Below are positions 1-64,000 of a DNA stretch of 64,000 bases, piece after piece. A program made the position numbers and the translations under genes. Positions within the stretch are counted from its first letter, which is position 1, and each line of letters starts with the position of its first letter. Location of the stretch: positions 1 to 64,000 of the forward strand of contig JAFSUD010000024.1 in NCBI GenBank assembly GCA_017445405.1, read 5' to 3'. The notes under the pieces are model-generated. The model saw nothing but the letters and a program-made list of their open reading frames with translations, did no database searches and was not told the DNA's origin. This stretch comes from Synergistaceae bacterium. GTDB lineage: Bacteria > Synergistota > Synergistia > Synergistales > Aminobacteriaceae.

Positions 1-84
1 AGTTCTTCGTGCTCCATCACTAGATTAGCTATGAGTGCCTCACCATGTCAGAATTCCTCACAGTGGAAAGCCTGTGCGCAATCA
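1..84 (-). pseudogene. orphan 3' fragment of an ABC transporter ATPase
   Basis: Read on the minus strand, this stretch encodes the H-loop region of an ABC ATPase (VIAHRLSTVRNSD), then runs into a stop and a short unrelated insertion, and resumes with a segment like LVMEH. It matches the same region of the complete exporter gene just upstream on that strand (about 174-245). Within the matching codons the differences are all silent third-position changes (His, Leu, Ser, Asn, Ser codons). That is what a diverged paralogue's tail looks like, not a fresh duplication. The window edge cuts the fragment, so more of it may lie outside. The complete gene's stop codon falls inside the fragment. Confidence 0.7.
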
Positions 85-1857
85 CGATAACTCAAACGCT
101 CCAGTGTAGAGCTTGTAGTACTGTCCCTTCTGCGTCATCAGCTCCTCATGAGTTCCTCGCTCGATAATCTCCCCGTGCTCCATCACGAGAATTAGGTCGG
201 AGTTCCTCACAGTCGAGAGCCTATGCGCAATCACAAACACTGTCCTTCCCTTCATGAGGGCATCCATTCCGCGCTGAACCAGTGCCTCAGTTCTGGTGTC
301 GATTGATGACGTAGCTTCATCAAGAATCATGACTTCCGGGTTCGCTGCTGCTGCACGGGCTATTGCGATTAGCTGTCTCTGCCCCTGACTCAGATTCGCT
401 CCGCCTCCCGTCAGCACAGTGCTGTAGCCTTCAGGAAGCCTCCTGATGAACTCGTCCGCTCCAACAAGCCGGGCAGCATTCACGCACTCCTCATCAGCCG
501 CCTCAAGATTGCCGTAACGTATATTCTCCAGAACAGTACCGGTGAACAGGTTAGTATCCTGCAGAACTATTCCCAGCTTCTTCCGGAGTGATGACTTTGT
601 GAGGCCGTTAATGTTCCCGCCGTCGTAGAGAATCGCTCCCCCGTCAACGTCGTAGAATCTCGGAATCAGGTTCGCTATTGTCGTCTTGCCTGCTCCTGTC
701 GAGCCTACTAACGCCGTCTTCTGTCCGGGCCTGGCCGATAACGTAATGTCGTGAAGTACCTGAACATCGCGGGTGTAGCCGAAATCCACATGCTGAAACT
801 CTATGCTTCCTGCCGACGAGTCATCAAGCGTTGACGTTCCGCTGTCGTCTTCAGGCTGTGCGTCGATAAGCGCAAAAATTCTCCCTGTCCCTGCAAGGCC
901 TAAGACTATTGCGTTGAGATGCATAGATAACTGGTTAATGTTCATCGCAAACTGTTTCGTCATGTTCAGGAAGGGAATTGCTACACTTATGCTCATAGGC
1001 AGACCTGAGAGGCTAACGTTGCGTGCTCCCGCAAGAATGAGAATGCCTCCGGATAATGCGGTTACTACATAAAGGATATTTCCTATGTTGTTGAGGATAG
1101 GGCCAAGTGTGTTGGCTCTCTTGTTGGCCTTCTCTGCTTCTGCGAAAAGCTCCGCGTTCAGCTCCTCAAAACCTTCAATGCTCTCGCGTTCACGGCAGAA
1201 CACCTTCACCACTTTCTGGCCGTTAAGCATCTCCTCAGTGAACGCCTCCAGCTTGCCAGTGAACCTCTGCTGTGCCCGGAAGTTGTGCGCGCTCCTCCCG
1301 CCGATCTTCTTAGTTACAATGAACATTACGACGATTCCCAAGAGAGTAACCAGAGTCAGCCAGAGAGAGAACCAGAGCATGATTCCCAGAATCGCAAACA
1401 CGGTAATTGCTGCAGTGAGCATCTGGGGCAATGCCTGAGAGACCATCTGACGCAGTGAGTCCACGTCGTTAGTGTACCTGCTCATGATGTCGCCGTGAGG
1501 GTTGGTGTCAAAGAACTTGACCGGAAGATTCTGCATCTTCGTGAACATCTTGCGCCGGAACTGCATCAGCACTCCCTGAGTTATCTCCGCTCCGAGCTGC
1601 CCGACGAGCACCGCACCAAGAAGCGACAGCACATAGAAGCCCCCCAAGATTCCGAGCAGACGCACAACATTAACGCTGACGACCTGCCACGAGGAGTCCG
1701 AAAGCTCAATAAGCGCAATAATCTTCTGGATGAAGATTGACGGAGCAGTGTTGATAGCTGCGCAAAAGAGTATCAGGAAGATATTAACCGGCAGCTTTAC
1801 AGGGTAGAACGTGAAGAGTTCGCGCACGAGCCTCACGAAATTACGTCCCGTGTTCAT
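82..1857 (-). CDS. ABC exporter, fused permease-ATPase half-transporter
   Basis: A 591-residue half-transporter of the multidrug/lipid exporter type (MdlB/YfiB-like). About six membrane segments occupy the first 320 residues. The ATPase follows, with Walker A GSTGAGKT near residue 385, signature LSQGQ near 486, Walker B with the adjoining D-loop (MILDEATSSID) and H-loop IAHRLS. Such proteins dimerise, often with a partner encoded next door. No intact partner is in the window, but the fragment at 1-84 may be what remains of one. The start codon overlaps the hydF stop by four bases (ATGA), so the gene is probably translated with the hydrogenase-maturation genes. The substrate cannot be told from sequence. 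Confidence 0.92.
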   Translation of the reverse strand: MNTGRNFVRLVRELFTFYPVKLPVNIFLILFCAAINTAPSIFIQKIIALIELSDSSWQVVSVNVVRLLGILGGFYVLSLLGAVLVGQLGAEITQGVLMQFRRKMFTKMQNLPVKFFDTNPHGDIMSRYTNDVDSLRQMVSQALPQMLTAAITVFAILGIMLWFSLWLTLVTLLGIVVMFIVTKKIGGRSAHNFRAQQRFTGKLEAFTEEMLNGQKVVKVFCRERESIEGFEELNAELFAEAEKANKRANTLGPILNNIGNILYVVTALSGGILILAGARNVSLSGLPMSISVAIPFLNMTKQFAMNINQLSMHLNAIVLGLAGTGRIFALIDAQPEDDSGTSTLDDSSAGSIEFQHVDFGYTRDVQVLHDITLSARPGQKTALVGSTGAGKTTIANLIPRFYDVDGGAILYDGGNINGLTKSSLRKKLGIVLQDTNLFTGTVLENIRYGNLEAADEECVNAARLVGADEFIRRLPEGYSTVLTGGGANLSQGQRQLIAIARAAAANPEVMILDEATSSIDTRTEALVQRGMDALMKGRTVFVIAHRLSTVRNSDLILVMEHGEIIERGTHEELMTQKGQYYKLYTGAFELS

Positions 1858-3155
1858 AGAGAGAACGGCTCCAGACTCCGCCGTAATATCCCGTGCATCT
1901 CTGCAATCGCGACTCCATAATTCACGATGGGGACTCCAGCTTCTCTGGCGCGCTCGAGACGCGAGGTCATCTCCTGCTGGTTCAGCATACAGCCTCCGCA
2001 GTGAACAATCAGCGAGTACTGCTTAAGAGACTCGGAGTCCGGGAACTCTCCGCCCGACGTGAACGAGAACTCCGGCTCTGCGTGAGAGAAGGCCTTTATC
2101 CATGCGGGCATTTTCTCGGTGCCGATGTCTCCGCACTGCCTGTGATGCGTGCAGCCTTCGGAGATTAATACCTTGTCGCCGTCATGAAGACGAGAGAGCT
2201 TCTCTGCGCCGTCAACGAGAGTCCGCAAATCTCCCTTATAGCGAGCGAACAGAATCGAGAATGACGTTAGGGGTATATCCTTCGGGACTATTGCGTCAAC
2301 TTTGCTGAATACCTGCGAGTCTGTGATTACGAGTCTTGGCCTGACTGTGAGAGAGTTTAAGACATGAGAGAGTTCACCGTCCTGACACACTAAGGCCGAA
2401 CAGCCCGAGTCGAGAATGTCCCTGATGGTCTGCTGCTGAGGAAGTATGAGCCTACCTTTAGGAGCTGCCTTGTCGATTGGGACGACGAGAATAACAATAT
2501 CGCCGGGAGTGAGCAAGTCGCCGACGAGCCGTTTTTCTGAGGGAGCACGTTTAGCAAGAGAGGCTATGCGTTCCTTGAGAGCGTTCACACTTTCGCCGGT
2601 TAATGCGCTGACGAACAGAGCGTTACCCCCCTGTGTCCCCCCTGATTCATTGGGGACTTGCTGCTCATCACCGCCCATACGAAGGAGAGGCCGGGAGGGG
2701 TTGCCTGTGTAAGGGGAGGCCTGGCAGGGTCGCTCCAGCAAGTCGGCTTTGTTGTGCGCAACTATATACGGCAGCTTCCTCGACTTGAACACGTCCAGCA
2801 GATCACGTTCCGCCTGAGTCATAGGCTGCGAGGCATCATGCACCAGCACAGCCACATCACAGTTCCCGAGCACCTGCAGCGCACGCTTCACCCTGAGTTC
2901 TCCGAGTGCTCCCTCGTCGTCGAGTCCGGGAGTGTCAATAATCACCACAGGCCCGAGAGGCAGAAGCTCCATTGCCTTACGTACCGGGTCGGTCGTCGTG
3001 CCCTTAACGTCAGAGACAACGGCCAAGTCCTGACCGGTTACTGCATTCACCAGTGAGGACTTGCCTGCATTCCTGAGTCCGAAGAACGCAATGTGTACAC
3101 GTTCTCCCGACGGCGTATCGTTCAGGCTAGAACCGGAAGTCTCTTGCGCTGCCAT
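1854..3155 (-). CDS. hydF: [FeFe]-hydrogenase maturation GTPase HydF
   Basis: HydF is the scaffold on which the 2Fe subcluster of the [FeFe]-hydrogenase H-cluster is completed before transfer to the apo-hydrogenase. The 433-residue product has a G domain with P-loop GLRNAGKSS at residues 26-34, a DTPG motif and an NKAD-like motif (HNKADL). The C-terminal half carries the metal-binding signature CxH (GCTHH) followed about 50 residues later by HCGGC. The gene begins inside the end of hydG (29-base overlap) and overlaps the ABC exporter by four bases. HydE and the hydrogenase itself are not in this window. Confidence 0.95.
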   Translation of the reverse strand: MAAQETSGSSLNDTPSGERVHIAFFGLRNAGKSSLVNAVTGQDLAVVSDVKGTTTDPVRKAMELLPLGPVVIIDTPGLDDEGALGELRVKRALQVLGNCDVAVLVHDASQPMTQAERDLLDVFKSRKLPYIVAHNKADLLERPCQASPYTGNPSRPLLRMGGDEQQVPNESGGTQGGNALFVSALTGESVNALKERIASLAKRAPSEKRLVGDLLTPGDIVILVVPIDKAAPKGRLILPQQQTIRDILDSGCSALVCQDGELSHVLNSLTVRPRLVITDSQVFSKVDAIVPKDIPLTSFSILFARYKGDLRTLVDGAEKLSRLHDGDKVLISEGCTHHRQCGDIGTEKMPAWIKAFSHAEPEFSFTSGGEFPDSESLKQYSLIVHCGGCMLNQQEMTSRLERAREAGVPIVNYGVAIAEMHGILRRSLEPFSL

Positions 3156-4578
3156 TCTTCATAGCCTCGATATTCTTGCGCGCAATCTCCCTCACGTTCT
3201 CGCGAGGTATCCTCTCAAGCTCGCGGTCTATCATCTCGTAGCCTATACGCTTCGTCTCTGGTGATGCGTAGTCTTCCAGATACTCAGTGAGAGTCATTAA
3301 CGCGTTGGGGTGGCAGCAGTTGAGAATCTGCCCTGACTTGCACAGTGCCATGAATCTATCGCCTGTCCTCCCTGCCCTGTAACACGCAGTGCAGAATGAA
3401 GGAATGTGATCCTGCTTCATCAGCCACTGCACAACTTCATCTAGTGTGCGCTGGTCTGACACGTCGAACTGCTCCGTGTCGTGAGGCCTCTCCTCTTCAG
3501 TGTAGCCTCCCACTGATGTACGCGATCCTCCGGAAATCTGGGAGATCCCGACCTCGAGCATCTTCGCACGTACCTTCTCGTTCTCGCGCGTCGAGATAAT
3601 CATTCCCGTGTAGGGCACTGCGACCCTGATACACGCTGCAATCTTCGTGAATATCTCATCAGGTATCGCGTTGTTGAAGTCGTCAGGGTTGATGTCGTCG
3701 GCGGGCTTCACTCTCGGAACGCTTATCGTGTGAGGCCCGACTCCGTGAACTGCCTCTAAGTGCTCCGCGTGCATGAGGAGTCCTGCAAACTCGTACTTGT
3801 AGCCCTCGAGTCCGAAGAGCACTCCGAGTCCTACGTCGTCAATTCCGCCCTCCATTGCGCGATCCATTGCCTCAGTGTGGTACGCGTAATCATGCTTCGG
3901 CCCGGTAGGGTGAAGTGTCTCGTAGCTCCTGCGGTTGTACGTCTCCTGAAACAGTATGTACGTCCCGATTCCGGCTTCCTTGAGCTTGCGGTAATTCTCA
4001 ACTGTAGTAGCTGCTATGTTGACGTTCACGCGCCTGATGTCTCCGTTCTTGTGGTGAACGCTGTAGATTGTCCTGATGCTGTCGAGGATGTACTCTATGG
4101 GGTTATTCACCGGGTCTTCTCCGGCCTCAATGGCGAGTCTCTTGTGCCCCATGTCCTGCAATGCTATGACCTCAGCGCGAATCTCTTCCTGCGTGAGCTT
4201 CTTGCGCGGAATAGTCTTGTTCTTGGTGTGGTAGGGACAGTAAAGGCAGCCGTTGATGCAGTAGTTCGACAGGTATAACGGAGCAAAGAGTACTATTCTG
4301 TTGCCGTAGAATGCGAGCTTGATTTCCGCTGCAACTTCATAGATGCGCTTGATGACTGCTGGGTCTTCGCACGCCAATAACACCGACGCTTCACGGTGAG
4401 TGAGTCCCGAGCAGGTGCAGCCGGACACGTTGAACTTGGGGCGGGCTTTCTCGAGGAGCGAGTCTATGAGCGCGGAGTCGTTCTTGTGGGCTTCAGCATA
4501 AATCAGGGTGTCGAGTATCTCATCGTGATTGATGAACTCGTCAGCCTTGAGTGAAGCGGGATTGTAAGGAATAGACAT
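3127..4578 (-). CDS. hydG: [FeFe]-hydrogenase H-cluster radical SAM maturase HydG
   Basis: HydG cleaves tyrosine to yield the CO and CN ligands of the H-cluster. The 483-residue protein has the radical-SAM CX3CX2C motif at Cys107, Cys111 and Cys114 (YCINGCLYC). The C-terminal auxiliary cluster motif CX2CX22C is present as FCTAC, ending in NCC. Length and both clusters are normal for the family, so it should be functional. It is the first gene of the operon hydG-hydF-ABC exporter. A GGAGGG ribosome site lies about 13 bases before the ATG, and a TATAAT box lies upstream at 4661-4666. Confidence 0.96.
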   Translation of the reverse strand: MSIPYNPASLKADEFINHDEILDTLIYAEAHKNDSALIDSLLEKARPKFNVSGCTCSGLTHREASVLLACEDPAVIKRIYEVAAEIKLAFYGNRIVLFAPLYLSNYCINGCLYCPYHTKNKTIPRKKLTQEEIRAEVIALQDMGHKRLAIEAGEDPVNNPIEYILDSIRTIYSVHHKNGDIRRVNVNIAATTVENYRKLKEAGIGTYILFQETYNRRSYETLHPTGPKHDYAYHTEAMDRAMEGGIDDVGLGVLFGLEGYKYEFAGLLMHAEHLEAVHGVGPHTISVPRVKPADDINPDDFNNAIPDEIFTKIAACIRVAVPYTGMIISTRENEKVRAKMLEVGISQISGGSRTSVGGYTEEERPHDTEQFDVSDQRTLDEVVQWLMKQDHIPSFCTACYRAGRTGDRFMALCKSGQILNCCHPNALMTLTEYLEDYASPETKRIGYEMIDRELERIPRENVREIARKNIEAMKNGSARDFRF

Positions 4579-4660
4579 GATTAATAGTTTACCCTCCGTT
4601 CTTACAGGTCAGAGGAATGCTCTTACCCGTCAGAAAATTTTGTTGTTGTGAATGTTCATG

Positions 4661-4666
4661 ATTATA
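4661..4666 (-). promoter_or_regulatory. -10 box for the hydG operon
   Basis: The minus strand reads TATAAT here, about 85 bases before the hydG start. The position where a -35 box would be expected lies inside the right end of the adjacent mini-IS (from 4672 upward), and no good TTGACA-like hexamer is seen there. The element's insertion may therefore have replaced the original -35 region. Confidence 0.5.
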
Positions 4667-4671
4667 GCACT

Positions 4672-4959
4672 GTGAACTACCGTCACTTATAGAAGTTGCG
4701 GCTTCCTAATTCTACTAGGTCTGCGCTACAGCCTTGCGACTGCCAGTGTCTTACGTCCTCTCCATAGGCGTTTAGGGCTCGAAGCCAAAGTTCCCTACAT
4801 CCCATAGATACCAGTTTTTGTTTTTACCGTGCTGTCGGAATCCTAATGAGGCATTCCATTTATTCAGCGGACTGAAGCCTAGCACGGCAATTTTATTAGC
4901 GCAATTACCATCCGGCAAACCGGAACATCTACCACTTGTAGAAGTGGGAGTTTTCTTGC
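4672..4959 (-). mobile_element. 288-bp non-autonomous IS200/IS605-type mini-element
   Basis: Both edges match those of the full-length IS at 48446-49780. The right edge shares GTGAACTACC and GCTTCCTAATTC; the left edge shares AGAAGTGGGAGTTTTCTTGC next to a CCACTT/AAGTGG hairpin. Inside the right end, a frame on the minus strand still encodes a TnpB C-terminus (ALNAYGEDVRHW and on to a stop near 4686), comparable to IHAFGEDIRHL in the complete transposon protein. All the rest of tnpB is missing. The remnant comes from a related but not identical element. With a promoter segment on each side, it accounts for most of the gene-free stretch 4579-5101. Confidence 0.8.
4827..4924 (-). ncRNA. candidate structured RNA inside the mini-IS
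   Basis: This core folds on paper into a three-way junction. The outer stem is 4827-4833 with 4881-4887 (CCGTGCT/AGCACGG). Arm one is 4837-4841 with 4853-4857 (GGAAT/ATTCC), capped by CCT/AGG. Arm two is 4863-4867 with 4872-4876 (TTCAG/CTGAA). A separate perfect hairpin, TCCGG-CAAA-CCGGA, lies at 4911-4924. TnpB elements are known to make a guide-like omega RNA from their right end, so a retained RNA is plausible. The strand shown is that of the tnpB remnant; expression is inferred, not seen. Confidence 0.4.
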
Positions 4960-5101
4960 GAGTCATGATAATATTGACAAAATTTTGCAGTAACGAAAGG
5001 AGCGGAGAAAATAAGCCGGTCAAGTGAATTGATAGAGAAGCTGTGTCCTGACGGTTTACCGTGATAAACTCCTCTCATTCACTCAGAAGGAATGATTACT
5101 C

Positions 5102-6388
5102 ATGAACAGCATTAACATCATAGGTGCAGGACTCGCAGGCTGTGAAGCAGCATACCAGCTCGCCAAACGCGGACATCACGTAATTCTTCACGAAATGCGC
5201 CCCTCGCTCATGACTCCCGCACACAAGACAGACCAGCTCGCGGAAATCGTCTGCAGCAACTCTCTCGGCTCTGAGAACTCAGACGGCAGAATCTCCGCAT
5301 CAGGCATCCTCAAGGAAGAGTTAGCCCTCCTGGATTCCCTGATACTCTCATGCGCTCAGGACTCCCGAGTCCCAGCCGGAGGAGCACTCGCAGTAGACCG
5401 CGAAAAATTCTCGTCTCTCGTTACTCATCGCATACTCTCTCACCCGAACATTGAGCTTGTCCGCGAAGAGTGCACAGAGCTTCCTGACACTCCCGCAATC
5501 ATCGCTTCAGGCCCTCTAACGTCCGACAAACTCGCAGAAAGCCTCCGTGAAGTCGCTGGCGAACGCATATACTTCTACGACGCTGTAGCTCCCGTGATAA
5601 TGCGTGAGAGCATAGACATGCAGAAAGTCTTTGTGTCCGGACGCTACGGACGAGGCGACGACTACATCAACTGCCCATTGACGCGCGAGGAATACGCAGC
5701 ATTCTATGACGCACTCATTCACGCAGAACGCAATCTGCCTCATGACTTCGAAAAGGGGAAATACTTTGAGGGATGTATGCCAGTCGAGGCTATCGCAGAA
5801 AGAGGTGTAGATACTCTGCGTTTTGGGCCGATGAAGCCGAGAGGACTCACTGACCCGAGAACAGGGCGCGAGCCTTATGCAGCACTCCAGCTCAGGCAGG
5901 ACAACTCAGACGGGACTCTCTACAACATGGTGGGCTTCCAGACAGGCCTGAAGTGGGGCGAACAGAAGCGTGTGTTCTCACTAATTCCCGGACTTGAACA
6001 TGCGGAGTTCGTGAGGCTCGGAGTTATGCACAGGAACACCAGCGTGAACGCTCCCGCAGTGCTTGACGAGTTCCTGAGGCTCAGGGAGAGGCCGAATATC
6101 TTTCTTGCAGGACAGATAACAGGAGTCGAGGGCTACATGGAGAGCACGGCAATGGGACTCGTGGCGGGGATAAATATTGCGTGCGGACTCACGTCATGGC
6201 CTCGTGAAAGCGCAATAGGCTCACTGATCCACTACCTCATGACGACAGAGCCGAAACACTTTCAGCCGATGAATATCAATCTTGGCCTGTTCCCTGAAGC
6301 TCCGGACATTAGGGGCAAGAAGGAACGAGCACTCTTTCACCGCAACAGAGCAATTGACGCAATAAGTGAGCTGGTGAAGGCATTATGA
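5102..6388 (+). CDS. trmFO: tRNA m5U54 methyltransferase TrmFO (FAD and folate dependent)
   Basis: TrmFO methylates U54 of the tRNA T-loop, using methylene-tetrahydrofolate as carbon donor and FADH2 as reductant. The 428-residue protein opens with the dinucleotide-binding loop GAGLAGCE (residues 8-15). It carries the family stretches EIVCSNSLGS, CPLTREEYAAF and GQITGVEGYMES. Length is typical. The ATG is preceded by AGAAGGA. The stop overlaps the start of cobJ (ATGA), so the two are translationally coupled although functionally unrelated. Confidence 0.96.
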   Translation: MNSINIIGAGLAGCEAAYQLAKRGHHVILHEMRPSLMTPAHKTDQLAEIVCSNSLGSENSDGRISASGILKEELALLDSLILSCAQDSRVPAGGALAVDREKFSSLVTHRILSHPNIELVREECTELPDTPAIIASGPLTSDKLAESLREVAGERIYFYDAVAPVIMRESIDMQKVFVSGRYGRGDDYINCPLTREEYAAFYDALIHAERNLPHDFEKGKYFEGCMPVEAIAERGVDTLRFGPMKPRGLTDPRTGREPYAALQLRQDNSDGTLYNMVGFQTGLKWGEQKRVFSLIPGLEHAEFVRLGVMHRNTSVNAPAVLDEFLRLRERPNIFLAGQITGVEGYMESTAMGLVAGINIACGLTSWPRESAIGSLIHYLMTTEPKHFQPMNINLGLFPEAPDIRGKKERALFHRNRAIDAISELVKAL

Positions 6389-7113
6389 TTTATGTAATCG
6401 GAATAGGGCCGGGAAGTGTTGACGAGATTACCCCCCGCGCAATGGAGGCCATGAAGTCGTGTGATGTCATTGCTGGCTACACGCTTTACGCCGAACTCGT
6501 GAGGGACTCGTTCCCGGATAAGCAGTTTGTTACTTCTGGCATGAGGAGCGAACGTGAACGCTGCCTCTCCGCACTTAAGCTCTCATCAGCGGGAAAGACT
6601 GTAGCTCTCATCTCGAGCGGCGACTCCGGAGTCTACGGTATGGCGGGGCTTATGCTCGAACTCGCCCGGGACTCCGGCCAAGAGGTCAAGGTGATTCCAG
6701 GCATCACGGCGGCTAACTCATGCGCTGCTATTCTCGGTGCTCCCCTCATGAACGACTACGTAACTATCAGCTTGAGCGACCTCATGACAGACTGGAGCAT
6801 TATTGAGAAGAGATTGACTGCTGCGTGCACGGGGGATTTTGTGATATGCATCTACAACCCTGCGAGCAGACACAGGCCGGATAACTTCAGGAAAGCATGT
6901 GAACTCCTCATGACGCACAAATCTCCGGAGACTCCGGCAGGTTATGTGAGGAATGCAGGACGTGAAGGCGAAACTCATGAAGTTCTTACGCTCGGGGAAA
7001 TCATTAACCGTGAAATTGATATGCTCTGCACAATCATCATCGGTAATTCGCAGACGTACATCATTGACGGCAAAATTATTACTCATCGCGGGTATAATAT
7101 TGCGCAAACCTAA
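6385..7113 (+). CDS. cobJ: precorrin-3B / cobalt-factor III C17-methyltransferase
   Basis: A SAM-dependent methyltransferase of the corrin pathway (CobJ/CbiH) that drives ring contraction by C17 methylation. The 242-residue protein has the family's N-terminal GIGPGS loop, VIAGYTLYAEL, SSGDSGVYGMAG, PGITAANSCAA and ICIYNPASR. It is full length. No cobalamin riboswitch precedes it, because it is embedded behind trmFO. With cobT at 41.8 kb it indicates cobalamin synthesis or completion, with the pathway genes scattered. In an anaerobe the cobalt-early CbiH activity is the likelier one. Confidence 0.93.
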   Translation: MIYVIGIGPGSVDEITPRAMEAMKSCDVIAGYTLYAELVRDSFPDKQFVTSGMRSERERCLSALKLSSAGKTVALISSGDSGVYGMAGLMLELARDSGQEVKVIPGITAANSCAAILGAPLMNDYVTISLSDLMTDWSIIEKRLTAACTGDFVICIYNPASRHRPDNFRKACELLMTHKSPETPAGYVRNAGREGETHEVLTLGEIINREIDMLCTIIIGNSQTYIIDGKIITHRGYNIAQT

Positions 7114-7133
7114 ATTCAGGGAGGTATGCCCTA

Positions 7134-7952
7134 ATGAAGAAATATATTATTCTGCTGTTAATATGCGCACTAGGCTTCTTCTTCCATGAATATTACGGCG
7201 AAAAACGCGTCCTGCGTATAGGTGTCGAATGTGATTATGCCCCCAACAACTGGCAGGAAGATTCTCCTACTGATACAAACTGTCCGCTCGTGAACGCACC
7301 GGGATTTTACGCAGAAGGCTATGATATTCAGATTGCAAAAAGGGTAGCTGAAGAACTCAATGCTACTCTTGAGGTCAGAAAAATAGCTTGGAATGATTTA
7401 TTTGACACTCTCGACAGAAGAGAAATTGACGCAATATTCTCTGGAATGCTCGACTCCGCTGAGAGAAGAAAGAGAGCGATATTCTCCGACACATACGACA
7501 TAAGCAGGACTGAATACACAATTGTTGTGAACAGAGCCAGCCCCTACGCATCAGCAATCAGGCTTCAGGATTTCGCGGGTGCAAAGCTCGTAGCTCAGAA
7601 GGGTACTCACCTAGATGATGTCATTGACCAGATAGACGGAGTTATTCACATGCCGCCTGTCAATACTGTAACTGAGATGCTATTCATGGTCGTGAACAAT
7701 AAGGCTGACGGGACGGTAATAAACCTTGACACAGGGCAGTCTTACGAGAGGAAGCACAGCAATCTTAAGCTGATACGTTTTCCGGAGGGCGAAGGCTTTC
7801 ACTTGGATTTCAACGGAATATGCGCGGGCGTAAGGAAGGGCAACACAAAGCTGCTTAATGATATTAATGCGGCATTGGCCAAGATTTCACGGCGGGAAAG
7901 AAATAGATTAATGGATCGCGCAGTTATCAGAACATTAACTGTTCTGCCATGA
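7134..7952 (+). CDS. periplasmic solute-binding protein, amino-acid type (SBP_bac_3)
   Basis: A 272-residue solute-binding protein. A short N-terminal hydrophobic signal or anchor (YIILLLICALGFFF) lacks a lipobox cysteine. The mature part starts with VLRIGVECDYAPNNW and continues with YDIQIAKRVAEELNATLEV, DAIFSGML and a second lobe with a QKGTHLDDV motif. These are hallmarks of family 3 binding proteins for polar amino acids. An unusual insert with two Cys (PTDTNCPLVNAPGF) sits near residue 50. No permease or ATPase gene lies beside it. GGGAGG precedes the ATG. It may feed an unlinked transporter or be a sensor subunit. Confidence 0.85.
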   Translation: MKKYIILLLICALGFFFHEYYGEKRVLRIGVECDYAPNNWQEDSPTDTNCPLVNAPGFYAEGYDIQIAKRVAEELNATLEVRKIAWNDLFDTLDRREIDAIFSGMLDSAERRKRAIFSDTYDISRTEYTIVVNRASPYASAIRLQDFAGAKLVAQKGTHLDDVIDQIDGVIHMPPVNTVTEMLFMVVNNKADGTVINLDTGQSYERKHSNLKLIRFPEGEGFHLDFNGICAGVRKGNTKLLNDINAALAKISRRERNRLMDRAVIRTLTVLP

Positions 7953-7953
7953 A

Positions 7954-8331
7954 TCATGATGTTATGTCCTTCACGTGCTCGAGTTCCCAGCTTTCACGGT
8001 TATGCTTGTCGTGAATGGTTACGGCTATTACGTCTATCCTCCAGAAACCTTGCCAGTCTATTTTGTCTGCAAGTTCCTGCGAAGCTCTGAGCAGAGTCCG
8101 GAGCTTCCTTGAACCTATAGAGTCCAGCGGGGACTGAACTTCGCCCAGAAACCTGCACCTCACTTCTGCAAACACTAATTCCTCCGGCTTTTCCGACACG
8201 TCCAAAGCTACTATGTCAATCTCTCCGTGATCAACCCTTACGTTGCGTTCAAGGACTTTCCAGCCAAGAGAGACTAAATACTCTGCAGCTAAGTCCTCTG
8301 CAAACTTTCCGAGTTCCTGAGCGTAAGTCAT
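7954..8331 (-). CDS. YraN/UPF0102 family nuclease-like protein
   Basis: A 125-residue protein with the restriction-endonuclease-like fold of the UPF0102 family. The conserved signatures are GEIDIVALD (residues 36-44) and FAEVRCR (54-60), which supply the Glu/Asp and Glu-x-Lys/Arg metal-site positions. The biochemical role of the family is poorly known. It is the last gene of the long minus-strand operon. Its ATG overlaps the stop of the FlhB-like gene by four bases. The family often sits beside rnhB, as it nearly does here. Confidence 0.9.
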   Translation of the reverse strand: MTYAQELGKFAEDLAAEYLVSLGWKVLERNVRVDHGEIDIVALDVSEKPEELVFAEVRCRFLGEVQSPLDSIGSRKLRTLLRASQELADKIDWQGFWRIDVIAVTIHDKHNRESWELEHVKDITS

Positions 8332-8603
8332 TGCTGGGCCTCCTTGTCGAGCTTATACACCCACGCAAGCACACGCGCCACTACTTCATAGAGTTCTGAG
8401 GGTATCTCTTCGCCAAGTTCGAGCGAGATCAACGCCGACACCAGCGCAGCATCCTCAACGATGGGCACATCTGCCTCAATAGCGCGCTCAACAATTTTGC
8501 GGGCAAGAAAGCCTTCACCCTTCGCAACAACTGCGGGAGCTGCCATCTTTTTGCTGTCGTACTTAACTGCTACGGCCTTATCCGGTTTGCTGTTCTCTGC
8601 CAT
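8328..8603 (-). CDS. FlhB C-terminal-domain-like protein (YlqH homologue)
   Basis: A 91-residue protein resembling only the cytoplasmic C-terminal part of the flagellar export switch protein FlhB (VKYDSKKMAAPAVVAKG, ARKIVERAIEADVPIVED). The NPTH self-cleavage motif and membrane domain of true FlhB are absent. The order rbgA-rnhB-FliK-like-FlhB-like matches B. subtilis ylqF-rnhB-ylqG-ylqH, so this is the YlqH-type stand-alone protein of unknown role, not a flagellar gene. It starts three bases after the YlqG-like stop. Confidence 0.85.
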   Translation of the reverse strand: MAENSKPDKAVAVKYDSKKMAAPAVVAKGEGFLARKIVERAIEADVPIVEDAALVSALISLELGEEIPSELYEVVARVLAWVYKLDKEAQQ

Positions 8604-8606
8604 GAT

Positions 8607-9713
8607 TCACACCGTAATATCCAATCCGCGCCCGGCCATGAGCACATCTCGTTCTGCCTCCGGTGCACGCACAGCTATTCCGATGAACGTTACCGGCATA
8701 TCCAGCCCCTGAAGCTCCTTGCGCAGGTCTCTTCTCCGACGCTCGAGTATTCTGCATGTCTCGGGCCTCTCTGCATTAAGCGTAAGGCTGCAGCTCTTCC
8801 CGTCGCTCTCCACGAGTCCGCCGACTTCCCCTAGCACCGAGCCGGTTATCCCGAAGCCTACCTGCCAGTAACGCCGGCCGTCCTCCTGTGCTGACCTCCC
8901 GACGTAGACTCTCGCCGTCATGTTCTGCGAGGTGTTGTCCATCAAAGGCCAGAAAGGTGCAGCGAGCAATGCGGGGTTCACGTCATTTCTCGGCGACTTC
9001 ATCAGGATAGATTGTGCCTGAAGAAACCTCGCAACGTCATCATTCCCTTCTTTCATGTCCCGCAGTACCTTCACAGGGTCTTCATTCTTCCTCCGTTCGC
9101 GAAGCTCCTTGCGTATCCTGTTCCACATCTCCGTTGCCTCCTGGCCGTTCATCGCTGCATACTGTGAGAGCAGGGCTGCATTCTCCTGAGTCATCGGGAC
9201 ATCGCGCGCCCAAAGCTCAATGAATGACGACATCTCCAGCGAGTCATTGCCGAATCTTCTCCACGCGTCTTTGATGGAGTTCAGGACTTCGGACGAGAGC
9301 GGGAGTCCCTTAGAGAGAAGAGCTGTTGCGAGTTCCCTATCACGAGCCGGGATCTGCGACAGGAAGGAGAGTTCCCCCTGAGAGAGCCGCAACACCGGCA
9401 CACCGTCAGGCCCTGATGCGTCCCACACTGCACGGAAATGTTCGCCGGGAATCAATGACAGCGTCGCACGTGCCCGCAGCTCCTGAGCGACTCCGTTCAC
9501 GTCAACACGCACTAAATACGTCCCGTCCTGATTCTGCGATAACACGCTCCCCTCGACGACCGTCCCGGACTTCACACCGGCTAATCTCGCGGCTATCTGT
9601 GCAGGACTCTGAATCTGCGGCTGTGTCGAGATCTGACCCTGACGCGCTCCGGTGCTGATATTCTGCTGGGCCTGATTGTAGCCCTGATCTACTTGTACAT
9701 TAATCGATGGCAT
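8607..9713 (-). CDS. FliK-like C-terminal domain protein (YlqG homologue)
   Basis: A 368-residue protein with a Gln-rich N-terminus, an OB/beta-like middle (GTVVEGSVLSQNQDGTYLVRV) and a C-terminal hook-length-control-like domain (WQVGFGITGSVLGEVGGLV). Its position between rnhB and the FlhB-like gene makes it the YlqG counterpart. No flagellar genes are nearby. It overlaps the rnhB stop by 14 bases. Function unknown; a link to secretion or surface assembly is only inferred from the FliK/FlhB resemblance. Confidence 0.75.
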   Translation of the reverse strand: MPSINVQVDQGYNQAQQNISTGARQGQISTQPQIQSPAQIAARLAGVKSGTVVEGSVLSQNQDGTYLVRVDVNGVAQELRARATLSLIPGEHFRAVWDASGPDGVPVLRLSQGELSFLSQIPARDRELATALLSKGLPLSSEVLNSIKDAWRRFGNDSLEMSSFIELWARDVPMTQENAALLSQYAAMNGQEATEMWNRIRKELRERRKNEDPVKVLRDMKEGNDDVARFLQAQSILMKSPRNDVNPALLAAPFWPLMDNTSQNMTARVYVGRSAQEDGRRYWQVGFGITGSVLGEVGGLVESDGKSCSLTLNAERPETCRILERRRRDLRKELQGLDMPVTFIGIAVRAPEAERDVLMAGRGLDITV

Positions 9714-10401
9714 TTATCCCTCTGTTGAGCGCAATTATCTTCTGGCAGAAATACGGACGGTGTATCGGACACATTCCTGCCTGCGCAATCATGTCCATGT
9801 GTGCCTGAGTTGGATAGCCCTTGTTCTGCGCAAAATCGTAGAGCGGGTATTTCTTTGCGTACCTCGTCATGAGCTGATCCCTCATCACCTTTGCAAGCAC
9901 TGACGCAGCAGACACAGCAGGTATCAGGTTATCCGCCCCTATCAATGTCCACTGCGGAAACTTCAGCCTGTTGATGCGTTCCGTGCCGTCAACTATTACG
10001 CACACAGGATCTTGGCCGAGTTCAGCAGCTAACTTCTTCGCACTCTTGCCCATCGTCCACAGAGACGCAACAAGTATGTTATCCTGCTCGATACGTTCTA
10101 TGCTTCCGGAAGATACTGCATACTTCACGCCCATATCCTGCATTGCCAGCACCAGTTTTTCACGCTTACGGGCACTAAGTTTCTTGGAGTCCCGGAGTCC
10201 CATTTTGAGGAGTTTACTTTCCTGCTCGCCGGTGAGATAAACTGAGGCCGCAAGTACAGGCCCGGCTAATGCTCCTCTCCCTGCCTCGTCTGTCCCGAAG
10301 ACTATTCCTCTGTCCCGAAGACCCTCCAGCAATTCACGCGCTTCTTCGAGACTCGCTCTCGGTGTAAGTATTAATTCATTCCACAATTGAAGCTGCCTCA
10401 T
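9700..10401 (-). CDS. rnhB: ribonuclease HII
   Basis: RNase HII nicks RNA in RNA-DNA hybrids and starts ribonucleotide excision repair. The 233-residue protein has the catalytic DEAGRGALAGPV motif (Asp38, Glu39). Further acidic residues sit in VCVIVDGTE and in SAASVLAKVMRD, followed by the family's YDFAQNKGYPTQAH. Full length. Its start lies within the end of rbgA (26-base overlap), as is usual in this conserved cluster. Confidence 0.96.
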   Translation of the reverse strand: MRQLQLWNELILTPRASLEEARELLEGLRDRGIVFGTDEAGRGALAGPVLAASVYLTGEQESKLLKMGLRDSKKLSARKREKLVLAMQDMGVKYAVSSGSIERIEQDNILVASLWTMGKSAKKLAAELGQDPVCVIVDGTERINRLKFPQWTLIGADNLIPAVSAASVLAKVMRDQLMTRYAKKYPLYDFAQNKGYPTQAHMDMIAQAGMCPIHRPYFCQKIIALNRGINAID

Positions 10402-11218
10402 TCCTGAAATCTATTGCTCTTTCCTCCCCGGGAAGCTCTATGCACACTCTGCCCAGCCTTCCCGAACTGAATGCCTCTATCAATTTCTGCCCTGCTAGCT
10501 CCATGTTCACGCGTCCGCCGGAAATCAAGCACCCGTACTTTCTGCCTATACGCTCAAGCGTGAGAGCCGGAACTTCTCCGTCAACGTGCTCAACAGGAAG
10601 AATACTGCTCATGCCCTTAGCGTCTAGGAAGGCCAAGAGTGAGAGTGATGCGTTCTCCCAGCCTCCGACAACTTCAGCCTTTGCGCACCCGAGCCACGAA
10701 AGAATCAAGTGCGCTCCTTCTTCCGCGTGAGGGTCAAGAATGCCCGGCGAGTCGACAATCAGCATTCCCTCGTTCCTGTACCAGCTCACGGACTTTGTGA
10801 TGCCCGGAATGTTCCCGACTCCTGCGTTGGCCTTCCCGATTAACGAGTTCAGCAGTAACGACTTGCCGACGTTGGGGATTCCCACGACTGCGAGTCTCAC
10901 CTCACGATGAGAGGGCTTTAAGCGGAGAATTGCTCTCTTGATTGCGGATAACCCCTCGCGCTTCCGGAGGTCAGCTGAGTAGGTGTGCTTGAGGGAGTCC
11001 ATCCACACGGACAGCTTTTCAGGGTCGGCTAAGTCCTTGCGGGATAACACATGAATCACGGGCTTGACCTTCGCGAGTGCCTTAATCAGCGGTGATGATG
11101 TAGAGGCCGGAGCACGCGAGTCCCTGACCTCGATAATCACGTCGAGCTTGCTGACTAACTCGTTGAGCTTTCTTGTCCCTTTGGCCATGTGGCCGGGATA
11201 CCAGACTGTGCGGGGCAT
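10376..11218 (-). CDS. rbgA: ribosome biogenesis GTPase YlqF/RbgA
   Basis: A 280-residue circularly permuted GTPase for late 50S assembly. The motif order is permuted: G4-like SRKDL comes first, then G1 GIPNVGKSLLLN, G2/G3 with GITKSVSW and DSPGI, and a C-terminal helical domain. The opening PRTVWYPGHMAKGTRKL is diagnostic of YlqF. It starts directly after the lepB stop in the same operon and overlaps rnhB. Length is normal for the family. Confidence 0.95.
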   Translation of the reverse strand: MPRTVWYPGHMAKGTRKLNELVSKLDVIIEVRDSRAPASTSSPLIKALAKVKPVIHVLSRKDLADPEKLSVWMDSLKHTYSADLRKREGLSAIKRAILRLKPSHREVRLAVVGIPNVGKSLLLNSLIGKANAGVGNIPGITKSVSWYRNEGMLIVDSPGILDPHAEEGAHLILSWLGCAKAEVVGGWENASLSLLAFLDAKGMSSILPVEHVDGEVPALTLERIGRKYGCLISGGRVNMELAGQKLIEAFSSGRLGRVCIELPGEERAIDFRNEAASIVE

Positions 11219-11761
11219 TTAACGAGGTATGCCTATTCTCTTGAGCGGCCAGTACCTGCAGAACACAGGCCCTCTCATGTCGTCAATAGATGCGAAGCCC
11301 CAAAATCTGCTGTCCTGAGAGTTGCTCCTGTTGTCGCCGAGCATGAAGTACTTTCCTTCAGGAACAGTGAACGGCACCTGCGGAAATATATTGTTCGGCC
11401 TCATGGTGTACCTGTCATGATGCACTATGTACGGCTCTTCCGTAGGCTCACCGTTTATGTAGACTACTCCGTCCTTCATGTCCACTACATCACCCGGCAC
11501 GGCAATTACTCTCTTCACAAAATCTCTGTCCCTGTCCATCGGATACCTGAACACATAGAGAGAACCTCTTGACGGCTCAAATATCCAGTTCCAGAATTTC
11601 GCAACTAACACCCTGTCCCCGACTTCGAGAGTCGGAATCATTGACCCGCTCGGAATCCAGAACGCCTGAACTATGAACGTCCTGATAATCATTGCTAGCA
11701 CAAATGCCCACACAATAGTCTCTATAGTCTCACGCCACCAGGGCTTTACTGCTTCTGCCAT
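11219..11761 (-). CDS. lepB: signal peptidase I
   Basis: Removes signal peptides from secreted proteins at the outer face of the cytoplasmic membrane. The 180-residue protein has one N-terminal membrane helix (about residues 14-36), catalytic Ser40 in WIPSGSM and general-base Lys83 in FVKRVIAVPGD. The C-terminal GDNRSNSQDSRFWG box is present. It is a compact, Gram-positive-like version. It sits 12 bases after the RodZ-like gene and immediately before rbgA. Confidence 0.96.
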   Translation of the reverse strand: MAEAVKPWWRETIETIVWAFVLAMIIRTFIVQAFWIPSGSMIPTLEVGDRVLVAKFWNWIFEPSRGSLYVFRYPMDRDRDFVKRVIAVPGDVVDMKDGVVYINGEPTEEPYIVHHDRYTMRPNNIFPQVPFTVPEGKYFMLGDNRSNSQDSRFWGFASIDDMRGPVFCRYWPLKRIGIPR

Positions 11762-11773
11762 GTAATCACTCTC

Positions 11774-12637
11774 CTACCTGCTGTTCGCCTGTCTGTATGT
11801 CCCGTCGGCGTTGTAGATGTACGTCTCGGACTTCTTCGCTCTCGGGTTCACGATTCCCAAGTCCTGGCCGTTCAGGATAACTTGTGCTGCTGAGGGACGG
11901 CCTATAACGACTCTTGCGGGAGCTGTCAGATCCCACTTCATAGACTCGCCCCGCTTCAGCGTCCTCCTGAATACCGGCTGACCGCTTCCGAGAATCACAC
12001 TGAGCCACACGTCATTCACTGCACGAATCTCGAGGGACGGACTCACTTCTTCCTCTTCCTCTTCCTCATCTCCGGAAACATCATCACTCACAGGCACACT
12101 CTGAATCTCTCCCTCGATTCCGGTAATCACTGTGTCTGATGAGGTGTTTGCTGTCAGCGGCCCTCCTGCTCCTGAGAAGTTGAAGAGCTTTAAGTTCTTG
12201 AGGTCGAGTCCGCCGTAAGTTACCGCGTACCAGACGTACACACCTGTTCCGACGAGAGCACCTATCAGCACGAGGAACAGCCAGAAATGCGATGCGGGCT
12301 TAAAGCCTTTGGGCATTGATGAGCCGTTCCCGAGAATGTTCTTGAGGTTCTTGCTCTGGTGAGCTTCCTGTTTCTTGGGAGGGTCTGTGCGGTCGAGCTG
12401 CGCCATGAAGTCATCCTGCAGGTCTTCAGCGTTTATCAGCTTAAGGTACGTCCTGATGAATCCCTTGATGTACACCGTCTCAGGAAAGCCCTCGTAGTTA
12501 CCTTCCTCTATGCCGCGCAAGTACTCTTTGCGTATCTTCGTGCGGTCGAATACTGTCTCTAATGTCATGCCGATGCTTTCCCGGCGTTCTGCTGCCATCC
12601 TCCCCAATTCCTTGAGGACATCTTCTCGTTCTGTCAA
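11774..12637 (-). CDS. RodZ-like cell-shape protein (HTH + TM + DUF4115)
   Basis: A 287-residue bitopic membrane protein. The Cro/Xre-type helix-turn-helix (about residues 6-72, GMTLETVFDRTKIRKEYLRGIEEG) is cytoplasmic. A membrane helix spans about 117-138. The external part has an acidic run of six Glu and ends in a beta-rich DUF4115 domain (AVNDVWLSVILGSGQPVFRRTL). RodZ proteins link MreB to the membrane. MreB is not in the window, so the role is inferred from architecture. The start overlaps the rpe stop. Confidence 0.88.
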   Translation of the reverse strand: MTEREDVLKELGRMAAERRESIGMTLETVFDRTKIRKEYLRGIEEGNYEGFPETVYIKGFIRTYLKLINAEDLQDDFMAQLDRTDPPKKQEAHQSKNLKNILGNGSSMPKGFKPASHFWLFLVLIGALVGTGVYVWYAVTYGGLDLKNLKLFNFSGAGGPLTANTSSDTVITGIEGEIQSVPVSDDVSGDEEEEEEEVSPSLEIRAVNDVWLSVILGSGQPVFRRTLKRGESMKWDLTAPARVVIGRPSAAQVILNGQDLGIVNPRAKKSETYIYNADGTYRQANSR

Positions 12638-13305
12638 GATTTCTCCACTGCCTCCTTAATATCTGCAAGCCATCTTCCCGGCTTTTCCTGCGCAAAAACT
12701 GCACTGCCCATCACTATTACATCACACCCGGCTTTCACTGCCCGGGCTATGTTGCCTCCGTTGATGCCTCCGTCTATCTCTATCACGTAATTATGCTTGT
12801 GCACTGCCCGCAGGCTCACGAGTTCACGGACTTTCTCAAGCGATGATTCTATGAACTTCTGCCCGCCGAATCCCGGAGTTACTGACATCACGAGCACGAG
12901 GTCAGCAAGCTCAAGCACATTTTTCACGTTCGCAGCAGGAGTCGGAGGACACAGAGCAACTCCCGCCTTCAGCCCTGCACTCTTAATCATGCTGAGTGAG
13001 GCATGAAGCAAATGCGGTTCTGTCTCTGCATGTATCGTTATCAGTGATGCTCCGGCCTCAATGAACAGCGGCAATATAACGCTTAGGCTGTCAATCATGA
13101 GGTGAGCGTCTATAAATGCATCGGGGTATCTCTTCCTGAGAGCGCGGGCAAACTCCGGCCCGAATGACAAGTTGCGCACAAAATGTCCGTCCATTATGTC
13201 GAGGTGCAGCCAGTCGTAATTACCCTCCAGAGAGTCAACAGAGCCTGCAATGTTCAGCATGTCAGCTCCCAGAAGTGAGGGAGCAATCAGAAATTTGCGT
13301 GTCAT
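12634..13305 (-). CDS. rpe: ribulose-phosphate 3-epimerase
   Basis: Interconverts ribulose-5-phosphate and xylulose-5-phosphate in the pentose phosphate pathway. A 223-residue TIM barrel with metal and catalytic residues in HLDIMDGHFV (34-43), IDAHLMID, VMSVTPGFGGQKF and EIDGGING. Full length. It lies one base after the PASTA protein, the same neighbourhood (rsmB, prkC, rpe) as in Firmicutes, although here the kinase is missing. Confidence 0.96.
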   Translation of the reverse strand: MTRKFLIAPSLLGADMLNIAGSVDSLEGNYDWLHLDIMDGHFVRNLSFGPEFARALRKRYPDAFIDAHLMIDSLSVILPLFIEAGASLITIHAETEPHLLHASLSMIKSAGLKAGVALCPPTPAANVKNVLELADLVLVMSVTPGFGGQKFIESSLEKVRELVSLRAVHKHNYVIEIDGGINGGNIARAVKAGCDVIVMGSAVFAQEKPGRWLADIKEAVEKS

Positions 13306-13306
13306 T

Positions 13307-14515
13307 CTAGCGATACCTCTCCTGCCCTATGAACTCTCCGCCCAAGTAGTAGCTGACTACACACTCGCCAGAGTATCTTGCTGTGGTGGTGATGGTGTCT
13401 CCGCGTGATACCTGCCTGTTCAGAATGTCGCGTTTGCCTGACGGGTCTGTTACCTCTATGCGGAGATTCATGGGGCGCGTAATCGGCGGAACAATGTAGC
13501 GTATTCTTGCGGTCTTGCTCCCTCCTGAAGACGCGGGGGCTGGCGATGGAGCTGCTGCCGGAGCTGGAGTCGCTGCGGGCTTTGGCGTTGCCGCTGCAGG
13601 TGCCGGAGTGTTCTGCTGTGTCGCCTGGCGTATGGCCTCTTGCGGAGTCTGAGCCTTCGCAGGTGTTGATGGAGTCGTTTTCGGAGTCTGCGGAGTCTGT
13701 GCGGGCTGTTCTGCAGGAGTATTCTGCTGTGATGTTACGCGCCTGACATTGCCCGAGTTCGAGTCAGCGTCCATGAATCCCGCAGGTCTCCTCTGAGTCG
13801 CGAGCTTCAGGATGACTCCCTCTCCGGCCTTGATGCTCGTCCCCGCTCCGGGCCGTGTCTCGATCGCGAGTCCTTCAGGCAGAAGCGGACTGTAGACTCT
13901 GTCGACCGCCTGAACCTTCACTCCCCCGGCCTCAAGGACATTGCGGGCCTCTTTCTCGGTCATTCTGTTCACGTCGGGGACTGTTACGTTGCCGCTCGAG
14001 TCTCCGGCATCCTGAACGAGCAGGTCTATTTTTCTGCCCGCAGCAATGTTAGCCGGAGCTGCTGGACTCTGTGCGATGACATTGCCCGCCTCTTTTCCGG
14101 ATTCGCGGATTCTCACTACGTCGCCGAGAGTGAAGCCCTGAGAGCGTATCTCTTCCTGAGCGTCAGTGAGAGATTTTCCCGACACGTCAGGCACAGGATG
14201 AAGTTCTCCGCCCTTAGCGACCTGAAGGACTATCACCTTGCCCTGCCGGAGTTCCGTCCCCGCTGATGGAGACTGCGCGAGTACCCGGCCGTCAGGAAGT
14301 GTTGAAGCGACCTGCTCGACCTGCACGACGAGTCCGAGTCTCTCTGCCTCAGCGACCGCCTCGACGACGGATTTATCCTTGAAGGAGGGAACTGTAGATA
14401 TTCTTTCGGGCTTCATGAAGACCGTGTAGACTACGACTGCACCTGACGCAAAAATTATCAGCGCAATCATGAAGAATATCAGTCCGAAGCCTCCTGCCCC
14501 TTTCCTCATCTTCAT
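13307..14515 (-). CDS. PASTA-repeat membrane protein lacking a kinase domain
   Basis: A 402-residue protein with a membrane helix at about residues 10-33 and three PASTA repeats (VPSFKDKSVVEAVAEAE, VPDVSGKSLTDAQEEI, VPDVNRMTEKEARNVLEAG). A long Ala/Pro/Thr-rich linker follows, then a terminal beta domain (RIRYIVPPITRPMNLRIEV). PASTA repeats bind uncrosslinked peptidoglycan or muropeptides. In Firmicutes this position between rsmB and rpe holds the PASTA kinase PrkC; here only the external sensor half is present. It may act as a wall-binding structural protein or pair with a separate kinase. Confidence 0.9.
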   Translation of the reverse strand: MKMRKGAGGFGLIFFMIALIIFASGAVVVYTVFMKPERISTVPSFKDKSVVEAVAEAERLGLVVQVEQVASTLPDGRVLAQSPSAGTELRQGKVIVLQVAKGGELHPVPDVSGKSLTDAQEEIRSQGFTLGDVVRIRESGKEAGNVIAQSPAAPANIAAGRKIDLLVQDAGDSSGNVTVPDVNRMTEKEARNVLEAGGVKVQAVDRVYSPLLPEGLAIETRPGAGTSIKAGEGVILKLATQRRPAGFMDADSNSGNVRRVTSQQNTPAEQPAQTPQTPKTTPSTPAKAQTPQEAIRQATQQNTPAPAAATPKPAATPAPAAAPSPAPASSGGSKTARIRYIVPPITRPMNLRIEVTDPSGKRDILNRQVSRGDTITTTARYSGECVVSYYLGGEFIGQERYR

Positions 14516-15234
14516 TCCGCCTCCCTTATTAATCTCATTATCCGCTCTATCACTCCACTGCCGTTCAGCTTGTCATTCTCCAGCGCATAGCCTAATGCAT
14601 CCTTGCCGAAGTTATCACGCGCCTTCACATCTGCTCCAGCGTCAAGAAGTGCATTGACTACCTCAGGCGTATTCCATTCTGCCGCAAGCATCAATGCTGT
14701 ACGTCTGCTCTTGTCAGTCATGTCCTCTGCTCCTGCGTCAATCAATGCGTTCACCACTCCGGGATCGGGGTTGTTCATTGCAGCGTAAAGTAATGCTGTC
14801 ATGCCGTTAGTGTCCTTGAGGTTCAGGTTCGCTCCGTAAGTTATCAGTGCCTTCACAATTTCAGGCTTGTTCTTCTTGGCCGCTCCCATTAGAGGCGTTA
14901 TTCCGTCATCTCGTCCGACGTTGACATTTGCCCCAGCCTGAATCAGCAGCCCTATGATTTCAGGGTAATGATTTAGTGCTGACCAGCCGAGCGGTGTATT
15001 GCCGTCCTGCTCTCTCGCTTGAACATCAGCTCCGGCATCAAGCAGAACTTTCACTGCATCGGGAGTGTTGCGTCTTGATGCTCCCATGAGAACAGTGCTT
15101 CCGTACTCATAAATGTAATTAACGCTGAGGCCTGAGTCTATAGCCTCCTGTATTTCCTGTGCAGAACCGGATTCGCAGATGTCCCAGAACTCGTCCTGCC
15201 TTTCTTTCTCGATAACACTCTTAAACTTAGGCAT
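14512..15234 (-). CDS. ankyrin-repeat protein
   Basis: A 240-residue protein made almost entirely of about six ankyrin repeats (for example YGSTVLMGASRRNTPDAVKV, DGNTPLGWSALNHYPEIIGL). It has no signal peptide and so is probably cytoplasmic. Ankyrin repeats bind proteins; no partner is evident. It is wedged between rsmB and the PASTA gene with short overlaps on both sides (8 and 4 bases). It is therefore in the operon, although it is not part of the usual conserved cluster. Confidence 0.93.
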   Translation of the reverse strand: MPKFKSVIEKERQDEFWDICESGSAQEIQEAIDSGLSVNYIYEYGSTVLMGASRRNTPDAVKVLLDAGADVQAREQDGNTPLGWSALNHYPEIIGLLIQAGANVNVGRDDGITPLMGAAKKNKPEIVKALITYGANLNLKDTNGMTALLYAAMNNPDPGVVNALIDAGAEDMTDKSRRTALMLAAEWNTPEVVNALLDAGADVKARDNFGKDALGYALENDKLNGSGVIERIMRLIREAE

Positions 15235-16567
15235 TATCCGACCTCCTCAAGATAAGTGCGCAATAGAATCCGTCGAGCCATGAGTTGTAGGGCAATATGT
15301 AAGTCCCGTAAGGCTTGCCCCGCCTGTACATGCTCCCCTTCCAGCCGATGAGTCCCGAAACGTCTGCGCACTCAGGGTGATTAGTGAGAACCTGCGCAAC
15401 TATGCTTTCATTCTCCTGCTTGAGGAGCGAGCACGTGATGTAGAGTACATACCCGCCTTCACTGCAAATGCTGACTGCGTGATCTAAGAGCTTGCCCTGA
15501 ACTCCTGCGAGTCCGTCGAACTTCTGCCAGTCGAGCCGCCATTTTGACTCGGGCTTGCGAGTCCACGTCCCCGAGCACGAGCACGGAGCATCGAGCACCA
15601 CGAACGACGGAGACTCTTCCGGCTCAAGGATGACTCCGTCCCCGACACGGACTCTGACTCGTTCACTGAGGCCAAGACGCGCAAACTCTCTCTCTGCACT
15701 CTTCAGCCGTGCCTCCGCAATGTCCCAGCACTCTATCTTTGTGCCTTCGCATTCCTGCAGAATCTGTGAGGCCTTCACTCCGCGCCCCGAGCACATGTCT
15801 ACGATGTGTCCTCCCTCGTAGAATTTCCTGACGAGCGAGGCAGCAAGTATCGAGCTTTCTGACTGCACCGTGCAGAGTCCTTCAGAGAAGCCGGGAACTT
15901 TTGCGGGGAGTATGCTTCCGCTGAGACGTAATGCAGAAGAGATGTCCGACTGCGTGTAATGAATCTCCTTTGCGTCGAGAAGCTGGGAGAGTTCACCGAG
16001 CTTGCCGGGAGTAACGCGCAGTGCAGCGAATGACGGCTTGAGCATCATCTCGAAGATCTGCGCGAGTTCGGGTCTGCTCCAAGTCTTCAGCCATGCGGGC
16101 ATTGACCACACAGGAATCCCGGAGTATACGGCCTTATCCTCAATAGCTGCAGATTTCTTGTAGCTCTCGGCTAGTTCAATTCCGGACTCGTTTATCTTCC
16201 TGAGCACCGCATTAACTAGTGATACATACTTAATGAAGGCGTTATCCCTCTTCAGGTACTCTAATATGCCGTTGATTAGCACTCCTTCAGAGAACCGGCG
16301 AAGCTCTAAGATGCCTCCTGCTCCCATGATTACGCTCATGTAAACTTCTGGAGGCAGATCTTCTTGTGCACGCAGAAACTTAGCTGCGATGTTTTCCCAG
16401 AGTTCTTTTCTGCGCATGACTATGTAGACCAGCGACGAGGCCAGAGAAATATCAGGAGTCTTCATGTTCTCCCTGTCAGCTAGTTTCCGGAGGGATTCAG
16501 ACGCGAAAGCTCCTGAGCTGAGGTCTGATGAGGTCAATATTTTGAGTGCTGCTTCTATTCCCCTCAA
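15227..16567 (-). CDS. rsmB: 16S rRNA m5C967 methyltransferase RsmB
   Basis: Methylates C967 of 16S rRNA. An N-terminal NusB-like domain is followed by a SAM-methyltransferase with VDMCSGRGVKASQI, VVLDAPCSCSGTWTRKPE (the PC catalytic motif) and YITCSLLKQENE (second catalytic Cys). I chose the TTG start at 16567, which gives LRGIEAALKIL, because a GGAGG lies ten bases before it. The longer reading from 16612 would overlap the upstream gene by 41 bases and add a stretch with no family resemblance. The N-terminal GAFASESLRKL fits RsmB. Confidence 0.92.
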   Translation of the reverse strand: MRGIEAALKILTSSDLSSGAFASESLRKLADRENMKTPDISLASSLVYIVMRRKELWENIAAKFLRAQEDLPPEVYMSVIMGAGGILELRRFSEGVLINGILEYLKRDNAFIKYVSLVNAVLRKINESGIELAESYKKSAAIEDKAVYSGIPVWSMPAWLKTWSRPELAQIFEMMLKPSFAALRVTPGKLGELSQLLDAKEIHYTQSDISSALRLSGSILPAKVPGFSEGLCTVQSESSILAASLVRKFYEGGHIVDMCSGRGVKASQILQECEGTKIECWDIAEARLKSAEREFARLGLSERVRVRVGDGVILEPEESPSFVVLDAPCSCSGTWTRKPESKWRLDWQKFDGLAGVQGKLLDHAVSICSEGGYVLYITCSLLKQENESIVAQVLTNHPECADVSGLIGWKGSMYRRGKPYGTYILPYNSWLDGFYCALILRRSDNA

Positions 16568-16571
16568 TGAA

Positions 16572-17261
16572 TTAACGCCTCCGTGATCTGGAAATGAGCA
16601 AGAGCCTGACAAGCTGCAAGACTGCCATCACTGCAGAAGCTATGTATGTCCAAGCCGCTGCTGTGAGTACTTTCTTTGCGCCCGCGAGTTCGTCAGGTGC
16701 GAGAGTGTGAGTCTGTTCCAAGAGCTTTAAGGCGCGGGAACTGGCGTTAATCTCTACAGGCAGGGTAACCAGATGGAAGACTAATGCGCCGGTGAAGAGC
16801 ATGATGCCGATGTTGACGAGCAGGTTATTTCCGACGACGATGCCGAGAATGAACAAGGGCATTGATGCGCTCGAGCAGATGTTGACGGCCGGGACGATGG
16901 AGTTCCTGAAGATGAGGGGAGAATACGACTCGTGATGCTGTATTGCGTGGCCGACCTCATGAGCAGCAACGCCGATTGATGCAATGCTGGTGCTGCTGTA
17001 GACGCTGTCGGAGAGGTTGAGTGTCTTGTTTCTCGGGTCGTAGTGGTCAGTGAGAGAACCTGAGACATGATTTATCGGCATGTTAGCCATACCGTAGAGA
17101 GTGAGGAGCATACGTGCTACACTGTCAGCGGTTGAGCCGTTTCTTGCTGTTACCTGGCTGTACTTGTTGAATGTAGACTGAACGCTGGATTGTGCCCACA
17201 TAGATAATAAGACTGCTGGTATAAGAATAAGCATAGTAGGGTCAAGGCCGTAACCAAACAT
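16572..17261 (-). CDS. zinc metallopeptidase of the YugP family (membrane)
   Basis: A membrane-embedded neutral zinc peptidase-like protein. The zinc motif HEVGH is followed by AIQHHE, with membrane segments near the N-terminus (LILIPAVLLSMWAQ), in the middle (SSASMPLFILGIVVG, GIMLFTGALVFHLVTLP) and at the C-terminus. The start is placed at the ATG at 17261 because the upstream TTG lies in front of, and partly in, an AGGAGG ribosome site that serves this ATG. It is the first gene of the long minus-strand operon ending at yraN. Substrate unknown. Confidence 0.88.
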   Translation of the reverse strand: MFGYGLDPTMLILIPAVLLSMWAQSSVQSTFNKYSQVTARNGSTADSVARMLLTLYGMANMPINHVSGSLTDHYDPRNKTLNLSDSVYSSTSIASIGVAAHEVGHAIQHHESYSPLIFRNSIVPAVNICSSASMPLFILGIVVGNNLLVNIGIMLFTGALVFHLVTLPVEINASSRALKLLEQTHTLAPDELAGAKKVLTAAAWTYIASAVMAVLQLVRLLLISRSRRR

Positions 17262-17362
17262 GAAAAAATAGTCCTCCTGCAATTAATAAATTTACTGGTA
17301 TTTGCAAACTCAGAGTATAACACACAGGGCTTAAATTTTGCGTGAGGGGGTAAGCGAAAAAG

Positions 17363-17391
17363 TTTACCGCTGAGAAAGCGTCAGATATAAT
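17363..17391 (+). promoter_or_regulatory. sigma70-type promoter for the CsgG-Sel1 locus
   Basis: TTTACC at 17363-17368 and a perfect TATAAT at 17386-17391 with a 17-base spacer. It points to the gene starting at 17434, leaving a leader of about 35 bases. It lies in the divergent gap shared with the zinc peptidase operon. Confidence 0.6.
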
Positions 17392-17433
17392 TCTGGCATC
17401 CCAAATACTAACCATGAAGGGCGGTATATATTT

Positions 17434-19442
17434 ATGAAGTCCTGTACATTCCGCAAAATCTTCATCCTATTCATAGCATTAGCATTGTCATCTGTGGCAG
17501 AGACAGCCGGGCCGGTACGCTTGGCCGTGATGAATATTACGCAGTCATCAGAGCTGAGACATCAGTCGGAGATAGCAGCAAATACTTTCTTGGGTACGCT
17601 TGCGAAGTCAAAGGCACTTGCGCTTGCAGAACGTGAAGAGCTTGACTTGGTGATTCGTGAACAGAAGATTAATGCGTCCGAGCTTGAGGGAGCAGCCGGA
17701 AAGATAGGCGGCATTATGGGGCTTCAGTATATGCTCCTCGTCTCTATGGTCTATGATGACTCGCCCGTAGTTTCTGCACGGCTCGTTGATTTGTCTTCGT
17801 CGCAGATAGTCTACTCGGACACGGAGATTCCAGACTCTCTGGACGACTCGGCAATGAGCGCGTCAAGTTCTAGGATGGCGGATAGATTACTTGAAGTCCT
17901 GGCAGGAGAGCAGGCGGTCATAACTGGGGTACACAGCAAAGAGGTAATTATCAACCGTGGAAGCAACGCAGGAGTAAGAGCAGGTGATATGTATCGTGTA
18001 TACATGGGAACTAAACGTAACCCTATGAACATTGCAGTGATCCGAGTGAAAGATGTGCGTTCAGGTTTCAGTTATGCGGAGCTTGTGAAGAAAGGAGGGA
18101 AAATTGAGTTAATACGCAGATCAGATCGGATCGAGGCCGTCTCTAAGAAAGAAGCAGAAACACTCATCAATAACGGGAAGCTAGCCCAAAAACGCCCCGG
18201 TGAAAAGAAGGGCTTTGACCCTGCAGGAAGGCTTATATTATCAGAAAATGGTAATCCTATGGATATATCTGCGTTCAGAAGCCGCAAAGCTATGGAACAG
18301 AGTTATTGAATGGCTCACAGGTGAATATCCTAAAGTTTCTTCCGTAAAGGGCAAAGAGGTTAGCATAAATCGCGGCAGTTCGTCAGGTATACATAAAGGT
18401 GATTTATACTGTGTCTACGAGAAAAATTATATGACATTTGACAAAGACGGCAAAACAGTAGGCTGGGATACAGTGGACTTGGCCATAATAGAGATTATCA
18501 GTGTCAAGAAAGACATCAAGCACTGCTGCTCTTATGAAGAATGCCGGAGATGAGCGTATAATTCCGCGCCTCAAAGACTGCATGATAGAGTCAGTCTCTA
18601 AAGCAGATGCTAGAAAACTTATCCGCCAGAATACTTTTTCTATGAAGACAATAGAAGCTAGGATTAATGGAATGCGCGGCAGTTACTCATATTACAAGCA
18701 TTCTTACTACACGGAGGTAAAAAATGAATACATGACTATAATAATTACTGAACCAGTAACAGTTAATGAAAGCGACTTAGGAAAACTGCAGGATATGGCA
18801 GAAGCGGGTCATCCACTTGCTCAATATATGCTGGGGAAATTCTATGATGACCGCAATAATTTTCCTATGGCGTACATATGGTATATGGAAGCAGCATTAC
18901 AAGGAAACAGCGACGCACAAAACGCTTTAGGGGAATTATACGAAGACGGGCTAGGTGTCCGGCAGGATTATCGGAAAGCCTTTGAATGGTATTTGAAAGC
19001 TGCTGAACATGGAGAGGTACGTGCGCAAAATTCTCTTGGCCGAATGTACAAGGACGGAAAAGGTGTATATCGGAATGATGAAAATTACCGCACAGCATTT
19101 CTCTGGTTTGAGAAGGCAGCAAATAATAGTAGTATCTACGCAAAATACAACTTAGCCTGCATGTATGAAAATGGGTTGGGAGTTAAGCGGGACATCAATA
19201 AAGCGATTGAGTTTTACATCTATACATGTCAGTATTTTCAAGAGGCTAATCTGAACTTGGGAGATTTGTACGTCAGCCTTCTGCCTTCTCTCAAGAAGAA
19301 GTCCGAGAAGCAATCATACATTAACAAAGCTCGTGATTGCTATAACAAGGCAATTGAACTGGCTGAAAGTGAGAATGACTACAAAAGCGTGAATGAGGCT
19401 AAAGAACAGCTCGCTAAACTTTCACGCATAAAGATTCAGTAA
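17434..19442 (+). pseudogene. frameshifted CsgG-like / Sel1-repeat secreted protein
   Basis: Three overlapping reading frames add up to one protein. The first (17434-18309) has a signal peptide, a CsgG-like domain (VRLAVMNITQSSELRH, FLGTLAKSKALALAEREELD) and a beta module KEVIINRGSNAGVRAGDMYRVY. A second copy of that module (KEVSINRGSSSGIHKGDLYCVY) continues in another frame from about 18270. Near 18525-18540 the frame shifts again into the 18501-19442 frame, which restores the module's end (MIESVSKADARKLI) and adds four or five Sel1 repeats. The aligned copies show that each shift falls inside homologous sequence, so the gene is broken unless the shifts are sequencing errors or programmed. 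Confidence 0.8.
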
Positions 19443-19449
19443 GCACAAA

Positions 19450-19468
19450 GGGGAGACTCTCCTCCCCT
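19450..19468. terminator. bidirectional hairpin between convergent genes
   Basis: AGGGGAG and CTCCCCT form a seven-base stem across a short loop between the broken Sel1 gene (plus) and the thermonuclease gene (minus), whose stop codon touches it. There is no long T run on either side, so it is a weak terminator candidate. Confidence 0.5.
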
Positions 19469-20043
19469 CACTCGCTCCACACTCCGCGCCGTGCATTCCT
19501 CGCCTCCTTCTCGAACTCCGCAAACTCTTTCGCGTAACGGTTATTCGGCTTGATTATTAACACCTTCGCATACCCCCCGAGCAATAATCTAGCGTTGAAC
19601 ATGTCCCGCCTCATCGTCTCGTCATTAATGCTCTTGGGCTTTGCCGTCCACACATACGCCAGATGTCTGCTGTACCTGTCCTGCGGAGACTTATCGTATT
19701 CGAGCCACACACGCTTTCCCGTCAATGTCTGCTTCGTGAATGCACTCGCCTCCGGCCCGAAGAACTCCACCGGCTTGTTCGGATGCACCGTCTCGGGAGT
19801 GTCAACACCCAAGAGCCTGACTCGTCTCTCTGCACCGTCAACTGTGATTACTGCAGTGTCGCCGTCAACAACGCGGGCAACTGTCCCGGCGACGAATCCT
19901 GAGTCCTCCTGCTCCTCAAAGAGTCCCTGCCCTCCGAAGAAGTACACTGCTATTGCCGCAACAATTAGCATGATTACCTTCTTAGGGCCGAGCTTCATGA
20001 TGTCCTCAAGAGTGATTTGCTGCTGTGCTTTCTTCCTTGCCAT
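19468..20043 (-). CDS. membrane-anchored thermonuclease (SNase family)
   Basis: A 191-residue staphylococcal-nuclease-like protein. An N-terminal membrane anchor (VIMLIVAAIAVYFFGG, about residues 22-37) precedes the OB-fold nuclease. Catalytic-site elements are visible in VVDGDTAVI, RVRLLGVDTPET, EFFGPEASAF and YDKSPQDRYSRHLAYVW. The enzyme would degrade DNA or RNA outside the cell membrane for nutrition or defence. It lies 21 bases after the Sel1-CsgG gene on the same strand. Confidence 0.92.
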   Translation of the reverse strand: MARKKAQQQITLEDIMKLGPKKVIMLIVAAIAVYFFGGQGLFEEQEDSGFVAGTVARVVDGDTAVITVDGAERRVRLLGVDTPETVHPNKPVEFFGPEASAFTKQTLTGKRVWLEYDKSPQDRYSRHLAYVWTAKPKSINDETMRRDMFNARLLLGGYAKVLIIKPNNRYAKEFAEFEKEARNARRGVWSE

Positions 20044-20064
20044 GATGGTAGCCTCCTTTAATGG

Positions 20065-22455
20065 TTACATTTCCCAAGTCTTAGCCTTGATAGCTGATAC
20101 GTGCTTCACAACTGAATCTCTGGTTGCCATTGACAAAAGCCCGTTTATCACCTTGCTGGAGCTTCCGGGAGATGTCGTAGCGGTCTGGGTTGCTTCGCCG
20201 GTCTGGCTGGATGTGTAAAGTATCTCGCTTGTCTCTACGTCAATTACCCTGATGTCAAGAACTACGTATGCAGTTTTTGCCTTTGCTGATGAGCCAAGAA
20301 TAGGCAGCATGAAACCTGATGCTTTCTCGCTGTAGTAGTGGAGAGTAATTGAGCCTGTGATGATGTACTGTGCGCCCATGATTCTGCCAGCCTTTGGAGC
20401 AGTTGACGGATCTAGAACTCCATCTTTGAGGAGCTTGAACTCCCTTGCGATGTCGTCGAGGCGTTCACGTTCCAGCAAGGTGAATACTCCTGAATTGTGC
20501 AGCTCTGTAGTCATCATGTCTATTATTGCAGAGGCGGGAGCGTTGCCGTCTTCGCTTCTGTCATTGAAGGGGAGAATTACAACTCTCGGCTTGTTAATAG
20601 TGAGAGAGTCTGCGAGCACGTTTGAGGGAGCTGCGGGCTGCTGAGGCGTTTTCTTTGCGATTTTGGCTGACTTTCTCTGCGGAACTTTCAGACGAGCGAG
20701 AGCCTTTTTTGCCTGTGCGCTGCCATTTGCTGCTGCCTGCTGGTAGCAGTCTACTGCTTTCTTCATGTCCGACTTGATGCCGAGACCGTTTTCGTACATT
20801 CGGCCGAGATTCATCATGCTGTCAGCATTGCCCATTTCAGCAGCCTTTGTGTACAGTTCGCGGGCTTTACTGTAGTCCTGCTTTACACCGAGACCGTCTT
20901 CGTACATAGCACCGAGATTGTTAAGAGCCTCTGCATAATTCAGTGCCGCAGCTTTCTCGTAATATTCGCGAGCCTTCTTGGTATCCTGCTTCACAGCGCG
21001 CCCGTCATAGTACATAACGCCGAGATTGTAGATAGCACATGCGTCATTCAGAGCGGCTGCTTTCTCTAAATATTCGCGAGCCTTATTGTAGTCCTGCTTT
21101 ACTCCGCGCCCGTCATAGTACATAGCACCGAGATTGTTAAAAGCCCCTGCGTCATTCAATGCGGCAGCTTTCTCCCAATATTCGCGAGCTTTGTTGTAGT
21201 CCTGCTTCACTCCGGCTCCGTCATAATACATACCGCCGAGATTGTAGATAGCACATGCGTCATTCAGTGCAGCAGCTTGCTCGTAATATTCGCGAGCCTT
21301 ATTGTAGTCCTGCTTTACTCCGAGACCGTCTTCGTACATAACACCGAGACTGTTAAGAGCTCCTGCGTGATTCAGAGCAGCAGCTTGCTCCCAATATTCG
21401 CGAGCCTTATTGTAGTCCTGCTTCACTCCGTAACCGTTTCTGTACATATAACCGATGTTGTAGATAGCTCCTGCGTGATTCAGAGCCGCTGCTTTCTCGT
21501 AATATTCGCGAGCTTTCTTGTAGTCCTGTTTCACTCCGTCTCCCTTCGCGTACATAACGCCGATAGTGTTGATAGCCTCTGCGTGATTCAGTGCCGCTGC
21601 TTTCTCGTAATATTCGCGAGCCTTCTTGTAATCCTGTTTCACGCCGTGCCCTTGATAGTACAGAAAGCCTAGATTATAGATAGCGTCTGCGTTATTCAGA
21701 GACGCTGATTTCTCGTAATATTCACGAGCTTTCCTGTAGTCTTGCTTCACACCGCGTCCCCGCTCATAGATAACGCCGAGATTGTAGATAGCCTTTACGT
21801 GATTCAGTGCGGCAGCTTTCTCGAAATATTCCCGGGCCTTCTTGTAGTCCTGCTTAACACCCAGCCCGTTATGGTACAGAACTCCGAGTTTGAAGATAGC
21901 ACCCGCGTGATTCAAGACCGCACCTTTCTCGTAGTACTCTTTGGCCTTCTTGTAGTCCTGCTTCACTCCGATTCCGTCTTCGTACATGTGGCCGAGATTG
22001 TTGATAGCCTCTGCATGATTCAGTGCCGCAGCTTTTTCGAGATATTCGCGGGTCTTCTTGTAGTCCTGCTTCACTCCGTAACCGTTTCCGTACATATAGC
22101 CGAGATAGAAGGTAGCCTCTGCGTGATTCTGTGCCGCAGCTTTCTCGAGATATTCGCGGGCCTTCTTGTAGTCCTGCTTCACTCCCATACCTTCCCAGAA
22201 CATTAAACCAAGAAGGTATTGTGCTGTAGGGTTGCCTCTATGAGCCGCTTTATCGAACCATTCAGCCGCCTTTGTATAACTCTGGGCTACACCAAGTCCC
22301 TTAGCGTACCTCGAGCCTACTTCACACTGCGCATCTGCATCTCCGCGCTTGGCCTTCTCCAGCATAGCCTCAAACTCTGCCTTCGTTGCCCCGAATGACA
22401 CGCTCGCCGACACCATCACAACAACTGCTGCCAACAATAACCTTGCTAACTTCAT
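20065..22455 (-). CDS. secreted Sel1-repeat protein with C-terminal CsgG-like domain
   Basis: About 796 residues. A cleavable signal peptide (KLARLLLAAVVVMVSASVSFGA) is followed by 15 Sel1-like repeats of 36 residues (consensus AIYNLGVMYYDGRGVKQDY). A Pro/Ala linker leads to a CsgG-like domain (RVVILPFNDRSEDGNAP, LLERERLDDIAREF, IMGAQYIITGSI). The ATG at 22455 is chosen because AGGAGGT lies five bases before it; the earlier in-frame start has none. CsgG-like domains form outer-membrane secretion or assembly complexes. The repeats are very alike at DNA level (108-bp units), so copy number may vary. The domain order is the reverse of the broken neighbour at 17.4 kb. Confidence 0.9.
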   Translation of the reverse strand: MKLARLLLAAVVVMVSASVSFGATKAEFEAMLEKAKRGDADAQCEVGSRYAKGLGVAQSYTKAAEWFDKAAHRGNPTAQYLLGLMFWEGMGVKQDYKKAREYLEKAAAQNHAEATFYLGYMYGNGYGVKQDYKKTREYLEKAAALNHAEAINNLGHMYEDGIGVKQDYKKAKEYYEKGAVLNHAGAIFKLGVLYHNGLGVKQDYKKAREYFEKAAALNHVKAIYNLGVIYERGRGVKQDYRKAREYYEKSASLNNADAIYNLGFLYYQGHGVKQDYKKAREYYEKAAALNHAEAINTIGVMYAKGDGVKQDYKKAREYYEKAAALNHAGAIYNIGYMYRNGYGVKQDYNKAREYWEQAAALNHAGALNSLGVMYEDGLGVKQDYNKAREYYEQAAALNDACAIYNLGGMYYDGAGVKQDYNKAREYWEKAAALNDAGAFNNLGAMYYDGRGVKQDYNKAREYLEKAAALNDACAIYNLGVMYYDGRAVKQDTKKAREYYEKAAALNYAEALNNLGAMYEDGLGVKQDYSKARELYTKAAEMGNADSMMNLGRMYENGLGIKSDMKKAVDCYQQAAANGSAQAKKALARLKVPQRKSAKIAKKTPQQPAAPSNVLADSLTINKPRVVILPFNDRSEDGNAPASAIIDMMTTELHNSGVFTLLERERLDDIAREFKLLKDGVLDPSTAPKAGRIMGAQYIITGSITLHYYSEKASGFMLPILGSSAKAKTAYVVLDIRVIDVETSEILYTSSQTGEATQTATTSPGSSSKVINGLLSMATRDSVVKHVSAIKAKTWEM

Positions 22456-22459
22456 AGTA

Positions 22460-24139
22460 TTACCTCCTAACTTGAACTTTAACGCATCCCGCACGTCTCT
22501 TCCCCGACTTGTCCACTAACAGCATGTACAAATCAGTGAAGCACGCCACAGAATCATTCAGCCATTCACCAGCCCCAAACTCTACGCAGTTCTCCTCAGC
22601 GTCAATCCCCGCGCACTTCGACCACGAATAATATTCGCTGTAAGATGTCCCGCAAATGCACTTCTCCGCCTCAAGCTCCCTCACGTCAACTCCCTGCAGC
22701 CTCACCCTGAACGTTCTACCCTCGATAACTGCATTCATCGCCTCGCCGGTGATCACTCCAAGCTCTGACCTGAGACTCTGCCTTAGTGCCTCTGCCTTCC
22801 CGGCCCACTTCACAATGAACCCCTCCATCATTGCACGCGCTATGTAGGGCTTGCTGTTCAGGCCAAGCTCGATCTGAGGGTCAAGCTCCCGCAAATCCCT
22901 CTCCTCCTGCTCCTCAAACTCCCTCACCTTTGCGCACACAACTTCCTCTGCCTCATCACTCAGCAGCTCGCTCACTGCATCAATCTCCATCGCCCTGAAC
23001 CACGCATTATTTCTCCAGTCCATAGCATCAGGCTTCAGCAGAAAATGTTCATCAAGTGCCTGTTCACTTTCCGACTGCTCAAAGTCTTCAGGGACATTAG
23101 GCAGCCCGAAGTACCACACGAGATAGGGCGAGTAACACGGTCTCCCGAGTGCCCTGCGCAGAATGATTCTGTCCGTGTCGCTGCGGAGCTGAATTATCGT
23201 GCTCTCGAGAGTCTCAGTGTTGCAGATTGTCAGAGGCTTGCTGAAGTGAGGATTATCGCTGTGTGAACGCAGAATAGCTTTAATTGTGTCTATACTCACG
23301 GGCTTTGACGGCTTGATTGAGAACGGGAGTCCCTGCCACTCTGTTTTGTGAAGTTCCGACAAGTCCATATCAAGCAGAATCTCAAACGCTTTCACATGAC
23401 GGTACGTATTCTTGTCGAGGCCGTAAGTATCCGGCGACTGATACACCTTCGCAAAGTCAAAGTCTCCGTCATCAGGGCTGTACCATCCGCGCTTCTCTGC
23501 ATAGCTCACAAGGTCATCATAGCCCCGTTCTTTCTTGTCAGGCTCGTGAATCGTGTAGTGGTTCGGGATAACTGCGACTTCATCATCCGGTACTCTATGG
23601 ATTGCCCAGTGCTTGCCGTGAACAATCTGCATGACGTAGATTTCGTCCCTGTCAGCGAATGAGTAGCTTCTTCCGCTCGAGGCATAGCCGTATCTGCTCA
23701 CAAGACCGCACGCAATATCCAGAGCTTCACGTGCGGAGTGAGCCTGCTCTGCGACGAGTCTCCGGAGTCCGTAGCCGATCCCGCCGTCAGTGAGTTCGGG
23801 AGAGTCCTCTCGGGAGTCTGCGCAGTTGTTCGTGCAGATGACTACACCGTGGCCGTTGACGTAGAGGTCGCAGAAGGCCGAGTCCGAGTAATCATTGCTG
23901 CAGGTCATAGCCTCAGACCAGAAGAGGTTTGTGCGTGTAGTGCCGAGTTCCGGAGATGCCAAGTCAGGCTCAAAGGTTATGTGTGTTCCGGGCCTGCGCC
24001 GTCTCTTGCTTACTAAGTGCGTCTGCATTATGAAGCGTCCCGGTGCGTCTTCGTTATGGCCTATGAGAACTTCTCCGGTTGATGTTGCTCTGCGTCCTGC
24101 TAGAATTGTCATGCACATTCTTAAAAATTTATCTCCCAT
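22460..24139 (-). CDS. C69-family dipeptidase
   Basis: A 559-residue Ntn-hydrolase of peptidase family C69 (dipeptidase A type). The nucleophile is expected to be Cys9 in CMTILAGRRATSTG, close to the N-terminus. Family stretches IGHNEDAPGRF, NGHGVVICTNNCADSRED, SYSFADRDEIYVMQIVHGKHW and VAVIPNHYTI are present. The N-terminus lacks a clear signal peptide, so a cytosolic role in peptide breakdown is likely, fitting a peptide fermenter. It ends five bases before the Sel1 gene starts. No convincing ribosome site precedes the first ATG, and an inner ATG at residue 8 is possible. Confidence 0.93.
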   Translation of the reverse strand: MGDKFLRMCMTILAGRRATSTGEVLIGHNEDAPGRFIMQTHLVSKRRRRPGTHITFEPDLASPELGTTRTNLFWSEAMTCSNDYSDSAFCDLYVNGHGVVICTNNCADSREDSPELTDGGIGYGLRRLVAEQAHSAREALDIACGLVSRYGYASSGRSYSFADRDEIYVMQIVHGKHWAIHRVPDDEVAVIPNHYTIHEPDKKERGYDDLVSYAEKRGWYSPDDGDFDFAKVYQSPDTYGLDKNTYRHVKAFEILLDMDLSELHKTEWQGLPFSIKPSKPVSIDTIKAILRSHSDNPHFSKPLTICNTETLESTIIQLRSDTDRIILRRALGRPCYSPYLVWYFGLPNVPEDFEQSESEQALDEHFLLKPDAMDWRNNAWFRAMEIDAVSELLSDEAEEVVCAKVREFEEQEERDLRELDPQIELGLNSKPYIARAMMEGFIVKWAGKAEALRQSLRSELGVITGEAMNAVIEGRTFRVRLQGVDVRELEAEKCICGTSYSEYYSWSKCAGIDAEENCVEFGAGEWLNDSVACFTDLYMLLVDKSGKRRAGCVKVQVRR

Positions 24140-24225
24140 ATTAAGATTTTGCGTCTATTGTAGCTTATAATTACGGGCAAGATTATATCCCGCATTAATT
24201 AATCAAAGGGGCGTGAAATTTTCTT

Positions 24226-27200
24226 ATGGACGAATCTAACTTGAATGATGTCCTTTTCCCAAAACCTAAACGGAGCAGAGGCAGAATACGTTCCCGGAGG
24301 CGCAGAGGAAGAGGCGTGATGAAGCTGCTGCTCGGTCTCGTTATGATGCTTATAGTTCTTGGAGTAATATTCTCCGTCGCAGACATAGGAGGCAATATCA
24401 TTCTCGGCTATGCACAGCAATACCTCAGCGAGAACATGGGCCTCACTCTCACAGCGGAGAGCATAACCGGAAACCCGGTGAAGGGTTACAGGCTCAACAA
24501 CTTTGAGCTTTCTGACCAGTCGGGACAAAAATTATTCTCTGCAGGCTACTTATCAGGGCGCGTGAATTTCCCTGCACTCTTCACAGGAAACATCAGGCTA
24601 GCAGAAATCTCGCTCGGAGGTATGAGCATGGACGTTGACTCTCTCATTGCGACGCTTCAGAACCTCAGGCTTCCGGAGGCATCTGCACAGAGTTCATCAC
24701 TCACAGCTTCACCGGCTTATGCAGGGTCAGAGAATGCGCCACATATACCGCCAAGTATCAGCATGGGCGTAAATGCTCTCATTGCGACGCTTCAGAACCT
24801 CAGCCTCCCGGAGTCGTCTACGCAGAGTTCATCATTCACACTCACAGCTTCACCGGCTTATGCAGACTCAGAAAACAATATGCCGGATATTCCGCTCGAC
24901 AGGTTCAGCCTGAGAGAGAGCGTATTTTCCTCAGAGTACGGCGTGATTACTGTGAACGAGATCGGAGCAGACCTGAAAGCGTTTGACATTGACATTGACG
25001 GCAGAATTAACGATGTCCCCGTGAAGGGAATTATAGACATGGGGGAATCTGCAGGCCTCACGGCGATTAACAGGTCAGATATTGCGCTGGGCAAGGGCAG
25101 AGTGTTAGCAACAGGAGGCTATGTTAATGATGCACTTGACCTTCACGTGTCGCTTGAGGATTTAGACCTTCAGGAGATGACAGGCCTTTACCCAGCACTT
25201 CTCAGCTCCGGCGACTTCGGAGGCAGCGCGAACATCAACCTCGACATCACAGGAGACCCCGGCTCTCTGCGTGTCTTCGGAACAATTGACTTCAAGGGCA
25301 GCAAAATTTACGGCTTTCCTGTTGAGCGGGTCAGTACGAACGTTAATTACTCCGACTACCGGGCAGCCTTCAGCAACATTCAGGCTAACGTCTTCAACGT
25401 CCCGGTTCAGGGAGAGATCGCAGCAGCACTCAGGCCGAACGAGAAACTCTCCGTGATGGTCAAGCTCGACGGCACAGAAGCCAGCCTCGACGGACTCGAC
25501 TCCATACTCGGAGTTCCTGAGCTGAAGGACTTATCGGGCAGAGTCTCGGCATTCAGCGCGAACATCAGCGGGCACATTGACGAACTCAGCGGACTCGTGA
25601 ACCTCACAGCACCCAGAATCGCCTACACCGGAAGAGCCTTGACGAACATACGCGCGCAGATGAAGCTCACGAAGAGCGACAAGGCAAACGTTGACGGAAA
25701 ATTTCAGTTCGAGGGAGCACAGGGCTACATTCAGGGCAGCGTTGCCTCATTCCTGACGAGTCCGAAGCTCGACGTTACAGCAAAGATTGTTGACCTAGAT
25801 GTGAAGAAAGTGCAGGACATGATTCCTGATGCGTCAGACTACAAGCTCGCAGGGAAGATTACTGCCGCCGTGAACGTCAAGGGCAGCGTGAACGATCCGA
25901 CGGTTACCGGGAGTCTAGACAGTCCGGAGTTCTCGGGCTGGGATCAGACAATAACGAAGCCGTCAATCAACTTCACGTTCGCGAAAAGGACTCTGACTCT
26001 CAGCAAGACGGAGGGCACTCTAAACGGTATGCCGATAAACCTCAGCGGAACAGTCGGGCCTCTTCCCTCTGACAATCCAAGCCTCAATCTCAGCGCAACA
26101 ATCTCGATGACTCCTGCTGCTCTGAAGGCGTATGTTCCTGACATTGACCAGTACGCTTTGAAGGGAGCAGTCAACGCCGGCCTTAAGGTTACCGGGAGCG
26201 TCAGCAAGCCCTCTGTGAATCTCGTAGCATCATCGCCTAACCTGCAGGCTATGAACATGCTCACAGCAAAGGATATTGAGCTGACGACAGCATTAACCGG
26301 GGATCTGGCCTCACTCTCGAGAATAAGCGTCAACGCATCGGCCAAGAGCATAACAGCCAGCGGAGTAACTTTTTCTGGATTGAATGCGAAGATAGACAAG
26401 AACGGCGACAAAATAATTCTCGGAGGCCTGAATGCCAAGAGCGGAACAGGTACGATAACCGGAGCAGGGACGGCGGACATTACGGGGAAAACGCCTCTCG
26501 ATTTCAGCTTCAGGTTCACGAACTTAGCACTTGCACCGCTGGCTGCAGCGTCGGGAGCTGACCTCAAGGGGAATCTCTCAGGGACTCTCAAGGTCTCGGG
26601 GACGAACACGAATCCCGCAATAGCTCTCAACGCAAACGTTCCTTCACTGAGCGCACAGGGCTTCACGTTCACGAACATTCTCGCGGACATTTCCGGTAAC
26701 ATGGAGAACATCAGGCTGAACAAATTACGCGGAGAAGTTGAGGGCGCAGAAGTGAGTGCGTCGGGCAATGTGCAGGTCTCTCCTGCCCTGAAGCTCGACG
26801 TTGCCGTGAAGGGAGAGGGAATCAAGCTCGAGCGTCTGCTGCCTGACATGAAGGACAGCCTCTCGGGAACAGCCGACCTGACCTTCAGCGTAAGCGGGAC
26901 GGGAGACAAGATAACGGGAAAAGGGGTGCTTACGTCTTCAGCAATAAGAGCTTACGGAGTCAGAGTAACGAATATAACTCTTCCGCTCACGTACTCGGGG
27001 AATACGTTTGCGTCGGCTGGAGGGAGCGCGAAATTCTACGGAGGGAGTCTCAGGAACTCTCTGACCCTGAACATTGACAGCATGAAGTACACGGATAACT
27101 TCGAGGCATCCGGTGCTGACTTGGCCGGACTCGTGAAAGATGCTGCTCCGGACATGAAGGACTCGGTCTCCGGTAAATCATCTCTCAAGCTGAGTGTTAC

Positions 27201-28332
27201 AGGCACAGGTGCGAACGTCTCGGCGAAAGGCACTCTGACAGTCCCGGCACTGAAGGCTTTCGGCTTCAACCTCTCGAACGTGAACTTTCCGCTGTCGTAC
27301 TCTGGAAGTAACTTTGCTTCATCAGGAGGTACAGCAAAACTCTACAATGGAACTCTGAAGAATACATTGACCTTCAACGTCGCAAAGATGACCTTCACGG
27401 ACAACATAGACGCTTCCGGTGTCGACGTGAACGCACTGATTCAGGATGCTGCAGGAGGCCTTGACGGCAAGATTACGGGAACAGGCAAGCTCACCATGAA
27501 GATTAACGGCTCTGTGAAGGATAAGGTGAGTTACTCAGGCTCAGGCAATTTCTCGATGGGTGCAGGAGCAATTACGGGCTTCAAGTGGCTCGACCTGATC
27601 GCGAAAGTTCATAACACTAACGGCATCAGGTACGCTAACGTGAACGCACCTCTCGGACTGCAGACTGGCAGGCTGATTCTGAAATCCGGGAGCATAGCCA
27701 ACGCTCCGAAGAATGATCCGATGTACAGGTACGCGAAGATAACCAACAACGGCGCAATAGATTTTTCCGGTGATGACGTTACGCTGAACCTTCTGACTGA
27801 GAGCAGCATAAATTACCAGCTCATCAACGCGATTCAGGGAGGCAGCAAAGGCGGACTCGAGGCACTGTTCAAGGGCGGGACATCGAACCTGAAAGAAGGC
27901 CTGAAAGTGTTTCTGTCAGGAGGCATCACAGGAGCAGAGAAGGCAGCATCAACGGGAGACTTCAGAATCGTGAACCTGAAGATTTCCGGCAAAGCAGCCT
28001 CGCCGACGTTCTCGGGGCTTAAGATAGGGCCTTCAACAGTGAAGACGCAGACGAGTACCCAGAGTGCCGACAAGACTCAGAGCAGCAAGAGCCTGAAGGA
28101 TACGCTCATTGACAGGGCAGTTGATGCGGTAGCTCCTGGCCTGAAGAAGCAGACGACTACGACTCCGAAGGCGACGACTCCGTCAATAACCCCGAGTCAG
28201 AGTCAGCCCCAGCCTCAGAGTCAGCCTAAGACTCAGAATCAGAACAGGAACACGAGGCAGCAGATCGAGGACAAGGTGAAAGAAGAATTGCGCAAGGGAT
28301 TACAGAAAGGATTAGGAGGATTATTCAGATGA
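24226..28332 (+). CDS. AsmA/TamB-like giant envelope protein
   Basis: A 1368-residue protein with a basic cytoplasmic N-terminus (many Arg/Lys), one membrane helix (about residues 33-52) and a long repetitive beta-strand region. Recurrent motifs such as LSGTVKVSG, DLSGRVSAFSANISG and DMKDSLSGTADLTFSVSG resemble AsmA/TamB proteins. The C-terminus has a Gln/Pro/Thr-rich stretch and a charged helix. Such proteins are thought to bridge the envelope and carry phospholipids to the outer membrane, so this supports a diderm cell. A 135-bp internal duplication covers residues about 139-228. It overlaps the M50 protease gene by four bases. Confidence 0.88.
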   Translation: MDESNLNDVLFPKPKRSRGRIRSRRRRGRGVMKLLLGLVMMLIVLGVIFSVADIGGNIILGYAQQYLSENMGLTLTAESITGNPVKGYRLNNFELSDQSGQKLFSAGYLSGRVNFPALFTGNIRLAEISLGGMSMDVDSLIATLQNLRLPEASAQSSSLTASPAYAGSENAPHIPPSISMGVNALIATLQNLSLPESSTQSSSFTLTASPAYADSENNMPDIPLDRFSLRESVFSSEYGVITVNEIGADLKAFDIDIDGRINDVPVKGIIDMGESAGLTAINRSDIALGKGRVLATGGYVNDALDLHVSLEDLDLQEMTGLYPALLSSGDFGGSANINLDITGDPGSLRVFGTIDFKGSKIYGFPVERVSTNVNYSDYRAAFSNIQANVFNVPVQGEIAAALRPNEKLSVMVKLDGTEASLDGLDSILGVPELKDLSGRVSAFSANISGHIDELSGLVNLTAPRIAYTGRALTNIRAQMKLTKSDKANVDGKFQFEGAQGYIQGSVASFLTSPKLDVTAKIVDLDVKKVQDMIPDASDYKLAGKITAAVNVKGSVNDPTVTGSLDSPEFSGWDQTITKPSINFTFAKRTLTLSKTEGTLNGMPINLSGTVGPLPSDNPSLNLSATISMTPAALKAYVPDIDQYALKGAVNAGLKVTGSVSKPSVNLVASSPNLQAMNMLTAKDIELTTALTGDLASLSRISVNASAKSITASGVTFSGLNAKIDKNGDKIILGGLNAKSGTGTITGAGTADITGKTPLDFSFRFTNLALAPLAAASGADLKGNLSGTLKVSGTNTNPAIALNANVPSLSAQGFTFTNILADISGNMENIRLNKLRGEVEGAEVSASGNVQVSPALKLDVAVKGEGIKLERLLPDMKDSLSGTADLTFSVSGTGDKITGKGVLTSSAIRAYGVRVTNITLPLTYSGNTFASAGGSAKFYGGSLRNSLTLNIDSMKYTDNFEASGADLAGLVKDAAPDMKDSVSGKSSLKLSVTGTGANVSAKGTLTVPALKAFGFNLSNVNFPLSYSGSNFASSGGTAKLYNGTLKNTLTFNVAKMTFTDNIDASGVDVNALIQDAAGGLDGKITGTGKLTMKINGSVKDKVSYSGSGNFSMGAGAITGFKWLDLIAKVHNTNGIRYANVNAPLGLQTGRLILKSGSIANAPKNDPMYRYAKITNNGAIDFSGDDVTLNLLTESSINYQLINAIQGGSKGGLEALFKGGTSNLKEGLKVFLSGGITGAEKAASTGDFRIVNLKISGKAASPTFSGLKIGPSTVKTQTSTQSADKTQSSKSLKDTLIDRAVDAVAPGLKKQTTTTPKATTPSITPSQSQPQPQSQPKTQNQNRNTRQQIEDKVKEELRKGLQKGLGGLFR
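24641..24893 (+). repeat. 135-bp in-frame tandem duplication in the AsmA-like gene
   Basis: SLIATLQNLRLPEASAQSSS plus TASPAYAGSEN is followed 45 residues later by ALIATLQNLSLPESSTQSSS plus TASPAYADSEN. The DNA units begin at 24641 and 24776. The repeated segment is a flexible Ser/Ala-rich linker after the first beta domain. Confidence 0.85.
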
Positions 28333-28943
28333 GATTACTTCATGACCCTGTGAGGTTATTGCTGACTATTCCGGCGTTAGTGTGGGCACTGTCATTTCAT
28401 GAGTTCTGTCATGGCTTTGCGGCAAAGATGGTTGGAGACCCGACGGCTGAACGTTACGGCAGGCTGTCCCTGAATCCGTTCGCACATTTTGACCTCGTGG
28501 GAACGTTGATGCTTCTGCTTGTTGGCTTCGGGTGGGCTAAACCTGTGCCGATTAACACGCGCTACTTCAAGCATCCAAAACGTGATTTAGTGATTGTGTC
28601 ATTGGCCGGAGTAGCAGGAAATATCTTAACGGCAGTGCTGACGGTGTTATTCTTCAGGTTCTTCGGAGCGAGGTGGTATGCATTGACGGGACGGAGCGGG
28701 ATAATTTTTCTGTTCCAGATGGTGAATATCAACATGGGGCTTGCTGCCTTCAACCTGATACCTATTCCTCCGCTGGATGGATCGAGAGTGCTTGAGGCGT
28801 TCCTGCCCTATAAGTACATGCATTATTACTGGTGGCTTGAGCGTTACGGAATGATAGTTATTCTCGTGCTCCTGCTCACCGGAATAATCAACGTATTCTT
28901 TGACCCGATAATAAGCCTCTTGTGGAACTTGCTGCCCTATTAG
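28329..28943 (+). CDS. M50 family (site-2-protease-like) membrane metalloprotease
   Basis: A 204-residue polytopic membrane protein of the short YwhC/rhomboid-sized M50 group. The zinc motif HEFCH is at residues 24-28, and the second metal ligand is in NLIPIPPLDGSRVL. GDPTAERYGRLSLNPFAHFD is typical. It probably cleaves membrane-embedded substrates; none is identifiable. It overlaps the AsmA-like gene (ATGA), so it is co-translated. Confidence 0.93.
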   Translation: MRLLHDPVRLLLTIPALVWALSFHEFCHGFAAKMVGDPTAERYGRLSLNPFAHFDLVGTLMLLLVGFGWAKPVPINTRYFKHPKRDLVIVSLAGVAGNILTAVLTVLFFRFFGARWYALTGRSGIIFLFQMVNINMGLAAFNLIPIPPLDGSRVLEAFLPYKYMHYYWWLERYGMIVILVLLLTGIINVFFDPIISLLWNLLPY

Positions 28944-28951
28944 AGAAACAT

Positions 28952-28980
28952 GCACCCCTTGTGAATTAAGCAGGGGGTGT
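28952..28980 (+). terminator. hairpin after the M50 protease gene
   Basis: GCACCCCTTG pairs with CAGGGGGTGT across a nine-base loop. The following AATTATTT is only moderately T-rich, so termination may be partial. Confidence 0.55.
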
Positions 28981-28986
28981 AATTAT

Positions 28987-29015
28987 TTGACACATACCCG
29001 CAAAATCAGTAATAT
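28987..29015 (+). promoter_or_regulatory. strong sigma70-type promoter before the ATP-grasp operon
   Basis: A perfect TTGACA at 28987-28992, a 17-base spacer and TAATAT at 29010-29015. Downstream come an AAAGGAGGG ribosome site, the tiny ORF at 29052 and the ATP-grasp gene. Confidence 0.65.
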
Positions 29016-29051
29016 ACACACTATACAAATCACAAAGGAGGGCGCAAAATT

Positions 29052-29162
29052 TTGACTCGGGACTCAGGACTCAGGACTCAGGCGAACTATGCACTAACGA
29101 CACTTCATCACGCTGACCAGCAATCATTTTCCCGCTTCACCATCACTCTGGAGGCTGCATAA
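29052..29162 (+). CDS. 36-residue ORF coupled to the ATP-grasp gene
   Basis: A TTG start is preceded at nine bases by AAAGGAGGG, one of the best ribosome sites in the window. The 36-codon frame stops in TAATG, where the A is shared with the ATG of the next gene. The peptide (starting MTRDSGLRTQANYALTTLHH) has no recognised domain. Its first third is encoded by a heptamer repeat. It could be a leader peptide that regulates or couples translation of the ATP-grasp protein. No homologues are known to me. Confidence 0.5.
   Translation: MTRDSGLRTQANYALTTLHHADQQSFSRFTITLEAA
29060..29080 (+). repeat. three tandem GGACTCA heptamers
   Basis: Three perfect seven-base units, with degenerate half-units on both sides, lie within the 36-codon ORF. 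Seven-base units change the reading frame when copy number changes, so slippage here would switch the small ORF off and alter coupling to the next gene. Confidence 0.75.
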
Positions 29163-30313
29163 TGGGCAGACTCGGAGACATCAAGCGTTCCCTGAAACGC
29201 ATAATGAACGACAGCATGGACAGTATCAGCATAGCGGCATCACGTTACGCCGAGACTAGGAAGTTCAAGGACTCCCGCAGAGTAGCAATCTTCAGCAAAG
29301 TACACCTCACTCCAGAACAGCAGAAGCAGATAGACGACTTCTACGTCAAGAATTACGGAGCGAAGATACCTCACACATGGCACAGGCACTTCACGGCCTT
29401 CACAGGAAATTTTGACTACAGGTATTTTCCTGAGCTGCTCTACATTCCGGAGTTCGAGTACTTCATGAACAGCGGAGCAAACTACACTTCTGCTTTATCC
29501 GACAAAAACGTTCTGCCCATGATTGCCCGGACTGCGGGAGTAAAGACTCCGAGAGTTATATTCTCGCGCACCTGCGGAGTCTTCAGGAATCCTGACTACA
29601 GGTTCATCACCGAACAGGAGGCTGTGAACTTGCTGACTCATTCCGGAGAGGTTTTCGCGAAACCTTCTGTGAACGGCAACAGCGGACTCGGCTGTGAAGT
29701 TGTCAACACTGACTCGCCCGACGAGGCTCGCAGACTCTTCTCGAGACTCGGCTCGGACTTCGTGGTTCAGGAACGCCTGAAGTGTCATTCGGACTTGGCC
29801 GCGATATATCCCAACAGCGTAAACACATTCCGTGTGATCAGCTACATCTGGCATGACGAGGTGAAAATCTGCCCTGTGATTCTGAGGATAGGTCAGGGAG
29901 GAAAATTTCTCGACAACGCGCACGCAGGAGGAATGTTTATCGCTGTTGATGATGACGGCACATTGCACAAGACAGCCTTCACGGAGTTCAACACACAGTT
30001 CACGAAGCATCCTGATACCGGACTTGCGTTTGACGGCTGGAAGATTCATGATTTCCCGAAAGTCCTGAAGGCAGCGAGAATAATGCACGAGGCTGTTCCG
30101 CAGGTCGGGGTAGTGAACTGGGACTTTACGCTCGGCGAGGACGGAGAGGCTGTGCTTATTGAGGGCAATATGAGGTACGGGGGAATATGGATATTCCAGA
30201 TGGCTCACGGCAAGGCAGTATTCGGTGATAACACTGCAGAAATATTACAGTGGACCCTGAAAATGAAGAGCCTGAAGAAAAGCGGACGTTCAGCACACAG
30301 ATTTGGCAGTTAA
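29162..30313 (+). CDS. sugar-transfer-associated ATP-grasp protein
   Basis: A 383-residue ATP-grasp fold protein. The nucleotide-binding region contains LTHSGEVFAKPSVNGNSGLG and VVQERLKCHSDLAAIYPNSVNTFRV. Catalytic-domain motifs GKFLDNAHAGGMFIAV, VNWDFTLGEDGEAVLIEGN and GGIWIFQMAHGKAVFG follow. Proteins of this type are frequent in polysaccharide clusters and ligate amino acids or other carboxylates to sugars. Both GGAGG at seven bases and the TAATG overlap with the tiny upstream ORF set its start. Substrate unknown. Confidence 0.85.
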   Translation: MGRLGDIKRSLKRIMNDSMDSISIAASRYAETRKFKDSRRVAIFSKVHLTPEQQKQIDDFYVKNYGAKIPHTWHRHFTAFTGNFDYRYFPELLYIPEFEYFMNSGANYTSALSDKNVLPMIARTAGVKTPRVIFSRTCGVFRNPDYRFITEQEAVNLLTHSGEVFAKPSVNGNSGLGCEVVNTDSPDEARRLFSRLGSDFVVQERLKCHSDLAAIYPNSVNTFRVISYIWHDEVKICPVILRIGQGGKFLDNAHAGGMFIAVDDDGTLHKTAFTEFNTQFTKHPDTGLAFDGWKIHDFPKVLKAARIMHEAVPQVGVVNWDFTLGEDGEAVLIEGNMRYGGIWIFQMAHGKAVFGDNTAEILQWTLKMKSLKKSGRSAHRFGS

Positions 30314-30318
30314 TAACG

Positions 30319-30348
30319 TTCACACATGCTTGATGATGGTGTTATCAT
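30319..30348 (+). promoter_or_regulatory. sigma70-type promoter for argG
   Basis: TTCACA at 30319-30324 and TATCAT at 30343-30348 with an 18-base spacer, 34 bases before the argG start. Confidence 0.5.
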
Positions 30349-30381
30349 AGCAAGCAAACAGTGAAAGAAGGAATGCCATTA

Positions 30382-31614
30382 ATGACAGAGAAGAAAGGCA
30401 AGGCAGTATTAGCCTACAGCGGAGGACTTGATACATCGGTGGCCGTAATGTGGCTCACAGAACAGGGCTATGATGTAATCACGATGACTGCGGACGTAGG
30501 GCAGAAGGACGTAGATTTGCAGGCAGCGAAGGCCAAAGCACTTAACAGCGGAGCAGTGAAGGCATATATCTTTGACCTGAAGAAGACGTTCACAGAAAAC
30601 TATGTGTATCCTGCACTGAAGGCAAACGCAATGTATCAGGGAACGTATCCTTTGGTGTCTGCACTGTCGCGTCCGTTAATCGCCAAGACTCTTGTGGACA
30701 TTGCCAACAAAGAGGGAGCAATAGCAGTAGCGCACGGCTGCACAGGCAAAGGCCAGGATCAAGTGAGAATCGAGGTCTGCGCAACGGCTCTCAATCCGCG
30801 CATTAAGGTGCTTGCTCCAGTGAGGGACTGGCACTTCACGCGCGAGGCTGAAATTGAGTACGCGGACAAACACGGAATCCCTGTGCGGGCTACAGCAGCA
30901 TCACCCTACAGCACAGATGATAATCTCTGGGGACGCTCGATCGAGTGCGGACTCCTCGAAGACCCGTGGAATGAACCTCCTGAAGATGCTTACGAGATGA
31001 CAGCTAACCCCCTTGAAGGCCCTGACGCTCCCGAATACATAGAGATTTCGTTTGAGGGAGGAATCCCTGTTGCGCTTAACGGCGAGAGGATGCACGGAGT
31101 AGAACTGATTCAGAAGCTCAACAAGATAGCAGGCCGTCATGGCATAGGACGTATTGACATGGTGGAAGACAGATTAGTGGGCTTCAAGTCGCGCGAGTGC
31201 TACGAGTGCCCGGGATCTGTTACGTTATTGACGGCTCACCGAGCAATGGAGACTCTGACTCTCGACAAGCAGGTGCTCAGGACGAAACGCGAGCTCGAGA
31301 CGAGATTTGCCGAGCTGACCTACGAGGGCTATTGGTTCTCTCCGTTACGCGACGCAATCAACGCATTCATCAACGACACACAGCGTTACGTTAGCGGGAC
31401 AGTGAAGATGAGGCTCTTCAAGGGCAGTGCAGCAGTCAGAGGCCTGAAGGCGGCCAAGAGCATTTACCGGCACGACTTGGCGACGTACTCGGAGGGCGAT
31501 ACGTTCGACCATTCTGCGGCAGTGGGCTTCATCAACATCTGGGGAATGCCTGTGAGGACGTGGACATCAACTTGGCCTAGACAGGACGAGGCGGAGATAC
31601 CGATAGAAGCGTAG
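30382..31614 (+). CDS. argG: argininosuccinate synthase
   Basis: Joins citrulline and aspartate with ATP in arginine synthesis. About 410 residues. The PP-loop is AYSGGLDTSV near the N-terminus, followed by GCTGKGQDQVRIE, SPYSTDDNLWGRSIECG and GRHGIGRIDMVEDRLVGFKSRE, all diagnostic. I start it at the ATG at 30382 (AGAAGGA nine bases before) and not at the upstream in-frame GTG at 30361. It stands alone, with no argH next to it. Confidence 0.95.
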   Translation: MTEKKGKAVLAYSGGLDTSVAVMWLTEQGYDVITMTADVGQKDVDLQAAKAKALNSGAVKAYIFDLKKTFTENYVYPALKANAMYQGTYPLVSALSRPLIAKTLVDIANKEGAIAVAHGCTGKGQDQVRIEVCATALNPRIKVLAPVRDWHFTREAEIEYADKHGIPVRATAASPYSTDDNLWGRSIECGLLEDPWNEPPEDAYEMTANPLEGPDAPEYIEISFEGGIPVALNGERMHGVELIQKLNKIAGRHGIGRIDMVEDRLVGFKSRECYECPGSVTLLTAHRAMETLTLDKQVLRTKRELETRFAELTYEGYWFSPLRDAINAFINDTQRYVSGTVKMRLFKGSAAVRGLKAAKSIYRHDLATYSEGDTFDHSAAVGFINIWGMPVRTWTSTWPRQDEAEIPIEA

Positions 31615-31623
31615 TAAACAGGG

Positions 31624-31651
31624 GAGCAGTTCTTGAGCTGAGGAGCTGCTC
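31624..31651 (+). terminator. hairpin after argG
   Basis: GAGCAGTTC and GAGCTGCTC form a nine-base stem (one G-T pair), followed by a weak A/T tract (TCAAAATTTATG). Probable but not a classic terminator. Confidence 0.5.
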
Positions 31652-31721
31652 TCAAAATTTATGTTATAATCAAGCAAAATTCAGCTTTTCCCAATAGCAT
31701 TACCATATATGGCTGCCTATT

Positions 31722-31986
31722 ATGGATAAGATTTCTGTACTAATTTCATATTTCAATGAGGCCTCTGTAATCAGAAAGGTAGTATGCGATTTCAAGCAAG
31801 CCATACCTGACGCAAATATCTACGTCTATGATAACAACTCAACTGACGGCACTAGTACGCAGAATGTTTCAAGAAATAGATGCACAATGCTATATTCTTG
31901 TTGACGGCGACGATACTTATCCTGCAGAAGACAGCACGCAAATGGCATCTTATGTCCTGAATGAATGCGGTAACATGCTAACAGGA
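31722..31986 (+). pseudogene. truncated GT2 glycosyltransferase
   Basis: The first 45 codons encode the start of a family-2 glycosyltransferase (KISVLISYFNEASVIRKVV, IYVYDNNSTDGTS). At about 31855 the frame shifts and resumes as LVRRMFQEIDAQCYILVDGDDTYPAE. Comparison with the usual order of family motifs indicates that about 20 codons are deleted between NNSTDGT and VRRMF, causing the shift. Homology ends near 31986. No ribosome site is visible. This relic and the repeat after it fill the gene-free stretch 31615-32032. Confidence 0.85.
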
Positions 31987-32028
31987 CAGGAGGCCTCTTA
32001 TTCAAAACAGGAGGCCTCTTATTCAAAA
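31987..32028. repeat. two perfect 21-bp tandem units
   Basis: Two identical copies of a 21-base unit (beginning CAGGAGGCCTCTTATTC) lie between the glycosyltransferase fragment and the flavodoxin stop. A slippage product at the edge of a deletion is likely. Confidence 0.9.
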
Positions 32029-32032
32029 CTCT

Positions 32033-32452
32033 TTACACTAACTTCGCTCCGAACTCCCTGCATTCAGCCAGCGCATCATCATCAGGTTCAAGGTGTGCTT
32101 TCACAGTCGCAATTACCTCTGCTCCTGCGTCCTTGCACCTCTGCTCCCATGTCCTCAGCCACTCGCCGTCGCCCCAGTCATACGAACCGAAAACTGCTAC
32201 TTTCTTCCCGGAAATCTTGCCCTCTGCTTCGCTGAAGAACGGCTCCATCTCCGCCTCCTCGAGAACTTCCGCTCCCATTGCCGGAGACCCGAACGCCACA
32301 ACGTCATACCCCGCAAGCTCGCCAACACTCGCCTCGCCCACTGTCTTCAGGGTAACGTCTGCTCCTGCACCTTTCGCTGCGTCTGCTATTGCGTTCGCCA
32401 TTTTCTCGGTGTTGCCTGTCGTCGACACATACACTACTAATACTTTCGCCAT
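32033..32452 (-). CDS. flavodoxin
   Basis: A 139-residue FMN electron carrier. The phosphate-binding loop is STTGNTEKMA (about residues 10-19), and the flavin-flanking loops are GSPAMGAEVLEEAEMEPF and GSYDWGDGEW. Short-chain type. It would replace ferredoxin under iron limitation. GGAGG precedes the ATG. It is followed on the same strand by the DUF3793-type gene upstream, a pairing also seen in Clostridia. Confidence 0.95.
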   Translation of the reverse strand: MAKVLVVYVSTTGNTEKMANAIADAAKGAGADVTLKTVGEASVGELAGYDVVAFGSPAMGAEVLEEAEMEPFFSEAEGKISGKKVAVFGSYDWGDGEWLRTWEQRCKDAGAEVIATVKAHLEPDDDALAECREFGAKLV

Positions 32453-32544
32453 AATACTGCCTCCATAATCTATTACTCACCCGTCAGAATTAACCGGGCT
32501 GCTTCACACTCCGCATGTCTGTACTGCCGGAATTTCTTCACTGC

Positions 32545-33066
32545 CTATTTCTCGCAGCCGTACACTTTCCAGTAACACGGACAAGATAACTTCTTGGCCT
32601 CTCTGTTCTCAATGAACCCCCTCACGTCTTCAGGCGGGTAATCAAGGAACAGCCCTATCTCGTGAGGAAAGCCCGCACAGAATTTCCCTCTCAGACACTC
32701 AAGGCACGCATCAACATCATGCAGCGGGTAGCCGTATTCCTTCAGGATAGAGCATGCCTCATCACAGCACAGCGCGCGGGAGAGAAGCTCTTTCCTGTAA
32801 ATCAGGACTAATGCGTTCATGCCTTCAGAGTTCAGCAGAAGCCATTGCACATTTAGGGGAGCTAACCATTCATCAGCATGTTCAAGCCACAGAGAGCGCA
32901 TATCTTCATCACAGCCTCTTCTGAAGTTGAGGAGAGTTGCTGCCTTTATGCCCTTGATAGTTGGTGCACCGAAACATAGCAACATGTTCCTCACAAAATC
33001 TTCAGAGCTTAAAGTTTTTGTGCGCTGCATGAAATTCTTGATTATGCTTGAATGATTATGCCTCAT
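32545..33066 (-). CDS. DUF3793-like protein, flavodoxin neighbour
   Basis: A 173-residue cytosolic protein of the DUF3793 type (LCFGAPTIKGIKAATLLNF; YRKELLSRALC; ILKEYGYP; CLRGKFCAGFPHEIGLFLDYPPEDVRGFI; ending in a Cys-rich PCYWKVYGCEK). The family is often encoded next to flavodoxin and iron-related genes in anaerobes, and its function is not established. Several conserved Cys and a His could bind metal. No ribosome site is obvious before the ATG. Confidence 0.8.
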   Translation of the reverse strand: MRHNHSSIIKNFMQRTKTLSSEDFVRNMLLCFGAPTIKGIKAATLLNFRRGCDEDMRSLWLEHADEWLAPLNVQWLLLNSEGMNALVLIYRKELLSRALCCDEACSILKEYGYPLHDVDACLECLRGKFCAGFPHEIGLFLDYPPEDVRGFIENREAKKLSCPCYWKVYGCEK

Positions 33067-33152
33067 GATAATTTTCTGCCGTATTCATAAATTTGTTTGA
33101 TGCATAAAAATTTATAACACATGAGAATATTTGTCAAGCTGATCTATTGCAC

Positions 33153-33182
33153 TGGATAGAGCAATATATGCGCTGTTATCAT
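33153..33182 (+). promoter_or_regulatory. promoter A of a three-member motif family
   Basis: TGGATA at 33153-33158, 18-base spacer, TATCAT at 33177-33182. The -35 box is preceded by TTGCAC, and the sequence after -10 is ATTGGCAGCACAAATCC. Promoter B at 33.80 kb shares GCACTGGATAGA, TGTTATCATT and CACAAATCC. It drives the small membrane protein at 33217. Confidence 0.65.
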
Positions 33183-33216
33183 TGGCAGCACAAATCCATT
33201 AAAGAAGGTGTGAAGA

Positions 33217-33396
33217 ATGAGTATGCTTCTGGTCTGCGCTGTGATAGTTCTGGTTCTCGGCGGAGCTGCGTTTGCTGCGGGGCATTTCTGGAGATGCCGT
33301 TTCTGCGGACGCGGAGTCAATGCTGATAACTGCCCTGCGGCTGGCAAGTGCGACAAAAGCCCTTGGGGGACTCATGAATGGCAGATGATGCGTTAA
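33217..33396 (+). CDS. 59-residue membrane protein with a zinc-ribbon-like tail
   Basis: A short ORF with a hydrophobic helix (LLVCAVIVLVLGGAAFAAG) followed by a Cys-rich hydrophilic part CRFCGRGVNADNCPAAGKC. That spacing (CxxC then Cx5C) could bind zinc. It ends THEWQMMR. An AAGAAGG site lies nine bases before the ATG and promoter A lies 35 bases upstream. Not recognised as a named family. The next gene starts 16 bases after its stop, so the two probably form an operon. Confidence 0.7.
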   Translation: MSMLLVCAVIVLVLGGAAFAAGHFWRCRFCGRGVNADNCPAAGKCDKSPWGTHEWQMMR

Positions 33397-33412
33397 TGGA
33401 GGTGCTGATTCT

Positions 33413-33700
33413 TTGGATGGCTTCATAGCTTACAGCATGTGTGCAGGACTGGCAGGTTTAGTAATGATGCTGCTCTTCGATTCGGATTTGGGAGCACTTC
33501 TTGTGTTGGGTATTCCGCTGGCGTTGGTGCTGTTCTTGATTAAGGGCATCAAGAAAGGTTTTGACTTCGCAGGTGATGTGTTCGCAAAAGTAGGCCGTTT
33601 CCTCAGCGTGATATATCAAGGTATTGCCAGTGTCTGCAAATTTATCTGGGGACTGATTGATTATGTCCTGTATCTCATAAGCAGGAAAGGCAGCCGGTAA
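33413..33700 (+). CDS. 95-residue hypothetical membrane protein
   Basis: A TTG start with GGAGGT nine bases upstream. The product has two hydrophobic segments near the N-terminus (CAGLAGLVMMLLF, GALLVLGIPLALVLFLI), an amphipathic middle and a third hydrophobic stretch (SVCKFIWGLIDYVLYLI) before a basic tail. No family recognised. Co-transcribed with the zinc-ribbon membrane protein under promoter A. Confidence 0.7.
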   Translation: MDGFIAYSMCAGLAGLVMMLLFDSDLGALLVLGIPLALVLFLIKGIKKGFDFAGDVFAKVGRFLSVIYQGIASVCKFIWGLIDYVLYLISRKGSR

Positions 33701-33803
33701 AATATTAAGCTGTTTCCTCAATAGGCAGCCCGGCATTCAGCAGCATTAGGTCATATTTAACCTAAATGCTGTCTGTTTTATTGCGTCTGAAAATCTGATG
33801 CAC

Positions 33804-33832
33804 TGGATAGATTTTGTTATGCCTGTTATCAT
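33804..33832 (+). promoter_or_regulatory. promoter B of the motif family
   Basis: TGGATA at 33804-33809, 17-base spacer, TATCAT at 33827-33832, embedded in the same context as promoter A (GATGCACTGGATAGA and CACAAATCC). Transcription should start near 33839. The in-frame ATG at 33798 therefore cannot be the start codon of the gene that follows. Confidence 0.65.
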
Positions 33833-33902
33833 TCACAAATCCATACCGCTTTACATCAAGGAGGGAATCATCACGCCGTCATTCAGGCTCTCTCATGACA
33901 CA

Positions 33903-35039
33903 ATGAACAGGCTGCGGGCAAAATTCTTTGAGTTTCAGGACAGCAGAGAAGTACTCAGCACAATTCTTGATGACTATGCAGCAGACTACAGGCAGATTTC
34001 AGGTTCAACCCTTAAGCGTCAGGAAACTCTGCAGGAAAAATACTCAAAGCGTGCCCCTAACTTCAGCCACTTAATTTGGAGTGATGATGATGATTCTGTG
34101 TGGTGGACTGCTGCAGATATAGCTATCGTTCTCGGCCGCGATAAATCTTCTGTTACCCGTACTCTCTCATCGATGGAACGTTCAGAAGGCTGGTGCTCAA
34201 GGCTTTTAGCTCTCAGGAAGTCAGACAAAGCCTCAAACGGCCTCACAATTTACTCATACCGTCGCGAAGTGTTTGACCTGATAATTGACCGCTACGAAGC
34301 AGAATACTTAGAGCGTTTTTCCCGGCCGAGACACGGAATGCCTCAGGATATAGATGAAGTCAGACGTTTCTGGGAATACCTGAAGCAATGCGCAGACAAT
34401 GACCGCATGAAGCTAGCTGATGTTTCCGAGCCGGAAGAACAAGACCTGCCGGACATTCCGCCGATGAGCTGGAAAGATATATTTTCCCTGATATGGCGCA
34501 AAATATTCACGGTCAGGACAGGAACATTCTTTACTGTAATATTTGCGGTCAGCTTTGAGCTTGCAAGACGCTGGAATTTCGCAAAGCCGCTTTTCCTGGC
34601 CGGAGCTGTCGTGATTCTTGGCGTGTGTGCAGTGATGATCCGTCTCAGAAAATGGCGAATTGATGTCCTCGCAGACTTGGGAGCGGGGGCGTTGCTGTTC
34701 TCTCTTCTCTGGAGTGCGGGGCTGAGTTCCGGGAGTATGCACCCTGCGCAGAGCTATGAACATGCATCTATGAATCACAAGGACGTTATCATGAATACTG
34801 AGTCAGGGTGGGCGGAAGTCTACAGAATTAATGATGAAGTGTTCGTAACGATAAGCCCTGTGCTGTATTCAGAGTTTGCGGATGACACCGTAGCGGCTCT
34901 TGAGTACGGGATAAACTCTCAGCCTGTCAGCACCAAAAGCAGCGATATAGACTATGTAACTTCAAGGCTGGTGTTCACTGACAGGAGCAGGTCAGACATC
35001 CGGACGGCCAAACTCGCGGCAGATATTCACGATAACTGA
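33903..35039 (+). CDS. DNA-binding membrane protein (winged-HTH-like + two TM)
   Basis: The N-terminal half has a helix-turn-helix-like region (WTAADIAIVLGRDKSSVTRTLSSME) followed by IYSYRREVFDLIIDRYEAEYLERFSRP, which resembles phage-type or orphan regulators. Two or three membrane segments follow (TGTFFTVIFAVSFELA, PLFLAGAVVILGVCAVMI, LADLGAGALLFSLLWSAG), then an external domain. This is the layout of a one-component membrane regulator. The start is uncertain. The only good ribosome site (AAGGAGGG, 33858-33865) is followed by ATC and ACG codons, not ATG. The coordinates given use the next in-frame ATG. Its last 45 codons recur just downstream. Confidence 0.7.
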   Translation: MNRLRAKFFEFQDSREVLSTILDDYAADYRQISGSTLKRQETLQEKYSKRAPNFSHLIWSDDDDSVWWTAADIAIVLGRDKSSVTRTLSSMERSEGWCSRLLALRKSDKASNGLTIYSYRREVFDLIIDRYEAEYLERFSRPRHGMPQDIDEVRRFWEYLKQCADNDRMKLADVSEPEEQDLPDIPPMSWKDIFSLIWRKIFTVRTGTFFTVIFAVSFELARRWNFAKPLFLAGAVVILGVCAVMIRLRKWRIDVLADLGAGALLFSLLWSAGLSSGSMHPAQSYEHASMNHKDVIMNTESGWAEVYRINDEVFVTISPVLYSEFADDTVAALEYGINSQPVSTKSSDIDYVTSRLVFTDRSRSDIRTAKLAADIHDN

Positions 35040-35050
35040 AGACATATAAG

Positions 35051-35200
35051 CAGCTTTTGAATGCGGGATAAATTCTCAGACTGTCAGCACCAAAAGCAGC
35101 GATATAGACTACGTAACTTCAAGGCTGGTATTCACTGAAAGGAGCAGATCAGACATCCGGACGGCCAAGCTCGCGGTAAATCATCACGATAACGGCAACT
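35051..35200 (+). pseudogene. orphan 3' tail of a paralogue of the DNA-binding membrane protein
   Basis: This stretch repeats the last 45 codons of the gene just upstream, offset by 157 bases. The same reading frame is still open and gives AAFECGINSQTVSTKSSDID and onward to a stop. Most differences from the upstream copy are third-base and silent (for example gag/gaa, tat/tac, gtg/gta, aaa/aag). It therefore looks like the tail of a once-functional paralogue whose body has been lost. Its far end overlaps, antisense, the last codons of the MATE gene. Confidence 0.8.
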
Positions 35201-36546
35201 GAGACAATGAACGTAAGTGCATCGCTGACCGGCATAGACCACAATACGCCGTCAAGCCCCCAGAACATCGGCAGAATAATTGTCATCCCTGCACCGAAGA
35301 ACACCTCGCGAATCACAGACAATCCCGCAGAAGTCCAAGCTCTGCCCATAGCCTGAATGAAGATGAATGCAGCTTTATTCACACACGCAAAGACTATCAG
35401 GCATAGATACACCCTAAAGCTCTTCACAGTGTAATTCAGGTAATACACGCTCTCCCCTGAAGCTCCGAACAGTTCAGCAATCTCTGCAGGGAACACTTCT
35501 ACTATCACTAACGCAATCATCCCGATAGCTGCCTCGCACGCCAGAAGAAGGGTAAACAGTCTGCGCACTCTGTCGGGCCTTCCTGCTCCGATGTTGTAGC
35601 CGGTTATGGGAGTACAGCTCGCCGAGAGTCCTACAACGACGGAGATAACTATCTGGAAGAACTTCATCACGATGCCGATTATTGCCATCGGAATCTGCGA
35701 GTACTCGGGCTGCCCGAATACCGGATCGAGTGCTCCGTACTTTCGGATCATCATGTTGACGCTGGCAACGCTGATTACTAACGAGACCTGAGAAATGAAG
35801 CTGCATAGTCCCAGAGGCAGGTAACGTTTCATGAGTCTGGGATTGTAGGAGAGGTTAGTCCGCGAGAAATCTACTGCCATCATCTTGAAGGCTAGGTAGC
35901 GCGCCGACATCATAGCCGTGAAAATCTGCCCCATTATCGTCGCTAATGCTGCTCCCGTCATTCCCCAGTGAAAGCCGAAGATGAATAACGGATCAAGCAC
36001 AATGTTTATCCCCGCGCCCATCAGAGTAGAGAACATGACATAGTTCGGGCTTCCGTCTGCCGAAATTATGGGGTTCATTGCTTGGCCGAAGACGTAAAAC
36101 GGTATGCCGGGAATTATCCACGTGAAGTACTCTTTTGCGAGCCTGAAGGTCTCATTGTTCACGCGCCCTCCGAAGAAAGTAAGCAGCTCATCACGGAACA
36201 GCCAGTACAGCAGAGCGATAACGAGTCCGGCGGTTGATGAGAGGAGTGCAGCACTGCCTACAGCATCACCGGCCTGTTTTGCCTGACGCGAGCCGAGAGA
36301 CATGCTCACGAATGCACATACACCATCCCCGATTAGCAGCGTGAAGGCTAATGCTATGACTGTGAGGGGGAAGACGACGTTATTGGCAGCGTTGCCGTTC
36401 GAGCCGAGATAGTCTGCATTTGCGATAAATATCTGGTCTACGATGTTGTAGAGAGCTGCAACAAGGAGTGAGATTATGAGCGGGACTGAATAACGCACAA
36501 GAAGTTTGCTGACCGGATCGCGTTCAAGAAAGATGTTAGAGTTCAA
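35149..36546 (-). CDS. MATE family efflux transporter
   Basis: A polytopic transporter of about 465 residues with 12 predicted membrane segments in two homologous halves (PLIISLLVAALYNIVDQIF; GLCSFISQVSLVISVASVNMM). MATE pumps export cationic drugs or metabolites against Na+ or H+. The TTG at 36546 is used because AGGTG lies six bases before it; the in-frame GTG at 36555 is part of that ribosome site. The last codons (REL, GRPDV) lie antisense in the repeated DNA shared with the neighbouring gene tail. Confidence 0.92.
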   Translation of the reverse strand: MNSNIFLERDPVSKLLVRYSVPLIISLLVAALYNIVDQIFIANADYLGSNGNAANNVVFPLTVIALAFTLLIGDGVCAFVSMSLGSRQAKQAGDAVGSAALLSSTAGLVIALLYWLFRDELLTFFGGRVNNETFRLAKEYFTWIIPGIPFYVFGQAMNPIISADGSPNYVMFSTLMGAGINIVLDPLFIFGFHWGMTGAALATIMGQIFTAMMSARYLAFKMMAVDFSRTNLSYNPRLMKRYLPLGLCSFISQVSLVISVASVNMMIRKYGALDPVFGQPEYSQIPMAIIGIVMKFFQIVISVVVGLSASCTPITGYNIGAGRPDRVRRLFTLLLACEAAIGMIALVIVEVFPAEIAELFGASGESVYYLNYTVKSFRVYLCLIVFACVNKAAFIFIQAMGRAWTSAGLSVIREVFFGAGMTIILPMFWGLDGVLWSMPVSDALTFIVSVAVIVMIYRELGRPDV

Positions 36547-36691
36547 GATTATCACCTCATGAGAATTACACGGGCAATAAATAAATGCGTCTGCCCGTTT
36601 TTATTGAGTTGCCCGGACTTACGCATAAATGCTGCACAGCTAATAAGTAATTATAGCACCGGAGAATCACTAGTCAGAGCAGAAAGTGTTG

Positions 36692-36697
36692 TATAAT
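36692..36697 (+). promoter_or_regulatory. -10 box before the 105-residue membrane protein
   Basis: TATAAT preceded by GTTG, about 50 bases before the start codon. No convincing -35 hexamer at 16-18 bases (TAGTCA at 15). Confidence 0.45.
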
Positions 36698-36747
36698 CAC
36701 GGCATTCAATCCTCACAAAACGCATCATGCAAAGGAGAAGTTTATTC

Positions 36748-37065
36748 ATGAAGAAATGGGGCTTAGGAGCAAAAGTATGGTTTACCTTTATGATCATCGG
36801 GCAGTGGCTGACGTTCATTAACGAAATCACCAAACGCTTACCAGATGAGAACGTAGTATTACTTTCCGGTATATTCGGCGCAATAGGTACGGCCTTATAT
36901 CTCTGGCTGGTATTATCCAAAACTAAAGCTGCACTTTACACCATCATTGCAATAGGGGTAGCAAATGCAGTTTACGCATTTATTAATGGAATAACTGTAG
37001 GAGCTGTTCTTGGACTGATTGTTACGGCGGTAACTTACTCCATAGCCAGCAAGGTAATATCGTAA
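36748..37065 (+). CDS. 105-residue hypothetical membrane protein
   Basis: Four hydrophobic segments (VWFTFMIIGQWLTFI, LSGIFGAIGTALYLWLVL, ALYTIIAIGVANAVYAFI, GAVLGLIVTAVTYSIA) make up most of the protein. No known family recognised. The ATG at 36748 is preferred to one at 36727 because AAAGGAG lies between them. It stands alone between the MATE gene and a small ORF. Confidence 0.75.
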   Translation: MKKWGLGAKVWFTFMIIGQWLTFINEITKRLPDENVVLLSGIFGAIGTALYLWLVLSKTKAALYTIIAIGVANAVYAFINGITVGAVLGLIVTAVTYSIASKVIS

Positions 37066-37137
37066 TAAGTCGAGCCTTTTTTGTTATTTAGTGTAAAATT
37101 AGCGCATTCACATTATTATTCAGGGAGGAAGGCAGAA

Positions 37138-37329
37138 ATGCGCGTAGTCCAGACTAACATTATTAACAACACGGCAGGAACAACCCGCAGACTAGAACGC
37201 GGTTTTGTGATCCGCAGGACAGATACACAGTATATGCACGTCCGTGAACCCATCATGGTACAGCGTCCCCAGATCGAGGACTTCAACAATCTCGTAGTGG
37301 TACATGATCAGGTAGAGCAGTATATCTAG
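37138..37329 (+). CDS. 63-residue hypothetical protein
   Basis: A small soluble protein (starts MRVVQTNIINNTAG, ends VVVHDQVEQYI), rich in Arg, Val and Gln, with no signal peptide or known domain. A GGGAGG ribosome site lies nine bases before the ATG, and a terminator follows immediately. It is therefore probably a real gene. Confidence 0.65.
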   Translation: MRVVQTNIINNTAGTTRRLERGFVIRRTDTQYMHVREPIMVQRPQIEDFNNLVVVHDQVEQYI

Positions 37330-37340
37330 CAGCAAATAAT

Positions 37341-37380
37341 GCCCTCTCCGAAAACTTCACCGGCTCGCGCAGGAGAGGGT
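37341..37380 (+). terminator. intrinsic terminator after the 63-residue ORF
   Basis: GCCCTCTCC pairs with GGAGAGGGT (nine-base stem, long loop), followed by ATTTACTTT. Confidence 0.6.
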
Positions 37381-37481
37381 ATTTACTTTCCCGTTCAGCC
37401 TTCATTCAGCTAATCACCGTATTTATCTCGTTATGGAAAAGGTATTAGAATCACTTATCAAACTTTCAGGGAGGTATTTTT

Positions 37482-38393
37482 TTGCACAGACGCATAATCA
37501 CTATTACGGCATTAGTATTTATGTTATCAGCATCATGTGAAGCTGCCGAAAACATGATAACAACCGGAACAGCAGTATCCGGAGACATCCTCATGTTCGG
37601 CGACGCATTGGGCATATTCTCGGCAGTCAGCAGCAATTCGCAGACTCAGCTCTGGACATATCAGGCCGGCGACTCAACATCAGTCGGGACTCCTGCAGTC
37701 TGCGGGGACACCGTGATATTCGCACAGGTAACAGGAGAAATTACCTGCCTCAAGATCTCTGACGGCTCGCTCGTCTGGAAATACGCTCCCGCCTTCAAGG
37801 TATCGACAAATGCAGGGCTTAATGACGGCGTTGCAGTTGGAGACGGGAGAGTCTACGCAGCCTTCATGAACGGCGAACTCAAAGCACTTGACCTCAAGAC
37901 CGGAAAACCCCTCTGGAGCTACAGCTCGGATCAGGGACTCCGGACAGCTCCCGCATACTCTGACGGCATGGTCTTTCTCGGCGAGTACAACGGACTCTTC
38001 AGCATGCTCGACGCAGAGACCGGAAAGCGCATCAACGGCGGAGGCGCAGGAGGAGCAGTAAACACCCCTTCTGTGAGTGATGGCAATGTGTACTATTCTG
38101 CATGGGACGGCTCAGTTCACGCGGTGCGGATTAAGGGCGTTATCCCTCTGTGGAGCGCAAAAGTCAGCGAGCCGGTTACTACATCACCGGTGATTGATGA
38201 CGGCAGAGTCTTCGTCGGGACTGCTTCCGGAAAAGTTGCCGCCTTGAATCAGAAGGACGGCGCAATTCTCTGGGAACATGCGACTCAGGGAGGCCAGCTC
38301 AGACTCTCAGCCTCCGGAGGCAGAGTCTCAGTGAATACAGAGGACGGCAGAAATATAGTGCTTGACGCAGAAACAGGAAAGGACAAGAAGTAA
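37482..38393 (+). CDS. secreted PQQ-type beta-propeller protein (BamB-like)
   Basis: A 303-residue exported protein. A signal peptide (IITITALVFMLSASCEAAE) is followed by six or seven WD40/PQQ-like blades with the recurrent pattern DGRVYAAFMNGELKALDLKTGKPLW (residues split here by eye). The fold serves protein binding, for example in outer-membrane protein assembly; PQQ binding itself is not implied. The start is TTG at 37482 with GGGAGG eight bases before. The M13 peptidase gene begins two bases after its stop, so they form an operon. Confidence 0.87.
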   Translation: MHRRIITITALVFMLSASCEAAENMITTGTAVSGDILMFGDALGIFSAVSSNSQTQLWTYQAGDSTSVGTPAVCGDTVIFAQVTGEITCLKISDGSLVWKYAPAFKVSTNAGLNDGVAVGDGRVYAAFMNGELKALDLKTGKPLWSYSSDQGLRTAPAYSDGMVFLGEYNGLFSMLDAETGKRINGGGAGGAVNTPSVSDGNVYYSAWDGSVHAVRIKGVIPLWSAKVSEPVTTSPVIDDGRVFVGTASGKVAALNQKDGAILWEHATQGGQLRLSASGGRVSVNTEDGRNIVLDAETGKDKK

Positions 38394-38395
38394 TC

Positions 38396-40399
38396 ATGAC
38401 AAGATTAATCATCGCATTATTAGCAATTGCAGTATTCATCACACCGTCTTATGCGGAGTCCCCTTGGCTGAACTCCAACATCAAGGGTGCAGTTACCGAC
38501 GGGTACACTCCATCGCTCAAGGATGACTTCTACGTTCACGTAAATCATGAGTGGCTCTCGACTGCACAGCTCCGGCCCGGCTACTCCCGCAACAGTGCAT
38601 TCAACGAGCTGCAGGACATCATCGACGCACGCCTCAAGGCAATAATGACCGATCCCACGCTCTCGGGGCATGATGCGGAACTCGTGAAGACTCTCTACTC
38701 CCTCTGGCTAGACTGGGACTCTCGCAACGAAGCCGGACTCTCGGAGCTTAAGGGGTTAGTGCAGACTCTCGAGAAGGTAGACTCTCTTGACGGCCTGAGC
38801 AGGTACTTCATGACGGAGGACAGCTTCTACCACGATGTGAATATCTCTGATTTCGGGCTTGGCCGGGACAACAAGGACTCGGAGTCGTACAACCTCGAGC
38901 TTGCTGCGGGGAGTCTGTCTCTCGGGGACGCTGCAGAGTACCGCCAGATGACTCCGAACGGCGAGCGCACCAAGAAAATGCATGATTCAATAGTTACTTA
39001 CATGTTCCGGAGGCTCGGCTACTCTGAGGAGGAGGCAGCAAAGTATCTTGCTTCTGCGTTTGCGTTCGAGAAGGCCATTGCTGAACACATGATGACTCTT
39101 GAGGAGCTTTACTCTCCCGACGCAATCGACAAAATGTATAACCCCCTCACGATGGACGAGCTGAGGGAGAAATCGCCCGTCTACCCGTTTGCGGACATTC
39201 TGGAGGCGCACTCTGCTTACTCTGACCTGATGAACCTTCAGGAGCCGGAGTGGCTGAAGGCCTTGAACGAACTCTACACTGAAGAGAATTTTGCGGGCAT
39301 CAAGGCTTACCTGCTGTGCAAGCTCGTCGGAGGGTACATCACGATAACGGACGAGCCGGCATACCGCGAGTATCAGAAGCTCTCCCGCGAACGTTACGGG
39401 ACGACAGGAAACAAGCCCGATGATGAACTCGCTGTAGACTTTGTGCACGGGAGATTGTCAGGGCCGGTGTCGAGACTCTACCTCGCAAAGCATGTCCCGG
39501 AGCAGGCCAAGAAGGACGTAGAGGAGATTATCAGGGAGACGGTGAAGTACTACAAGGCGATGCTCGGGTCGGAGTCGTGGCTGTCAGAGTCAACACGAGC
39601 TAAGGCTGTGGAGAAGCTCGACGCTATGAGGCTGAACGCTGCATATCCTGACAAGTGGGTTGACGATTCGGAGCTGGAGATTGACCCGGAAGGAAGCCTT
39701 ATTGATGCGCTGAATGCGTTAAAGAAGTTCAGTGTGCAGAAGTATTTTTACGACAGGCTCAACACGAAAGTAGACCATGACCTCTGGATTAGTGATGTCG
39801 TCGTTGCGAACTCGTACTACAGGCCGAGCGAGAACTCGATAAATATTATTGCTGGGATTCTCGGAGGAGATTTCTACACGCCGGAGATGAGCTACGAGGA
39901 GAAGCTCGGAGGTATCGGAATGGTGATAGGTCATGAAGTCTCTCACGCTTTCGACACTAACGGTGCACAGTTTGACAAGACGGGCAACGTTGCGAAGTGG
40001 TGGACTGACGAGGACTACAAGAAGTTTCAGGCACGGGCTGACCGCCTCATCAAGTACTTTGACGCAATGACTGTTACTCCGGAGGGCACGAAGTATAACG
40101 GGAGTCTTGTGCAGACGGAGTCAATAGCTGACATGGCTGGCATCAAGGCGATGCTCGGAATTGCAGAGGGACGCGAGGGCTTCGATTACGATAAATTCTT
40201 CAGGAATTACGCTCGCATCTGGAAGCTGATTAATACACGTGAACGCAACGATATGATTCTGAAGGTTGATGTTCATGCTCTGCCGTATCTGAGGGTGAAT
40301 GCGATACTTCAGCAGTACGAGAAGTTTCACAGCTATTACGGCATCAAGAAGGGAGACGGAATGTATTTAGCTCCTGAACATAGGGTAGCAGTCTGGTAA
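38396..40399 (+). CDS. M13 family (neprilysin/PepO-like) zinc endopeptidase
   Basis: A 667-residue exported peptidase. A signal peptide (LIIALLAIAVFITPSYA) precedes the N-terminal M13 domain (DDFYVHVNHEWL). The catalytic domain has zinc motif VIGHEVSHAF, a third ligand in ESIADMAG, and a substrate-binding NSYYRPSENSINIIAGIL region. It degrades oligopeptides in the periplasm, consistent with a peptide-fermenting cell. Full length for the family. Translated directly after the propeller protein. Confidence 0.95.
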   Translation: MTRLIIALLAIAVFITPSYAESPWLNSNIKGAVTDGYTPSLKDDFYVHVNHEWLSTAQLRPGYSRNSAFNELQDIIDARLKAIMTDPTLSGHDAELVKTLYSLWLDWDSRNEAGLSELKGLVQTLEKVDSLDGLSRYFMTEDSFYHDVNISDFGLGRDNKDSESYNLELAAGSLSLGDAAEYRQMTPNGERTKKMHDSIVTYMFRRLGYSEEEAAKYLASAFAFEKAIAEHMMTLEELYSPDAIDKMYNPLTMDELREKSPVYPFADILEAHSAYSDLMNLQEPEWLKALNELYTEENFAGIKAYLLCKLVGGYITITDEPAYREYQKLSRERYGTTGNKPDDELAVDFVHGRLSGPVSRLYLAKHVPEQAKKDVEEIIRETVKYYKAMLGSESWLSESTRAKAVEKLDAMRLNAAYPDKWVDDSELEIDPEGSLIDALNALKKFSVQKYFYDRLNTKVDHDLWISDVVVANSYYRPSENSINIIAGILGGDFYTPEMSYEEKLGGIGMVIGHEVSHAFDTNGAQFDKTGNVAKWWTDEDYKKFQARADRLIKYFDAMTVTPEGTKYNGSLVQTESIADMAGIKAMLGIAEGREGFDYDKFFRNYARIWKLINTRERNDMILKVDVHALPYLRVNAILQQYEKFHSYYGIKKGDGMYLAPEHRVAVW

Positions 40400-40420
40400 A
40401 ATTTTCATGAGGTGATAGAC

Positions 40421-41017
40421 ATGATTATTACTATAGGCCGCGAATTTGGTTCGGGAGGACGTGAACTTGGAAGGCATTTAGCCGAAATTCTGGGCTGTGC
40501 GTATTACGACCGGGAGATAATCACCGAGATAGCTAGGCGCACATCATTATCAGAGAAGTACATCCAGCACGTAACGGAACAGAAGCCTGTAATTCCCTTC
40601 CCGATTCACACAGGGCGGACATTCTGGGCAGTAATCCCTGACTACAATCAGTCTGTTCATCAGGAGCAGCACAAGGTGATTCAGGAGATAGCGGAAAAGT
40701 CGGACTGCGTTATTGTAGGCAGAGGAGCAGACTATATACTCAGGGAGTCAAAACCTTTCCGGCTGTTTGTGTACTCAGACATGGAGAGCAAGACAGCCCG
40801 CTGCAGGAAGAATGAGAGTGCAGACTATGAGGCAGGTGAAGCCCTCAGCGATAAGGAACTGGCCAAGCGTATAGAGCAGATAAACAAGGGGCGTGCAGAT
40901 TATTACGCTTTCTACACCGGCCAGAAATGGGGAGCGAAGGAATATTACGACCTGCTCATCAACACCAGCGGCAGAGATATTAGAGCACTTGCTGAAGTTG
41001 TCGCTAAATTCTGCTGA
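40421..41017 (+). CDS. cytidylate-kinase-like family protein
   Basis: A 198-residue P-loop kinase-like protein (ITIGREFGSGGRELGRHLAE at the N-terminus, then YYDREIITEIARRTSLSE, CVIVGRGADYILRE and YYDLLINTSG near the end). This is the stand-alone CMP-kinase-like group common in anaerobes, whose substrate is unsettled; true Cmk has a different length and context. The ATG at 40421 is chosen because GAGGTG lies six bases before it. It follows the M13 gene by 21 bases. Confidence 0.87.
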   Translation: MIITIGREFGSGGRELGRHLAEILGCAYYDREIITEIARRTSLSEKYIQHVTEQKPVIPFPIHTGRTFWAVIPDYNQSVHQEQHKVIQEIAEKSDCVIVGRGADYILRESKPFRLFVYSDMESKTARCRKNESADYEAGEALSDKELAKRIEQINKGRADYYAFYTGQKWGAKEYYDLLINTSGRDIRALAEVVAKFC

Positions 41018-41047
41018 TATTATTATTGAACGGTCATGTGTCCTCAC

Positions 41048-41076
41048 TAAACACAGGCCGTTCACTCTGATATAAT
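41048..41076 (+). promoter_or_regulatory. sigma70-type promoter for the recO-like/cobT operon
   Basis: TAAACA at 41048-41053, 17-base spacer, perfect TATAAT at 41071-41076. The -35 region overlaps an inverted repeat (GAACGG near 41029 with CCGTTC near 41058) that may end the upstream transcript. Confidence 0.55.
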
Positions 41077-41117
41077 CTGCTTATCCGCAATCACACTTTC
41101 AGGAGGAAATATACCGC

Positions 41118-41747
41118 ATGTTCAACGGAGAGGACTTCATCACAGCTAAGGGAGTAATCCTCTCACGTGAACACAGCGGAGAAAATTTTTTGTACTCAAC
41201 ACTCTTTCTTGAGGGTGAGGGAATAGTAAGCCTTACCTCTAAAAATTTCATGGGAGATTCTGAACCGTTTTCATGGGGGTATTTCGAACTTCAGAGAAAG
41301 CAGCGCAGCGCAAGATACTTCATCTACGACACTGACATTAAAGACAACATGCTTGATATACGACGAAGCCGTGAGTCCATCATGACAGCCATTAACTGGA
41401 CAAAGACTCTCACGAGATACCTTCTGCCGGGACACCCTGACGACGAACTGCTCACAAATCTTTACTGGAGCATGAAGCTGCTCGCCGTACCTGCCGTACC
41501 TGCTGAAGCTGTCAACTGGCGGTTTCTCTGGCTGTGGCTCACTGAATGGGGACTCGCTCCGGAACTCGGGGCATTCCATGAGCAGCAGGGCTTCAGGAAT
41601 GATGAGGTATTATTGCTCGCACAGGCCGCATCATCATCTCCCAAAGAAGTAACAGAATTATTCTCCGGAAAGTTAAGCACCAGCATCCGCAGCAGAATGT
41701 TTCATGTAGCATCAAAACTTGCTGTGAACTTTCTCAACCAAATATGA
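41118..41747 (+). CDS. RecO-like protein
   Basis: A 209-residue protein whose N-terminal third resembles the RecO OB-fold (AKGVILSREHSGENFLYSTL, GEGIVSLTSKNF) and whose helical rest has the RecO-like run ESIMTAINWTKTLTRYLLPG and a LWLWLTEWGLAPEL helix. No C-terminal zinc-binding Cys are present. RecO loads RecA in recombinational repair. The assignment rests on layout and weak motifs, and it could be a divergent relative. AGGAGG lies nine bases before the ATG. Confidence 0.55.
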   Translation: MFNGEDFITAKGVILSREHSGENFLYSTLFLEGEGIVSLTSKNFMGDSEPFSWGYFELQRKQRSARYFIYDTDIKDNMLDIRRSRESIMTAINWTKTLTRYLLPGHPDDELLTNLYWSMKLLAVPAVPAEAVNWRFLWLWLTEWGLAPELGAFHEQQGFRNDEVLLLAQAASSSPKEVTELFSGKLSTSIRSRMFHVASKLAVNFLNQI

Positions 41748-41759
41748 CACGGAGGCATC

Positions 41760-42809
41760 ATGACACTCACAGACATACTTCACGCAATCACACCTCCAGA
41801 CTCTCAGGCAATGACCGAAGCACAAAGATTACTCGACGGAAAAGTCAAGCCGCCCGGAAGTCTCGGGACTCTGGAATCCATCGCTGTACGCTTGGCCGGG
41901 ATCACTGGCTCTCCGCGTAACACTCTCTCCCGAAAAGTCCTCTGCCTCTTCGGCTCGGATCACGGCGTGTACTCTGAAGGCGTGTGCTCATCACCTCAGG
42001 ACTTCACACGAAGGCTAATGCTCGTCTACGCAGACTCTCGGGACGGAGGCATCAACATTCTCGCCCGTCAGGCAGGCGCAGAGTTACGGCTCTATGATTT
42101 GGGAGTCAAGGGCTTAGAGCCTCACAGAAACATCATCACTCATAGATTCATGGACTCGGGAACGCATAACTTACGCAGAGAACGCGCAATGTCCCGTGAA
42201 CTCGCAGAAAGCGTTATCGTTTGGGGAGCTGAACTCGTGAGGGAGATGAAGTCCGAAGGCGTTGACCTCATCGGCACAGGCGAGGCGGGCATGGGCAACA
42301 CTACTCCTGCGTGTGCGTGCATTATGGCAGCTACAGGCTCGCGGAGTCCCGGACTCGTCGGAAGGGGAGCAGGACTCGATGACGAGGCATATTCCCGGAA
42401 GCAGAGAGTGATTCTCGATGCACTGTCTCTTCACGAAGACTCGCTCACTGACCCGGTGAACATACTCTCCTGCGTCGGCGGACTCGAGATCGCTGCAATG
42501 ACGGGAGTATTTCTTGGGGGAGCTGCTTATCATGTGCCTGTAATCATCGACGGAGTTATCTCCATTGCCGGAGCGTTGCTTGCGTACAAGCTCGAGCCTC
42601 TCGCGCGTGAATACATGTTTGCGTCCCATGAGTCGCCAGAGCCAGCGTATACTCATGCTGCAGAGTTCATGAAGTTATCGCCTTCTCTGCGGCTTGGCAT
42701 GAGGTTAGGGGAAGGTACAGGCTGCGCGGTATTCATGCAGATAATTGATGATGCTTTAGCTATAATTAACGGCATGGGAGATTTCAGCTCCCTCACGAAA
42801 GGAGAGTAA
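41760..42809 (+). CDS. cobT: nicotinate-nucleotide:dimethylbenzimidazole phosphoribosyltransferase
   Basis: Makes alpha-ribazole phosphate for the lower ligand of cobalamin, using nicotinate mononucleotide. A 349-residue protein with LDGKVKPPGSLGTLESIA, FGSDHGVYSEGV, GTGEAGMGNTTPACA and, near the end, SPSLRLGMRLGEGTGC, all typical; the catalytic Glu is expected in LGEGTG. The nicotinamidase-like gene follows after six bases and could feed the nicotinate pool. Confidence 0.95.
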   Translation: MTLTDILHAITPPDSQAMTEAQRLLDGKVKPPGSLGTLESIAVRLAGITGSPRNTLSRKVLCLFGSDHGVYSEGVCSSPQDFTRRLMLVYADSRDGGINILARQAGAELRLYDLGVKGLEPHRNIITHRFMDSGTHNLRRERAMSRELAESVIVWGAELVREMKSEGVDLIGTGEAGMGNTTPACACIMAATGSRSPGLVGRGAGLDDEAYSRKQRVILDALSLHEDSLTDPVNILSCVGGLEIAAMTGVFLGGAAYHVPVIIDGVISIAGALLAYKLEPLAREYMFASHESPEPAYTHAAEFMKLSPSLRLGMRLGEGTGCAVFMQIIDDALAIINGMGDFSSLTKGE

Positions 42810-42815
42810 CTATCC

Positions 42816-43370
42816 ATGAAAGATATTCTTGTTGTTGATTGTCAATACGACTTCATCGACGGAACATTAGCCTGTGCTCACTCAGAGGAGGCCGTCAAAA
42901 ACATCATCGCCTTCATCAACGCTAACCCAAGCGCGCGGGTATTCTACTCAGCTGACAACCACAGCATCAAGCACTGCAGCTACATACCCAACGGCGGAAC
43001 TTGGCCGGTACACTGCCAGGCCGGGACTCACGGTGCGGAGATTCACACCGCATTCACTGCGGACATCACGAATCCTTCACAGCGTCCCAACGAAGCCAAC
43101 ACGTACTACAAGGGCGAGAATGACTCCGTAGAGGAATATTCAGCCTTCAGAGCAAAGAACAAGGCCGGGCACGAACTGAATCAGGACATCGGCCAGGACG
43201 TGATAGTCTGCGGGATTGCGAGCGAGTTCTGCGTTCGTGAGAGCGTGTTAGCCCTGAAGGAGTCGGGACGCAAAGTAGAAGTTCCTTCGGAGATGCTGGC
43301 ATGGGTTGACGAGGCAGGACACAGGAAGAACATTGCGGAACTGTCAGCAATGGGAGTCAAGGTAGCATGA
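42816..43370 (+). CDS. pncA: nicotinamidase / isochorismatase-family hydrolase
   Basis: A 184-residue hydrolase. Catalytic triad candidates are Asp in VVDCQYDFIDG, a Lys in YYKGEN and the nucleophile Cys in CGIASEFCVRES. The metal or substrate motif NGGTWPVHCQAGTHGA is typical of nicotinamidases. It converts nicotinamide to nicotinate. Placed between cobT and a HAD phosphatase, with a four-base overlap with the latter. The link to cobT through nicotinate mononucleotide is inferred from position. Confidence 0.87.
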   Translation: MKDILVVDCQYDFIDGTLACAHSEEAVKNIIAFINANPSARVFYSADNHSIKHCSYIPNGGTWPVHCQAGTHGAEIHTAFTADITNPSQRPNEANTYYKGENDSVEEYSAFRAKNKAGHELNQDIGQDVIVCGIASEFCVRESVLALKESGRKVEVPSEMLAWVDEAGHRKNIAELSAMGVKVA

Positions 43371-43981
43371 CAATTAGCACAGTAATCTTCGACATCGGCA
43401 ACGTGTTAGTGGACTTCGACTGGGACGGGTTCATTCACAGGATGTTTCCCGGACGCGAGGAACTCATCACGGAGCTTGACGAGGCAGTATGGGGGAGCGG
43501 ACGCTGGGACAGGCTCGACGCAGGAGACCCTCCCGAAGAAGTCTTCTCGAACATCATCGCCCACGACCCCGAGCACGAGGCAGAACTCCGCAGAGTCTTC
43601 GAGAACGTCGGCGACACTCTCCGCAAACGCCCGGCGACTCCGGCGTGGATAAATGACCTCAAGTCCCGGGGATACAGAGTCCTCTATCTCTCGAACTACT
43701 CGCGCTATGTCATGGGGAAAAATCCTGACGTGTTAGACTTCCTGCCCCTGATGGACGGAGGGATATTTTCGTGCGACGTTAGGCTCATCAAGCCGGACAG
43801 GAAAATTTATGAGTGCCTTGCTGAGAAATACAGCCTTGTTCCTGATGAGTGCGTATTCATTGACGACATAGAGCGCAACGTCAAGGCCGGCCGGGATTTC
43901 GGCTTTCACGCAATACAGTTCAGGACTCTTGAACAGGCACAGCATGACCTGAACGCATTACTTAAGGAGGGTAAATCATGA
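43367..43981 (+). CDS. HAD-superfamily phosphatase
   Basis: A 204-residue HAD hydrolase of the YihX type (cap C1). Motif I FDIGNVLVDFD has Gly in place of the usual second Asp-x-Asp neighbour seen in many phosphatases. Motif II is LYLSNYS, motif III has Lys in LIKPDRKIYE, and motif IV is VFIDDIERNV. Probably dephosphorylates a small metabolite. It overlaps both neighbours by four bases in the cobT-pncA operon. Confidence 0.88.
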   Translation: MTISTVIFDIGNVLVDFDWDGFIHRMFPGREELITELDEAVWGSGRWDRLDAGDPPEEVFSNIIAHDPEHEAELRRVFENVGDTLRKRPATPAWINDLKSRGYRVLYLSNYSRYVMGKNPDVLDFLPLMDGGIFSCDVRLIKPDRKIYECLAEKYSLVPDECVFIDDIERNVKAGRDFGFHAIQFRTLEQAQHDLNALLKEGKS

Positions 43982-44481
43982 GGAACTTCCGCACTAACTA
44001 CTTCATAACCGGGGCAATACTAATCATTCTTGGAGTGCTGACTATGCGCTACCCCCTAGAGGCCATAATGTCAGCAGGAGTGATTATCGGTATAGGACTT
44101 CTTGCGTCGGGGCTTAACTACTTTTCTGCGTTTTACTTCTTCGGGCTTAAGAGATTCATTCTGCTCGGGCTTCTGGATTTCGTGATAGGAGTGTACATGA
44201 TAATTCAGCCCGGCATTACTGCGTTCGTGATTCCGTTCGTGGTGGGAGCGTGGCTATTGACGACGGGGCTGTCCCGAGTGGGGTTATCTCTGTGGCTCGG
44301 AGGCGCAAGGATTCCCGGCTGGTGGCTCATGCTCATTAACGGCATCGTGTTAATCGGCCTGGCTGTCCTGATGTGCGCTGCTCCGCTGAGTGCTGCATTC
44401 TCGGTGATGATGATTCTTGCCGGGGTGCTGACAGCGTCGGGTATATTGTCCGTCCTTGAAGGATGTGTGATGTGCCGGTAA
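43978..44481 (+). CDS. HdeD-like (DUF308) membrane protein
   Basis: A 167-residue protein with six membrane segments (FITGAILIILGVLTM, AIMSAGVIIGIGLLASGL, LIPLL-like helices and a final MILAGVLTASGILSVLEG). This matches the HdeD/DUF308 family, linked to acid stress in enterobacteria but of unclear role elsewhere. Last gene of the operon before a strong terminator. Confidence 0.85.
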   Translation: MRNFRTNYFITGAILIILGVLTMRYPLEAIMSAGVIIGIGLLASGLNYFSAFYFFGLKRFILLGLLDFVIGVYMIIQPGITAFVIPFVVGAWLLTTGLSRVGLSLWLGGARIPGWWLMLINGIVLIGLAVLMCAAPLSAAFSVMMILAGVLTASGILSVLEGCVMCR

Positions 44482-44501
44482 TGACGTTCCCAGTAATAAC
44501 G

Positions 44502-44531
44502 CCGTCCCTCATTAACACAGGGGCGGTTTTT
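44502..44531 (+). terminator. intrinsic terminator after the HdeD-like gene
   Basis: CCGTCCCT pairs with AGGGGCGG (eight bases, one G-T) and is followed by TTTTTG. A TATAAT at 44540-44545 just after it could start the STAS operon. Confidence 0.8.
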
Positions 44532-44596
44532 GTGTCTGCTATAATTACCGCAATATCCATCATGCAATTAATTATTGAGAAAGAAGGTTAATATCA

Positions 44597-44920
44597 ATGG
44601 CTGCTGCCAATGTTTCAGTGCTCAAAATCGACAAGGTTTCTTCTGACGGCTCACTCACTTTCTCGCTCGGAGGCAGGCTCGACTCAACGACAGCCTCGCA
44701 GCTTGAAGCGGAAGTGAAAGGCGGATTAAGCGGTGTCAAAGATTTAGCGTTCGACATCTCAGCGTTAGAGTTCATATCTTCAGCAGGTCTCCGCGTTCTC
44801 CTCATGGCACAGAAGACTATGAACAAGCAGGGCAATATGGTAATCAGGCATCCTATACCCGATGTCCTCAAGGTATTTGAAGTAACAGGCTTCAGCAATA
44901 TTCTTACCATAGAGAAATGA
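44597..44920 (+). CDS. STAS-domain anti-sigma-factor antagonist
   Basis: A 107-residue single-domain STAS protein (LGGRLDSTTASQLEAEV, AFDISALEFISSAGLRVLLM). The Ser pair in FISSAGL is the usual phosphorylation site. In partner switching, the unphosphorylated form binds an anti-sigma kinase. The next gene encodes both a PP2C phosphatase and a kinase-like ATPase domain and overlaps it by four bases, so the cognate switch is encoded together. Confidence 0.93.
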   Translation: MAAANVSVLKIDKVSSDGSLTFSLGGRLDSTTASQLEAEVKGGLSGVKDLAFDISALEFISSAGLRVLLMAQKTMNKQGNMVIRHPIPDVLKVFEVTGFSNILTIEK

Positions 44921-47358
44921 CAGCCAAAAAGCCCATCGGCAGGAAGATACGAGGACTTGTAGTAAGCGTAACGTTTGCTGCATTGCTGGTTACAGGGGCA
45001 ATCTCTGTGTTAAGCATGTTCGGCTTCAGGGAGAAGAACAAGGAAATCTTGATAACTCAGATGGAAGCTAACCTGTATAACACCATCAAGGATAAGGCCA
45101 GATTTGCTGATGCTGAACTGGGAAAGTATGTAGAGTACGCTGACATGCTGGCAGAATACATCAGCGTCCTTTATCACAGCCCCTCAAAGTTCATCCCGAA
45201 TGAAGTCCTGCCCCCCAGAGCTGAGAATGCCGGGCGTTTCGTGATGCTGAGAACCATACGCAACGAACAGACGAAGTACGAGTCCCTCAAAGATGAGTGC
45301 AGCCTTCTCGGAAATGTAGAGCACATATAGGCACCGTTCATGAAGGGGCGCAAGGAAGTCAGCATCTTTCTGGCCACGAAGACGGGAGTATTGATGACCT
45401 ATGACGCACACTCTGACCTCTCAACGCCTCGTGAAGGACAGACGGAAGTGTATTACGACTTCACAAAGTCTTCATGGTATTCACAGTGCTCAAGGACAGA
45501 ACGCACAGGCTTCACTAATGTATATGATGACCATTACGGGCGCGGGCAGATGATAACTGTGTACGCCCCATTCTATGACAGCAGGTGGGAATTTGCAGGT
45601 GCTATTGGCCTCGATATACTTATCGCGGATCTGTACCGTGAGATCGTCGCGCTCGACATGGGAAAAGGAGCATATGCCTTTATCGTTGACCACACAGGAA
45701 AGCTCATCAGCGGCAATTCCGGCCAAGAAGCAGCTCTGCTCTCTGATGATGCGGACATAACCCCTCAGATAGTCAAAGATATACTCTTGGGCAGGACAGG
45801 TGTAGCACTCTCGGATAACGATATGTATTACGCTTACACGCCCATACGTTCAACCGGCTGGAAGCTGTGCATAAAAGTACCCGGCAGCCTCATACTTTCC
45901 CCGCTCCGATACCTCTACAAGAACATGAGCTGGGCTATCGTCCTTATACTTCTTTCGTTCATACTGATTCAGGTAATTGTTCAGATGGCAGTGCATGAGT
46001 TCTCTGAAAAGCTCGTAGCCCCGATAAACAGACTCAGCAGTGATGTTGACAAGATAAGCAGCGGAGACCTCGAACACACGGCAGAGGTAACCAGCAATGA
46101 CGAAATAGGCGACCTCGCAAAGAACTTCAACAGCATGACGGCCTCTCTGAGAGAATACATCGCTAACCTTGCTGAAGTTACGGCAGAGAAGGAGAGAATC
46201 GGTGCAGAGCTTAACGTCGCGACGCAGATTCAGGCAGACATGCTCCCGAAGATAGTTCCGCCCTACATCAACCATGAAGCATTTGACATCTGCGCGACAA
46301 TGTACCCAGCAAAGGAAGTAGGGGGAGATTTCTACGACTTCTTCATGATAGATGATGACCACCTCGCACTCGTGATTGCCGACGTATCGGGAAAAGGTGT
46401 ACCTGCTGCGCTGTTCATGGTGATTGCTAAGACTCTCATCAAGAACCGCACAATGATGGGAGGCTCTCCGGGAGAGATACTCTATGACGTGAACAACCAG
46501 CTCTGCGAGGGCAATGACTCGTCGTTGTTCGTAACTGTGTGGCTCGGCATTCTGGAACTCTCGACGGGACACGTCAAGGTCTCCAACGCAGGCCACGACC
46601 CCGCAGCTATCAGGAGAGCAGGAGGAACGTATGAGCTTTCCGGCACGATGCAGAATATTGCTGTTGCGATAATGGAGGATATGAAGTTCTCAGAGAGTGA
46701 GTTCTGGCTGGGAGACCTCGATACTCTCTACCTCTACACCGACGGGGTAACAGAAGCGACGGACATTAACAAGCAGCTTTACGGCACAGACAGAATGATT
46801 GATGAGCTGAACAGGACGATCGGAGCACCGGCAAATGAGGTTCTGAGCATAATGAATAAATCAGTGAGAGATTTCACGGGAGAAGCTCCGCAGTTCGACG
46901 ACCTGACTATGTTATGCCTTCAGTTCTTCGGCCGTCATGATGAGCTTACTGTTGAGGCCAAGACAGAGAATCTTCATGAGGTTATAGCGTTCGTTGATGA
47001 GTACCTCCAAAAATGGGGATGCCCCGCAGCGTATATTGCACAGATAGAGCTGGCAGTCGAAGAGATCTTTGTGAACATAGCCAATTACGCCTACAAGGAC
47101 AAAGAAGGCGGAGGCACTGCAACAATAAGTGTCCGTCATCTCGGCAAGGACGTAGAGATAATATTTACCGACAGCGGAACTCCGTATAATCCGCTCGCAC
47201 ATGATGACCCTGATATTACGCTCAGTGCTGACGAGAGGGACATCGGAGGACTCGGAATCTATATCGTGAAGCAGAGCATGAACTCGGTATCCTATGAGTA
47301 CATGGGGGATAATAACATTCTCAGGATGCGCAAGGATATACAGGACACCGGAGAATAA
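44917..47358 (+). pseudogene. Cache-HAMP-PP2C-HATPase sensor phosphatase with an in-frame amber codon
   Basis: One 813-codon frame interrupted only by TAG at 45328-45330 (codon 138). Order: membrane helix (about 13-35), extracellular Cache-like sensor interrupted by the amber codon, second helix (about 335-360), HAMP, SpoIIE-type PP2C phosphatase (VGGDFYDFF near 467, IADVSGKGVPAALF) and a C-terminal anti-sigma-kinase-like HATPase (LAVEEIFVNIANYAY, GGLGIYIV). It would dephosphorylate the STAS partner in response to an external ligand. Everything after the TAG is intact and an ATG follows three codons later. A truncated phosphatase starting at 45340 might be made, but the first membrane helix would be lost. 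Recent nonsense mutation, readthrough or sequence error are possible. Confidence 0.85.
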
Positions 47359-47372
47359 AGGAGGAATAGTGA

Positions 47373-48449
47373 ATGCTTATCGGACGGCAGAAAGAGTTAG
47401 CCAAACGTCAGAGGGAACTCGAGGAGCGCAGGAGGAAATCAGCCGAACGCCAGAAGGAACTCGAGGAGCGCAAGAAGAAGCTCGCCGAACGCCAGCGTGA
47501 ACTCGACGAACTCGAGCACGCATACCAGCAGGGCAACTTTCAGCTTTTCGTAGTCTGCGGAGCTGAGGGTGCAGGAAAAACTATGCTCATTCAAGGGTTC
47601 TGCGACTGGAAGAGAAGAATGTTCCTGAAGTCCACCGGCAAAGACATAACTACCCTTCAGAATTTTGCGGATACTGTGATGAAGCATTACGAGAAACCAC
47701 GCTCCCAGCCTCTCACTTCATGGGACAGCGTGTTCAAGTTCATAGCCGACAGCGAACAGGGCAGCAGAATGGGGCAGCGTCTTGTGCTTGTTCTGAGCGA
47801 GTTTCCTGATCCTTCAAGGCGTGATGACCAGTTCATGAAGATGTTCAAGAGCGCAGTAGACCAATACCTTAGCCGGACAAAAATTTTCCTAATAGTCAGC
47901 AGCAGCGATACAGAGTTCGTGCAGAAATATTTTCTTGATGAGGGTGCTCTACTGCATGAGAACATGAACGGCTTTATACGCGTCGAGCCTCTTTCTGAGA
48001 ACATCACGCTTGACGATGCAACGGCTGAGAAAATGGCAGACGAGGCAGCCAGAACAGTAAAGGGTATCAGTAACGCCCGCATGAAGATACACAAGATCAC
48101 TGCTGATGAAGTAATTCTGCGCGAGGGAGAGACCAACAGCTCAATCTACAGGATAATCACCGGCTCTGCTGTTTGCTGGTTCAAGTACGGGACTGATGAC
48201 GAGTACGTCTTGGCGAGCATGGCGGACGGAGACTGTTTCGGCGAGTACTCCGCATTGACAGACAACCCCAACATTTACACTGTTGTAGCGTTCAGCGATA
48301 TGCTTATCATGGAGATAACCAAAGACGACCTGATTACCTTTGTTGAGATGAATGCTAAGAATGCTATTGACATTATGTCTAACACTGCAAGAATGCTTAA
48401 CGTTATGGCTGTGAACATTGAGATGCTCCGGAGCGAATACCCGTCGTGA
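47373..48449 (+). CDS. P-loop ATPase fused to a cNMP-binding domain, with coiled-coil insert
   Basis: A 358-residue protein. The start LIGRQKEL resembles the box that opens archaeal-type P-loop ATPases. A Glu/Arg/Lys-rich coiled coil of 14-residue repeats (about 12-50) is inserted before FVVCGAEGAGKTMLIQ (Walker A near 63-70). LVLVLSEFPDP serves as a Walker-B-like strand. The C-terminus (about 235-345) is a cyclic-nucleotide-binding fold (VILREGETNSSIYRIITGSA, ADGDCFGEYSALTDNPN). It lies 14 bases after the PP2C gene with GGAGG before the ATG, so it is a third signalling component. Its stop codon is supplied by the adjacent IS end. Confidence 0.8.
   Translation: MLIGRQKELAKRQRELEERRRKSAERQKELEERKKKLAERQRELDELEHAYQQGNFQLFVVCGAEGAGKTMLIQGFCDWKRRMFLKSTGKDITTLQNFADTVMKHYEKPRSQPLTSWDSVFKFIADSEQGSRMGQRLVLVLSEFPDPSRRDDQFMKMFKSAVDQYLSRTKIFLIVSSSDTEFVQKYFLDEGALLHENMNGFIRVEPLSENITLDDATAEKMADEAARTVKGISNARMKIHKITADEVILREGETNSSIYRIITGSAVCWFKYGTDDEYVLASMADGDCFGEYSALTDNPNIYTVVAFSDMLIMEITKDDLITFVEMNAKNAIDIMSNTARMLNVMAVNIEMLRSEYPS
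47406..47489 (+). repeat. 42-bp repeats encoding the coiled coil
   Basis: Two full 14-codon units (RQRELEERRRKSAE, RQKELEERKKKLAE) with partial units on each side. The DNA copies share GAACTCGAGGAGCGCA and GCCGAACGCCAG, so the array probably arose by recent in-frame expansion. Confidence 0.85.
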
Positions 48450-49780
48450 ACTACCCCCGCTTGAAGAAGCGGGAGCTTCCTAATTCAATGAGGTTGCGCT
48501 GCGATATTCTGCAAGTGTCTTATGTCCTCTCCAAAGGCGTGAATTTCCTGCGTCCCACAGGTATTTCCCTTCGAAAGCACTATCATGTTCAGGGCTGCAT
48601 GGATGTCTCGGTCTTCTCTATATCCGCATGAGCATTCATATATTCGGTCTGAAAGCGTTATATCTCTGTTCAGTTTTCTGCATTTAGGACAATATTTCGT
48701 CGTCGGTGCTGATTTCGGCAAGACTATTACTCTATCATTCTTCATTAACTTAGCTTTCAATAGCCCAAGTACTGAGTGCTGCACTGGCCGGCCAAATAGT
48801 CCCTTGTGCCAACCCTTCAAGTTCTCGTCCTGCATATATACATGCTCATGTTCCAATAGCTCATAAACGATTTTGTTCGCTATATCTTTCTTCAGGTTCG
48901 TTAATCTTTGATAGGCTTTCTGCAATAACTTCCTCGCCTTATACCGATTGTTAGAACCCTTCTTGCGCCTAGACATTAAACGCTGGCACTTCTTTATCCG
49001 TTCACTTTCTTCAATCTGTACTTTTATCTTTCGCCCGTAGGAGGTCGTTATTGTCGTCTTTATTCCCATATCTATTCCGATTTCCGGCTTATATTTCTTC
49101 TCTTCTCCTCCCTTATTCTGATAGGTCGTTACTGCTAGATAATAACCATCAGGCAGTTTTAGCAATTTTGCATTAGCAAATTCTAAATCCGGGATATTCC
49201 AGAACTGCTTTGCTCCCTTAATTCTTATCCAGCCTTTGAAGCCTTGTATGCCTATATGCTTGTCGTCATAGAACCTGTACGTTACTTGATATTGCTGAAG
49301 ATTTATTGACGCATATTCGGATTTGTAACGCAAACTTCCTGCTTGATGATTATGTTCCTTAATCGAGGCAAGAGCTTTCAGGCTATGCTTTATGCCTTGA
49401 ATTACTGACTGTTTCATCTGTGCTCCTAAATATTCAAGCTCATGTGTTGCCGGAAGTCTGTCTTTATCCAGTCCTTGAACTGTCTGAACCGCCATATTGT
49501 ATCCGTTAATATTATGGTCATTCATGAAGGTTAGTGCATCATTGTACAGCCACTTAGCTTCAACAAAGAGCATCTGCAAGCGTTCTTTCTGAGCATTATT
49601 CAGGTGAGAGATGTCGATTTTCACTCGGTACACACGGCAAACTTGAGACTTGCGTTTTTCGCGGGTCTGTTTGCCTTGCTCTCGTATACGGTTATTCTTT
49701 GCTAATCTCTCTTCTGCTGTCATGGGAAAATTATATACTAGCAATTCATCTTCCGCTTACAGAAGTGGGAGTTTTCTTGC
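48446..49780 (-). mobile_element. full-length tnpB-only IS of the IS200/IS605 (IS1341-like) group
   Basis: The edges are defined by comparison with the mini-element at 4672-4959. On the tnpB strand the left end starts GCAAGAAAACTCCCACTTCT and the right end finishes GGTAGTTCAC. Subterminal hairpins are CCCGCTT/AAGCGGG at the right end and CCGCTT/AAGTGG at the left. No tnpA is present. The right end abuts the cNMP-binding gene; the left end lies directly upstream of the aldolase promoter. Confidence 0.85.
48485..49723 (-). CDS. tnpB: TnpB, RNA-guided nuclease of the IS605 group
   Basis: About 412 residues from the ATG at 49723 (a TTG seven codons upstream is also in frame). It has the N-terminal helical domain with DISHLNNAQKERLQMLF. 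RuvC-like catalytic residues lie in EIGIDMGIKTTITT (Asp near 218), VYMQDENLKG (Glu near 301) and YREDRDIHAALN (Asp near 372), with a zinc ribbon CPKC and CSCG between. All key residues are intact, so it could be active. TnpB cuts DNA using an omega RNA from the IS right end. The C-terminus AFGEDIRHLQN is like the remnant in the mini-IS. Confidence 0.93.
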   Translation of the reverse strand: MTAEERLAKNNRIREQGKQTREKRKSQVCRVYRVKIDISHLNNAQKERLQMLFVEAKWLYNDALTFMNDHNINGYNMAVQTVQGLDKDRLPATHELEYLGAQMKQSVIQGIKHSLKALASIKEHNHQAGSLRYKSEYASINLQQYQVTYRFYDDKHIGIQGFKGWIRIKGAKQFWNIPDLEFANAKLLKLPDGYYLAVTTYQNKGGEEKKYKPEIGIDMGIKTTITTSYGRKIKVQIEESERIKKCQRLMSRRKKGSNNRYKARKLLQKAYQRLTNLKKDIANKIVYELLEHEHVYMQDENLKGWHKGLFGRPVQHSVLGLLKAKLMKNDRVIVLPKSAPTTKYCPKCRKLNRDITLSDRIYECSCGYREDRDIHAALNMIVLSKGNTCGTQEIHAFGEDIRHLQNIAAQPH

Positions 49781-49784
49781 CGGT

Positions 49785-49813
49785 TTTAGATAAAATCTCT
49801 CAGGTTGTATAAT
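49785..49813 (+). promoter_or_regulatory. promoter of the aldolase gene at the IS edge
   Basis: TTTAGA at 49785-49790, 17-base spacer, perfect TATAAT at 49808-49813. The -35 box begins only five bases from the IS left end. Confidence 0.6.
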
Positions 49814-49856
49814 GTGCAGGTAACAGCAATTTTTCTTCAGGAGGTAATCCTTCACA

Positions 49857-50933
49857 ATGGAATTCGGAAAGATTCAGACACTCTTAGGCTCAGAAGCAGA
49901 ATCCCTTCTGACTCACAAGTGCGAAACTATACCGCAGAGCATGTTATCACTTCCCGGCCCGGACTTCGTTGACCGCGTCGTCAGCATCTCCGACCGCCCC
50001 ATTCCCGTAATGCGCGCAATGCAGACTCTCTTCTCTCACGGCCGCCTCGCCAACACCGGCTACATCTCCATTCTGCCTGTGGATCAGGGCATCGAGCACT
50101 CTGCAGGAGCTTCCTTCGGCCCGAACCCGATATACTTCGACCCCGAGAACATCATCAAGCTCGCGATGGAGGCAGGCTGCAACGCTGTAGCTACCACTCT
50201 CGGAGTACTCGGCGCAACCGCACGCAAATACGCCCACAAGATTCCGTTCGTGCTGAAGCTCAACCACAACGAGCTTCTGACTTACCCGAACCAGTACGAC
50301 CAGGTACTCTTTGCGTCAGTGAAGCAGGCCTATGAACTCGGAGCTGTGGCAGTCGGAGCAACGGTATACTTCGGCAGCCCTGAGTCAACGAGGCAGATTC
50401 AGGAGATCTCTAAAGCGTTCCATGAGGCACACAAAAGGGGCATGGCAACGATTCTGTGGTGCTACCTGAGAAATTCTGCCTTCAAGGTCAAGAGGGAAGA
50501 CAAGGTTACTGACTACCACGCAAGCGCAGACCTGACAGGCCAGGCGAATCACTTGGGCGTAACTATCGAGGCCGACATCATCAAGCAGAAGCTCCCCGAG
50601 AACAACGGCGGCTACCTCGCGATGGGCAAGGGCTTCGGCAAGACCTCGCACGAAATGTACGACAAGCTCACGACCGAGCACCCGATAGACTTGGCGCGTT
50701 ATCAGGTAGCGAACTGCTACATGGGGCGTGCAGGACTCATCAACTCAGGCGGAGCATCAGGAGGAGCGAGCGACCTCAGCGAGGCAGTACGTACAGCGGT
50801 CATCAACAAGAGGGCCGGAGGAATGGGCTTGATTCTGGGGCGTAAGGCGTTCCAGCGTCCTATGAGCGAGGGTGTGGAGATCATCAACGCTGTGCAGGAT
50901 GTGTACCTGTGCAAGGACGTAACGGTAGCGTAA
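49857..50933 (+). CDS. fbaB: class I fructose-bisphosphate aldolase (DhnA/archaeal type)
   Basis: A 358-residue aldolase of the archaeal/DhnA class I type ([50 protein letters not shown], and [16 protein letters not shown] near the end). It splits fructose-1,6-bisphosphate or acts in gluconeogenesis through a Schiff-base Lys. AGGAGGT lies ten bases before the ATG. It is a single-gene unit between its own promoter and terminator. Confidence 0.93.
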
Positions 50934-50954
50934 AGGGCAGCAGAAGATTATGTG

Positions 50955-50986
50955 CCTCCCGTTGAGAAAGCGGGGGGTAATTTTTT
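50955..50986 (+). terminator. intrinsic terminator after the aldolase gene
   Basis: CCTCCCG and CGGGGGG form the stem (with mismatch), followed by TAATTTTTT. Confidence 0.8.
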
Positions 50987-51002
50987 AGGGAGGTGTTCAT
51001 GA

Positions 51003-52169
51003 ATGAAGCTGTACTACACGGAAAACACGACAGATGAAGAGGGAAAGCGCGTGCAGAAGCCTGTGCCGATTCCGTCGAAATACACGATGGACAGCGAGGG
51101 GTATTACTGGGAGTACCGGGGGACGTATGACGGCGAGGATTTGTACGTGCCTGCGCCTCCGTGGGCGGGGAACATAAACTTTTACCTTTTCGAGGGGCCG
51201 AATATCATTATTGAGACGCACAGCAAGCCCCTGTGTGATGTGCCGGAAATGAGAATGGGAGCAATGCCCATAGATGATAGCAATTTTCTGCTCACTACTG
51301 AGGAGAAGGACGAGCTGATTCGGACTGACCCGCTCGCTGAGAAGTTCATTCGTCCATTCATGAACGGTAAAGAGTTCATCAACAGAATACCGCGCTGGTG
51401 CTTGTGGCTGAAGGGAGTCGAGCCTGCAGACATTCGGAAGTGTCCGAGAGTGCTTGAGAGGATAGAGAGGGTGCGTGAGTTCAGGCTGAAGAGTAAAGCC
51501 TCAACGACGAAGAAGGCCGCAGATACCCCTATGCTGTTTATTGGGCCGCGTGAGTGCAAGACAAACTACCTAGCAATTCCGAAGGTGTCATCAGAGACGA
51601 GAAAGTATATCCCTATGGACTGGCTGACTCCTGACGTGATACCAGGCGATAATCTATTTTTCTGCGAGAACGTAACTCTGTATCACTTCGGCGTGCTGAT
51701 GTCCTCTGTCCACATGTCATGGGTTCGGCACTTCAGCGGACGACTTACGAGTCGATTCAGATACAGCAACACGATAGACTACAACGCGTTTCCCTGGCCG
51801 AAAATCAACGAAGTCCCATGGTTTCCCGACGGCAACCCCCTAAAGCTCGCCATAGAACGCACAGCACAGGCAATCCTTGATGCACGCGCAATGTATCCCC
51901 GAAGCTCACTAGCAGACCTGTACGACGAACGCACAATGCCTCCTGAACTCAGGAAAGCTCATGAGGCGAACGACGAAGCCGTGATGAATGCATACGGTTT
52001 CGTGAGGCACTATGAGGATGACAAGCAGCACGACGAGGACATAGCAATATCTTTGATGTACATGTACAAGAAATTGACCGGCTGCAAAGAGTACACGTAC
52101 AGCTACACGAATCTAGACTTGTGGGAGAGATATTACGGCCCGTATGAAGATGACGAAGAGGAGGGCTGA
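51003..52169 (+). CDS. MmeI-like DNA methyltransferase remnant: target-recognition and C-terminal domains only
   Basis: A 388-residue open frame that matches only the last part of MmeI-type (type IIL/IIG) restriction-modification enzymes. It covers the start of the recognition domain (NIIIETHSKPLCDVPEMRMG), the TRD (EKFIRPFMNGKEFINRIPRWCLWL, MLFIGPRECKTNYLAIP) and the C-terminal region (NTIDYNAFPWPK, SLADLYDERTMPPELRKAHEAND). The nuclease and methyltransferase domains (NPPY motif) are absent. GGGAGG precedes the ATG, so a DNA-binding fragment could still be made. The aldolase terminator lies directly upstream and no promoter is evident. Functionally a truncated gene unless the fragment works in trans. 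Confidence 0.8.
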   Translation: MKLYYTENTTDEEGKRVQKPVPIPSKYTMDSEGYYWEYRGTYDGEDLYVPAPPWAGNINFYLFEGPNIIIETHSKPLCDVPEMRMGAMPIDDSNFLLTTEEKDELIRTDPLAEKFIRPFMNGKEFINRIPRWCLWLKGVEPADIRKCPRVLERIERVREFRLKSKASTTKKAADTPMLFIGPRECKTNYLAIPKVSSETRKYIPMDWLTPDVIPGDNLFFCENVTLYHFGVLMSSVHMSWVRHFSGRLTSRFRYSNTIDYNAFPWPKINEVPWFPDGNPLKLAIERTAQAILDARAMYPRSSLADLYDERTMPPELRKAHEANDEAVMNAYGFVRHYEDDKQHDEDIAISLMYMYKKLTGCKEYTYSYTNLDLWERYYGPYEDDEEEG

Positions 52170-52311
52170 GATGATGCACAGGCCGCTTGCACGACGCACA
52201 TAGCAATATTCTTGATGTACACTCACAGGGTGCAGGGAGTTCACGGATGGCTACACGAATCTTGAGCTGTGGGAGAGATATTACGGCCTGTATGAAGATG
52301 ACGATAATTAG
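52170..52311 (+). pseudogene. orphan 3' tail of an MmeI-like paralogue
   Basis: Directly after the gene, a second, diverged copy of its last 45 codons: LTGCREFTDGYTNLELWERYYGLYEDDDN (in two parts, ending in TAG at 52309-52311) against LTGCKEYTYSYTNLDLWERYY in the gene. The offset is 148 bases. A ten-base deletion near 52217 breaks its frame. Conservative amino-acid changes show it comes from a distinct paralogue or allele. With a weak third echo (GTGAGGCACTA, about 52331) it fills the gap to the next gene. Confidence 0.8.
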
Positions 52312-52376
52312 CATCGGTCTCGGGTAATGACGTGAGGCACTAGGACTTGAAAAATGAGGAGGCATAATAATTTTTC

Positions 52377-53147
52377 ATGTACGTATTCTTTGACATAGAT
52401 AACACATTAATCAGCCATAAGGGAATCTCACACATTCCGCCGGAAACCCGCGAGGCAGTACGCAGACTCAGACTCGCAGGACACATTCCCGCAATAGCCA
52501 CAGGGCGCGGAGCATTCCTGACATTCACGACGGCTCAGGAGTTCGGGATAGATTATCTCGTGTGCTCGGGAGGCGCGCAGATTTTCATGAACGGCAGAGA
52601 GATTCACCGCGCAATGTTCCCTGATGAACACGTCAGCGCATTCAAGGACATTGCGGCCAAGTTCCCCTCACTCACAGCAGCAATTGATGACAGATATTTA
52701 TACGCCTCTGAGGCCTTCAGCTCATTCTTCAGCTACTTCAATGCTCAGGCAGGCTACAACTGCATACGCCCCATTCATGAACTCTCTAGAATAATCATCT
52801 GCTACATCATGCTCCCTCCCGAAACTCTCACTCCTGAACACGGACTGTTCTCCTCTCCTCCTGAAGGCGTACGGCTCGAACTCATGCACGCCTTCACTGA
52901 AGCCCGCTGCGCTGACTCCTCCAAGTGGTCAGGCATCACAAAGCTCATTGCTCACGCCGGGGCAGATCTTGATGATGTGATAGTCTTCGGCGACGGCCCT
53001 AATGATATAGACATGCTTACTCACGCGAAAATCGGCGTAGCTGTCGGGAACGCGTCAGACGATGTGAAGGCAAGTGCTGATTATGCGTGTGATGATATTG
53101 ATGAAGGCGGAGTACTTAAGGCTTGTAAACATTTGGGCTTGATATAA
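52377..53147 (+). CDS. HAD-superfamily IIB (Cof-type) phosphatase
   Basis: A 256-residue hydrolase with motif I FFDIDNTLISHKG, motif II TGRGAFL, motif III Lys in WSGITKLIAHAG and motif IV VIVFGDGPNDIDMLTHAKIGVAVGNASDDVKASADYACDD (cited in parts). The C2B cap lies between motifs II and III. It probably dephosphorylates sugar phosphates or flavin precursors. AGGAGG lies 16 bases before the ATG, which is rather far. The 6S-like RNA candidate begins right after its stop. Confidence 0.92.
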   Translation: MYVFFDIDNTLISHKGISHIPPETREAVRRLRLAGHIPAIATGRGAFLTFTTAQEFGIDYLVCSGGAQIFMNGREIHRAMFPDEHVSAFKDIAAKFPSLTAAIDDRYLYASEAFSSFFSYFNAQAGYNCIRPIHELSRIIICYIMLPPETLTPEHGLFSSPPEGVRLELMHAFTEARCADSSKWSGITKLIAHAGADLDDVIVFGDGPNDIDMLTHAKIGVAVGNASDDVKASADYACDDIDEGGVLKACKHLGLI

Positions 53148-53149
53148 AT

Positions 53150-53285
53150 AAAGCCTCCGCGAGTACCGTGTAGAGAGTGTTCTGACCCGTCCCTGATAAG
53201 ACATCTAGTCTGTGGCATCAGCCTGTTAGTAACGAGTGTTGGCTCAGAACTTAATCAATATCACGAATACCGCAGGGGCAATGTG
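53150..53285 (+). ncRNA. candidate 6S-like regulatory RNA
   Basis: A 130-nt stretch between two genes folds into one long interrupted hairpin. The closing stem is GCCTCCGCG (53153-53161) with CGCAGGGGC (53271-53279), eight of nine pairs. After an internal loop, CGTG pairs with CACG. A large central bubble (TAGAGAGT opposite TTAATCAATAT) follows, then GTTCTGA with TCAGAAC and an apical CTGAT/ATCAG arm. A long rod with a central bubble is the 6S RNA layout (an RNA polymerase decoy). It is shorter than usual and no T-run terminator is seen. Alternatively it is a leader for the next gene. Confidence 0.45.
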
Positions 53286-53333
53286 GTAAATTATAGCAGG
53301 TTTACGAAAATTATTATTACGAGGTTTTGATGA

Positions 53334-54776
53334 ATGAAGAAATTACGGCACACATATATTCTCTTGATTCTGTTATTGCTGTGTTCGCAGTCAGAGGCAG
53401 TAACGAAATATGCGTTTCTCTCAGGGCTGCTCAATGCGCGCGGCATAGACTGGTCATCATCTCCGGAAGCTGAGTACGACGACCCGGGCGGCTTCATGCT
53501 ACGCACAGGCTACATCACTGACGACATCACCAATCTCGACTCCCCGGTAACAAGGCGCGAAGCTCTCCGCTGGTGCATCCAGAGTCTCGGGCTTGCGTTC
53601 GAGGCGGATCTCCTCAGCGACTACCCTTCAGGCTTCACAGACGCAAACACTCTCTCCGGCTTTGAGAGAGGCTGTCTCGTCGTTGCCTCAAACATGAATC
53701 CCCAGCTCTTCGACAAGACCGGGACGTTCAGCGGAAAATCAGCCCTCAGCAATCAGGACTACAACTCCCTCATGTCCAGAGTCATGCAGGCAAGCTCGCA
53801 CCTCACGCTCGACATGATCCGCAACCCCCTCGACGGCATCAGAGTCTTCATTCACCGTGAAGGAGTCCCCTCCGGAATCCCGAGCTGGAGAGTCTACGCA
53901 TACGGCATGAATAGAGAGACGGCTAACAACGTCAGGAATCTGCTGAAGTCTCAGGGAATCGAGTCGTCCCTCACCGGAGGAGGCAGCAATTCAGGAGTCA
54001 GGACGGCCAAGCTCGAGGACTTCAACGAGGCCCGGAGATTTATTGCGTTCCTGAACTTCCGGAAGATACGCTACAGGCTCATTCCCATAGTCAGCAACCC
54101 CAAGACAAGAATAGTTCCGCGCTTCTGGGTCATGGCAGCTATCGATCCCTCTTACTGGAAAATTCTTCCTGTCGCATCAGGCAGCGGCCCCAACACTCTT
54201 TCTCCGCTCTCAAGGATCGTTGCTCACAGCGGAGCAGGAGCAGCGATCAACGCAGGATTCTTTGCGGTACTCAAGGGAGGCAAAGGCTACCCCATCGGAG
54301 CACTGAAGGTTGCGGGCAGAGACTTCGGACAGCTCTACGAAGGGCGGGGCGGCTTAGGCTGGAATGATGACGACGAGGCATTATTCGGAGTCCCGACAGA
54401 AGAGGACTACTCAGTCTACGAGATGAACAATGTAATTCAGGCAGGGCCGTTATTGCTGGACGGCGGAATACCTGCACACTCTGAGGAAGATTTCCCTTCA
54501 GCCTTCACGTCGGCGAGACACCCGAGATCTGCAGTAGGCATCAATTCTTCGGGTCAGTGGGTGTTCATGATAGTAGACGGGCGCAACGGAATGCATTCAT
54601 CAGGAGCAACGATTTCTGAGCTTACGGAAATTCTGAGAGGACAGCAGGTAACTTACGCGCTGAACCTTGACGGAGGAGGCTCTACTGAACTAATAGTTGA
54701 CGGCAGAATCTACAACTCTCCTTCAGACGGATATGAACGCAATATAAGTTATGCACTCGGAGCAATAGCGCGGTGA
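53334..54776 (+). CDS. secreted phosphodiester glycosidase (NAGPA-domain) protein
   Basis: A 480-residue exported protein. It has a signal peptide (HTYILLILLLLCSQSEA), an SLH-like region (VTRREALRWCIQSLG, DYPSGFTDANTLSGFERG) and a SPOR-like segment (WRVYAYGMNRETANNVRNLL). The C-terminal NAGPA domain has INAGFFAVLKGGKGYPIGAL, HPRSAVGINSSGQW, VDGRNGMHSSGATI and ALNLDGGGSTEL. NAGPA domains cleave phosphodiester-linked sugars and are common in cell-wall proteins, so a role in envelope glycopolymer turnover is likely. GAGG lies nine bases before the ATG. Confidence 0.87.
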   Translation: MKKLRHTYILLILLLLCSQSEAVTKYAFLSGLLNARGIDWSSSPEAEYDDPGGFMLRTGYITDDITNLDSPVTRREALRWCIQSLGLAFEADLLSDYPSGFTDANTLSGFERGCLVVASNMNPQLFDKTGTFSGKSALSNQDYNSLMSRVMQASSHLTLDMIRNPLDGIRVFIHREGVPSGIPSWRVYAYGMNRETANNVRNLLKSQGIESSLTGGGSNSGVRTAKLEDFNEARRFIAFLNFRKIRYRLIPIVSNPKTRIVPRFWVMAAIDPSYWKILPVASGSGPNTLSPLSRIVAHSGAGAAINAGFFAVLKGGKGYPIGALKVAGRDFGQLYEGRGGLGWNDDDEALFGVPTEEDYSVYEMNNVIQAGPLLLDGGIPAHSEEDFPSAFTSARHPRSAVGINSSGQWVFMIVDGRNGMHSSGATISELTEILRGQQVTYALNLDGGGSTELIVDGRIYNSPSDGYERNISYALGAIAR

Positions 54777-54836
54777 TGAATCTGTGCTAAAATAGCATGA
54801 AATTTTTTAGCAAAGAAAGGCTGTGTATTAAATATC

Positions 54837-55394
54837 ATGAAGAAATTTGCAGCATGTGCCCTCCTGCTCGGGCTGTTAGTCGCTCTTGCATCTCCCGTAC
54901 TCGCTTGGGATGCCTCAAAGCAGAAAGATCTCGGCCAGGATGCCAACAAGATGAAGTGGTGGCTTCTTGATTACGGCAAGGATGAAGCCGGCGTACCCTT
55001 CGCAGTCTCCAGAAAGTATTACACCAACCAGACAGTGAAGAATGAGACGATCGAGCTTCTGATGAGCAAGTTCGGGATTTCCCCTGAAGTGGCAGGCAGC
55101 TTGTATTTCACGGAGTACCGCTATGAGTACAGCCCTGACGGAAGCCAGTATGCGATGACTTATCTCAGGCATTATGACATGCTGGGCAACGAGATTCACG
55201 GGACAGTGTACGAGGGCGAGAACAAGACGTTCAGCTCAGTAGCAGCAGCAGGCTCAAAGCACGCAGTGTATCAGGGAGCAAGGTTAGCGACCGGCAAAGC
55301 TCCCGCAGCAGCAGCAACCAAGAAGGCAGCAGCTCCCGCCAAGAAGTCCTCGACAGTTCCTGCCAAAAGAGTAGTCAGGCAGAAGTCGAAATAA
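54837..55394 (+). CDS. secreted hypothetical protein with Lys/Ala-rich tail
   Basis: A 185-residue protein. A clear signal peptide (FAACALLLGLLVALASPVLA) is followed by a compact domain (ISPEVAGSLYFTEYRYEYSPDG, MTYLRHYDMLGNEIH) and a low-complexity Ala/Lys/Pro tail (AAATKKAAAPAKKSS). The tail could contact peptidoglycan or DNA. No family recognised. A TAAAAT box sits near 54789 and a terminator follows, so it is an independent gene. Confidence 0.75.
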   Translation: MKKFAACALLLGLLVALASPVLAWDASKQKDLGQDANKMKWWLLDYGKDEAGVPFAVSRKYYTNQTVKNETIELLMSKFGISPEVAGSLYFTEYRYEYSPDGSQYAMTYLRHYDMLGNEIHGTVYEGENKTFSSVAAAGSKHAVYQGARLATGKAPAAAATKKAAAPAKKSSTVPAKRVVRQKSK

Positions 55395-55417
55395 CAGAGA
55401 CATCAAGAATTGCAGTG

Positions 55418-55446
55418 CTCCTCCCGGAACAGCGGGGGGAGTTTTT
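55418..55446 (+). terminator. intrinsic terminator after the Lys/Ala-rich protein gene
   Basis: CTCCTCCCG pairs with CGGGGGGAG across GAACAG, followed by TTTTTG. Confidence 0.88.
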
Positions 55447-55554
55447 GTTTCTGAAGTTTACGCGTAAATACTTAGCGGAAAATTTCATGTTCTTTCATCT
55501 CTGGTGCTAAAATCAATCCTCATAGCTTCATCAATAAATTTAGGAGGTAATATC

Positions 55555-58500
55555 ATGTACAGAAAGTTATCGGCAGTGATGGTCATTGCCGGAATCTTGT
55601 GCGGATTATGCGCTCTGCCTGTGCTTGCAGAGGCGTACGAATCCGTGCCGCTTTCTCCCGAGTTCCTGAACTGGAAGCCTCAGTACGGAAACATACCCGA
55701 CAGAGCAGACAGAACTTCAGGCACATCACGAAAACCGCTCGGAAGCATTCCAGACCCGATAGACTTGTCGCATCTCCTGCAGAACCCTCCGCGTCCCCTC
55801 ACCTCTGACGGCCAGCCTTCACTGGACAGAGATTTGCCGCTGCCATCATCTTATGATCTGCGAATCTATGGCCGTGTTGGCACAATCAGGGATCAGTATC
55901 CGTGGGGTTCTTGCTGGGCATTTGCGGCCGCAGCAAGTCTTGAGTCAAGCTACATGACTAATTATCCGGGCACTTCGCCCGACTTGTCAGAAATGCACCT
56001 TGCGTACTTCGTTTACGGAGACCAGCGAGAAGGAAAATCATTCGTCATAACTGATGAAACAAAAGATATTCTGGATCAGGGAGGCAACGCAGGCCAAGCA
56101 ATAGCATTATTCTCAAGGGTTGGCACAGTGAGCGAGTCAGTTCTTCCCTATGCTACGAGCAAGACATACACCGCCCCGAATCTTCTGCCCGAAAGCTACG
56201 ACCTCTCAGGCATCCGCATGAAGGAAGCCTACACTCTCGGCCTTGTCAGCGGAGACACAATCAGCACCGTGAAGTCATTGATTATGAACAACGGAGCCGT
56301 AAGGATAAGCTATTTTGCTGCGGACGGAGGAGAAAGTCCGAGTACTGCTAACAATGCAAGCACGATCGCCTATTTCTACAACCTCTCCGGGACGAGAACT
56401 AATCATGCAGTTACGCTTATAGGCTGGGATGATGATTTCGCTGTTACTAACTTCGCGGAAAACATGAGGCCTTCAAAGCCGGGTGCGTGGCTGGTCAGAA
56501 ACTCTTGGGGCAATGATTGGGGAGATAACGGCTATTTCTACATGTCATATGAGCAGTACATTACTTCAGCCGTCGCGTTCGTTGCTGAGGCCTCGCAGGA
56601 AGACTTCACCATTTACCAGTATGACGACTTGGGAGGATGCACAACTGCTCCGTTCCAGTGGTCAGCAAACGTCTTCAAGGCTTCCAATGATGAAGAGATG
56701 AAGCAGATAGGCTTGTACACCAGCAACAATAATCTTAACTATGACCTCTATATCTACGACATCGGGACATCAGCTCCATCTTCATCGCCGAGAACCGGAA
56801 CGCTTTTGTACAGCAAGACGTTTTACAGCCCGTACACAGGCTATCACACGGTCAGCTTAGACAAGACAGTTACAATTTCTGCAGATCATTATTTCTCTGT
56901 TGTCATGAATATGAATGATAACTACTCCTATGTTGAGAATGCTGTGAAGTGGTCTGGCGACATCTATTATGCCAATCCTGTGGTGAACGAAGGCGAGAGC
57001 TATTTTTCCGATGACGGCACATCATGGACTGAAGGCACAAAGATAAATTACTCTAACGTTGAAGGCTACTCAAAGCACAATGCATGCCTCAAGGTCTTCA
57101 CAAATACAATTCTGCCAGAGCCTCCTGGCCTCGAGATCACAAGCGAAGATTTCCCTGATGATAACTTCAGAGCCTACATTCTGAGCAGCACAATAGACAA
57201 GAATCAGGACGGCCACCTCAGCGCGTCAGAGATTCGTTCTGCAACAGCTATTGACGTATCAGGCAGGAACATAGCCTCGCTCAAGGGCATAGAGATATTA
57301 GCGAGCATAGATTCACTAGTCTGCAGCAATAACAATCTGCCCTCCCTCGATGTAAGCTCCCTCGACACTTTGACCTCCCTCAACGCATCAGGCCAGAACA
57401 TCACGGGACTCAAGGTTACCCAGAGCAGCGACACACTCTACTATGCAGACCTCACTAAAGCCGTCTCTCTGGACTTCTCGAACGTCAGCGCGGACAGCTT
57501 CGATCAGGCGACGGGAATCATGACTCTTGCTTCACTGCCTGAGAGCGTTACCTACTTCTACGACACAGGATTTACCGGAACATCAGGCCGTTGGATGAGC
57601 GTAATTGTCTCGCCCTCGCCAGCTCCCGCAATAGTTACCGGCTATCTTCCTGACGCTCCCCAAAGCTCCGACTACTCCGTCCAGCTTCAGGCACTCGGAA
57701 ATTCGCCCATCACGTGGAGCACGACGAGCACTCTTCCCGCAGGCCTCTCGCTCAGCGATTCGGGAGTCCTCTCCGGAAATCCCGGCGAGTCCGGATCGTT
57801 CGATCTCGTGATCACAGCGAGCAACGATTCAGGCACAGACACGGTTACTCTTTCTCTGAGTGTCAGCCCGATTGCGCCGGTCATCACGTCAGCCCGGAAT
57901 CTCGGCCGTGTCCGCATCAGCAAGGCACTATCCATTGACTTGGCCGCATCAGGAACAACGCCGATAACGTGGTCGCTCGTCTCCGGAGACCTCCCGGAGG
58001 GACTCTCGCTCGACGCATCAGGCAAAATCTCGGGAACTCCTTCAGAGTCCGGCACGTTCACATTCACCGTGAAGGCCTCCAACATGGCAGGAGAAAGCCC
58101 TTCTGCAGAATTCACGCTCGAGGTCTACAAGCCCTACATAGTCATCTCTGAGGACAACACAACTGTGATTCAGGGCACTGACGGGACGGAATACACCTTC
58201 ACGTTCAACGTAGACTCGAAGGACATAGCAGACGACGCAGTGTGGACATGGACTCTCGAGGGCAGTCTCCCAGCAGGGCTGAGCTTCGACAACGGCAGAA
58301 TCTACGGTACTCCGACAGAGGCCGGCTCGTTCGATATCACAATCAAGGTGCAGGCTGAGGAGTTCTCCGACTCTAAGAACTACACGCTCGTGATTAATTT
58401 TGCAGCTCCGGCAATCACGACCGAGAGTCTCCCTGCCGGAAGAATCGGCGACAGCTACACGGCGAGCCTTGAGGCATCAGGAACGCAGCCCATCAAGTGG

Positions 58501-60918
58501 ATAGTTACGGGGCTTCCTGCGGGACTGAGCAATGACGAGTCGGGAACTATCAGCGGCATGCCTTCAGCAGTATTCTCGGGAGACGTTCAGATTGAGGCAG
58601 TGAACAGCTCGGACACCAAAGACACAAAGACTTTGAGGCTGCTTATCGTGAGCAGGGATGTATCGCTCGAGGTCGTCTCAATCGATGCTGACAACTTCCC
58701 GGATGATGTGTTCATGAACTACGTGAGGACGTTCGACACTGACAGCAGCGGTTCTCTGGGCATTGAAGAAATTCTTGCGGCAACAGTTATAGACGTGCAC
58801 GGAATGGGCATATCAGACCTTACGGGAATAGAGCACTTTTCTGCACTTGTCTCGCTTGATTGCAGTGTGAACAGCCTGGCAGCCCTTGATGTCAGCAGGA
58901 ATAAATATCTGTCGTCCCTGAACTTTGACGGCCAGAGTGTGAACGGCCTGAAGTTTACTCTGACAGAAGGCCTCTACACTGTTGACATGAAGGAATATGT
59001 TTCCGGCGACGTGGACAATGTAACAAACCTCAGAGTTTCCGGAGACGTTGCAGGCAGTTACGACGATACTACCGGGCTTGCAGTATTCAGCATACCTTAC
59101 GGGAGCATAAGCTACGAATACAAAACCGTGCTTGGCAATATGCCCGTAACTCTTACTGCAGATGATTACGTGCCTTATGACGAGAGCGTCAAGGATGTAG
59201 GGATTTCCGGGCTGTCTGTCAAGCCTAGATTTGCGATGCCCGGCAATCCTGCAGATGATGCATACGCCGTAATATCCCAGTCTGACGATGCAGAAAGATT
59301 CTGGGAGAACGTTTTAGTGAGCTATGTATCTTCCCGCGACGCAAAGGCAGTGTTTGACTCACTGAAAGCGGAACTCATCAGCAAGGATACTCCGCAGCTT
59401 TTGGCTATAGTGCTTCCGGAGTTCACGGTGAGCGAGGACAGATCGTACATGTTCAGGATACCCGTTGACAACATAACGAGTTCTGACACAAAGATATTTG
59501 TGTACGATTCAGGGATAGCGAGCACTGATTACGAGTTCATGACGGACAGCGGAGACAAGGTGAGTGCAATATCCGGCTGCGAATATATCAACGTGATAGT
59601 GAAGCTCAAGGCCGGAAAGTACGCGCCTGTAATTACTGCAGCGGCTTCAAGTAATGATGTTGATCTGATTGCTGCGAGCATGGTTACTCCTGCGCCTGTG
59701 AATCCTCCCGCACCTGTGAATCCTCCTGCGCCTGTGAATCCTCCGAGTCCTTCATCACCGGATACTCCAGCCTCGCCGGATGTCTCGCCCGACGTGAGTC
59801 CGGATGTTCCTCCGGCATCTCATGATGTGAGTCCTGACGTTTCGCCTGATGTCTCGCCTGACGTGAGTCCTGATGTTCCGCCGACATCTCATGATGTGAG
59901 TCCTGACGTTTCGCCGGATGTCTCGCCTGACGTGAGTCCTGATGTTCCTCCAGCGTCTCATGATGTGAGTCCTGATGTTCCGCCAGTCTCGCCCGACGTG
60001 AGTCCGGATGTTCCGCCGTCATCGCCAGATGTGAGACCGGAATCGCCGGATAACCCCGCGCCTCCTTCATCACCTGACGTGAGACCAGAGTCCCCAGACA
60101 ATCCCGCGCCTCCGTCATCGCCTGATGTTCAGCCGGACAACCCTGTAACTCCAGAGTCGCCCGACGTTCAGCCGGACAATCCTACTCCTCCAGAATCGCC
60201 CGACGTTCAGCCGGGAGACGCAGAGGCAGTACAGCCCGAAGCTCCGAGCGTTGATCTTGATGATGAAGACATTGTGCAGGTAATCATCAATGCGATTCAG
60301 CAGGTCATAGGCTATCTTTCAGGGAACACCGAAGTAGCCGAACTTCCCGAGTCGTCAGCCGGAGCAGAGAGGGACGAGCTTTCTGATGAGGAGCTTGCGC
60401 AGATTCCTGAGAGCGAAGACGTAGCAGCTATTCTTCCTGTAATAGTAGTTCAGGAGGCAAAAGTTTACGTTTTCGGCGTTAAGCTGAATCTCCCTGCAGG
60501 TACGCTTATAGTTCTTCACCTCATGGCAGAGGACACAGGAACTAACGGTGCAGAAGTCTTTGACGCTGCTTCAGACAATGACGCTTACACGTTCCTTGAC
60601 GACGACGGCAACAAGATAGACCGAGTCCCGGCGAACCAGCACGTGAACATAGCTGCCTACATGGAGCCGGGCTATACGTATGCGCCTGTCATCACGACGA
60701 AGGCATCATCAAGTTCTGACGGAGATAACACCGGCGGCAATACCGGCAACAATACCGGAGATAACACCGGAGGCAACACCGGCGGCAACACTGGCGGCAA
60801 TACCGGAGGCAACACCGATAACAATGACGGTGCTGGAAGTTCCGGAGGCGGCTGTGAGGCCATGTCTTCAGGATTAGCAGCATTAGCCCTTCTCTTCACA
60901 CTCAAGAGAAAGCGTTAG
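55555..60918 (+). CDS. giant C1 (papain-like) surface protease with Synerg-CTERM sorting tail
   Basis: About 1787 residues. Order: signal peptide; papain-type domain with nucleophile Cys120 (WGSCWAFAAAAS), His284 (TNHAVTLIGWDDD) and Asn316 (VRNSWGNDWGDNGYFYMSYE); a lectin-like domain (VFKASNDEEMKQIGLYTSNN); an EF-hand/leucine-rich block (DKNQDGHLSASEI); three putative Ig domains (GLSLSDSGVLSG type); a second EF-hand/LRR block (DTDSSGSLGIEEI); an SPDV/PPAS-rich low-complexity stalk; a beta domain; a GGNT repeat; and a C-terminal SGGGC, hydrophobic helix and KRKR. The tail matches Synerg-CTERM. The ATG at 55555 has AGGAGGT six bases before it. It probably degrades or binds host or diet proteins at the cell surface. 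Confidence 0.93.
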   Translation: MYRKLSAVMVIAGILCGLCALPVLAEAYESVPLSPEFLNWKPQYGNIPDRADRTSGTSRKPLGSIPDPIDLSHLLQNPPRPLTSDGQPSLDRDLPLPSSYDLRIYGRVGTIRDQYPWGSCWAFAAAASLESSYMTNYPGTSPDLSEMHLAYFVYGDQREGKSFVITDETKDILDQGGNAGQAIALFSRVGTVSESVLPYATSKTYTAPNLLPESYDLSGIRMKEAYTLGLVSGDTISTVKSLIMNNGAVRISYFAADGGESPSTANNASTIAYFYNLSGTRTNHAVTLIGWDDDFAVTNFAENMRPSKPGAWLVRNSWGNDWGDNGYFYMSYEQYITSAVAFVAEASQEDFTIYQYDDLGGCTTAPFQWSANVFKASNDEEMKQIGLYTSNNNLNYDLYIYDIGTSAPSSSPRTGTLLYSKTFYSPYTGYHTVSLDKTVTISADHYFSVVMNMNDNYSYVENAVKWSGDIYYANPVVNEGESYFSDDGTSWTEGTKINYSNVEGYSKHNACLKVFTNTILPEPPGLEITSEDFPDDNFRAYILSSTIDKNQDGHLSASEIRSATAIDVSGRNIASLKGIEILASIDSLVCSNNNLPSLDVSSLDTLTSLNASGQNITGLKVTQSSDTLYYADLTKAVSLDFSNVSADSFDQATGIMTLASLPESVTYFYDTGFTGTSGRWMSVIVSPSPAPAIVTGYLPDAPQSSDYSVQLQALGNSPITWSTTSTLPAGLSLSDSGVLSGNPGESGSFDLVITASNDSGTDTVTLSLSVSPIAPVITSARNLGRVRISKALSIDLAASGTTPITWSLVSGDLPEGLSLDASGKISGTPSESGTFTFTVKASNMAGESPSAEFTLEVYKPYIVISEDNTTVIQGTDGTEYTFTFNVDSKDIADDAVWTWTLEGSLPAGLSFDNGRIYGTPTEAGSFDITIKVQAEEFSDSKNYTLVINFAAPAITTESLPAGRIGDSYTASLEASGTQPIKWIVTGLPAGLSNDESGTISGMPSAVFSGDVQIEAVNSSDTKDTKTLRLLIVSRDVSLEVVSIDADNFPDDVFMNYVRTFDTDSSGSLGIEEILAATVIDVHGMGISDLTGIEHFSALVSLDCSVNSLAALDVSRNKYLSSLNFDGQSVNGLKFTLTEGLYTVDMKEYVSGDVDNVTNLRVSGDVAGSYDDTTGLAVFSIPYGSISYEYKTVLGNMPVTLTADDYVPYDESVKDVGISGLSVKPRFAMPGNPADDAYAVISQSDDAERFWENVLVSYVSSRDAKAVFDSLKAELISKDTPQLLAIVLPEFTVSEDRSYMFRIPVDNITSSDTKIFVYDSGIASTDYEFMTDSGDKVSAISGCEYINVIVKLKAGKYAPVITAAASSNDVDLIAASMVTPAPVNPPAPVNPPAPVNPPSPSSPDTPASPDVSPDVSPDVPPASHDVSPDVSPDVSPDVSPDVPPTSHDVSPDVSPDVSPDVSPDVPPASHDVSPDVPPVSPDVSPDVPPSSPDVRPESPDNPAPPSSPDVRPESPDNPAPPSSPDVQPDNPVTPESPDVQPDNPTPPESPDVQPGDAEAVQPEAPSVDLDDEDIVQVIINAIQQVIGYLSGNTEVAELPESSAGAERDELSDEELAQIPESEDVAAILPVIVVQEAKVYVFGVKLNLPAGTLIVLHLMAEDTGTNGAEVFDAASDNDAYTFLDDDGNKIDRVPANQHVNIAAYMEPGYTYAPVITTKASSSSDGDNTGGNTGNNTGDNTGGNTGGNTGGNTGGNTDNNDGAGSSGGGCEAMSSGLAALALLFTLKRKR
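59760..60210 (+). repeat. low-complexity SPDV/PPAS stalk repeat
   Basis: Imperfect 12- to 60-bp tandem units encode SPDVSPDV, PPASHDV and PDNPAPPSSPDV runs. Many units are near-identical in DNA, so the length is likely to vary between strains and be hard to assemble. Confidence 0.9.
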
Positions 60919-60930
60919 ACAAAACCATTA

Positions 60931-60963
60931 CCCCCTCAGCTCACAACTGGGGGGGCTTTTTTT
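60931..60963 (+). terminator. intrinsic terminator after the Synerg-CTERM protease gene
   Basis: CCCCCTCAG and CTGGGGGGG form a strong stem over a seven-base loop, followed by CTTTTTTT. Confidence 0.93.
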
Positions 60964-60987
60964 CTGCCCTGAGTGAATCTGATGCAC

Positions 60988-61016
60988 TGGACAGCAAAAT
61001 TATTATTGCAGATAAT
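60988..61016 (+). promoter_or_regulatory. promoter C of the motif family, before the AAA+ operon
   Basis: TGGACA at 60988-60993, 17-base spacer, GATAAT at 61011-61016. The upstream GAATCTGATGCACTGGA closely matches promoter B (AAATCTGATGCACTGGA). The spacer itself differs, so the conserved part is the -35 element and the roughly 12 bases before it. Confidence 0.7.
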
Positions 61017-61039
61017 CTCAGCATCAAATCGCAAAGGGG

Positions 61040-61990
61040 ATGACGCAAATTCCTTTAGGCACGCCAAGAAACACAGCATCTAAGCAGGAAACTGACAGCA
61101 AGCCGGAAACTAAACCTTCTTCACAGATTCAGTGGAAGCTCTCAGAACCCCGCTATTCCATGCAGGATATAATTCTTGCTCCCGATACTTTGAGAGAACT
61201 TGAGGACGTAATCTCTTACGTTCAGAACAGAGAAAAGCTCTTCAACGAGTGGGGGCTTGCAGAAAGGTACAGAGACAGGGACAGCCTAGCAGTTAATCTC
61301 TACGGAGAACCGGGCACAGGCAAGACTATGGCAGCTCATGCAGTTTCACGTGAACTTGGCCTCAAGATGATATGCGTTGATTATGCAGACATAGAGTCAA
61401 AGTATGTTGGAGAGACCTCAAAAAATCTCTCTTCACTTTTCCGCATGGCCTCAGAGTCAGGGGCAGCAATATTCTTTGATGAAGCAGACGCTCTCCTCAG
61501 CAAACGTGTTACTAACATGACTTCTGCAACAGATGTCAGCGTTAATCAGACACGTTCAGTTCTCTTGACGCTTCTCAATGATTACAGGGGAGTGATTATC
61601 TTTGCGACAAACTTCATACAGAATTTCGATGCAGCATTCTTGAGGCGTATACGCTATCACGTGAGGTTCAGCCTTCCGGATAAGGACCTGAGAGAAAAAT
61701 TGTGGAGGTTCTACATTCCTGCGAAACTGCCGGTCAGTGATGACGCGGACATTGCCTCGCTTGCTGAAGAGTTCGGAGGCATCAGCGGAAGCGATATAGC
61801 TAATGCAGTGTTTTCTGCTGCGGTGAGTGCTGCTCATGATGAGGCTGAATCTGTGAGCATGGAGGCATTCAGGAAGGCGATCCGGAGCTGCATAAACGTC
61901 AAGGAGGCGAATCAGAAATCTGCAGTAAGGACGCGGATAGTGAGTGCGGAACAGGCAAAAGCTGAACTAGGCGTAAGGGAGGATTCTTAA
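61040..61990 (+). CDS. AAA+ ATPase (FtsH/SpoVK-like core) of unknown system
   Basis: A 316-residue single-domain AAA+ protein. A polar N-terminal tail precedes GEPGTGKT (Walker A, residues 89-96). The pore-loop-like region is DIESKYVGETSKNL, Walker B is AIFFDEAD (Asp147, Glu148), sensor 1 is FATNF, and the arginine finger is in FLRRIRYHVRFSLPD. The C-terminal lid is GGISGSDIANAVFSA. It has no protease or membrane domain and so acts as an unfoldase or remodeller of a partner. It heads a plus-strand operon with a 21-codon ORF and three unknown proteins, starting from promoter C. Confidence 0.9.
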   Translation: MTQIPLGTPRNTASKQETDSKPETKPSSQIQWKLSEPRYSMQDIILAPDTLRELEDVISYVQNREKLFNEWGLAERYRDRDSLAVNLYGEPGTGKTMAAHAVSRELGLKMICVDYADIESKYVGETSKNLSSLFRMASESGAAIFFDEADALLSKRVTNMTSATDVSVNQTRSVLLTLLNDYRGVIIFATNFIQNFDAAFLRRIRYHVRFSLPDKDLREKLWRFYIPAKLPVSDDADIASLAEEFGGISGSDIANAVFSAAVSAAHDEAESVSMEAFRKAIRSCINVKEANQKSAVRTRIVSAEQAKAELGVREDS

Positions 61991-62055
61991 TGCCGGATTT
62001 CCTGATGTCCGCGATGGCTGAACAGCATACAGCCTTAGAAGTAAGCAGTACATAA
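61990..62055 (+). CDS. 21-residue ORF coupled to the AAA+ gene
   Basis: The ATG shares its A with the TAA of the AAA+ gene (TAATG), and GGAGG lies seven bases before it, inside the AAA+ gene's last codons. The peptide MPDFLMSAMAEQHTALEVSS plus Thr has no known domain. The geometry favours translation; it may be a real micro-protein or a coupling device for the next gene, which starts 23 bases later. Confidence 0.45.
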   Translation: MPDFLMSAMAEQHTALEVSST

Positions 62056-62078
62056 TTTTATGAGGAGGAATATATATC

Positions 62079-62591
62079 ATGGGATTCTTTGATTCACTCG
62101 GTGATGCTCTCGTCTCACTGGGAAGCGGTATCGGCACGGTTCTCGAGGGAACTGTAAACGTCGTCGGCACTGTAGCGAGCACTACGCTTGACGTTGCAGG
62201 GACGGCAATAACTACGACCGCAAAAGTAGCTGTAAACACTGTAGAAGGAGTCGGGCGTACAGTCGTAGCAGCAGCAGAAGGCGACATAGGCAAAGCTCTC
62301 GGCGAAGTCGCTAACACAGTGGGCAAGGGCATGATCGGCACAGCTCTCGAGGGAGTAACTGAGGCAGGAGTCCGAGTCGGCAAAGGAGCAGGCGAGGCTC
62401 TCGAGACTACCGCGAAGACTGTCTGGAACACCGGCGGACATGCAGTAGATGCATTAGGCCACACGGTCAAGGGAACAGGGCAGCTTCTCACTGAAACCGG
62501 ACGTGCTGTTACAGGCGGCAACAAGACTACTGTAAGCACAGGCTACGTTGACCCCAATGAAGTACCTCCTGACATAAGGAACATGGCGTAA
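62079..62591 (+). CDS. 170-residue Gly/Thr/Val-rich repetitive protein in the AAA+ operon
   Basis: An almost featureless, weakly amphipathic protein of quasi-11-residue repeats (GTVASTTLDVAGTAITTTAKV, taken in parts; similar to tail-like or LEA-like helices). It starts GFFDSLGDALVSLGSGIGTVL. It ends EVPPDIRNMA, and a similar EIPPDI box occurs in the next protein. No signal peptide. Possible membrane-surface binder. GAGGAGG lies ten bases before the ATG. Family unknown. Confidence 0.75.
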   Translation: MGFFDSLGDALVSLGSGIGTVLEGTVNVVGTVASTTLDVAGTAITTTAKVAVNTVEGVGRTVVAAAEGDIGKALGEVANTVGKGMIGTALEGVTEAGVRVGKGAGEALETTAKTVWNTGGHAVDALGHTVKGTGQLLTETGRAVTGGNKTTVSTGYVDPNEVPPDIRNMA

Positions 62592-62971
62592 TGATAGGAA
62601 CGTTACTCATAACTGCAGCCGTAATATTCGGTGCAGGCGTGGTTGTAGGACTGTGGAGCTATTTTGTCTCGTTCGTCAAATCCTCGCTGGAGTATGTGTC
62701 TCAGGTCGTCAAGAGGTTCATCAAGGCTACATTTGCCGGTTTCAAATGCTTCCTGAAATGGGCAGGAGGCAGAGTCCGCGAGATAGTCAAGGGCTACACT
62801 CACGATGACATCAACGGCCAATGGGTAGTTACAGAACGCGAAACGATTCTTGATGATGATCAGGTGCTTGACGAGATACCGCCGGATATACTGGCAAAAG
62901 TCCGCAGTCAGAGCAGCAAAGCACACGACGTAACAAGAGAAGTAGAACTCACTCTTGAGAACTGTGCATGA
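62591..62971 (+). CDS. 126-residue membrane-anchored protein in the AAA+ operon
   Basis: An N-terminal membrane helix (GTLLITAAVIFGAGVVVGLWSYFV) is followed by a basic amphipathic segment and a charged cytosolic tail with DEIPPDILAKVRSQ. The start overlaps the previous stop (TAATG). Not recognised. A membrane anchor and a remodelling ATPase in one operon suggest a membrane-bound complex. Confidence 0.75.
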   Translation: MIGTLLITAAVIFGAGVVVGLWSYFVSFVKSSLEYVSQVVKRFIKATFAGFKCFLKWAGGRVREIVKGYTHDDINGQWVVTERETILDDDQVLDEIPPDILAKVRSQSSKAHDVTREVELTLENCA

Positions 62972-62988
62972 GGACAGGAGGAATAACA

Positions 62989-63438
62989 ATGCCTCTCAGC
63001 AAAAGCAGAAAGATTAATGAGCCGGTCTCTCAGCCTGATGAAGACGCAGCAGCTTTTCAGCGTTTTCTGGATGGGATCATAGCTGCATGGAAGAAGTTCT
63101 GGGGATTATTGCTCTCAGGGAGCATAACGTTTGAGGAGTTCCTTGCAGAAACAGGAGATTTCTTCGACAAGCACATTACTTCAACGGAAGATCAGAAGAA
63201 TCTCGAGTACGTAGGCGGGACTCTGACTCTGTCGCTTGAGGGAAGGAGCAGCATAGCAGTTGATGCAAAGCTGTACTACAAGCGGCCGGATTCAGACGAG
63301 AAAGCCAAACTTGTTATTCAGGAACTCAAGAACAATGTAACAGTTGACAGGTTCAGTGATTGGGAAACTTCACAGGATGCTAAAGATCTCAGGAGATTCA
63401 GAAAGCTGGAGTACCCTATCGACGCTCCCGAGATGTGA
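62989..63438 (+). CDS. 149-residue hypothetical protein, last of the AAA+ operon
   Basis: A soluble alpha/beta protein. A helical first half (AAAFQRFLDGIIAAWKKFWGLL, in parts) is followed by a strand-rich second half (GGTLTLSLEGRSSIAVDAKLYY, ELKNNVTVDRF). The ATG at 62989 is preferred to 62968 because AGGAGG lies between them, seven bases before it. No family recognised. A strong terminator follows. Confidence 0.75.
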   Translation: MPLSKSRKINEPVSQPDEDAAAFQRFLDGIIAAWKKFWGLLLSGSITFEEFLAETGDFFDKHITSTEDQKNLEYVGGTLTLSLEGRSSIAVDAKLYYKRPDSDEKAKLVIQELKNNVTVDRFSDWETSQDAKDLRRFRKLEYPIDAPEM

Positions 63439-63452
63439 ACATTTTTTGATGC

Positions 63453-63483
63453 TGCCCTCTGCAACTCACAGGGGGCATTTTTT
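63453..63483 (+). terminator. intrinsic terminator after the AAA+ operon
   Basis: TGCCCTCTG and CAGGGGGCA form a nine-base stem (one G-T) over CAACTCA, followed by TTTTTT. The distal half (CAGGGGGCATTTTTTAG) recurs at 63535 as part of a tail duplication. Confidence 0.93.
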
Positions 63484-63536
63484 AGTACGCGCCTTTCTTG
63501 CTCAGCACCGCATATACTGTTCGCAGCAGTATCACA
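63482..63536 (-). pseudogene. orphan 3' tail of a sugar-transferase paralogue
   Basis: On the minus strand this encodes [17 protein letters not shown] and a stop, exactly the C-terminus of the sugar transferase gene upstream of it (63548 onward), offset by 66 bases. The few differences are silent (TTG/CTG twice, GCA/GCG). Protein identity with only silent changes argues for a replaced allele or paralogue, not fresh slippage. Confidence 0.8.
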
Positions 63537-63547
63537 GGGGGCATTTT

Positions 63548-64000
63548 TTAGTACGCGCCTTTCTTGCTCAACACTGCATATACTGTTCGCAACAGTATCA
63601 CTATATCAAGCCATAATGACCAGTTCCGTATGTAGTAGAGGTTCATTTCCTTGCGGAGTTCGGTATCTACATCGCTTCTACCGCTTACCTGCCAAAATCC
63701 GGTCATGCCGGGCTTCACCATGTATATTTTCTTCGCAACGTAATCACCGTACGCAAAATCTACGTCGCTCTGAATTAACGGGCGGGGGCCTACAAGACTC
63801 ATTTCTCCTCTCAGCACGTTAAAGAGCTGCGGGAGTTCATCTATGCTTGTCTTGCGGAGAATGCGGCCTATCTTGGTGAGTCTCGGGTCGTTCTTGAGCT
63901 TGATTCCCTTGTGGTAGTCGGCGAGGACTTCGGGATCTTTGAAGAGTTCTTCTGTGCGCTTGTCTGCATCTACGTACATTGTCCTAAACTTACACACCTT
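63548..64000 (-). CDS. bacterial sugar transferase (WcaJ/PglC-like), 5' part outside the window
   Basis: The C-terminal 151 or so residues of a polyprenyl-phosphate sugar-1-phosphate transferase that starts a lipid-linked glycan. The visible part has [49 protein letters not shown] and [17 protein letters not shown], then a final helix. The N-terminal membrane segment and the true start lie beyond position 64000 (the frame stays open to the edge). With the ATP-grasp protein at 29 kb it points to surface polysaccharide synthesis. Confidence 0.92.

Follow-up and report, generated by a model that had tools for sequence, protein, structure and literature searches.

Organization of the operon

The window, i.e., the whole 64,000-nucleotide stretch of DNA analyzed, contains a compact operon flanked by a giant C1A-type peptidase gene (55504–60918) on the left and by a convergent sugar-transferase gene (63548–64000, minus strand) on the right; both names were read from the translations. 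The features of the operon are as follows.

60931–60955, plus strand: intrinsic terminator of the upstream C1A peptidase gene; 9-bp stem (7 GC) and T run
60945–61039, plus strand: promoter and leader, with TGGACA-17-GATAAT at 60988–61016; apparently of shared origin with the congeners' resident P0002 promoter
61040–61990, plus strand: P0001, AAA+ ATPase of the classical type, short-tailed at both the N- and the C-terminus; 316 amino acids
61990–62055, plus strand: 21-codon ORF (21 amino acids), with a GGGAGG site 7 nt upstream
62079–62591, plus strand: P0002, repetitive amphipathic 7/11-periodic protein, putatively a captured resident; 170 amino acids, orthologues in G030 and G031
62529–62588, plus strand: C-terminal extension of P0002, about 20 amino acids, motif EVPPDIR; from alignment and motif search
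62591–62971, plus strand: P0003, membrane anchor with N-terminal hydrophobic segment, amphipathic helix, hairpin, EIPPDIL motif and acidic tail; 126 amino acids
62873–62893, plus strand: tail motif EIPPDIL of P0003; P97 is invariant across the anchor family
62989–63438, plus strand: P0004, conserved alpha+beta partner; about 149 amino acids (156 from an in-frame alternative ATG at 62968)
63453–63477, plus strand: operon terminator; 9-bp stem, T6

A sequence-only reading of this DNA had described five coupled genes enclosed by their own promoter and terminator. All five ORFs are present (61040–61990, 61990–62055, 62079–62591, 62591–62971, and 62968–63438), and the enclosing terminators at 60931–60955 and 63453–63477 are both well placed. 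Terminator-like and promoter-like matches across the region are in no excess over shuffles, and the TGGACA-17-GATAAT match at 60988–61016, taken alone, is at chance level; what backs the promoter is its conservation in two congeners. The TAATG overlaps that had been noted occur at 61988–61992 and 62589–62593, but the ATGA junction probably does not mark where the last gene truly begins, since ATG 62989 (21 nt inside) has a well-spaced GGAGG before it whereas ATG 62968 lacks one. The 21-codon ORF is preceded by a usable ribosome site and ends 23 nt before P0002, with no overlap coupling between the two; it had no counterpart in any relative examined. P0002 has an intact frame and an intact ribosome site, its own AGGAGG. 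No Rfam RNA family was matched. The position of the true P0001 start codon is uncertain, because a GGGG directly abuts the annotated ATG with no spacing, and the MP[IL] with which its relatives start corresponds in the alignment to codons ATT CCT TTA, 9 nt farther on (61040–61055), for which the GGGG lies 9 nt upstream.

The AAA+ ATPase

The first ORF was rightly taken to be an AAA+ ATPase: P0001 matches AAA PF00004 at E = 2.6e-26, scores 28.1 with AAA_lid_3 against a cut-off of 27.2, and has the Walker A and Walker B (FDEAD) motifs, the pore loop KYVGE, and RR arginine fingers that place it in the classical clade. Walker A, FDEADA, KYVGE, NQTR, and RRI are invariant in an alignment of nine AAA sequences, and P0001 is 40–63% identical to the AAA proteins of the aligned loci. 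About 38 residues precede its AAA module and the protein stops shortly after the lid; a Pfam profile search found no protease domain, and the sequence has no HExxH. Against the PDB, the family profile finds VCP-like ATPases at E of about 1e-53, the neighbors being Cdc48/VCP-type ATPases. The top profile overall is phrog_3757 in PHROGs (203 bits, E = 1.4e-59), and the best named one is IetA (123.3 bits in NCBIfam, 127.7 bits in PADLOC), after which P0001 scores with proteasome-activating and Cdc48-type families. In a tree, P0001 nests with Bacillota sequences with moderate support (87/88), away from a Synergistota sister clade, a position that indicates horizontal transfer.

That second AAA clade comprises longer proteins (~380–440 amino acids, with an extra N-terminal region; L024–L030 in Synergistota, and L040:1953-4900) carried by several congeners and by a Planktothrix plasmid. 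Its genes adjoin several different small membrane-anchored proteins, and the architecture is therefore wider than the present module; on the Planktothrix plasmid, the neighbors include five small membrane-anchored proteins, an Hsp70-TPR protein, and a DUF87 helicase.

The membrane anchor and P0004

A single hydrophobic segment lies at the N-terminus of P0003 (Kyte-Doolittle mean 2.39), in agreement with the earlier description of this protein as membrane-anchored, and most anchors of the module share a hydrophobic N-terminus; those of L014 and L017 are only weakly hydrophobic there and look amphipathic. W22, G50, W78, P97, I100, and D113 are invariant in the anchor alignment. The structural model of P0003 is of low confidence (pLDDT 54.5) and predicts a tail made of a hairpin plus a helix, with VP just ahead of the helix. 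P0004 had been read as an alpha/beta protein, and AlphaFold2 indeed models it as alpha+beta (mean pLDDT 79), the confident core being two helices, a three-strand meander, a helix, and a strand; D60 and G77 are invariant in its family.

Neither partner could be placed in a known family. No partner of P0001 scored above cut-off in Pfam or NCBIfam or matched anything in PADLOC, the anchor matched nothing in the phage collection, PDB searches with the anchor and P0004 profiles gave nothing meaningful, and a fold search with P0004 yielded nothing below E = 1e-3 in either the PDB or BFVD. The view of the operon as an unrecognized one, with membrane-associated partners, thus survives comparison with Pfam, NCBIfam, PADLOC, PHROGs, and the PDB. 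Homology of the P0003 tail to the P0004 C-terminal domain was considered, as hhalign gave the same register, but at a probability of 1.7% it is not significant. At several loci, there is a fourth gene, whose product is hydrophobic in its N-terminal part and acidic at the C-terminus; those of L012 and L013 are homologous (E about 1e-12), and the likeness among the others is by layout only.

Distribution of the module

We surveyed one genome per species for 84,980 species, plus viral contigs, plasmids, and phages. The AAA, anchor, and P0004 genes occur in the same order at seven Bacillota or uncultured loci (L011–L017) and on an IMG/VR contig (L021/L022), which has two recombinase-like genes upstream; the hosts, cultured and uncultured Bacillota, include Lachnospiraceae, Flavonifractor, Intestinimonas, and Selenomonadaceae, among others. 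The trio is also found on Moraxella osloensis plasmid p2, followed there by a protein with a hydrophobic stretch, and on Comamonas pZM22-1 in an identical layout. The record of Moraxella prophage Mcat5 terminates with the AAA gene. In the viral contig scans, only L021/L022 were true members, all else being distant relatives. L014, L021, and Mcat5 have a WYL regulator directly upstream of the module; in L012 and L013, the upstream regulators are of the XRE type. Within the genus, copies without P0002 occur at other loci, as a module in G004 and as partial copies in G011 and G152.

Conservation of the gene set had been proposed as a check, and the trio is kept across phyla. The five genes, on the other hand, are not one system, because the 21-codon ORF is unconserved and P0002 appears to be a captured resident gene; only the AAA+/anchor/P0004 part of the proposed set stands. 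Sequence comparison shows this trio to be a conserved, horizontally spread module carried by plasmids, prophages, and other mobile elements. It is compact and cross-phylum, with two unnamed partner families, and our literature search found no published description of it.

Some further loci deserve mention. The module AAA gene of G004 (L070:4108-4608) lacks the Walker B segment and the lid, its downstream anchors and P0004 being intact; this may reflect decay or mis-assembly. In G011, a transposase-like ORF (L067:4842-5168; IS256-like by eye) adjoins a module reduced to P0004. L039 (MT835507.1), a distant AAA relative, lies beside a large helicase-like gene, an OmpA-domain gene, and a large coiled-coil membrane protein that is MotA/ZorA-like by eye; it may be a Zorya-related defense locus with an added AAA.

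Capture of P0002

The amphipathic repetition claimed for P0002 is significant: its hydrophobicity lags of 7 and 11 and its helical-angle peak of 96.5 degrees were matched by none of 5000 shuffles, and they would fit a membrane-surface helix. Weak matches of P0002 to SseC (E = 0.011) and to tail tape-measure proteins (PHROGs, best E = 7.7e-4) were judged to be composition effects of a repetitive helix.

Orthologues of P0002 are present in G030 (69%) and G031 (39%), in neither of which was an AAA module of this type found. The gene order in both is a 185-amino acid secreted-protein gene, P0002, and the convergent sugar transferase; in many other congeners, the first and last of these are directly adjacent with nothing between. 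One site is thus seen in three states: empty in many congeners, with P0002 alone in G030 and G031, and with the module in the window. Upstream of the P0002 orthologues, blastn aligned the promoter region at 60949–60999 to G031 (84.6%) and at 60945–61004 to G030 (76%). The promoter flanks and the -35 box (GCACTGGACA) are kept in the window, G030, and G031, and GATAAT in the window and one congener; a G-rich stem and T run equivalent to the 60931–60955 terminator also precedes the orthologue in both genomes. The two orthologues end before the last 20 residues of P0002, which carry the motif. In the G004 module, the order is AAA, a 97-amino acid anchor with the tail IDESEVPERYR, a second anchor, and P0004; in the window, P0002, with the tail VDPNEVPPDIR, occupies the slot of the first anchor.

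These comparisons show P0002 to be a resident gene of this Synergistota genus, one that was probably captured by the module. The likeliest history would be that the module came in around P0002 and used its promoter, P0002 being fused to an anchor-type tail. The direction of capture is of course what we infer; the reverse, in which G030 and G031 lost both module and tail, is less parsimonious. One instance of such a capture was seen.

The site has other peculiarities. A 66-nt tandem duplication, 95% identical (63466–63597), lies at the edge of the inserted segment and takes in the tail of the operon terminator together with the sugar-transferase 3' end. The giant peptidase (1804 amino acids, 55504–60918), which has SPDV repeats and a C-terminal sorting-like tail, is inserted at the same hotspot, with the 185-amino acid gene on one side and the sugar transferase on the other; in G021, the 185-amino acid gene is immediately followed by a related peptidase. 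Farther left, at 51003–52169 and 48485–49744, the translations show an ORF resembling a DNA methyltransferase/restriction C-terminal region without the N-terminal part, and nearby a TnpB-like zinc-ribbon transposon protein.

A shared tail motif

The anchor tails have the common pattern [ST]-E-x-[ED]-V-P-x-x-I-[RL], or E/D-x-[VI]-P-x-x-I-[R/L] in short form. A strict version, [EDKNQ][VI]Pxx[IV][RLK], was also found outside the anchors: at the C-terminus of P0002 (EVPPDIR); in L015, near the C-terminus of an upstream protein, in the AAA tail (VSESEVPKDIL), and near the N-terminus of a downstream protein; and, in L016, at two places in an additional small protein. The non-anchor operon proteins gave six matches in 11,865 residues, versus three in 114,789 residues of host protein background (301 ORFs, drawn from the window and from sampled stretches), none of the three being within 25 residues of a C-terminus. 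The corresponding Poisson values, 3e-4 for at least four matches and 9e-7 for at least six, are optimistic, because the pattern was chosen after some of the matches had been seen.

Interpretation

Our best explanation of the whole, to which we assign a probability of about 0.5, is a mobile module, passed on horizontally, whose AAA+ ATPase carries out remodelling directed at the membrane. This ATPase would form a hexameric, peptide-threading ring with no protease, and the small partners would be held at the inner membrane via a transmembrane or amphipathic segment, their cytosolic C-terminal regions exposing the short-form motif. That motif would recruit the partners to the ring, directly or via the conserved P0004, and the ring would pull on, extract, or disassemble them as Vps4 does with ESCRT-III, by analogy only. 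The partners would be exchangeable, in that a membrane protein given the motif could join. In the window, the module would have reached a chromosomal site already holding P0002, which is probably membrane-surface-binding, and taken over its promoter; P0002 would have gained the motif tail and replaced the first anchor of the congener's module. A surface-binding protein such as P0002 could stand in for a transmembrane anchor, because its periodicity fits a surface helix and the L014 and L017 anchor N-termini look amphipathic. Like the sequence-only reading, we infer that membranes are remodelled and that the system may be phage- or stress-related.

More tentative is the proposal that E-x-VPxxI-R/L is a transferable tail tag letting a mobile AAA+ protein adopt membrane partners, the window being a recent adoption, in which resident P0002 would have come to bear the tag under the shared promoter, and the whole a modular bacterial counterpart of Vps4 with its tagged membrane substrates. 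The motif could instead serve only the structure of the anchor tail and not docking, with P0002 an accidental passenger whose tail is a functionless junction product. That the capture was seen once, and that the low-confidence model predicts a hairpin plus helix with VP before the helix, would fit such an explanation; we nevertheless find it rather unlikely, as P0002 and, close to their ends, unrelated L015 proteins have the motif by itself with no hairpin, and P0002 keeps its frame and ribosome site while filling the first-anchor slot of G004. It is very improbable that the operon is simply decaying in this metagenome-assembled genome, with no current function: the module is sporadic in the genus, the G004 AAA is defective, and a transposase adjoins the cut operon of G011, but the ORFs in the window are all intact, the catalytic residues are kept, and promoter, Shine-Dalgarno sites, and terminator are in place.

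As to biological role, conflict with phages or mobile elements is the most likely, at lower confidence, as suggested by the mobility of the module, its WYL/XRE regulators, and its kinship with IetA. One form of this, which we regard as possible without favoring it, is an anti-phage or anti-element defense of the IetA kind, with the AAA+ protein sensing or remodelling a component of the invader and the membrane proteins acting as killing or envelope-protecting effectors. IetA being the best named profile in both databases, the regulators at five loci, the more distant relative beside large helicase-like and OmpA-type genes, and carriage on plasmids, recombinase-bearing contigs, and a prophage end are all in keeping with it, although the cargo of mobile elements is not always defense, the 510-bit IetA cut-off is not reached, an S8 peptidase partner is lacking, no known effector domain was found, and no recognized defense genes adjoin the operon within the window. 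A factor for maintenance or assembly of a prophage, plasmid, or integrative and conjugative element, the AAA+ protein building or clearing an element-encoded membrane complex, would also explain the plasmid and prophage-end locations and the additional fourth gene with hydrophobic segments at several loci. It seems improbable to us, in that the operon here is chromosomal, without tail, conjugation, or secretion genes in the window, and the partner genes track no single element type.

To our knowledge, few protease-free AAA+ machines that work on membrane-bound partners are recognized in bacteria. The module offers a tractable case, being small and mobile, with two unnamed partner families and a common tail motif. 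P0002 with and without its tail is a natural before-and-after pair for tag-based partner recruitment, and its capture, ending in the shared motif, suggests how such machines acquire partners. Should a link to conflict with phages or plasmids be established, the module would be a new type within the IetA-like group.

Comparison with known systems

IetA of IetAS (NF042959; PADLOC PDLC02196) resembles P0001 in having a single classical AAA+ domain (123–128 bits), but the 123.3 bits of P0001 are far below the cut-off of 510, no S8 (subtilisin) peptidase IetS is adjacent (no partner matched a peptidase), and the membrane anchors and P0004 do not belong to IetAS. The strongest profile, phrog_3757, has no function assigned and carries no partner-gene information. 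MoxR-vWA ternary conflict systems pair a MoxR-type AAA+ protein with a vWA co-chaperone (PMC7159879); neither MoxR nor vWA was matched here. Contractile injection system ATPases differ in their context, no tail sheath or baseplate genes being seen in the window; L018, a distant AAA relative, adjoins sheath-like genes.

FtsH has an AAA domain of the same broad clade and a membrane context, whereas P0001 lacks both the M41 zinc peptidase (HExxH) and a transmembrane segment of its own. Bacterial AAA+ operons linked to PSP/Snf7 also place AAA+ genes near membrane proteins, and ATP-dependent membrane remodelling has been proposed for them (PMC11237479); they contain PspA/Snf7, flotillin/band-7, or two-AAA proteins (PMC11237479), all of which are absent here. 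Vps4/CdvC with ESCRT-III differs in that P0001 has no MIT domain and its partners, none with a Pfam match above cut-off, are not of the Snf7/PspA type; the likeness of the module's motif to ESCRT-III tail motifs is an analogy only. In its presumed way of working, however, that system is a counterpart: a classical AAA+ ring without a protease, with an aromatic pore loop, and a short tail motif on membrane partners. The KYVGE pore loop and RR fingers of P0001 are invariant, and the ring itself is predicted.
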